Source of the DNA: Okeania sp. SIO3B5
GTDB lineage: Bacteria > Cyanobacteriota > Cyanobacteriia > Cyanobacteriales > Microcoleaceae
Direction of reading: 5' to 3'
DNA length: 38,545 bases
NCBI RefSeq assembly: GCF_010692555.1
Contig: NZ_JAAHHG010000047.1
Coordinates: 1-38,545, forward strand
In this document: positions 1-38,545 of the stretch, piece by piece
Layout: each line of letters begins with the position of its first letter
Position numbering within the stretch: the stretch's first letter is position 1
Notes under the pieces: model-generated
Seen by the model: only the letters and a program-made list of their open reading frames with translations
What the model was told of the DNA's origin: nothing
Database searches by the model: none
Translations under genes and position numbers: made by a program

Positions 1-221
1 TTCGTCTCTCATGATTCTGACCAAAGATATATTCTTTGGGGACAAGTCAAGATGCCCCTACACAGTCGGCATAGCGTCTAAACCATGCTTTGCTGCTTAC
101 TTTTGTCTAAACATTTGTATATCCAGATAATAGCACAGGACAACTAAAGTTGTCTCGTCTAAACAACTCCCTTGTTTTCATCCCCCGGTTAAAACAGGGG
201 GGCTTTCAACGTCGCTTTTCG
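1..221 (-). mobile_element. Internally deleted IS200/IS605-type element (tnpB lost)
   Basis: The first ~120 bases closely resemble the 3' part of the intact tnpB at about 33636-33755. The sequence then jumps directly to the region upstream of that gene (about 34927-35021), including the hairpin in which GTTTTCAT and TTAAAAC-type arms bracket the left end. The outer boundary at about 221 is followed by GTAAG, the reverse complement of the CTTAC target, as in related copies. This looks like a non-autonomous copy that lost ~1.2 kb of tnpB. Its right end lies outside the window. Confidence 0.7.
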
Positions 222-267
222 GTAAGCCTAAATCTATAAAGATATTGCTTGTGATATCCCTTTAATT

Positions 268-514
<247 letters not shown>

Positions 515-543
515 AATTATCAAGAGGTAAAGTGCAAAAGTTA

Positions 544-1059
544 TTACTTATTTAACACTACCGTATGATACTCCGTCAAGAATCTTTTTTCAATACTTTT
601 TAGATTGCGGTCTAAGGTAAAAGATTGAGGTGGATAAATTGAAATTCTCTCAAAATCAGGATGTGAAGGATTGATCAAATAATTATATTCTTGAGGAATA
701 ATAGCAGAAGGAACCTTTAAAACTGCTGTTGTTTTAGCAGTTAACCATTTATCTCCAATCGAGGCTAAAACGAAAGGTGGAGAAGTATCGCGCCAGTTAT
801 GGGGTAATAAATTTTCATCTACTTGTTTAATCGGTAAATTCTCAGGAATTTTTACACCAATAGATACAAATATATTGCCAAAATTTTCTATTTCCATACT
901 GACTAAAGTTTCTAATGTTGCTAGAGATAATGTGGCTGAAGTATAAATCAAGGATGTACCCTTAGAATTCCAACGTCCTCTGCTACAATTAGAAGCTTCA
1001 GCTTTAAAAGCACTATCAATATGTTTTTTATGAGAAATGCGCCATACTATTAAACTCAT
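544..1059 (-). CDS. RES-domain toxin (NAD+-consuming family)
   Basis: A 171-residue RES-domain protein. Family members are toxins of Xre-RES toxin-antitoxin modules that deplete cellular NAD+. Visible family hallmarks are Arg7 at the N-terminus, the GRWN motif at residues 28-31, Tyr39 and Glu50 in the 'LATLE' segment; the length is usual for a full RES domain. The ATG start gives the conserved N-terminus. The cognate antitoxin gene (2244-2723) is on the same strand upstream, but about 1.2 kb of repeats and two MITEs separate them, whereas such pairs normally touch or overlap. The toxin therefore probably no longer shares a transcript with its antitoxin. Function rests on family motifs; whether it is expressed is unknown. 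Confidence 0.85.
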   Translation of the reverse strand: MSLIVWRISHKKHIDSAFKAEASNCSRGRWNSKGTSLIYTSATLSLATLETLVSMEIENFGNIFVSIGVKIPENLPIKQVDENLLPHNWRDTSPPFVLASIGDKWLTAKTTAVLKVPSAIIPQEYNYLINPSHPDFERISIYPPQSFTLDRNLKSIEKRFLTEYHTVVLNK

Positions 1060-1246
1060 GATTATTATCTTGTCAACTACTAAAATTGAAGAAAAATTTA
1101 GGGTTCGGAATAAATGATTGCAAAGATTCAGACTAACTACTAATTAATTTTGTTTTCTGGCTCATTGTTCAATATTCATATAAGTTTGGTTGATCGTAAG
1201 AAGTATTCAACTTTTTGGTTCATGTTGACAGCACTACAGAATAAAT

Positions 1247-1514
1247 AGGGTTTGCTGATTAAATATCGCGCTTATTGACTGATATTGGTTTGAGCAATTT
1301 TAGATCTGGAAAAAGTGCGAGATTTTAGGTGGTAATGGTTCAAAAATTCAGGATTTTGGTCAAGAGTTGGGCAGAACCATCTTGGGAAAATTCTTACTCC
1401 TACCTCCTCCAAATTCCCATTTATTCTGTCTCCCCCTCCTGGGAGGGGGAGGGGCGAGGGGTGGGTTGTCTCCTGTCTCCTACCTTCACCCATAAGACTT
1501 TTTCAGCAAGCCCT
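1247..1514. mobile_element. Family A MITE (first of a tandem pair)
   Basis: Starts AGGGTTTGCTGATTAAA and ends TTTCAGCAAGCCCT, flanked by AAAT on both sides. The right-hand AAAT is shared with the next element. A near-identical copy in inverted orientation lies at 25962-26257. It carries a G-rich block at 1441-1465. Confidence 0.9.
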
Positions 1515-1518
1515 AAAT

Positions 1519-1752
1519 AGGGTTTGCGTATGGAAAGTTTTTTTTGTTGGGGTAGGGAGTAGGGAGTAGTTAGAATCAATAGGGATTACAGAGAAACTGG
1601 CCAAAAGAATAGTAAGAGTAATTTTTTTGCCATATCTACCCGAAAATACTCGTTTTTTGAATGTTTTAGACCGAAAAGCTTGTACTTTTTCCAAACTTCA
1701 GAAGGCTAAAACCCTTACTTACCAACGTTTTAGCATTTAATCAGCAAGCCCT
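1519..1752. mobile_element. Family A MITE (second of a tandem pair)
   Basis: Starts AGGGTTTGCGTATGG and ends TCAGCAAGCCCT. AAAT precedes it (shared with the previous element) and AAAT follows at 1753-1756. The arrangement is AAAT-element-AAAT-element-AAAT. The two elements differ internally, so this is not a simple duplication. Confidence 0.85.
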
Positions 1753-1778
1753 AAATAGAATAAAAATGCTGATACTAC

Positions 1779-1857
1779 CTATCTATTTTTCAGCTTATAA
1801 ATCCTGAATGATTTGCTGAAAAATAGATAGATAGGCAGGTTTTCAACCTGCCTTTTT
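1779..1857 (+). ncRNA. Candidate small RNA: long hairpin plus intrinsic terminator
   Basis: A perfect 16-bp inverted repeat (1779-1794 with 1815-1830, arm CTATCTATTTTTCAGC) is followed two bases later by a 9-bp stem with a 3-base loop (1833-1853) and then a T run. No ORF precedes it on this strand; a MITE ends at 1752. The structure would suit a short structured transcript or an attenuator fragment. No promoter was identified, so expression is inferred. Confidence 0.4.
1833..1857 (+). terminator. Intrinsic terminator-like hairpin
   Basis: Stem AGGCAGGTT / AACCTGCCT with loop TTC, followed by TTTTCT. It is orientated against the minus-strand antitoxin and toxin genes and follows directly on the long hairpin at 1779-1830. 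Confidence 0.7.
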
Positions 1858-1915
1858 CTATGTTTTTATTCACAACTACACAGAAATGAACTATTAGAAG
1901 ATATTTGTAAAATTA

Positions 1916-1985
1916 ATATTAGATAAATATTAGATAAATATTAGATAAATATTAGATAAATATTAGAAATATTAGAAATATTAAT
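1916..1985. repeat. AT-rich tandem repeat
   Basis: About five units of the 11-mer TATTAGATAAA, then shorter TATTAGAAA units. It lies between antitoxin and toxin genes. Confidence 0.85.
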
Positions 1986-1998
1986 AATATTTAGATCC

Positions 1999-2204
1999 TG
2001 TAGGGTGCGAAGCGTGTTATGTAATACCAAATCCGCATATAACAAAAGGTGTTAACTAATATATGTCTACACCTTTTTTTGACCTGGATTTGGTATTCTA
2101 CTATCCCACAATAATCAGTGCGTGAGGCGTAAAACCGTTCGCAAAGCGGAGGGGAGTTCTATCATTATTCCAGAAATGGTAAGTGTACTGTTACACACCC
2201 TACT
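1999..2204. repeat. Composite palindromic repeat
   Basis: Outer arms GTAGGGTG and CACCCTAC enclose a nested palindrome (2023-2097) with arms AATACCAAATCC / GGATTTGGTATT and inner arms AAAAGGTGT / ACACCTTTT. A small dispersed repeat (around 2140) interrupts it. It looks like one short inverted-repeat element inserted in another. Confidence 0.55.
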
Positions 2205-2243
2205 TAATCTTTTGTTTACAAACAGCCTCTTAATGATGAATAA

Positions 2244-2723
2244 TTAGCTATATACTCCATACTCTATTTTATTCAAAAGTTCATCTACTTGTTGTGTACC
2301 TGCATCCGTATCTAATAGTTCTAAAGGAGTTTTGCCACCCAAAGCACGATTTGATTTTTTCAGCCAATCTCTTGCTATTTCTACATTGTCAAATATATCT
2401 AACGTTTGTGCAAAAATTCTAGCAACACGATACAGTCTATCTGATTCTGAAAGATCTAGAGGTTTCTGATCTTTCTTGCGCCTAGATATAGTACGTTCAG
2501 AAGTTGCTAATAAAGTCGCCATTTGTGACTCAGAAATGCCACAATATTCTGCTACTTTAATCACAGAAATTATTGAAAATCCCTGACGAATTATACTGAC
2601 TATTTGTAGTTCTTGGGGCAATTCCAAAATATTTTGAGGTATTTTCTCAAATCCTAAAATTTGATAGATTCTGGGGATGATTTCAGCTTCTGAGTTCTGA
2701 GAAACTTGATCTGGAGATAACAT
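2244..2723 (-). CDS. Xre/MbcA/ParS-type antitoxin
   Basis: A 159-residue antitoxin of the Xre/MbcA/ParS group, partner of RES toxins. The middle has a helix-turn-helix-like segment (roughly residues 55-85, with ISESQMATLLATSERTISRR-type spacing). The C-terminus has the toxin-binding domain with its characteristic run A-R-D-W-L, N-R-A-L-G-G, T-P-L-E-L-L-D-T, then E-Y-G-V at the end. Family members bind and neutralise the RES toxin and repress their own promoter. The toxin gene should follow directly downstream; here it starts only at 1059, after two family A MITEs, an AT tandem repeat and a composite palindrome. The gene itself appears full length and intact. Confidence 0.85.
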   Translation of the reverse strand: MLSPDQVSQNSEAEIIPRIYQILGFEKIPQNILELPQELQIVSIIRQGFSIISVIKVAEYCGISESQMATLLATSERTISRRKKDQKPLDLSESDRLYRVARIFAQTLDIFDNVEIARDWLKKSNRALGGKTPLELLDTDAGTQQVDELLNKIEYGVYS

Positions 2724-3430
2724 CTGGACGTCCTTTGAAAGTCATGTGTCTAATATTATAATGCCAGATGTCTGAAAAAAGTTGTGGAAATTTTATATTT
2801 ATCAGATTTTACGACAAAGAACGGAATAGTTAGGACTTATGTGGATGATAAAACTTAGACAGGAAAATGTTTTTCCCACTGTTCCCAGATCCAGTTTCCC
2901 TTTAATACATAATTAATTCAGTAGGTTAACCTGCCGTAAAAGGAAGATAACATCTAAGAAAAAAAGTGTCCTGGATATAACTGAGTGCTAGTTGCTATAT
3001 CTGAAGCTAAATATCCAGAATATAATTAATATATAACTGTTATGACTATTATTTATACTATACACCTCTAATCTTTCTAGATTGACTCAATACTCTCAAA
3101 GAGAGGAGCCAAAGAACAGGAGAATCAAAAAGATGAGAAAAAGTGTAAAGATGAAACTTTTAGAAAACATATTGCTTATTAATTACCTTATCTAAATTTT
3201 AGAAAATTTTGATACTTCCACCGTTAAATCAGAGATTATATACGGGGGATTCTTGCTTCAAATTTTTACCATAGTGCAGGATGGCAGAAATAACTAACCA
3301 GTTACAAAATCCTAAAAGCCTTACCAATCAAAAATGATTGACTGTCTTGAGTGTGTCTTACATTATGAGGGGACCTCAGAATTACACACTCGATGCATGA
3401 CTTTTGACTTTTAACTTCCGCGTAGCAGCA
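2724..3430. other. Gene-free stretch with diverged repeats
   Basis: No supported gene. From about 2831 there is a diverged copy of the AGGACTTA repeat also seen at 30392. Bases 3368-3430 are part of a ~65-bp repeat whose inverted copy lies at about 15957-16022 (shared core ACTTTTAACTTCCGCGTAGC). A 20-codon reading frame with a good ribosome-binding site near 3134 was judged too short to call. Confidence 0.5.
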
Positions 3431-3980
3431 CTAGCTTTCTATTTGTACGCTAGGATAAAAGGCCACATAGTTTTGAATATTGTTGGCTTTTTCTTTAGGG
3501 TTGGGATAATACCAAGCACCATATTTATTTATCCTACCATCTACTTCTATATTATAATAGCTCGCTTCACCTTTCTAGAAACAGTTAGTATGGGTGTCTT
3601 TCTTTGAAAGTAAGCATTCAGCCGTCAGCCAGCCTCCTACCGGAGGAACTGCGGACTTCAGCTAGCCTCCTCCGGAGGAACTGCGGACTTCAGCTATTGC
3701 CTTTAGTTTAGGCTCAAAGCAATATTTAATTGTCTTACTATAAAAGTTGGCTCCCTTGCACTTCAAATCTATATTAATTTAAACACTGTCCTATATGAGA
3801 GAGTCTTATTGCTGTTAACGCAGTTCCTCCGGAGGAGGCTAGCTGACAGCTAATAGCTGAATGCTTACCTTTGAAGTATTTACGATTAACTATGTCTGGT
3901 GGGAAATAATAATTACCTTCGACCGTTTCACAGCGATCGCTCTGTAATAAAATAATACAATTCCAAATACCTTTGACCAT
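3431..3980 (-). pseudogene. DUF427-family gene split by a MITE
   Basis: The minus strand encodes the start of a DUF427 protein from the ATG at 3980 (MVKGIWN... to ...NYYFPPD..NRKYFK). After the family B MITE at 3610-3868 the rest of the domain continues (THTNC, SYYNIEVDG, WYYPNPKEKA, YVAFYPSV). Joining the halves recovers a normal ~95-residue DUF427 protein. The MITE duplicated 8 bases (CTTTGAAA / CTTTGAAG). A one-base shift next to the joint and a TAG where the family has Trp (after THTNC) show further decay. DUF427 is a small cyanobacterial family of uncertain function. A HIP1 site lies in the first half. I am confident of the identity and that the gene is dead. Confidence 0.85.
3610..3868. 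mobile_element. Family B MITE inside the DUF427 gene
   Basis: Termini GTAAGCATTCAGC and GCTGAATGCTTAC, flanked by CTTTGAAA / CTTTGAAG (8-bp duplication, one mismatch). It contains three copies of the CCTCCGGAGG small dispersed repeat, making it longer than the 186-bp basic form. Confidence 0.92.
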
Positions 3981-4221
3981 TAGTTTTTCCTGGATTTTAG
4001 TAATTACGATATATAATCATATCAAATATTAAATTAAATTCGGAAAAATATCAAATCACAAATTAATTTTTTCCTGTCTAGATTCAATCGTCCTGGATTT
4101 AAGATGATTGAGTAATAATACGTTTCTACATCCCCAGCTTATTTTTATCTAAAAATCCAATTTTTTTTACTTTATCCAAATGCCAGAAAAGCTATTTTTC
4201 TAAAAGTTATTTTCAGATAAC

Positions 4222-4245
4222 AAAAAAAGCAGCTTAACGAGCTGC
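4222..4245 (-). terminator. Intrinsic terminator-like hairpin
   Basis: On the minus strand, stem GCAGCT / AGCTGC with a 5-base loop is followed by seven Ts. The only gene upstream on this strand is 4904-5239, now separated by a family A MITE at 4688-4905; without it the hairpin would be about 440 bases past that stop codon. Confidence 0.65.
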
Positions 4246-4321
4246 ATATTTAGAAATAACCGTTGTGTTTCTGTGAGGAAACTTTAATAAATAAATAAGT
4301 TCAATATAGAAAATAGTTTAC

Positions 4322-4411
4322 CGAATAATTAAGGTTTAAAGCCTCTCATTAGCAAGGAAAAACAATAAAAAATTTTCCTTTGATTCAATCCTCTTCCTTT
4401 TAGGGAGAAGT
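4322..4411 (+). repeat. Short palindromic element next to a TTTAC site
   Basis: Follows TTTAC (4317-4321) and begins CCGAATAATT... then AAAGCCTC, as in the left ends of the IS200/IS605 copies here. A second hairpin (CTTCCTTTTAGGGAG) ends it near 4410. Similar elements lie at 16772, 36214 and 36751. Confidence 0.5.
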
Positions 4412-4687
4412 AATTATCAATTATCCATTATTAATTATCAATTATTGAACTCTAATAGATTTATAGTATGTAAAAATAAATTAAATGTCAGTGATTAATC
4501 TATTGAAAAAAATGTGATTGTCAACACAAAAACTCAGTGATGCAGGTAACAAGTGAATTTTGATGCCTGCACTCTCACTGTTTTTTCAGCATAACTTTCT
4601 TATAGGGGTTTTCATCTTACGCTAATTAACCTAACTAAAAACGGAACAACGACAAAAAAATCAAAATGTATAGATACATGGCTAATT

Positions 4688-4905
4688 AGGATTTGCGGAA
4701 AAAGTCTGATGGTGATGATAGGTAACAGGGAACAGCTCCGAAAGGCAACAGTTTAGACTATCTGCTACGACCAAATTTTCGGCATTGTCAAGGGAAAAAT
4801 ATTAGTATTTTGAGACCAAAAGAGCCAAAAATCTTGCACTTTTTCAGAAGAAAAAGCCCTGGAAGCCTTTACAGGTATTGATTACAATTTTATTCAGCAA
4901 GCCCT
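4688..4905. mobile_element. Family A MITE at a stop codon
   Basis: Ends AGGATTTGCGGAAAAA and TTCAGCAAGCCCT, with AATT on both sides. Its right terminus supplies the last two bases of the TAG stop of the gene at 4904-5239. Confidence 0.88.
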
Positions 4906-5239
4906 AATTATTAGACTCCGTAATGGATATTGCACTTCTGGCATCTTCTATTCGATCGATGTGAGCTTTGAGTAAAGATAAATCTGTCGCGACAAATCTC
5001 TTGTTAGTTGTTAGATCGTAAGCTTCCCACTCTTGAGAAAAATCTACATCTTGCCAAATAAACCAATCTCGGTAGATTTCACCTTCATCAATATCACCAC
5101 ACAGAGCTAACCAATCATCTCCATCAAAATTGTCTACTGCTGATGCTACTAAGTCAAGCCACGCAATAGTAGTACAAGTATCTGTATCGATATCAACAGG
5201 AAAGGAGGCGGACTGGGAGAGGCAGATATTAGATGTCAT
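4904..5239 (-). CDS. Small acidic hypothetical protein
   Basis: A 111-residue acidic protein, rich in Asp and Trp (WLDLVAS, DWLALCGD, WFIWQDVDF, EWEAYDL). No signal peptide or membrane segment is visible and I do not recognise the family. The ATG is preceded by an AT-rich leader. The reading frame reads AAT-AAT-TAG at its end. The TSD of the family A MITE (AATT) plus the first bases of the element (AG) form the stop, and the sequence beyond the other TSD copy (AATTAGCC) shows that the original stop was also TAG there, so insertion left the protein unchanged. Codon use resembles the neighbours. It is likely a real gene because its frame is intact to a conserved stop. Confidence 0.6.
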   Translation of the reverse strand: MTSNICLSQSASFPVDIDTDTCTTIAWLDLVASAVDNFDGDDWLALCGDIDEGEIYRDWFIWQDVDFSQEWEAYDLTTNKRFVATDLSLLKAHIDRIEDARSAISITESNN

Positions 5240-5425
5240 TGCTAAATTCCTTGATTAACTCTATGCTCTAACTGTAGGAACTTTTAGCGCTAAATAGTAG
5301 TAGATATATGCCACTATCTGAATCAAACCATCTCAGATATCAGATTAATCTACCTTGTTATTACGAAAATGGTAAAGCAGAATCATCCTACGAGTAGACA
5401 CTTTACAAATTGGCACTGTTATAGC

Positions 5426-5528
5426 AGGGAGTAGGGAGTAGGGAGTAGGGAGTAGAAGAGCAGGGGAGCAGGGGAGCAGGGAGTAGGGAGTAGGGAGTAG
5501 GGAGTAGGGAGTAGGGGAGCAGGGGAGT
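5426..5528. repeat. Tandem heptamer repeat (GGGAGTA / GGGAGCA)
   Basis: About 14 head-to-tail heptamers GGGAGTA with GGGAGCA variants, the STRR type known from cyanobacteria. The open frames on the minus strand here are by-products of the repeat. Confidence 0.92.
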
Positions 5529-5560
5529 GAGGGAGTAGTAAATATAAGAATAATATACAC

Positions 5561-5673
5561 AGGACTTACGCAAATTAACCTTGAAAACGCTATATTTAGC
5601 GGCGAATGGCATTTGCGTTCCGCAAAGCTCCGAATGGCGTCCTCACTGGATTTAGTTTCCGTGTGTAAGTTCT
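5561..5673. repeat. Short inverted-repeat element (AGGACTTACGCAAATT)
   Basis: Left end AGGACTTACGCAAATTAAC and right end GTGTAAGTTCT form an imperfect inverted repeat. A GC-rich small dispersed repeat (GCGTTCCGCAAAGCTCCG) is inserted near 5620. A cleaner copy is at 9364-9451. Confidence 0.65.
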
Positions 5674-5684
5674 GATACAATCAC

Positions 5685-5775
5685 TAGACATCTGGTGGAA
5701 ATTAAAAATAAAATCAATTCTTATCCATAAATTGTCAATTATTTCTCCCTGTTCCCTGTTCCCTGTTCAATGAAT
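5685..5775. repeat. Family F MITE, right end missing
   Basis: Begins AGACATCTGG after ACT. The interior (AAAATAAAATCAATTCTTATC, then TCCCTGT heptamers) matches the family F copy at 23630-23739. The closing GGAGATGTCT is absent. Confidence 0.5.
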
Positions 5776-5779
5776 AGAT

Positions 5780-6091
5780 TTAATACCAATTCCCAAAAAT
5801 AATGCTATACTTCCCATAGGACTTCAGTTATTAAGTAATAATAATGATTGAATAATGTTTGTGACGATTCTCGGCATTAAACCAAGAGATTTTATCTCTT
5901 TTTACCCTACTCCCTACTCCCTACTCCCTACTCCCTACTCCCTAATCTCAAGGAGATGTAGCAAGACTTTTGAGAAATGGTATAATACCATTTTTGATGT
6001 TGTAAATTATCTTTTTCGTCAAATAGACTTTTATATAAAGTCTTTTTATGGTGCTTATTATTCGTAACATTATTTTTTCATGCATGGTATT
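5780..6091. repeat. Long interspersed repeat ending in TGGTATTA
   Basis: Starts TAATACCAATTCCC and ends CATGGTATTA. Partial copies lie near 16405-16555, 22421-22593, 23428-23629 and 7620-7690. Within it is a CCCTACT heptamer array (about 5903-5942). It abuts a family A element lacking its left end, so one may have truncated the other. Confidence 0.45.
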
Positions 6092-6358
<267 letters not shown>

Positions 6359-6419
6359 AATTATTCGGTAAATGTAAGAATAATGGGACTTACGATTGTT
6401 ATCCATAAATTGTCAATTA

Positions 6420-6470
6420 TTTCTCCCTATTCCCTGTTCTCTATTCCCTGTTCCCTGTTCCCTGCCATAT
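6420..6470. repeat. TTCCCTG heptamer array
   Basis: Several TTCCCTG / TTCTCTA heptamers, the same motif as at 5745-5768 and in reverse at 7425-7445. Confidence 0.7.
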
Positions 6471-6633
6471 TTTTTCCTTCACTCAAATGAAAAGCACTGT
6501 AAAGAAAATAGGATTTTAAGGCAGTTAGGTAAGTCACAAAAAAAATTTTTAACTGCCTAAAATACTCCACAGTCTCTATAGCTAAGGAGATACCTTAATA
6601 ATTAAGAACAATTAATAGTTGAGGTGTTCAGAA

Positions 6634-7392
6634 ATGCTTAATATTAATAAGATGAAAACAAATATAGTAGCGATCGCTGCAGTAGCTCTAACTATTTGTA
6701 GCACTCCCCTAGCACTTGCGGAAAATTATACCAGAGAATTTGACGAACAAAAATATCTACGTCAAAACCCTGATGTTGCACAGTTAGTACGTCAAGGAAA
6801 ATATAAGTCTGGTTATGAACATTATGTCAGATATGGGCAATATGAAAATCGCCCCCCAGCTTTCAAAATATTTGATGAGCAGGAATATTTGCGACAGAAC
6901 CCTGACGTTAGATCTGCCATACGTCGTGGAGAATTTCAGTCTGCTTACGATCACTATCTCAAACATGGTCAATATGAAAACCGTAAAGGTGCTTCTCAAC
7001 CATCACAACCTGAATTTTATGATGATTATAATCAACCTCCTTTTGCTTACCAAAATTCAAGTTGTCAAAATATAAATCGTAATTTGTCTCAGGAGGCATT
7101 TTTCCGCACTGAAAGTCGAGTAATTCATATTTGTAGATATGAAAATACTAACAAATTAGTTTGGTTTGAGCGGAACAATAGAAGCAATTCTGGTTGGAAA
7201 ACTTTTCCAGTAGAAGTTGCCTATAATGGTTTTGTTAATCCTCGTATGGGCTATTTTGTTAATAACAATGAATTTATTCATAAACGAGGAAATCGAAGAG
7301 TTTACAGAGAACAAGTTCTAACTCAATGGAGACATAATTGTACCAAAACATCTTCTTATTCATCATCGAATCCTTTTTTCAAGTCTAACTAG
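6634..7392 (+). CDS. Secreted protein with two YLRQNPDV repeats
   Basis: A 252-residue exported protein of unknown function. I choose the ATG at 6634, which has GAGG nine bases upstream; a TTG at 6619 would only add five residues. The N-terminus is a signal peptide (basic start, hydrophobic IVAIAAVALTI, cleavage near ALA-EN). Two tandem ~38-residue repeats follow, each of the form F-D-E-Q-x-Y-L-R-Q-N-P-D-V ... H-Y-x-x-x-G-Q-Y-E-N-R. This repeat is known from many cyanobacterial cell-surface and secreted proteins. The C-terminal ~110 residues hold two Cys and many Asn and Arg, and I do not recognise them. The stop TAG spans the junction with the family A MITE; before insertion it was TAA. Confidence 0.75.
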   Translation: MLNINKMKTNIVAIAAVALTICSTPLALAENYTREFDEQKYLRQNPDVAQLVRQGKYKSGYEHYVRYGQYENRPPAFKIFDEQEYLRQNPDVRSAIRRGEFQSAYDHYLKHGQYENRKGASQPSQPEFYDDYNQPPFAYQNSSCQNINRNLSQEAFFRTESRVIHICRYENTNKLVWFERNNRSNSGWKTFPVEVAYNGFVNPRMGYFVNNNEFIHKRGNRRVYREQVLTQWRHNCTKTSSYSSSNPFFKSN

Positions 7393-7599
7393 GGTTTGCT
7401 GAAAAAGTCTGTTAGTGAAGGAAGGGAACAGGGAACAGGGAACAGTTTAAACTATCTGCTACGGTCAAATTTTCTGATAGTCAGGGTCAAAAATTTACCA
7501 TTTTGAGACAACAATAGCCAAAAACTAGGTACTTTTTCAGAATTGAAAAAGGCTAAAACCAATATCAGTCAATACTGTGAAATTTAATCAGCAAACCCT
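7391..7599. mobile_element. Family A MITE at a stop codon
   Basis: Starts AGGGTTTGCTGAAAAAGTC and ends TTTAATCAGCAAACCCT, with AACT on both sides. Its first two bases complete the TAG stop of the preceding gene. Confidence 0.92.
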
Positions 7600-7888
7600 A
7601 ACTAAAAAGTAATATCATTTCTCATAAAGAATGCTATACTTATGCAAGACTTCAATGATTAAGTAACTATTAGGGTTCAATAACTTCAATAACGATTATT
7701 TAGTCAGTTATTGTATATTATTTTTATGTTTATGTTTACTAGGATATAGATGTTGCATACAACGTCCCTACCCAATCCTCTACTCCGCTCAAGAAAACAT
7801 AGAAAAGTTTTTTATTTTTGTATAATTTACCCGCATCTGTATCTTTCTAAAATGGTGAAAAGTAAACTTTTAATCATAAATTAAAAGC
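7600..7888. other. Gene-free stretch
   Basis: No gene seen. Bases around 7620-7690 resemble part of the long interspersed repeat at 5780-6091; the rest is AT-rich. Confidence 0.5.
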
Positions 7889-8959
7889 CTACATCCCCGT
7901 GTCTCCGTGTCTCCGCGTCCCCGTGTCTATCGAATAGGCTTTAGCCGAAACTTTTTCAGGAAGCTTTACCTCATTTGGGAGAGGCTTTCCTTGTTCAAAA
8001 TCAGTAATATTAGATAAGGTTGTAGTAGCAATATCATTCAGTGCTTCTTCAGTGAAAAATGCCTGATGAGAAGTAATCAAAACATTCTGGAAAGATTGTA
8101 ATAACTGGAAAGTATCATCCTGAATAACTGTATCAGATAAATCCTTAAAGAAAATATGTTCTTCTTGCTCATAAACATCAATTCCAAAATAACCAATTAT
8201 TCCAGATTTTATGCCTTCAATTGCTGCTTTTGTATCAATTAATTGACCCCGACTGGTATTAATTAACATCACTCCTGGTTTCATTTGTGCGATAGTTTTG
8301 GCATTAATCAGATGATAATTTTCTGGTGTTAAGGGACAATGTAATGAAATGATTTCAGAGTTAGCTAATAACTCAGGCAAGTCTACATAACGAGTATCGC
8401 CAATCTCTTCAAATTGAGGATTAGGATAAGGATCGTACCCAAGCAAATGACAACCAAACCCGTGGAGAATCTGGGAAATAATGATGCCTATTTTACCAGT
8501 TCCTACAATTCCAACTGTACGATCGTGTAAATCAAATCCTAATAAACCATTTAAAGAGAAATTATCATCACGCCCTCTATTAAAAGCTTTATGTAGCTTG
8601 CGATTGAGCATTAAAATCATCCCAATAGCAAATTCTGCCACTGAATAGGGAGAATAAGCTGTCACTCGCACAACTTTAATACCTACTTCTGCAGCAACTT
8701 GTAGGTCAACATTATTAAATCCTGTACATCGTAAAGCTACCAGACGAGTACCCTGCTCCGCTAAGATTTTCAGAGTTTCAGAACCTAAATCATCATTGAC
8801 AAATACACAAACTGCTTCACATCCAGTTGCAAGAGTAGCAGTTTTAGCTTCCAGTCGAGTTTCATGGAAAATAAACTCATGGTTAGCATTAGTAGCAGTA
8901 TTAACTGCATCTAAAAATTGGCGATCGTAAGATTCGGTACTAAAAACAGCAACTTGCAT
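7889..8959 (-). CDS. ldhA: D-lactate dehydrogenase (2-hydroxyacid dehydrogenase)
   Basis: A full-length NAD-dependent D-2-hydroxyacid dehydrogenase of the LdhA type, reducing pyruvate to D-lactate in fermentation. Domains: N-terminal catalytic half (about 1-100), NAD-binding Rossmann domain with GTGKIG at 153-158, and return to the catalytic domain. The expected catalytic residues are visible: Arg in NTSRG, Glu in the GIDVYEQEE region and His in SHQAFFTEEAL. The last ~10 residues (TGTRRHGDTG) are encoded by a tandem GTGTCTCC-type repeat, so the original stop has been lost and the tail extended; this may not affect the fold. Phosphoketolase lies upstream on the same strand but 850 bases away, so a shared operon is unlikely. 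Other 2-hydroxyacids are possible substrates. Confidence 0.88.
   Translation of the reverse strand: MQVAVFSTESYDRQFLDAVNTATNANHEFIFHETRLEAKTATLATGCEAVCVFVNDDLGSETLKILAEQGTRLVALRCTGFNNVDLQVAAEVGIKVVRVTAYSPYSVAEFAIGMILMLNRKLHKAFNRGRDDNFSLNGLLGFDLHDRTVGIVGTGKIGIIISQILHGFGCHLLGYDPYPNPQFEEIGDTRYVDLPELLANSEIISLHCPLTPENYHLINAKTIAQMKPGVMLINTSRGQLIDTKAAIEGIKSGIIGYFGIDVYEQEEHIFFKDLSDTVIQDDTFQLLQSFQNVLITSHQAFFTEEALNDIATTTLSNITDFEQGKPLPNEVKLPEKVSAKAYSIDTGTRRHGDTGM
7896..7927. repeat. Tandem repeat inside the 3' end of ldhA
   Basis: Units of CCGTGTCT / CCGCGTCC run into the reading frame and encode its C-terminal tail. Confidence 0.75.
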
Positions 8960-9023
8960 ATTAGATTAGGGAATAGGGAATAGACTTCATTAATTGATAA
9001 TTGATAATGGATAATTGATAATT

Positions 9024-9292
9024 AGGGCTTGCTGATTAATTCTAAAAGTATTTACAGATAAAAGTTTTAGCGTTTTAGAGCTGAAAAAAGTACCAACTTT
9101 TCGGTGGACAAAGCTCATGCATGCTAGTACTTTGGGATGATTATGGCAGAAAAATTGAGAGACAAAACTTAGCTCCTACCTCCTCTACATTCCCATTTAT
9201 CCTGTCTTCCCCTCCTGGGAGGGGTTAGGGGTGGGTTGTCTCCTGTCTCCTGTCTCCTACTCCAGCAAAAATACTTTCCATACGCAAACCCT
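9024..9292. mobile_element. Family A MITE
   Basis: Starts AGGGCTTGCTGATTAA and ends CATACGCAAACCCT, with AATT on both sides. It carries the G-rich block at 9217-9235. Confidence 0.9.
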
Positions 9293-9363
9293 AATTACCT
9301 CGGGTTTTAACGGGACTTTAGCAAATTTCAAGCCCAAACAAACCCTAAACTCTCTTTATGAGC

Positions 9364-9451
9364 AGGACTTACGCAAATTGACTTTGAAACTACCATCTGT
9401 AGGGGTGAATGGTATTCGCCCTCTCTATATGTAGAGTCTCTGCGTAAGTCC
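9364..9451. repeat. Short inverted-repeat element (AGGACTTACGCA)
   Basis: Ends AGGACTTACGCA and TGCGTAAGTCCT form a perfect terminal inverted repeat around 64 bases. The same family occurs at 5561-5673. Confidence 0.8.
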
Positions 9452-9500
9452 TGAGTATTTAAAATGTTCTCATTTTTCCTTCGACTACTATAATTATCAA

Positions 9501-9604
9501 TATAGCAATGAGCGCTCAGGTATTTACAATGTCCAGCTCAAAGTGCAGTAAGCGAAAAGGTATACAAAAAATAATGTGTAAATATGTCAGCGCACATTGC
9601 TATA
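9501..9604. repeat. 104-bp inverted-repeat element (family D)
   Basis: Ends TATAGCAATGAGCGCT and AGCGCACATTGCTATA. A copy at 31459-31561 is nearly identical over its length, and a looser one begins at 22724. Confidence 0.85.
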
Positions 9605-9630
9605 CTTAGCTATCAGCTCCAGTCAAATGA

Positions 9631-9663
9631 TTGTTGGGTTACGCTGACGCTTCACCCAACCTA
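9631..9663. repeat. GTTGGGTTACGC palindrome
   Basis: Arms TTGGGTTACGC / GCTTCACCCAA around a short GC-rich centre, a dispersed cyanobacterial palindrome type. Confidence 0.55.
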
Positions 9664-9804
9664 CTACTGCAACTATCAACACAGCGCTACACGCAAGTTA
9701 AAAGTTAAAAGGTAAAAGTCAAAAGTAATCCCTGAGTGACTTTCAGTATTTAAAATGTTCTAATCTTGAGTCACAGCAAGAATTTAACTCCTAACTTCTG
9801 ACTT

Positions 9805-12246
9805 CTAACTTCTGACTTCACCGTCAGGCCACTTCCAATTAACGATATCAGGTCTGTCAATACCATGCTCATAAGCATAATTTTGACAAGCTATTTGCTC
9901 ATTGCGGAATTTTTCCTTCGCATGAGCACCTGCAACCTTTAGCTTCTCTACTCGATCAATCACATCCATCGCAATACTGAAGCGGTCAATATTGTTCCGA
10001 ATAGCTAATTCCAAAGGCGTATTAATATTACCCTTTTCCTTATAACCCCTGACATGGAGATTATTGTGATTCGTGCGACGGTAAGTATAACGGTGAATCA
10101 ACCAAGGATAACCGTGGAAGTTAAAGATAATTGGTTTATCCAGAGTAAACAAACTATCAAAATCGCGATCGCTCAATCCATGAGGATGCTCCGTATCTGG
10201 TTGTAACTTAAACAAATCAATCACATTGATAAAGCGAATCTTCAAATCAGGGAAAGCTTCTTGCAACATCATATTAGCAGCCAAAGCTTCCTTCGTAGGA
10301 ATATCACCAGCAGTTGCCAATACAACATCAGGTTCCACTCCTTGATCGTTACTTGCCCAATCCCAAATTCCAATACCCTTAGTACAATGCTTAACAGCAG
10401 CATCCATATCCATGTACTGCAAGTGCTTCTGTTTGTCAGCAACAATCACATTAACATAGTTCTTACTTCGCAAACAATGGTTTGCAACTGACAGCAAACA
10501 ATTAACATCAGGGGGTAGATAAATTCGAGTTACATCCGGTGTCTTATTAGAAATCACATCTAGAAAACCAGGATCTTGGTGAGTAAAACCATTGTGGTCT
10601 TGTCGCCAAACTGTTGAAGTAATCAATATATTAAGAGAAGGAATTTTTTCACGCCAACTAAGCTCATTACACTTCTCTATCCACTTAGCGTGTTGACCCA
10701 CCATCGAACCAATGACATGAGCAAATGCCTCATAAGTAGAGAAAAAGACGTGTCTTCCAGTCAAGATGTATCCTTCCATCCAACCTTCAAGAGTATGTTC
10801 GCTCAACATTTCCATCACGCGACCATCACGCGCCAGCTCTCCACCATCTAAATCTTCCGGTAGAAACTCTGCCATCCAAGTCTTCTTACTGACTTCATAA
10901 ATAGCACTTAGTCTATTAGAAGTATTTTCATCAGGTCCGAATACCCGGAAATTAGTCATGTTATTACCCATGACATCTCGGAGAAACACACCCAAAGGAC
11001 GAGTATTTTCTGCCTCTATTGTTCCAGGTTTATCTATCTGTATGCCATATTCCTGGAAATCAGGCATATTCAACTCTTTGCAGAGGAGTCCGCCATTAGC
11101 ATTAGGATTCGCACTCATCCGACGGGCACCATAAGGAGCTAATTCTCGCAATTCTGCTAATAATTTACCATTAGCATCAAAAAGTTCCTCTGGTTTGTAG
11201 CTACGCATCCACTGTTCCAGAATTTTGAGGTGTTCTGGATTTTTAGCAACATCAGTCATCGGTACTTGGTGTGCCCGCCAGAAGCCTTCAATTTTGTGGC
11301 CATCAATTTCTGATGGTGCAGACCATCCCTTGGGAGTTCGGAATACAATCATCGGCCAGCGTGGCAACTCAGCATTGCCAGAAGTTCTAGCTTGTTGTTG
11401 AATATTTTTAATTTCCTGAACACAATGGTCTAAGGTAGCTGCCATTGCTTGGTGCATACTATCTGGGTCAGATCCTTCCACAAAATAAGGTTCATAACCA
11501 TAACCCAAAAAGAGATTTCTTAAATCTTCATGGCTAATTCTAGATAAAATTGTTGGGTTATTAATCTTGTAGCCATTCAAGTGCAAAATTGGCAGAATAG
11601 CACCGTCTGTAATTGGATTAATAAATTTGTTAGAGTGCCAGGATGTAGCCAGAGGTCCTGTCTCGGACTCACCATCTCCAACAACTGGTACACAAATTAA
11701 ATTTGGATTATCCAGAATTGCACCTGTAGCATGAGAAAGTACATAACCAAGTTCACCTCCCTCATGGATAGAACCTGGAGTTTCTGGCGTACAGTGACTA
11801 CCAATACCACCAGGAAAAGAGAACTGTTTGAAGAATTTTTCTAAACCTTGTACATCTTGACTTTTGTCTGGATAAACTTCTGAGTAAGTGTCCTCTAAAT
11901 AAGTTGGAGCTAGTACTCCTGGTGCGCCATGTCCTGGACCAGACATAAAAATCATATCGAGGTCAAATTTTTTGATAACCCGGTTGAGATGTATCCATAT
12001 AAAGGCTTGACCAGAACTTGACCCCCAATGTCCCAAAATACGGCTCTTAATTTGTTCGGGTTTTAGAGGTTCCCGTAGGAGAGGATTCTTTTTCAGGTAA
12101 ATCATCCCTACCATTAAATAGCAACAAGCACGCCAAAAAGCTTGCATTTTTTGGACTTCATCAGGGCTGAGAGGTGTGCCTTCAACTGTTGAACGCGCCT
12201 GGCCAAAAGCACTAATCGAAGCTGTTTTTTCTGGTGTTGATACCAT
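9805..12246 (-). CDS. xfp: Phosphoketolase (Xu5P/Fru6P)
   Basis: An 813-residue phosphoketolase, the normal length. It is a cytosolic thiamine-diphosphate enzyme that cleaves xylulose 5-phosphate (and often fructose 6-phosphate) with phosphate to give acetyl phosphate plus an aldose phosphate, linking the pentose phosphate/Calvin cycle to acetate. Family signatures in order: [10 protein letters not shown] near residue 72, [29 protein letters not shown] near 150-165, the ThDP-binding [11 protein letters not shown] near 195, and [14 protein letters not shown] near 550. The ATG at 12246 fits the conserved N-terminus. The final residues after NWKWPDG (EVRS) run into a CTTCTGA-type tandem repeat that provides the stop. 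The gene is monocistronic. The adjacent acetate kinase gene often found with it is absent here. Confidence 0.96.
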
Positions 12247-12485
12247 AATTTTTAGATTCCTTATACAAAATTCTACGTCTTTGTCTTTAGTAAGCAGGGC
12301 AAATGTCCATTGCTAGGATTAAGTTGAATTGAGCAATTTTAAACATTCATTCTTGTTTCTGCTTATAGTAGAGGTGACATGGCTATACTACTATGCCGAG
12401 CTAGGTACAAATAACTATAATTAATTTCTACAATAAAACTGTCATCAAAATAGTTAAAATTTCGTTAAGTTTAGTATTTATAATT
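12247..12485. other. Upstream region of xfp
   Basis: No gene. It should contain the xfp promoter, but no element could be assigned with confidence. Confidence 0.4.
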
Positions 12486-12766
12486 AGGGCTTGCTGATTT
12501 AAAGATCGCGCGCATTGACTGATATTGGTTTTAGGCAATTTATGTCTGGAAAAAGTATGAACTTTTCAGCAAGTAATGGTTACAAAAGTGAGGATTTTCA
12601 CTGAAGCAAAAGCCGAAAAATCACTTTTACTATTATTTTGGCCACTGAATCTGTAATTCCCATTTATTCTACGTCTTAACTACTCCCTACTCCCTTTTTC
12701 CCCTCCTGGGAGAGGTTAGGAGTGGGTCCCTACAAAGAGCAAAAAGACTTTCCATATGCAAACCCT
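12486..12766. mobile_element. Family A MITE
   Basis: Starts AGGGCTTGCTGATTTAAA and ends CATATGCAAACCCT, with AATT on both sides. It holds a CCCTACT heptamer array and a weakened G-rich block. Confidence 0.9.
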
Positions 12767-13125
12767 AATTATTATCTTTAATTCAATCAAAATAATATAT
12801 AGATATATACCAATATTTATATATACCAATTATGTTATAGGTGATAGAATGCCCTATTTTATTAGAGGCGTTCATTAGACATCTCCAAAAATACTCAAAC
12901 GCCTATCCTAACTATCTTTAGTGGAGCGATCGCTACTCATTAAAATAGTTAACTTGTACGGTTTTATGGGTATCAGAAATACTTTGTGTTACTAATCTAA
13001 ATATCTATTGCACTTTTATTTATTATTTTTATCTCAAATTTTTATGATTTTTACTAATATAAATGAACCAATTATTAATCGGACTATACCACATATTTTT
13101 AAGATTACTTTTTCATAATTATTAT

Positions 13126-13311
13126 GTAAGCATTCAGCCGTCAGCCATCAGCTATCAGCTATTGCTTTTAGTTTAGGATCAAAGCAATATTTAACTGTCT
13201 TACTACAAAAGTTGCCTCCCTTTCCCTTAAAGTAAGTTGTTAATTTAAACACCGTCCTTTAAGGAGAGAGTCTTGTTGCTGATAGCTGACAGCTAATAGC
13301 TGAATGCTTAC
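13126..13311. mobile_element. Family B MITE in the transposase gene
   Basis: 186 bp, ends GTAAGCATTCAGC / GCTGAATGCTTAC, 8-bp duplication ATTATTAT on both sides. This is the basic form without small dispersed repeats. Confidence 0.95.
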
Positions 13312-13717
13312 ATTATTATCTTTTAATCTGAATCTTTCTCTAGCAACTCCAAATATTTTAATTAATCTTATCACATGGTCTACAAATATTCTATTTTTGG
13401 CTTTTTCTTTATTTTATTCTTTGATTTCTGGTGGCATTTCTTTTTTTCTTGGCTTTTTTTTTGGTGTAGTTGTTCTCTCTACTCCTTCATAAGCTTTATC
13501 TCCTTGAAATTTTTGTTTTTTATCAAAATTATGCTGTTGTTCTCTTAATATATTTAAATCACTGACTGGACCTTTTTATCCTACTATTACATCTACTATT
13601 TATGTTCCTTTTGGTGTGGTTATTATTGGTTTTTTAAAAGTATAATTCTTCTTTTTTCCTGAGTAATATTTTTCTTGTTTTTTATATTCATTTGGTCTTT
13701 CTATACTTTGTTCTGTG

Positions 13718-13915
13718 GCAAGCATTCAGCCGTCAGCTATCAGCTAGCCTCCTAGGTCGGAACTGCGGACTTCAGCTATTAATTTTGGGGAAGGTAAAAA
13801 TAATTGAGAAATTGAGACAGAATAAAAGTTACTGTTAAAGTTCCCTTCCTAAATCTTAGAAGTAATGAATAATTAGGGTTTGCTGATAGCTGACTGCTAA
13901 TAGCTGAATGCTTAC
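13718..13915. mobile_element. Family B MITE in the transposase gene
   Basis: Ends GCAAGCATTCAGC / GCTGAATGCTTAC, 8-bp duplication GTTCTGTG on both sides. Its interior matches the copy at 14291 rather than the one at 13126. Confidence 0.95.
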
Positions 13916-14290
13916 GTTCTGTGCTATCTACAATTAATTCTAATTCTGTTAATATTTCCTTGACCCATTCCAATTCATTTTCTTTTTTTTTACTTCTTCT
14001 AATAAACTTGCTGGCAGTAATTCTCTGAGAATATCTATCCAGTAATGGAAAATATTATTAGGACTTTATCCACTTATCTTAAAGTTTATTCCTAGTGTTT
14101 GAAAAGTTGGTACATGATGTAAATAAAATAACGTTAAAATGATTTATTCTTCCCTGGTTAAGGTCTTTTTTCTTCCTCCACCTGCTTTAATTAATCTTTT
14201 TTCTGTTTTGGCAATCGCCTCTTTTTTTTCTGATTCTATTCTTTGGGCATTTTCTATTAATTTCATTAGCTGTTTGTAAGTAATACCAAT

Positions 14291-14512
14291 GTAAGCATTC
14301 AGCCATCAGCTATTAGCTAGCCTCCGTAGGAGGAACTGCGGACTTCAGCTATTAATTTTGGGGAAGGTAAAAATAATTGAGAAATTGAGACAGAATAAAA
14401 ATTACTGTTAAAATCTCCTTCCTAAACCTTAGAAGTAATGAATAATTACTAATTGCTGTTAACGTAGTTCCTCCGGAGGAGGCTAGCTGACTGCTAATAG
14501 CTGAATGCTTAC
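14291..14512. mobile_element. Family B MITE in the transposase gene
   Basis: Ends GTAAGCATTCAGC / GCTGAATGCTTAC, 8-bp duplication ATACCAAT on both sides. It carries two CCTCCGGAGG-type small repeats. Confidence 0.95.
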
Positions 14513-14692
14513 ATACCAATAATTCTTTTTGTTTCCTTTGGATGATTATAAATATATTCTAAAGTTGGATTCGTTTTAGTGACCGCATACATAAATGGTT
14601 TTTATGATTTTACCTTATTTTCTATTTTGGAGATGTCTATTATAATTTTTTTATTATGTTTAATTAATTCAGCTTATTTGATAAATTTTAAC

Positions 14693-14875
14693 ATAAGCAT
14701 TCAGCTATTAGTAGTCAGCTCTCAGCAATAAGACTCTGCTTTTAAGGACATAGTTTAAATGAATATAGACTTTAACGACTTTTGTAGTAAGATTAATTCT
14801 AGCTCAATTAATACAGCTTTAAAGCCACAGGAAAAGCAATAGCTGATAGCTGATAGCTAACGGCTGAATGCTTAC
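14693..14875. mobile_element. Family B MITE
   Basis: Ends ATAAGCATTCAGC / GCTGAATGCTTAC, 8-bp duplication ATTTTAAC on both sides. It lies just outside the dead IS. Confidence 0.93.
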
Positions 14876-15133
14876 ATTTTAACTACTATGGTTTTGATTT
14901 TTTCATACTTAGTTTAAGCCTATAATTTATCTTGATTGGCGTTGGTGAAAAGAGGTATGATATCCTGCTAGGATAAGAGCGCGAACAAAAAACTTTCTTC
15001 TACTACTACTCTTTCTTATTCTTTCTTCCTTCCTGACTCCTGACTCCTGAATCCTAAATAATTAAGATTAATATTATACACGCCCTTCAGCAACGCCTCT
15101 TGATTTTTAGATACTTTGATAGCTTGACCTAAA

Positions 15134-15832
15134 CTAATGTTTTTTATGTAATTCTGTCATAGAAAGTTCTATATCATCAGTAAGTATCTTCGCAGCTTGC
15201 TTTGTAGAATAATCAAGATAATCTTTGACTTCTAAAGGAGATCCTATATTAATCTTAACACCACACCTCCATGGTGGAGGAGCTGGATGATCGTATAAAA
15301 TGCTAATAGGAATAATTTTTAGATTAATTTCCTTTTTGCTAGATAATGCCTGTAGTGCTATGCGAGCAACTCCTGATTGAACTGGATAAATTTTTTGCTC
15401 TTCTGGATATATTCTTCCCTCAGGAAATACTACCAACATTTCCTGATTTTTTAAGAGTTGAACGCTATGGCGAATACTAGCAATTCCTGGGTTATCGCGA
15501 TCGATAGGAAACCCACCCAAGCGACGAATAAACCAACCTTGAAAACCTAGTGTTTGTTCTTCAGAGACCATATATCGAAGTTTACGGTTAGTCACAAACA
15601 AACCTGCTGCATAAGCAATAATTAGAGGGTCCCAGCGAGAACGGTGAGTAGGTGCAAGAATAATTGCATCTGTTTTTGGTATATTTTTTTGACCCCTGAT
15701 TTGTATTTTGAAATAAAAAGGTACAATAATACAGCATGACACAAAGTAAGTTAGTGGAGTTAGCCAAGGTGAAAATTCAGAGGTAACTTCTGTAGATGCT
15801 TGATAGTTTTTAGGTTTATTATTTTCAGTCAT
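15134..15832 (-). CDS. PlsC-family 1-acylglycerol-3-phosphate acyltransferase
   Basis: A 232-residue membrane-associated acyltransferase of the PlsC/LPLAT family, which moves an acyl group to lysophosphatidate (or a related lysolipid) in glycerolipid synthesis. The first catalytic block HRSRWD (H-x4-D) follows APT, about residue 63 from this start. The substrate-binding block FPEGRIYPEE is near residue 137. A hydrophobic segment (LTYFVSCCIIVPFYF) near residues 27-41 would anchor it. I start at the ATG at 15832; a TTG at 15844 would add four residues. The length is typical. It stands alone between MITEs, so no operon context helps to fix the substrate. Confidence 0.85.
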   Translation of the reverse strand: MTENNKPKNYQASTEVTSEFSPWLTPLTYFVSCCIIVPFYFKIQIRGQKNIPKTDAIILAPTHRSRWDPLIIAYAAGLFVTNRKLRYMVSEEQTLGFQGWFIRRLGGFPIDRDNPGIASIRHSVQLLKNQEMLVVFPEGRIYPEEQKIYPVQSGVARIALQALSSKKEINLKIIPISILYDHPAPPPWRCGVKINIGSPLEVKDYLDYSTKQAAKILTDDIELSMTELHKKH

Positions 15833-16114
15833 TGGTGATATCAAGGTAAGAAGGAGTTTACAGGAGGAATATTTATACAGTCGTACAGTATTTTAACAGA
15901 CTCGATCAATTTTTTAAGGGTGCTGAAAGTAATACTTCTTTTTGATTTTAACCAGATGTCTAGTGTCGCTACGCGGAAGTTAAAAGTCAAAAGTCGGGCA
16001 TCGAGTGCGTAATTCTAAGGTTTCCTACGGTGCTTTTAAAGTGTTGCTGATTTGAGGTATGAAATTCAATTTTGGGTAAATTTTCAGCCAAAAACAAGAA
16101 CTGAAACTATATCT
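15833..16114. other. Intergenic region with an inverted copy of a 65-bp repeat
   Basis: Bases 15957-16022 are the inverted copy of 3368-3433 (core GCTACGCGGAAGTTAAAAGT). Nothing else recognised. Confidence 0.55.
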
Positions 16115-16401
16115 AGGGTTTGCGCTCAAAAGTCTTTTTTAAGGAGTAGGGGAGCGGGTTATTGAGGACACACCAGAGGGGGAGACAGGGAGACGCGGAG
16201 ATAGGGTGTCACCGACACGCCGCGTCCGGTGTGTCTCCGTTTCCTCATAGGGGAGTAGGGGAGAATTTTTTTGCCCAACTATGCGCTCTTTAATGCGCTC
16301 CATGCATGACCATTAAGAGCTTAAAACCATGTACTTTTTCAATACCTAAAAAGGCACTTACCTTTATCTGGTAATTATTTGATATTTAATCAGCAAACCC
16401 T
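16115..16401. mobile_element. Family A MITE
   Basis: Starts AGGGTTTGCGCTCAAAAGTC, the same left end as the long element at 24271, and ends TTTAATCAGCAAACCCT. Flanks are ATCT and AAGT, so no duplication is visible. The interior contains a GC-rich palindrome (around 16190-16240). Confidence 0.82.
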
Positions 16402-16585
16402 AAGTAATAATCATGATTCAGTAATGAATGTAGAGGATTATCGGCATTAATCCAAAATATCTTATGCCTTTGAACCCTACTCCCTACTCCCTACTTCCTA
16501 TTCCCAAGGAGATGTAGCAAAACTTTTGAGAAATGGTATGACTCCTATAATTCTTTTTTAGACGAGTTGCTACAGGTCGCCCATT

Positions 16586-16771
16586 GTAAGCATTCAGCTA
16601 TTAGCGGTCAGCTTTTAGCTTTTTCATAGATAATGTCATATACACTGCTAAGGTCAAGGTCAGTTTTTTTCCAATACTTTATAATTCTCCTTGCATTTTT
16701 TAATACTCATTCCTGCTCTCAAGGCAAAGAATTAATAGCTGATAGCTGATAGCTGATAACTGAATACTTAC
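16586..16771. mobile_element. Family B MITE with its right TSD displaced
   Basis: Ends GTAAGCATTCAGC / AACTGAATACTTAC. No 8-bp duplication is visible. The right terminus supplies a CTTAC site and is immediately followed by a short IS200/IS605-like element. Confidence 0.85.
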
Positions 16772-16862
16772 CGAAAAATTGTGGTTTAAAGCCTCCCCTT
16801 TTAAAGGGATAATAAAGAAAAATTTTCCTTTGAGTCAATCCTCTTCTTTTCAAGGAGAGGTA
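16772..16862 (+). repeat. Short palindromic element next to a CTTAC site
   Basis: Begins CGAAAAATTGTGGTTTAAAG, then the hairpin GCCTCCCCTTTTAAAGGG, and ends in the hairpin CCTCTTCTTTTCAAGGAGAGG's equivalent near 16840-16860. It has two subterminal palindromes and no coding capacity. Confidence 0.5.
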
Positions 16863-16864
16863 AT

Positions 16865-16993
16865 AGAAATCTCCAATAATAAAAAATAAAATCAATTATC
16901 CCAAAGAAATCATCAATTCTTCCCCTCCACCGGAGGGGTTAGGGGTGGGTTCCCTACTCCCTACTCCCTACTCCCTCTTTTCTGGAGATGTCT
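16865..16993. mobile_element. Family F MITE
   Basis: Ends AGAAATCTCC / GGAGATGTCT, with AAT on both sides. The interior has a G-rich block (16932-16949) and CCCTACT heptamers. Confidence 0.8.
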
Positions 16994-17079
16994 AATTGTT
17001 AATTATTCATTATTAATTATTAATTATTGAAAGCGCATCTAAGTCTTTCCTAGTAGCTAACTTCTTTTTCAATGCTTCT

Positions 17080-17256
17080 TTGACATCCTCCCGACGCTGC
17101 TCTACGAGAGCTGCGCGGGATTCCCATCCATCAAAACAACCGAAGTTGAATTGGCTCAGGGCGGGTAGACGACTCATTGCTGCTTGCTGGCTTTTTACGA
17201 CCAGTCTTACGGGTGCTCGGAGTCTTGTTTATTGTCTCGGACTGTCCGCCCGCGAC
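17080..17256 (-). ncRNA. Orphan IS200/IS605 right end, possible omega-RNA scaffold
   Basis: On the minus strand the sequence runs from GTCGCGGGCGGACAGTCCGA to the terminal hairpin and GGAGGATGTCAA, mirroring the end of the tnpB pseudogene at 19230-19400. No tnpB reading frame accompanies it. In TnpB systems this end encodes the guide RNA. Whether this copy is transcribed is inferred. Confidence 0.5.
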
Positions 17257-17391
17257 TACAGCCTCCTGCGGAGGAGCTACGCTAACAAAAAGTGTTAATT
17301 GAATTGGGTTCTCAAGTTCAACATTTTCTTCAACCTTGGTTATCGGTTGAGTTACTGTTTCAACTAATAAATTATCTAAACTGGGGACCGC
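17131..17391 (-). pseudogene. C-terminal remnant with two QLxLF motifs
   Basis: An open minus-strand frame of 86 codons without a start. It reads LDNLLVETV, VEENVELENPIQLTLF, then a stretch made of a small dispersed repeat and the orphan right end, and closes with PEPIQLRLF and a stop. Beyond the right end at 17080, EALKKKLATRKDLDAL continues as coding-like sequence to a stop near 17012. I read this as the 3' part of an unidentified host gene interrupted by a truncated IS200/IS605 end. QLTLF and QLRLF both fit the Q-L-x-L-F consensus for sliding-clamp binding, but the second lies in transposon-like sequence. The frame overlaps the end of the oxygenase gene. Identity unknown. Confidence 0.4.
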
Positions 17392-18004
17392 TCACCCAAC
17401 AAACAAGCGCCCATCTCTTACCTTGAGTAATAGGTGTTACTTCATGAAGTATTATAGAAGGAAAGAAAACCATTGTTCCTCTTCCTTTTGGCAATTTTCC
17501 TGGTTCTCTATTAGTATACAACTTCAGTTCTGAACCTTCATAATCTTGAGGATTAGAAAGTTGGATCGAGATAGAAATTTTCCGATAATAATAAAGATCC
17601 CCATTATCTAGATGTTTACTGTAATGATCCTGAATATTTTCCTGATTATCACTAGCTTCATAACATAAAAGATTTAAAGAATCAACTATACCGTAAATAT
17701 CATAATTCCACCACTGATTATTGGCATATTTAACACTATTAGTTAACCTTTCCCAAAGCCATCTCGTTGATGCCGAATAATTCACACCCCAGGCTTTGAC
17801 TTGACGAAAATCTGGCTTCAATTTTCCATCTACAGTTGGGTTTGATGGCCTTATTTGTTTTGATAAAGAAATAACCCAGTCACACTCTTTTTCTGTTAAA
17901 GCGCCCCAGTTTTCACCTGGTTGACAGAAATGTTCTTTTTTAGAAGCATCATAGCAAGTGTATGTAATTTGACGATACTTTTGTTCAGGAGAAATCCAAA
18001 CCAT
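17372..18004 (-). CDS. 2OG-Fe(II) oxygenase, copy with complete metal triad
   Basis: A 210-residue 2-oxoglutarate/Fe(II)-dependent dioxygenase of the prolyl-hydroxylase-like (P4Hc/PKHD) type. The metal ligands are all visible: His131 and Asp133 in KHLDNG, and His187 in IILHEVTP. Arg197 in GKRW should bind the 2-oxoglutarate carboxylate. The rest of the double-stranded beta-helix signature (RKISISIQLS, YEGSELKLY, GTMVFFPS) is intact. The substrate is unknown. A paralogue of the same length, about half identical without gaps by my count, lies 170 bases upstream on the same strand, so the two arose by tandem duplication and may be co-transcribed. The ATG at 18004 aligns exactly with the start of the paralogue. 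Confidence 0.85.
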   Translation of the reverse strand: MVWISPEQKYRQITYTCYDASKKEHFCQPGENWGALTEKECDWVISLSKQIRPSNPTVDGKLKPDFRQVKAWGVNYSASTRWLWERLTNSVKYANNQWWNYDIYGIVDSLNLLCYEASDNQENIQDHYSKHLDNGDLYYYRKISISIQLSNPQDYEGSELKLYTNREPGKLPKGRGTMVFFPSIILHEVTPITQGKRWALVCWVSGPQFR

Positions 18005-18174
18005 ATTTTTTCAATCCTTACTTTAGGAAAACTTTTTATCAGGAAAGGCAGAGAACAGGAAGCATTTATGAAGAAGGAAATTCTGATTCTAGTTCCCGCT
18101 GCCCGTGACTGAAGGGAACAAGAGCATAAAACCCCAATCAATTGTTCCTTCTGCCCTCTGCCTTCTGCCTTAGT

Positions 18175-18807
18175 TCATCGGAATTGAGGACCACTAAGCC
18201 AACCAATAAGTTCCCATCTTTTACCTTCAATAATAGGGGTTACTTCATACAAAGTAAATGAAGGAAACATAATCATTGTGCCTCTATTTCTAGGTAATAT
18301 TTGGGGATTTTCTTGTAGATACAAATTTAGTTTTGCACCCTCATAAGTATTAGGACCGGATAATTCTACAGAAAAAGAAATTTTCCTACAAGAGAAAGGA
18401 TATTCATTATCTATATGTAAATCACAATTATCTTTAACCTGATTAGAACTATTTGTGCTGTCATAACAGAGAAGCTGTAGAGGCTCTAAAATTCCCACAA
18501 TATCATAATTCCACCAATTATTATTTGCAGTTATAAGATTATTAATTAATCGTTGCCAAAGCCAATTTGTTGCTTCCGTTTGAGATATTTCCCAAGCATT
18601 AGCTTGACGATAGCTCTGGTGAAGACCCTCAAATCTATGGCTTTTATCCTTGAATAAATTTTGTGAAAATGAGATAATTCTGTCACACTCTTGTGCTGTA
18701 AAAGCTCCCCAATTTTCACCTTTTTGACAAAAATGACTTGACTGACTACCATCGTAACAAGTAAATGGAGTTTGATTATATTTTTTCTCAGGATACATCC
18801 AAAACAT
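18175..18807 (-). CDS. 2OG-Fe(II) oxygenase paralogue with distal His replaced by Tyr
   Basis: A 210-residue paralogue of the downstream oxygenase, aligning end to end without gaps (104 of 210 identical by hand count). The HxD pair is kept (His131, Asp133 in LHIDNE) and Arg197 in GKRW is kept. The distal iron ligand is Tyr187 (TLYEVTP) where the paralogue has His; a single C-to-T change in the codon explains this. In the family the third ligand is normally essential, so the protein may be inactive, have altered chemistry or act as a partner of its intact paralogue. The reading frame and the rest of the fold are intact, arguing against simple decay. It is the promoter-proximal gene of the pair. 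Confidence 0.83.
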   Translation of the reverse strand: MFWMYPEKKYNQTPFTCYDGSQSSHFCQKGENWGAFTAQECDRIISFSQNLFKDKSHRFEGLHQSYRQANAWEISQTEATNWLWQRLINNLITANNNWWNYDIVGILEPLQLLCYDSTNSSNQVKDNCDLHIDNEYPFSCRKISFSVELSGPNTYEGAKLNLYLQENPQILPRNRGTMIMFPSFTLYEVTPIIEGKRWELIGWLSGPQFR

Positions 18808-18900
18808 CTTTAATGCGTTGTCTATGTAATCTAATTAGTATTGATGAATATCTAAAAAAATATTATACAAACTATCACGCATAAATATTATAAAAACTTT

Positions 18901-19136
18901 GTAAGCATTCAGTTATTAGCAGTCAGTTAGCCTTCTACAGAGGAATTGCGTTAACAGCAACAAGACTTTCTCTTTAAGAAAAGTGTTTAAATTAATATAG
19001 ACTTTTTTAAGGTCAAGGGAACCAATTTTTGTAATAAGACAATTAATAAAGCTTTGCTCGTAAACTAAAAGCAATAGCTGATAGCTGAAGTCCGCAATTC
19101 CGACCATAGGAGGCTTGCTTACGGCTGAATGGTTAC
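18901..19136. mobile_element. Family B MITE
   Basis: Ends GTAAGCATTCAG / CTGAATGGTTAC, flanked by AAAACTTT and AAGACTTT (8 bp, one mismatch). Small dispersed repeats lie near both ends. It sits ~90 bases upstream of the oxygenase pair. Confidence 0.9.
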
Positions 19137-19228
19137 AAGACTTTGATAAATAGACCTTTTCTCAAATCCTCAATAAAGTCATTCCATGAAACATCTATAG
19201 AACCAATTTGAATTAAAAATATAGGGAA
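19133..19228 (-). pseudogene. C-terminal fragment of an unidentified gene
   Basis: Thirty-one codons are open on the minus strand (LIQIGSIDVSWNDFIEDLRK is its core) up to a TAA supplied by the family B MITE. The frame is cut at its 5' side by the IS200/IS605 right end at 19230. Without the MITE the frame would also stop after K-V-L, about 90 bases before the oxygenase pair. It may be the tail of a gene once upstream of that pair. I do not recognise the family. Confidence 0.35.
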
Positions 19229-19229
19229 G

Positions 19230-20664
19230 TTGACATCCTCCCCGGCTGTTAGGCGCGGGGATTCCTACCAAGCCTTAGCTCCTCAGCGGGTTGACGTTTT
19301 GCTGGCGCAAAGCTCCGCTAACACAGGCTGCTGCTACTTTTGCAGTAGTCTTACACTTGCCTCCGCGTCCGTTTAATGTCTCGGACTGCCCGCCCGCGAC
19401 TAATATATTTATTGCTGCGTTGGTATCGCGATCGTGTTTAGCACCACAGTTAAGGCATTCCCACTCTCGTACTTGAAGGTCTAGTTTGCCTCCACGAAAA
19501 CCACAACAACTACATTTTTGACTGGTTGGCTCCCAACGATTAATTACTCTGAAATCGCGACCGTATTTTTCTGCTTTACCTTCTAAAAGTGTTCGGAATG
19601 TCCGCCAACCTAAATCTGATATGGCTCTAGATAATTTACGATTTTTAACCATTCCAGAAACATTGTCATACCTCTAAAACAATTGTTTGGTTTTCACGAA
19701 TTATTTCAGTGGATAATTTATGCAGAAAATCTCTCCTGGTATCTTTGAGTTTGGCATGTTTGCGTAGCATTCCGTAGGAAAATTTAGCTACTCTCAATCT
19801 AGCTTTTTCATATCGTTTAGACTTTAAGGTTTTCTTGGATAATGATTTACTTAACTTTCGTTAGCGCAGCTCCTCTGTTAGCGCAGCTCCTCCGGAGGAG
19901 GCAAGAGGCTACTTTTTAATCCGTTTTTTCAATGGTTTAGGAGCATTAACCTTCCTACCATCGCTAAATGTAGCAAAAGTTTTTATGCCTAAGTCTATCC
20001 CCACTGAATTATCAGTATGGGGCAAGGTTTTGGCACAAGTTTCTACTACAAAACTTAAGAAATATCTATGAGCTGAGTCTTTGATAATTGTTACTGATGA
20101 TGGAGGAACAGGTAACTTTCACGGGCGAAACTATCTTGAGTTTTCCAATCTTCGCTAAATAAACTTTATGCTGACCAATTTTAAAACCTCCCCTTGTAAA
20201 CCTAGCAGTTTGCTTTGACTTTCTAATGCATAAATTTAGGAGGTTTTATAGGTTTACCTTTTCTCTGGCCTTTTGTTGATTGAAAAAAGTTTTGATAAGC
20301 CTGGTTTAAATCATTCAAAGATTGCTGCAATGGTATGTTAGAAACTTCTTGAAGCCAATCTCTATCTTCAGTCTTTTTTGCTTGAGTAATAAACTGTTTT
20401 TGTAGTTGTGAGTTAGTGGGTTTCTTACCTCCTGATTTGTATTTTTCTTGACAGAAAGCTAGGCTATCATTCCAAACAACACGAACGCAACCAAATAGCT
20501 TTGCTAATTGATGCTTTTGTCCCGGTGTTGGATATATGCGATACTTAAATCTAGCTTTCATAATTCGATATTTGAACTAACAGTATTGTAACATATTCAT
20601 TGAAACACTTAACAACTAAAAAATAACCCTAGAATGGCGAGGCTTGGGACCCAATTTTTCGGTC
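19230..20664 (-). mobile_element. Decayed IS200/IS605-type element with tnpB
   Basis: The right end is the hairpin around CCCCGCGCCTAACAGCCGGGG followed by GGATGTCAA (minus strand, boundary near 19230). The left end is CGAAAAATTGGG then the hairpin AAGCCTCGCC...GGGTT near 20630-20664. The same left-end motif begins the short element at 29806. There is no tnpA. Confidence 0.75.
19275..20561 (-). pseudogene. tnpB: TnpB, broken (zinc-ribbon type)
   Basis: The N-terminal part (20223-20561, MKARFKYRIYPTPGQKHQLA) and the C-terminal part (19275-19652) are open. The C-terminal part has the CSCCG ... CLNCG zinc ribbon and the RuvC-III block DRDTNAAINI. The middle carries RuvC-I (GIDLGIKTFATF, near 19.99 kb) but has lost its frame. 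Tandem CCTCCGGAGG-type repeats at 19861-19910 interrupt it and introduce a stop, while a second small repeat (19758-19782) is inserted in frame, giving a 7-8 residue insertion before HAKLKDTRRDF. TnpB proteins are omega-RNA-guided DNA nucleases of transposons; this one cannot be made full length. Confidence 0.88.
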
Positions 20665-20792
20665 AAAAAGCAAAAAGCTGAAATGCTGAAGCGCTGATAG
20701 CTAGTTAAAAATATATAGGAAAGTGCAGAGTATTTTTCAACTCCGCTAGTATCGGCAATTGTAAGCACTAAGATAAGGAAGAGGGAATAAGT

Positions 20793-21038
20793 AGGGTTTG
20801 CTGATTAATCATGAAAGCCTTGGCAGGTAAAGTTTATAGCATTTTTAGATACTAAGGGAGTATCAGCTTTTAGGTGGTAATGGTTCAATTAGGAGGGTAT
20901 TTTGGGCAAGATAGGGGAAGAAAATCACTTTTACGATTCTTCTGACTACCTCTTCTATAATTCTCATTCCTCCTGACTTCACCGATTCACCGATTCTGGC
21001 TCCTATCCCTACCACTCATACTTTAATCAGCAAACCCT
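20793..21038. mobile_element. Family A MITE
   Basis: Starts AGGGTTTGCTGATTAATC and ends TTTAATCAGCAAACCCT. Flanks AAGT and AGGT differ by one base. Confidence 0.88.
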
Positions 21039-21081
21039 AGGTAGGAAAGCTTACTAGAAAACTCCTCACCAAAAAATATAC

Positions 21082-21684
21082 TTAAAAACCAGAGCTACTA
21101 TAACGCTCTTCTGCCCAAGGTTCACCTCTTGTGTGATAACCATTCTTCTCCCAGAAACCCAACTCTTCATCTTTGAGAAACTCTAACCCATTAATCCATT
21201 TGGCACTTTTCCAAGCATAGAGGTGAGGAACTACCAATCGTACAGGGCCACCATGATCTGCTGGTAATGGATCGCCAAATAAAGTGTGGGCAAAGAAATT
21301 TTCTTCTCTGAGAAAGTCATTCACAGAAATATTAGTAGTGTAGCCTCCATAACAATGTTCCATAATATGGACAGCTTTAGGATCGACTTCTACACGCTCC
21401 ATAAAATCTGTAACTTTTACTCCTGTCCACTGAACATCTAGTTTTGACCAGCGAGTCACACAATGAAAATCTGCTGTGAAGTGATTTTGTGGCATGGCCA
21501 TTAAATCTGACCAAGTAAAGGTTAATGGTTTAGCCAAACCCCATACTTTCAATTCCCATGTATCTGTACTGATATTAGGAGTTTCGCCATAAGTCAGTAC
21601 GGGAAAGCCTTTAGCCAAGTATTGGCCGGGAGGAAAGCGATCGCTATTTTCTGCTTCTGGTTTGTGGAAAAATTTACCTAACAT
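21082..21684 (-). CDS. Sulfite-oxidase-like molybdopterin oxidoreductase
   Basis: A 200-residue protein of the sulfite oxidase catalytic-domain superfamily (oxidoreductase molybdopterin-binding domain), the compact form common in cyanobacteria. Cys75 in FHCVTRWS is the expected molybdenum ligand. Other signatures are PLTFTWSDLMAMP, HCYGGYTTNI, LPADHGGPVRLVVPH and the Y-A-W-K-S-A-K-W segment. There is no signal peptide or Tat motif, so it is probably cytosolic, and no haem or dimerisation domain follows, unlike eukaryotic sulfite oxidase. The physiological substrate is not known. The gene stands alone, with a family A MITE 43 bases beyond its stop. Confidence 0.88.
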   Translation of the reverse strand: MLGKFFHKPEAENSDRFPPGQYLAKGFPVLTYGETPNISTDTWELKVWGLAKPLTFTWSDLMAMPQNHFTADFHCVTRWSKLDVQWTGVKVTDFMERVEVDPKAVHIMEHCYGGYTTNISVNDFLREENFFAHTLFGDPLPADHGGPVRLVVPHLYAWKSAKWINGLEFLKDEELGFWEKNGYHTRGEPWAEERYSSSGF

Positions 21685-22202
21685 GATGAAAAACTTTTAG
21701 TAACTTACCTTGAATAGCTGAATTTAACTACTTTAGTTTCTGCAAATGCTAATATTCCTGAATTATTTCAGGAATTTATTCGTTCAATGATGAATAAAAT
21801 TGACAAGTTTCTGTTTTGACTTTTTTAGTTGAGGAACTAAAATTTCATATAAAAAATTTGATAGTTTGGAATTCTCCGTGCTTCCACTGAGGCAGGAAAA
21901 CTTATCAGTGATTTCACCGTTATTCCCAAGTAACCGGTTTCACATGAAATATAGTAATTGCAACTATTCTATATTTTTATTTTGGCACAAATTATGTTTT
22001 TTGCGCAATCCTGAGCTAGAATTGTACCCTAATTGAAAGGTAATGAAGCTTTTAAAGTTATGGATCATAATGGATCTAATTTCATATTCTCAATCCCGTT
22101 TCTAATAGTTAGATACTAATTCTAAAATGTGGGAATTTATTCAATCTTTAGCTATACTATTTATCTAGATCGCTCATTATCGAAAACTTATTAAGAAATA
22201 TC
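21685..22202. other. Divergent intergenic region
   Basis: Over 500 bases between divergently read genes with no repeat family or gene recognised. It should hold the promoter of the sulfite-oxidase-like gene. Confidence 0.4.
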
Positions 22203-22421
22203 ATGAACCTGAACTATATAATTCCTTTAAGTATTTCTTGTCTGGCTATTGTTGTCAGTTTAAATTCTGATGTCAAAACTCTGGACGGAATTCCTCGCTT
22301 GCTAGCACCATGCATCGGATTCATTGGATTAATATGGTTTTTCAACCTTATTCCTTGGTTATTGAAGGTTGGTTGTATACTAATTTTACTTTCTATTCGT
22401 AAAACTGCCCTAACTCAATAA
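22203..22421 (+). CDS. Small two-helix membrane protein (tentative)
   Basis: A 72-residue frame with two hydrophobic segments, about residues 5-20 (IIPLSISCLAIVVSL) and 38-66. They are separated by a short polar stretch (NSDVKTLDGIPR). It follows 500 bases of non-repetitive DNA and is not derived from a repeat, which favours a real gene; a repeat with TAATACCAA ends begins at its stop codon. I do not recognise the family, and the ribosome-binding site is weak. Confidence 0.4.
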   Translation: MNLNYIIPLSISCLAIVVSLNSDVKTLDGIPRLLAPCIGFIGLIWFFNLIPWLLKVGCILILLSIRKTALTQ

Positions 22422-23020
22422 TACCAATTCAATAAATGTTTGTTATTCTTTCTTTAGTAGGAGAGTTGAGGAGAAATAAAGATAAGTATAATTGCTCCTA
22501 GCTCGTAATCATCAAAAAGGTCATTGCACCTGTGTTAATTACTTAGTAATTGAAGTTTCACCTAAGTTAAGCATTCTTTTTTCACACTTGGTATAACTAG
22601 ATTTTTTTACTGTTAATTTTTTTTTGATGAAAATCACAAATGATTTCAGAAAATAGTTTTACTGAATTAAGTTATAGTATTAGGACTTATCAGGTAGTTT
22701 TTTGCAACTTATCCTGTGAAAAATATAGCAATGTGCGCTGGTATATTTACAAATTACAGCAGGTGTCCAATAGCTAAAAATCTTATATGATTCCTACGGA
22801 ATGCTTGCGCAAACAGCTTTTCATTTCCCCTGTTGCCTGTTGCCTGCGCACAGCGCTATAGATATCATTCTTCTGCTTTTACGATCGCGGAGGCTTGTTT
22901 ATCGTTTTCAGTCATCTTTGAAATTATCATCAAAATCAACAAAGCCCAGAAAGTTTTGTTAGGATAAAGAAATTCACCTAAAATGTCCTTCTAGATTTAA
23001 ACTGCGGTCAGGGTTTTTCT
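22421..23020. repeat. Repeat-filled intergenic region
   Basis: Bases 22421-22593 resemble the long interspersed repeat (start AATACCAATTC, end TTCACACTTGGTAT). A diverged family D left end begins at 22724. Small dispersed repeats (CCTACGGAATGCTTGCG) lie near 22795. No gene seen. Confidence 0.5.
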
Positions 23021-23070
23021 AGTTGAAGAATCCCGCTCTGTCTCGTAGAGCAGCGTTGGGAGTATGTCAA
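23021..23070 (+). repeat. Orphan IS200/IS605 right-end hairpin
   Basis: GAAGAATCCCGCTCTG, then arms around CTCGTAGAG, then TTGGGAGTATGTCAA. It has the form of the right ends at 17080 and 28346, without any tnpB. Confidence 0.6.
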
Positions 23071-23427
23071 TCTATAATTTCCTATATTGGTAGTAGACTG
23101 ACACAGCTAAAACTGTGCACTCTTATTTTTATTTCTAGGTGTCTTTATCTCCCCTACTCCCCCACTCCCCTACTCCCCTACTCCCTAATGCACCATTTTA
23201 GATGAAACAGTCCAGTAGGCATTCTATTGCATCTAGTCTCTTAACAGAGGAATTTAACGCCACACCGTATGAAAAAAACTGTAGAAAAATGAAACAGTTT
23301 TTATCTTGATATTGGATTAACCAATACTGGCGCTCTCGGCATAGCTCACTATTCCCATCCTACGGAATGCTACGCAAACGGCAGTAAATGCCCCTAGGAA
23401 TTTCTTATCTTATATTTGAAGACTACC

Positions 23428-23629
23428 ATTATACCAAATTGATAAATATTTGCTACAAATAGCTAGGATATTTATTAGGAGTCAGGAGTCAGAACTCAGG
23501 AGTCGTATGGGAATCGCTTTAATACAATTTTTTAGGGCGTAAATTATCTTTTTTGTTAAAGGGATATTTCCTATAAAGTCTTTTTATTGCTCTTACTATT
23601 CGTAACATTCTTTTTTCACGCTTGGTATT
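23428..23629. repeat. Long interspersed repeat, partial copy
   Basis: Starts ATTATACCAAATTG and ends TTTTCACGCTTGGTATT. It shares the right half with 5975-6091. A family F MITE follows directly. Confidence 0.5.
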
Positions 23630-23739
23630 AGACATCTCCAATAATTAAAAATAAAATCAATTCTTATCCATAAATTATCAATTATTCTTCCCTGTTCCCA
23701 GCTCCGGTGTTCCCTGTTCCCTCTTTTCTGGAGATGTCT
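23630..23739. mobile_element. Family F MITE
   Basis: 110 bp, ends AGACATCTCC / GGAGATGTCT, with ATT on both sides. It cuts the dead tnpB at its RuvC-III motif. Confidence 0.9.
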
Positions 23740-24266
23740 ATTAATGTCAGCATTAATCACTTTACCAGTTGCACTCAGTTTGGAAACCACGTTTGACTCG
23801 TTTACCTACATACAATTCATGCTCTCCTGGCAATTCTAAGTCAAGTGCAGAAGTTTTACTGGTGTAACTTTCTTCAGTCTCAATCACTTTAATTCCTGCT
23901 AACACACACTTATAAGTTATCTGTTTGACTAACTAAAAATGTGGTATTTGAGTAAAATTTTGGTTATTTTTTTTGCCGATGTTTGCACCTTGTTTCCAAT
24001 TATCATTTTTTCCAATTACTACAGTACCAATATTATTTGTGGTTAAATACTCAACCACTAATTTACTGGTGTTATGCAGAAATTCTCCACAAAACGATTT
24101 CGGTGATAGGTTAACGCTTCAATCTTACGGCTAGTTTTTTTCTGGCCCTTGAGAACACTTTGATATGCCCGCTTTTCCCTTGTTGTAAAGCTGATTGACG
24201 CTTTTTAGTGGCTTCCCATTAACAAGCAGAGGTTTCACACCAGGCTTGTTTGTAGCTAGAGCAACT
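23740..24266 (-). pseudogene. tnpB: TnpB fragment (ribbon-less type)
   Basis: The minus strand encodes VALATNKPGVKPLLVNGKPL (after RuvC-I), then NNIGTVVIGKNDNWKQ, the RuvC-II block VIETEESYTSKTSALD, GKRVKRGF and VINADIN of RuvC-III, with stops and frame changes between them. The gene resembles the intact tnpB at 33569-34900. Its upstream side is cut at 24267 by the IS5-like element and its downstream side by the family F MITE at 23739. The N-terminal third was not found on the far side of the insertion. It is clearly inactive. Confidence 0.8.
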
Positions 24267-24270
24267 AATT

Positions 24271-25957
24271 AGGGTTTGCGCTCAAAAGTCTGAAAACAGT
24301 TGATTTGTTATTCAAAGAAAAGGTTGGATAATTTTTTGTGATCATCATTCATTTAAGTATAATTTTAAATTATTAAACACATCGCAAAAACAGTTTTTGG
24401 AGCAAAAAAGTACAAAAAAAGAGAAAAAGCCTCTTTTAAGAGGGAGGAAAGATTGATTACTAAAAAAGTAATTGCGATAGAACTCCGTTCCGCTACGCGA
24501 TCGCAGTTGTGGAAGTTTCCGAAAGTTTGGTCATTACTTTCTCCAAGTTAAATCCTCTTTTTGCTTGCCCGAATTTGCCCTCAATATGGTTCCGCAATCT
24601 TTCATCGCTCTTGAGCTTGTTTCTTCTTTTCTTTATCAATATTTTTTGGTGGTCAACGAACGGGAGGACCACTCATTCTAATACCTTTCTCTTTACAGAA
24701 TTTTCGGTTTTCTCTTGTCCTGTAAATCTTGTCTGCATGAACTGACTCTGGGTAATGACCTGTGTAATTTTTAAACTCTTCAACTGATCGCTTTTCAATC
24801 TCCTGATTCATTTTAGTTATCCCAACTTATTCGGTGTAAAAATACATATCCATCTATGCAACTTGCAGACAGTTTAGCACCAAATTCTGTATTTTTCCTG
24901 CTTTTCCTCTCACTATTGAACGTACATTAGGTTTATTTATACTTACTATTCTTGACTCTATTTGTTGTTTTTTGTTCTCCCACATATATTGTTGTTGACG
25001 ATATACTTCACTCACCACCAATAAAGTTCTATATTGTCTATTACTAAGACTTTCTAGACTCGCACCTTTCTTTATTAGTAGGTCTATAGTTTTTAAATTT
25101 TTACTAACATATTTCAGTTGTTTTTTGATGGCTTTCCTGATTTCCTTACAAGTCGGCCGTCTTTTTTTGGCTACCTTTAAATATTCTTTTCTTGCTGTTT
25201 GACGGTGAGTAATTGGTTTTTTATGCAACTGGTTTTTGATGGTTTTATAGAGAATATCTATAATTTTTTCAGTTTTAAATAAGAGCTTGATTTAATAGAT
25301 TTAAGTCCGTCGGATAGCTGATATCGGCAGGGGCGCAGGTGGCATCTATGATTAATTTACCTTGATGCAAGACCATTCTTGATTTCTTCTAATTTTGTGT
25401 TTTTTTTCCCTTTCATCTTCCTGATTTTCACTCTGAGTTTTCACCATCTCTGAATTAATTTCATTGATTAAATCTGCACAAGCATCTTTCTCTAAAGTGA
25501 ACTAACATTGAGGCATCAAATGGGGCTTGATTTTTATAGGATTCAAGGCCGATAAAATATTGTAAGTAAGGGTTTTCCTTGATTTGTTCTACTATTTCCC
25601 GATCGCTTATACCTAATTTCTCCTTAATAATTAACGCCCAAGGGCGCCATTCTAAAAGATCAGGCAGGTGCTCCCCTTTTCCCAGAGAATAAACTCGCAT
25701 ATTTATCTTCATATTTCTCCCAAGAAATTAAATTCACCATCACAACGAGAGCGATTGTCTGGGGATAATTGGCCATTGAATGGCAGTTCAAAATTTTCTG
25801 GTGTAGTGTCACCTTGGCCTACTTTTCTGTACATGGTTTGTGCAGTATAGATACCTGGTTTTTGATGTATTTTAGCTGAAAACTAAGTACTTTTTCAATA
25901 CCTAAAAAGGCTAAAACCAATATAAGTCAATGCTTTTAGATTTATTCAGCAAACCCT
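24271..25957 (-). mobile_element. Dead IS5-like element, probable parent of family A
   Basis: Ends AGGGTTTGCGCTCAAAAGTC and ATTCAGCAAACCCT, with AATT on both sides, the same termini and AANT duplication as the family A MITEs. The last ~90 bases (CTAAAAAGGCTAAAACCAAT onward) closely match the end of the MITE at 7391-7599. It contains a DUF772-type transposase pseudogene and lies inside a dead tnpB. Confidence 0.88.
24480..25834 (-). pseudogene. IS5-like transposase (DUF772 N-terminus), decayed
   Basis: From the ATG at 25834 the minus strand encodes MYRKVGQGDTTPENFELPF, then in other frames YEDKYASLFSGKRGAPA, then ALIIKEKLGISDREIVEQI with NPYLQYFIGL and PFDASMLVHFR (25461-25712). The central part is at 24854-25228 (THRQTARKEYLKVAKKRRP). 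The C-terminal part (HIEGKFGQAKRGFNLEKV, 24.5-24.6 kb) breaks at a small dispersed repeat inserted beside a HIP1 site (about 24476-24500). The order and motifs are those of a complete ~480-residue IS5-like transposase. At least four frame breaks make it inactive. Confidence 0.88.
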
Positions 25958-25961
25958 AATT

Positions 25962-26257
25962 AGGGCTTGCTGAAAAAGTCTTATGGGTGAAGGTAGGAGA
26001 CAGGAGACAACCCACCCCTCGCCCCTCCCCCTCCCAACCCACCCCTAGCCCCTCCCAGGAGGGGAGGGGAAGACAGGATAAATGGCTTGGGAGCGAGGAG
26101 GTAGGAGTAAGAATTTTCTCAAGATGGTTCTGCCCTACTCTTGACCAAAATCCTGAATTTTTGAACCATTACCATTGAAAACCTCACACTTTTTCCAGAT
26201 CTAAAATTGCTCAAACCAATATCAGTCAATAAGCGCGATATTTAATCAGCAAACCCT
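25962..26257. mobile_element. Family A MITE abutting its probable parent
   Basis: Starts AGGGCTTGCTGAAAAAGTC and ends TTTAATCAGCAAACCCT. AATT on its left is shared with the IS5-like element and AATT follows at 26258. It is an inverted near-copy of 1247-1514, with an extra C-rich stretch (26011-26056). Confidence 0.92.
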
Positions 26258-26674
26258 AATTAGAGTTACACTGTTACCGCCTACTTCTAATTCCTGCATT
26301 CCGTTCTTAGAAACCTACGATAATCTATAGAAATCTATGATTATCTGTTCTATTCCCTATTCCACTGGCAGTGTCGGCACTCACCAGTCCACAGGTTGTC
26401 ACGGACGGTTCGCCCTAGCGTTGCGGAGCAAACTGCCCGCCATAGCTAAATTTAATGCTGCATTTCCTAGGTCATGCTACGCAAACAAATCTCGTTCGCG
26501 CTAGCGTTGCGGAGCAATCGCAGCTAAATTTGCAGTGTTCGTAATTGAACACGCGCTCTGATAAAGACAGAGATTCGCGATTCAGTTCCAAAGTTAGAAC
26601 AAGTCTTAGAACTAGGAAACCATCTATCCACAATGGTTAAGGATGAACCCTGACTACAAAAATTGACTTTTGTA
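26258..26674. other. Intergenic region with small dispersed repeats
   Basis: Two copies of a GCTAGCGTTGCGGAGCAA-type small repeat (near 26412 and 26500) and one CATGCTACGCAAAC repeat. From 26549 to 26653 a plus-strand frame (core SVPKLEQVLELGNHLS) reads to a stop like the tail of a lost gene; I do not recognise it. Confidence 0.4.
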
Positions 26675-28102
26675 CTACCAATCTCGTGAATTTTGAGATT
26701 TATCCTGAATTGATAACCAATCTTTTCCTAACTGAATAGTCACATCTGACCTTAAATATCCCGTACTTTCTACAAAAACTTCTCCAAAACCTAGAGACTT
26801 TTGAACTTCCTGCGCAGCTTTGATATCTCCTTTCTGAGCAATAATTCGAGTCACCTCCAAAGGTGAATTCCAAGGTTTAGCCACTTTGACATTCCAATAA
26901 CCAGCATCGTTTAGAGAATTTACTAATTCATCAACAGAGTCCCAACCATCTGTACTATCTTGAATTGCTACTCTAATATAAGAAGACTCATAATTTTCTA
27001 ATTGTTCGCGATCGTAACCAAAATCAAAATGTTTAGCAATCATCATATCTAGAGTTGTCAGATCGGGCAACCAGTAACTAGCATTATACTCTTCAGGGTT
27101 GCTAAACTCACCAGGAACCATCAACATCTGCATATTAGAGCGCTCAGTTTTAGCAGCAAAATTCATCAAAGCTACTAATTCCTCAACACTCAAATTTGTA
27201 TCAATATGAGACTGAATTACCGAAAGAATTTTTGGTAGTCGTGATAAAGTTTTGACATTAACCGACTGTTCCATAAATGCACGCATTAAAAGTTGCTGCC
27301 GTTGAACTCGTCCAATATCCCCTAAATTATCATAGCGGAATCTCAAAAATTGTAGAACCCGATCGCCATCGAGATGTTGTTTGCCAGCTTTGAGATTAAT
27401 ATACAAATGTTGACTATCATCTTGATATTTCATGTCTTTGGGCACATTAACTGTGACACCTCCAAGAGCATCTATTAACTTTTCTACTCCTTGTACATTG
27501 ACTCGAATATAACGGTCAATTCCTACCCCACCAAGAAGTTCACTCACAGCTTTGGCACTTTTCGCAGGTCCTCCATAATAGTTCGCCGCATTAATCTTGG
27601 TTAAGCCTCGATCTTCTACATAAGTACGAGTATCTCTTGGAATAGAAAGCAAAGTTAACTTCTGATTTTTAGGGTCGAACCTTACTAGAAGCATCGTATC
27701 AGATAATCCTTTAAAAGAATTAACCAAAGCGTGATATCCTATATCATTATCATGGGGATATTCTTCTAAATCTGAGGTTAATACTTTTATTCCCAATAAC
27801 AATATATTTACAGGCCGGGTTAATTCTGGCAATCTCATATTACTTTTGGCCAGGTCTTGTTGAGAAAATACTGCTGCTTCTTCTGGAGAGAGCTTTTGTT
27901 GCATTAATGGAGTGCTGGAAAGAGATACGGCTAATAGAGCGCCTGCTGTTGCAGAAATCATTGCCACTCCGGCTAAACCCAAACCTAGACCAAACCAACG
28001 TCCTGGAGCAAATTTGCTTGGTTGTATCTGTAGATTTTCTGTCTTTGAATGTTTTCTAGAGGTTGAATGTAAAAAATTATTAGCGGGCACTGGCTTCCTC
28101 AC
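26675..28102 (-). CDS. LytR-CpsA-Psr (LCP) family protein with LytR_C domain
   Basis: A 475-residue LCP protein. Enzymes of this family transfer lipid-linked glycopolymers to peptidoglycan at the outer face of the cytoplasmic membrane. Residues 1-35 are cytoplasmic and basic, 36-62 form one membrane helix, and the LCP domain spans about 95-335. Signatures: NILLLGIK, SDTMLLVRFDP, LSIPRDTR with the conserved Arg, KINAANYYGG, IDALGGVTV and LDGDRVLQFLRFRYDNLGD...GRVQRQQ. The C-terminal ~100 residues resemble a LytR_C domain. The start is GTG. A small membrane-protein gene lies 260 bases upstream on the same strand, with a transposon right end in the gap. The exact glycopolymer is not known. Confidence 0.9.
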   Translation of the reverse strand: MRKPVPANNFLHSTSRKHSKTENLQIQPSKFAPGRWFGLGLGLAGVAMISATAGALLAVSLSSTPLMQQKLSPEEAAVFSQQDLAKSNMRLPELTRPVNILLLGIKVLTSDLEEYPHDNDIGYHALVNSFKGLSDTMLLVRFDPKNQKLTLLSIPRDTRTYVEDRGLTKINAANYYGGPAKSAKAVSELLGGVGIDRYIRVNVQGVEKLIDALGGVTVNVPKDMKYQDDSQHLYINLKAGKQHLDGDRVLQFLRFRYDNLGDIGRVQRQQLLMRAFMEQSVNVKTLSRLPKILSVIQSHIDTNLSVEELVALMNFAAKTERSNMQMLMVPGEFSNPEEYNASYWLPDLTTLDMMIAKHFDFGYDREQLENYESSYIRVAIQDSTDGWDSVDELVNSLNDAGYWNVKVAKPWNSPLEVTRIIAQKGDIKAAQEVQKSLGFGEVFVESTGYLRSDVTIQLGKDWLSIQDKSQNSRDW

Positions 28103-28169
28103 ACACTAAATATTAAAATAACGTTTATTGTCAGAAAAATTGTACTGAAAATTAAAATCTTCAATAGTT

Positions 28170-28346
28170 TAACAAAAAATAGCGAGAAGTCCCGCGTTCT
28201 CCTGCAAGGGAACGTTGCATGGTAAAGCGACCATGTTATAACAGAAGAACACAGGGGGAGGACATCACCTCTGTATAAACTGCAACTCCTTTGCGGGTTG
28301 AAGAATCCTGCGTTGTCGCTCAAGCACAACATCGGGAGTATGTCAA
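28170..28346 (+). ncRNA. Orphan IS200/IS605-derived element, possible omega-RNA
   Basis: The right end GAAGAATCCTGCGTTGTCGC...CATCGGGAGTATGTCAA (28301-28346) has the form of the ends at 17080 and 23070. The ~130 bases before it are GC-richer than the surroundings and hold several hairpins (for example AGTCCCGCGTTCTCC). No tnpB frame is present. It lies between the membrane-protein and LCP genes, opposite in strand. Confidence 0.4.
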
Positions 28347-28361
28347 TAGAATCTTCGACTA

Positions 28362-28733
28362 TCATAAATGTTTACTTACCACTTTTTCTGCTATCCGGCT
28401 AATTCCTGGTAACCATAATGGTTGTTTTTTCCAAATACGAACCATTAGGCCGAAACTTATGATGAAGTAGCTAGTAGTTAGTAGGCTATTTATTAATAAC
28501 AGTGTGATAGTCCCAGATTCCCCAACTTCAGTCCCTGGTTGTAATAAAATATTGCCCAAGATCCACATCATGGTTAAAGTAATAACTAATTTGCTGGCTG
28601 CTCTATGTTGTGGACTACCGTTTTGACGATACAAAATCCATATTGCGGGGAATAAACCTAATATTGGGGTGACTAACAAAAATAGTTGTAGACGCTTTAT
28701 GTCAGAATTTTCCAGTTTCTCAGTATTTCTCAT
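28362..28733 (-). CDS. Small integral membrane protein
   Basis: A 123-residue protein with three hydrophobic segments (about 15-35, 48-65 and 76-98) and a basic C-terminus (MVRIWKKQPLWLPGISRIAEK). I do not recognise a named domain. The ATG start at 28733 is supported by the hydrophilic lead MRNTEKLENSDIKRLQ. It is followed on the same strand by the LCP gene, and the pair may once have formed an operon; the 260-base gap now holds a transposon-derived repeat. Nothing further can be said of its function from sequence. Confidence 0.65.
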   Translation of the reverse strand: MRNTEKLENSDIKRLQLFLLVTPILGLFPAIWILYRQNGSPQHRAASKLVITLTMMWILGNILLQPGTEVGESGTITLLLINSLLTTSYFIISFGLMVRIWKKQPLWLPGISRIAEKVVSKHL

Positions 28734-28812
28734 TTGGCGTTGGTGAATTTAGCTATGATTTTCGTGCTTAGGGAATAGGTAACAGGTAACAGGGAACAGG
28801 GAATAGGGAATA

Positions 28813-28840
28813 GTAGGGACGTTGCATGCAACGTCCCTAC
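28813..28840. repeat. Perfect 28-base palindrome
   Basis: Arms GTAGGGACGTTGCA / TGCAACGTCCCTAC with no loop. A partial copy (GTTGCATACAACGTCCCTA) lies at about 7752. Heptamers AACAGGG precede it. Confidence 0.8.
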
Positions 28841-28875
28841 AGATTATTTCGTTTACTGGTTGTTAGGGAACAAGT

Positions 28876-29250
28876 AGGGTTTGCTGATTAAATCTCAAAT
28901 AATTACCAGATAAAGGTTTTAGCCTTTTTGGGTCTGAAATACCTTGGTTTTCAGTTGTTCATGCTTAAAAATTTACCATTTTAGTGGGACTTAAACAAAA
29001 TAGAGCCAGAAAATAGGCTCAAATATAGACTAGCAAAGGCTTTTACGTCAAAAAGGTATAAATCCTGAATAAGCACGGGTTCTAGCCATTTTTAGGGCAT
29101 CGACGTAATTCCGTTGTCTAGAGTGGCTTTGACGCATTTTTTCGACCAGGAAATGTTTAAGTACCATTAGGCAAAAGTTGGGCAAAAAAAAATTACTTTC
29201 CTACTCCCCTACTCCCCTACTCCTTAAAAAAGACTTTTTCCGCAAACCCT
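28876..29250. mobile_element. Family A MITE (long copy)
   Basis: Starts AGGGTTTGCTGATTAAATC and ends TTTTTCCGCAAACCCT, with AAGT on both sides. At 375 bp it is the longest short-form copy. Confidence 0.88.
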
Positions 29251-29379
29251 AAGTAATGAAAGGGGTATTCATAATTCGGCTAAAAAAGGGAGGCTTTAGA
29301 CCCTTTTTTTTGGTAAAAAAGCTATATTGTTGATTCTCTCAAAAATACTTTTTTTTAGCCACCAAAATTATCATTATTC

Positions 29380-29565
29380 GTAAGCATTCAGCTATTAGCT
29401 TTCAGCTATCAGCAACAAGACTCTCTCCTTAAAGGACGGTGTTTAAATTAACAACTTACTTTAAGGGCAAGGGAGGCAACTTTTGTAGTAAGACAGTTAA
29501 ATATTGCTTTTCTCCTAAACTAAAAGTAATAGCTGATAGTTGATGGCTGACGGCTGAATGCTTAC
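29380..29565. mobile_element. Family B MITE
   Basis: 186 bp, ends GTAAGCATTCAGC / GCTGAATGCTTAC, 8-bp duplication CATTATTC on both sides. It is nearly the reverse complement of the copy at 13126-13311 in its interior. Confidence 0.95.
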
Positions 29566-29805
29566 CATTATTCTGTATAAGTAAATATTTAATCAAACAA
29601 ACAGAAAATTGCCAATATTTTTTTTTAGACTATGACAAAAATTGGATAATAATACTCCTGAATAAAAGTTGCTTGCTCCAACAATAAATCAATATACAGC
29701 CTTTCCATATGAATTCTCAAACGAATTTGTCAAATTTTTTATTGCCAATAACTTTAGTAAAATCGTACAATTTTCTATTTTTTCCTGTGCTTTATTTACT
29801 TTTAC

Positions 29806-30065
29806 CGAAAAATTGGGTTTAAAGCCTCGCCCTTGTAGGGCAACTTTTTATTTGAGCATGCAAGTGAATTGAATATATGCTATTGTGTCATTAGTTGCCG
29901 GGGGGCACTCGGAAACTCGTGCGCGGACGTGGAGGGAAGCGTTAGACTACTGCCAAGGAAGCAGCACCCGGTGTTAGCGACAGCTATGCGAAGCAAAGCG
30001 TCAACCCGCCGAGGAGCTACGGCTTAGTAGGAATCCCCGCGCCTTTAGGCCGGGGAGGATGTCAA
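29806..30065 (+). mobile_element. Minimal IS200/IS605 element (left end joined to right end)
   Basis: Follows TTTAC (29801-29805). The left end CGAAAAATTGGG...AAGCCTCGCCCTTGTAGGGC matches the left end of the dead element at 20664. After ~60 bases it joins sequence homologous to the last ~150 bases of the tnpB at 19230 (GGGCACTCGGAAACTC, GTCAACCCGCCGAGGAGCT), ending in the hairpin CCCCGCGCC...GGCCGGGG and GGATGTCAA. It is therefore a tnpB-less derivative retaining both ends and the presumed guide-RNA region. Confidence 0.72.
29895..30065 (+). ncRNA. Candidate omega-RNA of the minimal element
   Basis: The conserved 3' portion of the element corresponds to the tnpB 3' end plus right-end hairpin, the region that yields omega-RNA in characterised TnpB systems. 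If transcribed, the guide would be the flank starting ATTAGACCTC just past GTCAA. Expression is not shown by the sequence. Confidence 0.4.
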
Positions 30066-30092
30066 ATTAGACCTCTGGCAAAAGTTTTAATT

Positions 30093-30369
30093 AGGGTTTG
30101 CTGAATAAATATAAAAGCATTGACATATAAAGGATTTAACCTTTTTTGGACCTTTAAAAAGTGTCTGATTTTCAGCTCTTCATGCTCAAAAAGGAGCGTA
30201 TTTTAGGAGCATAGTTGGGCAGAATAATCTTGGGACAAAACGCCCGCTCCTACCTCCTCGCTCCCGAACCATTTCTCCAGTATAGCTGTCTTCCCCTCCT
30301 GGGATGGGTTAGGGGTGGGTTGTCTCCTGTCTCCTACCCCTACGAAAAAAGACTTTTTCAGCAAACCCT
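30093..30369. mobile_element. Family A MITE
   Basis: Starts AGGGTTTGCTGAATAAAT and ends TTTTTCAGCAAACCCT, with AATT on both sides. It carries the G-rich block at 30301-30319. Confidence 0.92.
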
Positions 30370-30606
30370 AATTATAGCTAAGAAAGAATTGGTTAGGACT
30401 TATGCAAATGATGAATCTTAGACTAGGAAACGTTTTTCCAACTATTCCCTGTTCCCTATTCCCTGGCTTCTCCAAGAAGTCTATATAAACATTTAATTTT
30501 CGCTCAGAACTCAAATTTCAATACTACATATATATTTTGAGAGCAAATTATTAAATTAGTGTTAAAATTTACAGCAACAGAGAATAGCAGGAGAACATTT
30601 ACCCTT

Positions 30607-31317
30607 ATGACCACTACCCAGAAAAAACCTATTGTTATCTCCCCATCCATATTATCAGCAGATTTTAGCCGTCTTGGAGATGAAGTACGAGCCGTAGATC
30701 AAGCTGGTGCTGACTGGATTCACGTTGATGTTATGGATGGCCGTTTTGTACCTAACATTACTATTGGTCCATTAATTGTCCAAGCACTTCGCCCTGTTAC
30801 TCAAAAACCTCTTGATGTCCATTTAATGATTGTGGAGCCAGAGAAATATGTTGAAGATTTTGCTAAGGCTGGTGCAGATATAATATCTGTTCATGCTGAA
30901 CATAATGCTTCACCCCATTTACACCGAACTCTAGGCCAAATTAAAGAGTTGGGTAAGCAAGCTGGTGTAGTTCTTAATCCTTCTACACCATTAGAATTAA
31001 TTGAATATACTTTAGATTTGTGTGACTTGGTGTTGATTATGAGTGTTAACCCTGGTTTTGGAGGCCAGAGTTTTATTCCTGGAGTGGTATCTAAGATTCG
31101 TAAGCTTCGTGAAATGTGTGATGAAAGAGGACTCGATCCTTGGATTGAAGTTGATGGTGGCCTTAAGACTAATAATACTTGGCAGGTGTTAGAAGCTGGT
31201 GCTAATGCTATTGTTGCAGGTTCTGCTGTGTTTAAAGCTGATGATTATGCAGAGGCAATTAGTGGTATTCGTAACAGTAAGCGTCCTGTTCCTGAACCTG
31301 AGTTAGTTACTGTTTAA
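30607..31317 (+). CDS. rpe: Ribulose-phosphate 3-epimerase
   Basis: A 236-residue TIM-barrel enzyme interconverting D-ribulose 5-phosphate and D-xylulose 5-phosphate in the Calvin cycle and the pentose phosphate pathway, supplying the substrate of phosphoketolase. Signatures from the start: SPSILSADF (Ser and catalytic Asp region), [17 protein letters not shown] with metal-binding His and catalytic Asp, [21 protein letters not shown] and WIEVDGG, ending [12 protein letters not shown] for phosphate binding. I start at the ATG at 30607, preceded by AGGAG 12 bases upstream; the open frame extends 16 codons further back to a non-ATG start that lacks similarity to the family. It stands alone, followed by a terminator-like palindrome. 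Confidence 0.96.
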
Positions 31318-31351
31318 TCACAAAAAATACAATTTAATAAAAAATTATTAA

Positions 31352-31385
31352 AATTAAAAATGGGTTGTACAATCCATTTTTAATT
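31352..31385. terminator. Palindromic terminator after rpe
   Basis: Arms AATTAAAAATGG / CCATTTTTAATT with a 10-base centre that can extend the stem, 35 bases past the rpe stop. The A/T tracts allow termination in either direction. Confidence 0.65.
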
Positions 31386-31786
31386 CTCTTTGGTTGAGAT
31401 TGATTTAAAGCTCTCGCAAAAGTCAAAATTCAATTTTTTTTAACACTTTTTTGCCTCTTATAGCAATGAGCGCTCAGGTATTTACAATGTCTAGCTTACA
31501 GTACAGTCTAGAAAAGGTTTACAAAAAATAATGTGTAAATATGCCAGCGCACATTGCTATACAAGACTAGGCAAAATATCTACCGACTAATACAGCGCTT
31601 ACCGTTGCTATGAGGTACACCCCAAAGCGGGCAAGATGCCCGCACTACAATATTTTCATCATTTACCCTGTACTTCATTTGCCCGAAGTATGCTGTATCA
31701 TTTCCGGATAATAGCGTAATCAAAAAACTTTCTCCCTTTGAACCTTTCTTTCCCTTCTGCCTTCTGCCTTCTGCCTTCTGCCTTCT
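31386..31786. repeat. Intergenic region with two repeats
   Basis: Holds the family D element (31459-31561), a ~85-bp repeat at 31613-31698 (GGTACACC ... CGGGCAAGATGCCCG ... TATGCTGTA, second copy at 36391-36475) and CTTCTGC heptamers at about 31755-31785. Confidence 0.75.
31459..31561. repeat. 103-bp inverted-repeat element (family D)
   Basis: Ends TATAGCAATGAGCGCT / AGCGCACATTGCTATA, nearly identical to 9501-9604. Confidence 0.85.
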
Positions 31787-32572
31787 TCAATTACTAACTT
31801 TAGCCAAAAACTTCTCCATATCTGACAGTTTTACTGCACCAGAAAAAGTTTCTCCATTCATCACAAAGAAAGGTGTACCAGAAGCACCAATTTCTTGAGC
31901 TAGTTGAATATCTTCTTGAATTGAATTAATTGCTTCCTGAGATTGCCGATCCCTATTAAACTTCTCTATATCTAAGTTCAAGTTATTAGCAATTTCGATA
32001 TAGAACTCTTCACCTAATTTATCTTGTTGTTCAAATAAAGCATCGTGATATTCCCAGAATTTACCTTGTTGTTGAGCTGCCCAAGCTGCTCTTGCTGCTG
32101 GAATAGCTTGAGGATGAATTCTTATTAGAGGTAAATGCTTAAATACTAAAGTTACTCTATCTTGATGTTTATCCATAAATTCTTTAAGATTTCCTTGCAC
32201 TCTGGAGCAGAAAGGACATTGAAAATCTGAGAATTCAAACAGCACAATTTTTTGTTCGGTAGAACCGAAAGTTGGTGAATTACCAATTTTGGCTTGAGGA
32301 TTGGTTTTAAACTGTTTTAATGCTTCTTGGTTACTAGCTTGTTGTTGTTCCTGTTGTTGTTGTTGGTAAGCTTGTACTGATTCAATAATTGCTTCTGGAT
32401 TATTACGAATAATCTGTAATACTTGTTGTTCTAATTCTTCTGAATTTACTTGAGTAGCAGTTGATTGAACTGATGGAGTACAACCACTAATGGCAACAAC
32501 TATACTGAATATTGCTATGAAGCATAAAACTTTCAAGTTATGTAGATTAAATCTAGTAGAATAATTAATCAT
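31787..32572 (-). CDS. DsbA-like thioredoxin-fold lipoprotein
   Basis: A 261-residue exported thiol oxidoreductase-like protein. I start at the ATG at 32572; a TTG three codons earlier is possible. The N-terminus is a lipoprotein signal peptide (hydrophobic VLCFIAIFSIVVA, then lipobox AISGC with Cys31). A glutamine-rich linker (YQQQQQEQQQ, about residues 69-78) leads to a DsbA/thioredoxin domain with the CPFC active site at 119-122 and the cis-Pro region GTPFFVMNGE. The order and QAxIG lead-in resemble BdbD/DsbA proteins that pair with VKOR or DsbB. It probably catalyses disulfide formation in exported proteins. It is monocistronic. Confidence 0.9.
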   Translation of the reverse strand: MINYSTRFNLHNLKVLCFIAIFSIVVAISGCTPSVQSTATQVNSEELEQQVLQIIRNNPEAIIESVQAYQQQQQEQQQASNQEALKQFKTNPQAKIGNSPTFGSTEQKIVLFEFSDFQCPFCSRVQGNLKEFMDKHQDRVTLVFKHLPLIRIHPQAIPAARAAWAAQQQGKFWEYHDALFEQQDKLGEEFYIEIANNLNLDIEKFNRDRQSQEAINSIQEDIQLAQEIGASGTPFFVMNGETFSGAVKLSDMEKFLAKVSN

Positions 32573-32990
32573 AGTCCTCAATTTAACGTCAACAAAATTA
32601 TGAATATAATATAATAGTAACTTTATTTGAAGAAAAAGAAATCAACAAAAAAAATACTTTTTGTGAAAATTATCTGCTTCAATAAGAGGTCATTTCAGTT
32701 ATCAGTTATAAGTTATCAGTACTTCTACAATAAGGAGGCTTGACCTTGGCGAATATTCTTTTTTTCTCTTGGTATCATGGATATGGCGAGGAGACCTAGC
32801 CATCCCTCGACCGCCTTTTCTCCCTTTAAAAGGGGAGGCTTTAGACTATAATTAATTATTAATTATTAATTATTAATTATTAATTATCCATTATCCATTA
32901 TAGTTTGCCAAAATATTCTAAATTTTGACAAACAAACTTAATCAAGTATCTATATAAACACTTTCTAAATTAGTAGAAAATGGTTAAATT
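32573..32990. other. Gene-free stretch with AT repeats
   Basis: An inverted copy of the IS200/IS605-like left-end hairpin (CCCTTTAAAAGGGGAGGCTT) lies near 32822, followed by TAATTAT tandem units at 32850-32900. No gene seen. Confidence 0.5.
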
Positions 32991-33455
32991 CTAATCTAAA
33001 AAACCCATCAAACCTTCACTATCAATCTGATTAGAAGCAACTGGACGATTCATCAAAGTTTGACTAACTTCTAAATGATTAGTACCTACAGGGCGAACTC
33101 CAGAAGCAGTAATAGTACTATTAAATTCTAATCCACTAGAGACAACTGGACGAATTCCAGAAGCGGACATTGTATGATGAACTTCAAGACCTGTTGAAAC
33201 TACAGGACGATTAGAAATTGTTTGAGTATACTTAAGATTAGTTGTGCCAATAGGACGATTTCCAGGTAAGGCTAATTTTCCAGATACTTGAGATTCTTGT
33301 GCTTGCTTTTCTTGTACTGGTTTGGTCTCAACTTGTAAAGTGGTACGTTGTTGAGACCCTTGATCCAATTTTGTTGGCTGATTACTTTGAGTAGTAGTTT
33401 TACTGCTAGTATCGGTAGTTTTATTAGTTTCTGTCATATTTCCATTAGTGCTCAT
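32991..33455 (-). CDS. RPV-repeat hypothetical protein
   Basis: A 154-residue protein in two parts. Residues 1-65 are low-complexity, rich in Thr, Gln, Ser and Lys, and probably disordered. Residues 66-154 hold five repeats of about 16-19 residues following the pattern x-R-P-(V/I)-x-(S/T)-x-x-L-E-x-x-x-T. The last ends G-L-M-G-F-L-D. No signal peptide, membrane helix or Cys is present. Proteins with this repeat occur in cyanobacteria but I know of no assigned function. The repeat should form regular beta strands. The frame is intact with an ATG start, and it is not derived from the surrounding DNA repeats. Confidence 0.7.
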   Translation of the reverse strand: MSTNGNMTETNKTTDTSSKTTTQSNQPTKLDQGSQQRTTLQVETKPVQEKQAQESQVSGKLALPGNRPIGTTNLKYTQTISNRPVVSTGLEVHHTMSASGIRPVVSSGLEFNSTITASGVRPVGTNHLEVSQTLMNRPVASNQIDSEGLMGFLD

Positions 33456-33564
33456 AACTTTACATCTCCATTATTGAAATTGATTTATCACTTGATAATT
33501 AAAACCACCAATTTTTGTTATTGGTCTTTGTTTGTTTATTTAATTGTTAAATTTTAATAAACCT

Positions 33565-35021
33565 TTGACTACTCCCCTGACTGAAGCCAAGGGGATTCTA
33601 AGTTGAGACTACGCAACACCGATAAATCCTTGTTGCTTCGTTTGTTCTTAGCTGACCAAAGATAAACTCTTTGGGGACAAGTCAAAGCGCCCCTACACAG
33701 TCGGCTTAAGTTTAATCCTAGCTTTCTGCTTACTTTTGTGATAATATTTGCAGCCCCATTACAGTCTGCATTCACAAAACAATTATTACCACTCCTATAC
33801 AAACCACGCTTTATTCTTTTTCCTGATGGTTTCCAATCATTGGGTTTTTCACCATAATTAGGCAGATAGTCACCATCTAAAAACGAAGCAATACTTGTAT
33901 AACTTTCTTCTGTTTCTATAAATATTATTCCATATTCAGAACACAATTGAGCTATTCTTTCTTTAAGTCTAGCTGTCGGAATTGGTACAAATTCTGAATT
34001 CTTTTTATGACCTAATTTTATTTCATTTTTCTGACCTTTATTCCAACCAAAAATAATTGTACCAAGCTCATGTTCTAAACAATGATTAATTACTATTCTG
34101 GCTGCTTTATTGATACCATCACGGATTTGGCGGTTACGTTTTTCAGTAATAGCAGCTAGTTTATTTGACCAAAATCCCAAAGGCTTATTTTCTTTGATAG
34201 TTGATATCTGTTTGTTGTACCAACGATTCATTGATTTGAGATGTTTACCATCTACAATTAAGCTCGTACCGACATTAGATACACAAGTCAACCAATTATT
34301 GACACCATGGTCAATTCCTAATACATTTTCTTGATTTAATTGAGGTTTAACTACTTCTTTTTCATAGACAAATTCATAGTAAAAATATCTATTTCTTGGT
34401 AGAATTTTCAATTCTTTAAGAGCATTAAATTCGAGATTACTCGGCATAGGAATATAAAAGCAATCTAAACCAAACCAGCGTTTACAGGTATTACCTAGCG
34501 GTACTCTAATTTGATTACCTTTGAGCTTTAATGCTTGAGCCGGATAACTAACTGTAGCTAATCCTCCTTTTCCTTTTTTTCTATAGTTAGGTATTCTAGG
34601 TCTGTCTGCAATTTTACCTTCAGTATAGGCTTTAATTAGACTATAATAAGACCTAAATGATTCAGCTACAGTACTCAATACTTGTTGTGCTGCTTGAGAA
34701 TGTAAAACTTTATAGTGGTTGTTGTTTTTGTAGACCTTTTCTAAGTCAAACTTACCAATACCTTTTTGAGACTTAAAATATAATTGCCGACCATAATATA
34801 TTCCCATGTTAGTTAGCTTGTGAGACTGTTCACATAAGAATGTTAAAGTTGCAATTAATTCAGGATTTTTACCTACTAAAACTTGTTGACAACAGTACAT
34901 TTCAAAAAGGCGTTGGAAAACTTATTGTCCATAACAATAGCACAGGACAACTCAAGTTGTCTAGTCTAAACGACTCCCTCGTTTTCATTAAAACACGGGG
35001 GCTTTGAGCGGAAGCTATCTG
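33565..35021 (-). mobile_element. Intact IS1341-type (tnpB-only) IS200/IS605 element
   Basis: The left end follows TTTAC (reverse complement at 35022-35026) and holds a hairpin of AGCCCCCGTGTTTTAAT with AAAACGAGGG. The right end has a hairpin CCCCTTGGC...AGGGG followed by AGTAGTCAA. It encodes tnpB but no tnpA. A tnpB-less relative lies at 1-221. Confidence 0.78.
33569..34900 (-). CDS. tnpB: TnpB-family RNA-guided nuclease, ribbon-less subgroup
   Basis: A 443-residue TnpB/IS605-OrfB protein with an intact frame. The RuvC catalytic residues are visible: Asp197 in LGIDHG, Glu329 in IETEES and Asp379 in VNADCNG. In place of the usual zinc ribbon (two CxxC pairs) between RuvC-II and RuvC-III there is a segment SYTSIASFLDGDYLP ... 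SGKRIKRGLYRS with a single Cys, as in a subgroup common in cyanobacteria. TnpB proteins cut DNA guided by RNA made from the element's right end next to a transposon-adjacent motif, here possibly TTTAC. The stop codon lies only a few bases from the right end, so guide RNA and gene would overlap. Activity is inferred. Confidence 0.88.
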   Translation of the reverse strand: MYCCQQVLVGKNPELIATLTFLCEQSHKLTNMGIYYGRQLYFKSQKGIGKFDLEKVYKNNNHYKVLHSQAAQQVLSTVAESFRSYYSLIKAYTEGKIADRPRIPNYRKKGKGGLATVSYPAQALKLKGNQIRVPLGNTCKRWFGLDCFYIPMPSNLEFNALKELKILPRNRYFYYEFVYEKEVVKPQLNQENVLGIDHGVNNWLTCVSNVGTSLIVDGKHLKSMNRWYNKQISTIKENKPLGFWSNKLAAITEKRNRQIRDGINKAARIVINHCLEHELGTIIFGWNKGQKNEIKLGHKKNSEFVPIPTARLKERIAQLCSEYGIIFIETEESYTSIASFLDGDYLPNYGEKPNDWKPSGKRIKRGLYRSGNNCFVNADCNGAANIITKVSRKLGLNLSRLCRGALTCPQRVYLWSAKNKRSNKDLSVLRSLNLESPWLQSGE

Positions 35022-35149
35022 GTAAAAACATAGTTTTGTTAAAAAATGCAACATCTAAGACGGTAAAATCTATATAGGGTAGGTAACAGCGATGAAGCTG
35101 TCTTACTTTTGACTTTTAATTTTTAACTTTTGATTTAAACAGCTAAACT

Positions 35150-35965
35150 ATGCAAACAACAATTCCTACTCTTCTAGCTCTTGACTTTGATGGCGTTTTA
35201 TGCAATGGACTGGTTGAATATTTTCAAACGGCCTGGCGCACCTACTGTCAAATTTGGCAACCATTAGAACAAATACCAAATAATGATTTGGCAGAACAGT
35301 TTTATCGATTACGTCCGGTAATTGAAATTGGCTGGGAAATGCCTGTTTTGATTCGGGCTTTAATATTAGGTATTGAAGAAGAAAAAATTTTACGGGAATG
35401 GCAAGCGATCGCTACAAAGATTGTGACTGAGGAGAATAAAAATCCAGGGGAAATTGGTAGTTGTCTAGATAATACTAGAGATGAATGGATAGGGAAAGAT
35501 TTAGAAGGATGGTTGTCTTTGCATGAGTTTTATCCAGGGGTAGTAGAAAAGTTAAAGCAGTTGATAGTGTCAGAAGTTAAACCAGTTATTGTGACAACTA
35601 AAGAGGGGCGGTTTGTACGATCGCTCCTGCAAAAACAAGGTGTGAATTTACCAGAAACGGATATTATTGGCAAAGAATGTAAGCGTCCTAAATATGAAAC
35701 TCTGAGAATGTTATTAGCAGCATCAGGAGCAGGAACAATTATTTGGTTTGTTGAAGATAGATTGAAAACTTTACTATCTGTGCAAAAACAATCGGACTTA
35801 AAAGAAGTAGAATTATTTTTAGCAGATTGGGGTTACAATACTCAGAAAGAACGAGATTCTGTAACTCAATATCCTCCTATTAATTTATTATCTTCTACTC
35901 AGTTTTGCCAGGATTTTTCCCTATGGAAAGAAGGAAGAAGGAAGAGGGAAGAAGGAAGAAGTTAA
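35150..35965 (+). CDS. HAD-family hydrolase
   Basis: A 271-residue haloacid-dehalogenase-superfamily phosphatase-like protein. Motif I is LALDFDGVLCNG with nucleophile Asp12 and general acid Asp14. Motif II Thr is in VIVTTKEGRF, the motif III Lys is in GKECKRPKYE, and motif IV is WFVEDRL. The helical insertion between motifs I and II (about residues 20-125) is a C1-type cap. The substrate is unknown. The last ~14 residues (KEGRRKREEGRS) come from a purine-rich AGGAAGA tandem repeat that starts just before the expected stop. A decayed duplicate of the gene's 3' end follows at about 36119-36210. Confidence 0.85.
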   Translation: MQTTIPTLLALDFDGVLCNGLVEYFQTAWRTYCQIWQPLEQIPNNDLAEQFYRLRPVIEIGWEMPVLIRALILGIEEEKILREWQAIATKIVTEENKNPGEIGSCLDNTRDEWIGKDLEGWLSLHEFYPGVVEKLKQLIVSEVKPVIVTTKEGRFVRSLLQKQGVNLPETDIIGKECKRPKYETLRMLLAASGAGTIIWFVEDRLKTLLSVQKQSDLKEVELFLADWGYNTQKERDSVTQYPPINLLSSTQFCQDFSLWKEGRRKREEGRS

Positions 35966-36082
35966 GAAGGAAGGAAAAGGAAAAAAGTTTGAGGAAAGAA
36001 GGAAGAAGGAAGAAGGAAGAGGGAAGAGGGAAGAAGGAAGAAATTAAGAAGGAAGAAATTAAGAAGGAAGGAAGAGGAAGAC
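35926..36082. repeat. Purine-rich tandem repeat (GGAAGAA)
   Basis: Over 150 bases of GGAAGAA/GGAAGAG units with an all-purine strand, starting inside the HAD gene. Possible triplex-forming tract. Confidence 0.85.
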
Positions 36083-36118
36083 CCCTTGAAGGTTAGGAAA
36101 AAAACTTAAATTTGAATA

Positions 36119-36210
36119 GTATTATCCTGCTCAGTTTTGTCAGAATTTTCTACATGGAAAGTTTGAGGAAAGAAGGAAGAGGAAGACTGCTTGAAGTTTA
36201 GGAAAAAACT
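36119..36210 (+). pseudogene. Decayed duplicate of the HAD gene 3' end
   Basis: CTCAGTTTTGTCAGAATTTT and TACATGGAAAG followed by GGAAGA units parallel 35896-35945 (CTCAGTTTTGCCAGGATTTT, CTATGGAAAG). A CCTTGAAGGTTAGG-type segment is repeated too (36083 and 36189). It is a local tandem duplication, no longer coding. Confidence 0.6.
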
Positions 36211-36213
36211 TAC

Positions 36214-36332
36214 CGAAGAATTAATAATTAAATAATTAAATAATTAAATAATTCAGGTTGAAAGCCTCCCTTTGCAAGGGGAAAAAAATAAATTTTTTCT
36301 TTTTAGTCAATCCTATCCCTTTTAGGGAAAGG
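36214..36332 (+). repeat. Short palindromic element next to a CTTAC site
   Basis: Starts CGAAGAATTAATAATT after CTTAC, expanded by TAAATAAT units. It then has the GCCTCCCTTTGCAAGGGG hairpin and a closing hairpin at 36312-36332. Confidence 0.5.
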
Positions 36333-36390
36333 TAATTATCCATTATCCATTATCCATTATCCATTAATGAAAGCAGATTCCACTTTGGTA

Positions 36391-36475
36391 AGGTACACCA
36401 ATCGCGGGCAAGATGCCCGCACTACAAAAATTTGATTGTCAATCTCTGTATTTCATATACTTGGAATATGCTGTA
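36391..36475. repeat. 85-bp repeat with CGGGCAAGATGCCCG hairpin
   Basis: Begins AGGTACACC and ends ATATGCTGTA; second copy at 31613-31698. Confidence 0.75.
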
Positions 36476-36506
36476 AATTTGAGAAATAGTATAACAATCC
36501 TAAATT

Positions 36507-36600
36507 AGACATTTCCAATAATAAAAAATCAAATTAATTATCTCACTCTTACTTTATCAATTTTTTCTCCCTGCTCCCTAATCCCTCTTTTCTGGAGAGA
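36507..36600. mobile_element. Family F MITE, right end damaged
   Basis: Starts AGACATTTCCAATAAT after ATT and carries the family interior; the right end reads TCTGGAGAGAT rather than TGGAGATGTCT. Confidence 0.6.
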
Positions 36601-36605
36601 TACTG

Positions 36606-37097
36606 ATAACTGACTAACTGAAATGAACAAGTTATTAAATTTTAATACTACCTTGAAAAAAGAATGCTACAAAAAGCTGCATCTCGATCGGAGATACTTA
36701 AAAAGAGCTTATGCAATTCATTTTAGATAGCTATATCTATATATTTTTACCGAAAAATTGTGGTCTAAAGCCTCCCCTTTTAAGGGGATAAAAAAGAGAG
36801 TATTCCTGATGGATGTCAAACCTCCTGATTACAGAAGTACCGTTAAGTAAGTAGACAAAATTATTTGTATATAAATTTATTGTTGCTCCTTTGATAACTC
36901 TATGACATAGCAATCAAAAATGCACAATTAATTCTGTCCAAGTACTTAACGTAGTTCCGACATTAGGAGGCTAACTGATAACTGAAATGACCAAGTTATT
37001 CAAAGTTTAATACCAGCTTGAAAAAAAGAATGCGATAAAAAGCTGTATCTTGTCAGATTATTTTAGATAGCTATATTGCTATATCTATTATTTTTAC
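36606..37097. repeat. Pair of ~130-bp direct repeats upstream of the NurA gene
   Basis: Copies at about 36606-36750 and 36972-37097 share ACTGATAACTGA, CAAGTTATT, TTGAAAAAA.GAATGC and TTTTAGATAGCTATAT blocks. The first copy is followed, at its TTTAC, by an IS200/IS605-like left end (CGAAAAATTGTGG); the second continues into unique sequence. Confidence 0.65.
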
Positions 37098-37208
37098 CTT
37101 TTTTTCTTCAATGTCACTATTGATTCTTTCCTTCTTTCCTTCTTACTTCTTCCTTCTTACTTCTTCCTTACTAATTACTCAATTCTCTAAAAATAGGAAA
37201 TAAAAACT

Positions 37209-38423
37209 ATGCTAGACCTAACAAAACTAGCGAAACAAATGCAAGGGATGAGCCAACATCTCACAGCAGAAGCAATGGCAGCACAAAATAGATTGGAAAT
37301 AGCTCAACAATTACTAAAAGAGGCAAAAAATGAACAAGAAGAATTATTAGAGTTAGAAGAAAGTTGGAGCGATCGCATACTTTTTAATCCGGCTATTCCT
37401 ATAGAATTTTTAGATACTTATCCCCAAATTAATCCTCCTCCAAAAAATCATACTGTATTTGCTACAGACGGTTCTCAAATAGCACCAAGTCACCATGAAA
37501 TAGCCTATTGTTATTTGCTAAATATTGGGCGAGTAATGTTGAATTATGGTGAAAGTATTTATCCACTTTTAGATAGTATTCCAGAAATTTTTTATCAAGC
37601 AGATGACCTTTATATTTCTCGACAATGGGGAATTAAAACTGAAGAATGGATGGGTTATCGACGGACTATTTCTGAGGCTTTGGTTTTGGCAGAATTGGGT
37701 TGTGAATGGAGGAAAAATAATCCTGATAATTTAGATTCCCCAATATTAGCAATGGTTGATGGTTCTCTGATTTATTGGTTCTTAGAATCTTTGCCTTCTG
37801 AAGCACGGGATAGAATTTTAAATCCGATTTTAGATGCTTGGAATAAATTAAAGTTAGCGGGTATTCCTTTGATTGGTTATTTGAGTGCTTCTCGCAGTAG
37901 TGAAAGTTTATCTTTTTTGCGGTTAAAGGCTTGTATTTATGATGAACCTGACTGTGTTAGTAATTGTCCGAATGTTGGGTTAGGCGGGTTTGGTTTTACC
38001 GAAAAAGCACCTTGTCAGTCATTTGAACCTTTGCGAGATGTGGTATTTTGGGGTTCCATATTGCAACCAGGGCAAAGAAGTCCTTTATGGCAATCTTCCG
38101 CTAGAATTTTGGATTTATATGGAGATAATATTATCTATTTTTGTTATGTGAATGTTGGTACGGAAGTTGCCAGAATTGATATGCCGGAATGGGTGGCTGA
38201 GGATGAAGAAATGTTGGAATTAGTGTTAGGAATGATGTTGGCTCAAGTGCAAAAAGGTTATGGTTATCCGGTGGTATTGGCAGAAGCTCATAATCAGGCA
38301 GTGGTTAGAGGAGGCGATCGGGCGAGTTTCTTTGCTTTATTGGAGCAGGAAATGATTAAAGCAGGTTTGAAAAATGTGGGAACTTCTTATAAGGAGACTC
38401 GGAAGCGGGGGAGTATTGCTTGA
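37209..38423 (+). CDS. NurA-domain nuclease
   Basis: A 404-residue protein with a NurA domain, a 5'-3' DNA nuclease fold best known from archaeal double-strand-break repair, where it works with HerA. The N-terminal ~55 residues are a coiled coil rich in Gln, Glu and Ala. The first catalytic block is FATDGSQIAPS with Asp87, a second conserved acidic position is in LAMVDGSL, and the C-terminal block is VLAEAHNQAVVRGGDR. Four Cys (CIYDEPDCVSNC region and CQSF) might bind metal. Cyanobacteria carry such a gene widely; its role there is not settled. No HerA gene is adjacent. The ATG at 37209 has a weak purine-rich lead (AGGAAATAAAAACT). Confidence 0.85.
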   Translation: MLDLTKLAKQMQGMSQHLTAEAMAAQNRLEIAQQLLKEAKNEQEELLELEESWSDRILFNPAIPIEFLDTYPQINPPPKNHTVFATDGSQIAPSHHEIAYCYLLNIGRVMLNYGESIYPLLDSIPEIFYQADDLYISRQWGIKTEEWMGYRRTISEALVLAELGCEWRKNNPDNLDSPILAMVDGSLIYWFLESLPSEARDRILNPILDAWNKLKLAGIPLIGYLSASRSSESLSFLRLKACIYDEPDCVSNCPNVGLGGFGFTEKAPCQSFEPLRDVVFWGSILQPGQRSPLWQSSARILDLYGDNIIYFCYVNVGTEVARIDMPEWVAEDEEMLELVLGMMLAQVQKGYGYPVVLAEAHNQAVVRGGDRASFFALLEQEMIKAGLKNVGTSYKETRKRGSIA

Positions 38424-38439
38424 TGAAGTTAAACTGAAA

Positions 38440-38527
38440 TTTGCCCCCCTAGCCCCCCAAGTTTGGGGGGAACAAGAGTTCAATTTGCTTCTCAAAGTCC
38501 CCCAATTTTGGGGGATTTAGGGGGCAA
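38440..38527. repeat. GC-rich inverted-repeat element / terminator of NurA gene
   Basis: Outer arms TTTGCCCCCCTAG / TTAGGGGGCAAA enclose two hairpins (CCCCCCAAGTTTGGGGGG and TCCCCCAATTTTGGGGGA). It starts 16 bases after the NurA stop and could also end its transcript. Confidence 0.8.
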
Positions 38528-38545
38528 AGACAAGACCTACCAACA

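Follow-up and report, generated by a model that had tools for sequence, protein, structure and literature searches.

A large family of MITEs in Okeania shares its ends and target rule with a decayed IS5-family insertion sequence

The genome of Okeania sp. SIO3B5 carries many hundreds of short elements that are, with a probability of about 0.9, MITEs of an Okeania insertion sequence (IS) of the IS5_1 type, with their transposase supplied in trans by an intact sibling of the copy described here. We observed shared ends, a common target rule, high abundance, filled and empty sites in related genomes and, in other cyanobacteria, an association of the same ends with IS5_1 transposases. The mover itself would be an IS5_1-family transposase, judging from these sequence features, and its intact source has presumably decayed or been lost, or is absent from the assembly. 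Our starting point was a stretch of 38,545 nucleotides (the window; 36% GC) on contig C412 of this cyanobacterium's 11.06-Mb assembly of 789 contigs. The window was aligned to the syntenic contigs of four sister Okeania genomes (G001-G004). Its features are as follows.

24271-25957, transposase on the minus strand: decayed IS5-family insertion sequence of 1687 bp, with domain pieces, ends and AATT/AATT duplication
24271-24291: opposite terminal 21 bp of this element, AGGGTTTGCGCTC variant; same bases in the elements at 16115 and 6092
25874-25957: transposase-upstream terminal ~84 bp, a module common to most short elements (matched by 57/63)
268-514: MITE, duplication AATT; empty in G002 and G003, where the target reads GATT
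1247-1514: MITE, duplication AAAT; abuts the element at 1519
1519-1752: MITE, duplication AAAT; the pair 1247-1752 is missing from all four sister genomes
4688-4905: MITE, duplication AATT; site empty in four sister genomes; at the end of ORF 4904-5239
6092-6358: MITE, low end truncated, no duplication
7391-7599: MITE, duplication AACT; empty in G003 and G004
9024-9292: MITE, duplication AATT; empty in G001
12486-12766: MITE, duplication AATT; empty in four sister genomes
16115-16401: MITE, flanks ATCT/AAGT, perfect duplication absent
20793-21038: MITE, flanks AAGT/AGGT, 3/4 match
25962-26257: MITE, abuts the long element; the AATT between them is common to both
28876-29250: MITE, duplication AAGT
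30093-30369: MITE, duplication AATT

A sequence-only reading of the window had described a 1687-bp IS5-like element flanked by AATT and 13 short elements with the same termini. We checked these 14 elements base by base, and the description of the long element was borne out. All 13 short elements are present as well, 12 of them two-ended and the one at 6092 truncated as claimed. The long element and the 12 have in common the ends AGGGYTTGC...GCAARCCCT, with 0-2 mismatches; the element at 6092 keeps one end. The family ends are AGGGYTTGCTGA. The long element starts with AGGGTTTGCGCTC, finishes with TCAGCAAACCCT and has AATT at each flank; its left end is a GCGCTC variant that is also present in the G004 copy. 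With at most two mismatches, AGGGTTTGCTGA occurs 26 times in the window versus 3.31 expected, and AGGGTTTGCGCTC three times versus 0.37 expected. The short elements measure 209-375 bp, lack a transposase gene and have inverted terminal repeats, as MITEs do. The window gave no Rfam match at the gathering threshold. One perfect end escaped the sequence-only reading: a solitary, partnerless AATTAGGGTTTGCTGA at 13875-13886, a truncated element bordering paired 169-bp repeats (13720 and 14293).

The long element is a decayed IS5-family copy, of the group modelled by NCBI as transpos_IS5_1. Successive pieces of its transposase match PF05598 (DUF772; 4.4e-14) and then PF13586 (2.3e-8 and 8.4e-11), the DUF772-to-DDE domain order of the IS5 group, and like its relatives it has terminal inverted repeats and a short target duplication. 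The NCBI model itself, NF033578, matches piecewise: four pieces reach 29-79 bits each, below the family cut-off of 275 bits, as in a decayed relative. The window copy is broken, because compared with a relative that has an open 497-aa frame its pieces are spread over three frames with several stops. The motifs IIDAT, HADKIYR and IEGKFGQAK, putative sites of the catalytic D, D and E residues, are still legible and have counterparts in that relative (L038). L038 has the same ends and scores 474 bits against NF033578.

We wondered how much of the long element the short ones retain. Its right end is matched by 10 of the 13 short elements in the window over 59-109 bp at 73-84% identity, and its first 21 bp recur exactly in two (16115 and 6092); the likeness is confined to the ends. 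The sequence-only reading had credited 16115 with the first 20 bases (21 are identical) and 7391-7599 with the last ~90 (the last 85 bp are 83.5% identical), and both statements hold. We then compared 63 short elements, each at most 700 bp long and with a perfect ANNT repeat; they came from the window and from 400 kb each of this genome and G004. The ~84-bp transposase-upstream module was found in 57, and the interior of the long element in 0/63. The subterminal resemblance that had been proposed is thus real on one side; on the other, only the outermost ~12-21 bp are alike. The module of the 57 oriented MITEs is 72% like that of the window element (shuffled, 51%), 66% like G004, 62% like Trichodesmium and 60% like G003; eight elements of seven other genera gave 47-53%, near their shuffled values (46-50%). 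The window element was the most similar of 12 IS ends compared, but it is favoured by the design: it served to orient the MITEs, and the six of 63 without the module were dropped. At the second end, once the outer ~12 bp are passed, the MITEs resemble the window IS no more than shuffled sequence does (46.4% versus 44.5%), and the highest value there came from an unrelated genus, Baaleninema (56.0% versus 49.3% shuffled). On contig C401 lies a ~480-bp IS copy in which the first ~268 and last ~221 bases are joined, with flanks AAAT and AATT. This internally deleted copy looks like an intermediate of the kind of deletion that gives rise to MITEs.

The ends also accompany the transposase outside Okeania. 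GTDB genomes were searched with an alignment covering the middle part of the transposase, and the best 80 of 368 relatives were kept; for each locus the best end pair was chosen, in the same way for the controls. Among these best 80, 64 had enough flank to be scanned and 55 of the 64 had both ends. A perfect 4-bp repeat bounded 37 of the 55, compared with 0-3 at five false offsets. All 37 duplications were ANNT, and 36 lay inside T..A. At two further loci (L166 and L213) the duplication looked like one of 5 bp, and the flanks of the other 16 match in part. A 4-bp ANNT duplication is thus common to the partner IS relatives and the MITEs. The target is ANNT within TANNTA; AANT, which the sequence-only reading had taken for the rule, is its most frequent subset. 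IS5 itself differs, with a YTAR (CTAG-type) target.

Taken together, these results suggest how the short elements would be moved. The MITEs would keep the terminal signals of the IS, that is, both outer ~12 bp and the ~84-bp transposase-upstream side; the transposase of an intact sibling copy would act on them in trans; insertion at palindromic TANNTA would duplicate ANNT; and the intact source would since have decayed, been lost or gone missing from the assembly. A sibling must be invoked because the window copy is broken. The earlier proposal that the DUF772-type transposase mobilised the short elements therefore stands for the family, whose link with the ends held at 55 of 64 loci (among the best 80 of 368), but not for this copy.

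The source itself was not seen. The search for an intact copy ended in no transposase over the NF033578 cut-off in any of five Okeania assemblies: the best, in G003, reached 261.7 of 275 bits and has 12 stops, and the broken window copy is the sole DUF772 match in this genome. This does not fit the simplest story, since the insertions postdate the splits between the genomes, yet an over-cut-off transposase is absent from all five assemblies. The likeliest explanations are a recent death or loss of the intact source and its omission from the assemblies: short-read assembly collapses identical copies of 1.7 kb, and small contigs are often left out. The starts of L020 and L021 (contigs C130 and C87) are overlapping reverse complements around one MITE end, where the assembly is split.

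The same absence can be read differently. The Okeania MITEs may be an orphan swarm whose resident transposases are all dead, the enzyme being supplied transiently from outside or from a distant relative. We consider this unlikely; were it true, between a few hundred and roughly a thousand copies in each genome would have gone on inserting after the species split.

A further alternative is that an intact transposase of a different family moves the MITEs by the same ends, with the IS5 element as a fellow passenger. The lack of an over-cut-off IS5_1 transposase in the five Okeania assemblies, although MITEs inserted after these genomes split, speaks for it; but the ends accompany the IS5_1 transposase itself in the 55 two-ended relatives (best 80 of 368). 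A scan for long two-ended elements (600-4000 bp), covering 733 kb here and 400 kb in each of G001 and G004, gave three: the G004 IS5 copy, a G004 element with an IS605 OrfB-like frame and a chance pairing around dnaK. The last, a 2423-bp 'element' (L267), was rejected as two mismatched ends paired by chance. An intact different transposase with these ends, the finding that would have told against the original proposal, was not seen in the 733-kb sample (6.6% of the genome). The sole long stop-free frame from the NF033578 search of the five Okeania assemblies (G003 C146; 555 aa, 26 bits) lies at a locus from which such ends are absent; loci L096, L098 and L101 of the same search lack such ends. 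We give this alternative little chance. The G004 element (L128:9924-11747) has 1824 bp, these ends, AATT repeats and, by eye, an OrfB/TnpB-like frame; it is perhaps an IS605-type insertion into a MITE.

MITE mobility was apparent from comparison of the window with the sister genomes. At six of 12 sites (268, the pair 1247-1752, 4688, 7391, 9024 and 12486) at least one sister has the uninterrupted target; the other six have no alignable counterpart, and the immediate flanks of the long element could not be aligned in G001 and G004. At 4688, 7391, 9024 and 12486 the single target is identical to the duplication in all four bases; it is off by one base at 268 and 1247, and at 1247 the G001 alignment is also gapped. 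Short alignments at 9024 in G004 and G003 (63 and 53 bp) lay off the syntenic place and were rejected as empty sites. Because three sites are empty in all four sister genomes, we read the empty sites as insertions here and not as precise losses in the sisters. In the reciprocal test on 11 sister-contig elements there was one empty counterpart (a G004 MITE missing from G001, with flanks 97.5% identical) and none for the remaining ten. The orthologous stretch holds ten elements here (including the long one), three in G004 and two in G001, and the shorter G003 and G002 stretches hold none. Thus, much of the local swarm is younger than the parting of these genomes.

The duplications fall in one register. 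The long element and ten of the 13 short ones (268, 1247, 1519, 4688, 7391, 9024, 12486, 25962, 28876 and 30093) lie between perfect 4-bp repeats, so that the earlier 'almost all' was slightly generous: 16115 (ATCT/AAGT), 20793 (AAGT/AGGT) and the truncated 6092 (TATT/AATT) lack one. When ends with at most one mismatch each were paired at a spacing of 100-3000 bp in the window, the true offset yielded ten pairs with a 4/4 repeat (nine short elements and the long one), compared with 0-1 for seven false offsets; when two mismatches were allowed, the numbers were 13 (two of them chance pairs) and 1-5. These registers and the empty sites bear on the idea that the short elements are immobile, being old dispersed repeats or regulatory palindromes spread through duplication or recombination. 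Strong divergence between copies and the regular tandem arrangement of some (C297) would suit it, but empty counterparts refute it at six sites, and the overwhelming predominance of one register among the 4-bp repeats makes it very improbable elsewhere.

The family is abundant. TANNTAGGGYTTGC occurs exactly 1902 times genome-wide, versus once for its reversed control. Within a 733-kb sample (6.6% of the genome), drawn from contigs already known from prior searches to bear ends, we counted 63 short elements with perfect ANNT repeats, compared with 0-3 at five false offsets; their median length is 244 bp. In the first 400 kb, dropping the ANNT requirement gave counts of 31-35 at the true offset and 5-7 at one false offset, 7. 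Short ends and a window of 36% GC could prompt the thought that the shared ends are a coincidence of AT-rich, low-complexity sequence, but the reversed control and the low false offsets refute this and leave it practically no chance. We estimate 760-950 complete short copies (~950 by linear scaling; ~760 by exact ends, 158 in the sample of 1902 in total), or about 2% (1.8-2.3%) of the 11-Mb sequence; the window has a higher density than the sample, its 38.5 kb containing ten perfect short elements. The copies have diverged: in the first 400-kb sample, 33/35 have a neighbour and the median best match is 83%. Exact ends number 481-849 in the four other Okeania genomes; in the genus to which a Trichodesmium MAG (G025) belongs, the seven listed genomes have 58-486. 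Across 98 genomes, nine have at least 200 ends, and none of the nine has a stop-free transposase frame of at least 450 aa; the 11 with such a frame carry 5-35 ends, a contrast that was read off tables and proves little.

Elements also abut one another. An element starts with A and ends with T, so every tandem junction re-creates TANNTA. There are 61 exact element-element junctions here, 10 in G001, 9 in G004, 7 in G003 and 2 in G002. From the sampled target preference and 951 elements, we expected between 25, with all sites counted, and 36, with only those outside ORFs counted, here, an excess of 1.7-2.4-fold; the first 400-kb samples had 4 versus 0.9-1.4 (G000) and 3 versus 0.4-0.6 (G004). 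A preference for self-insertion is not claimed, since local duplication and clustering may explain the excess. On G000 C297, three junctions (8909, 9387 and 9865) are spaced exactly 478 bp apart, which suggests local tandem duplication and not repeated insertion.

Two patterns relative to genes were rejected. Inside ORFs of at least 100 aa lay 0/46 elements here and 0/20 in G004, where even target use predicts 12.2/35 and 7.3/20; this is not taken as a sign of gene avoidance, because an insertion breaks the frame that it enters and is hence invisible inside an ORF. In 2/46 cases here and 2/20 in G004, an ORF of at least 100 aa ends in a TAG made by the element, and three more element boundaries, two of them of one element, sit a few bases past a stop. 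At MITE 4688, ORF 4904-5239 has 111 aa and a TAG stop, the same as in its four orthologues. Insertion at stop codons was dropped as a pattern: of the two window cases, the orthologues' stop is kept at 4688 only.

The window holds other repeats. A second dispersed family starts with TAAGCATTCAG followed by variable short repeats (13127, 14292, 14694, 16587, 18902 and 29381); a third, TTACCGAAAAATT..GGTTTAAAGCCTCC.., has five ~50-bp copies (4318, 16768, 29802, 36241 and 36747), three of them alike over 97 bp. A purine-rich repeat tract, AAGAAGGAAG, lies at 35928-36073, and a 443-aa ORF of the IS605 OrfB/TnpB kind at 33569-34900.

Cyanobacterial IS5 members of NF033578 (transpos_IS5_1) have the same DUF772 and DDE_Tnp_1_2 domains, lengths mostly of 1.65-1.75 kb, AGGGYTTGCTGAAAAA-like ends and 4-bp ANNT duplications; the window copy differs in being broken and in its GCGCTC left end. 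IS-derived MITEs with a partner are already known in cyanobacteria, and those of Okeania are large in scale and ordinary in kind. A 187-bp MITE of Microcystis PCC 7806 with ISL3-type ends is reported in identical copies, 31 in one strain and 33 in another (PMC11448079); it too is short, lacks a transposase and matches a resident IS family in its ends and in the length of its duplication, whereas the Okeania copies number many hundreds, are diverged, and have an IS5 partner of which no intact copy was found in the five Okeania assemblies. Anabaena sp. 90 likewise has many MITEs: 147 complete or partial ones are reported, mostly intergenic (132/147), termed type II for inverted repeats unlike those of resident ISs (PMC3542288), whereas the partner family is identified in Okeania. 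The highest prokaryotic number given in section 3.2 of a 2024 review is 711 copies, for ERIC of Photorhabdus luminescens (PMC10969869), a single short element for which that section names no partner; with an estimated 760-950 complete copies, Okeania is level with or above this number, a likeness of number alone, the ends not having been compared. We found no paper on MITEs in Okeania, which is weak evidence of novelty since subscription literature was thinly covered; judged by titles and abstract openings, none of the papers found on Okeania transposases and Trichodesmium MITEs concerns these elements.

A named IS5 group with a clear target rule can now be linked to a very large family of bacterial MITEs. 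Part of the repeat DNA of Okeania and Trichodesmium may be explained by these MITEs, and the filled and empty sites in sister genomes offer a system for asking how MITE bursts start, and how they end once the autonomous partner dies.
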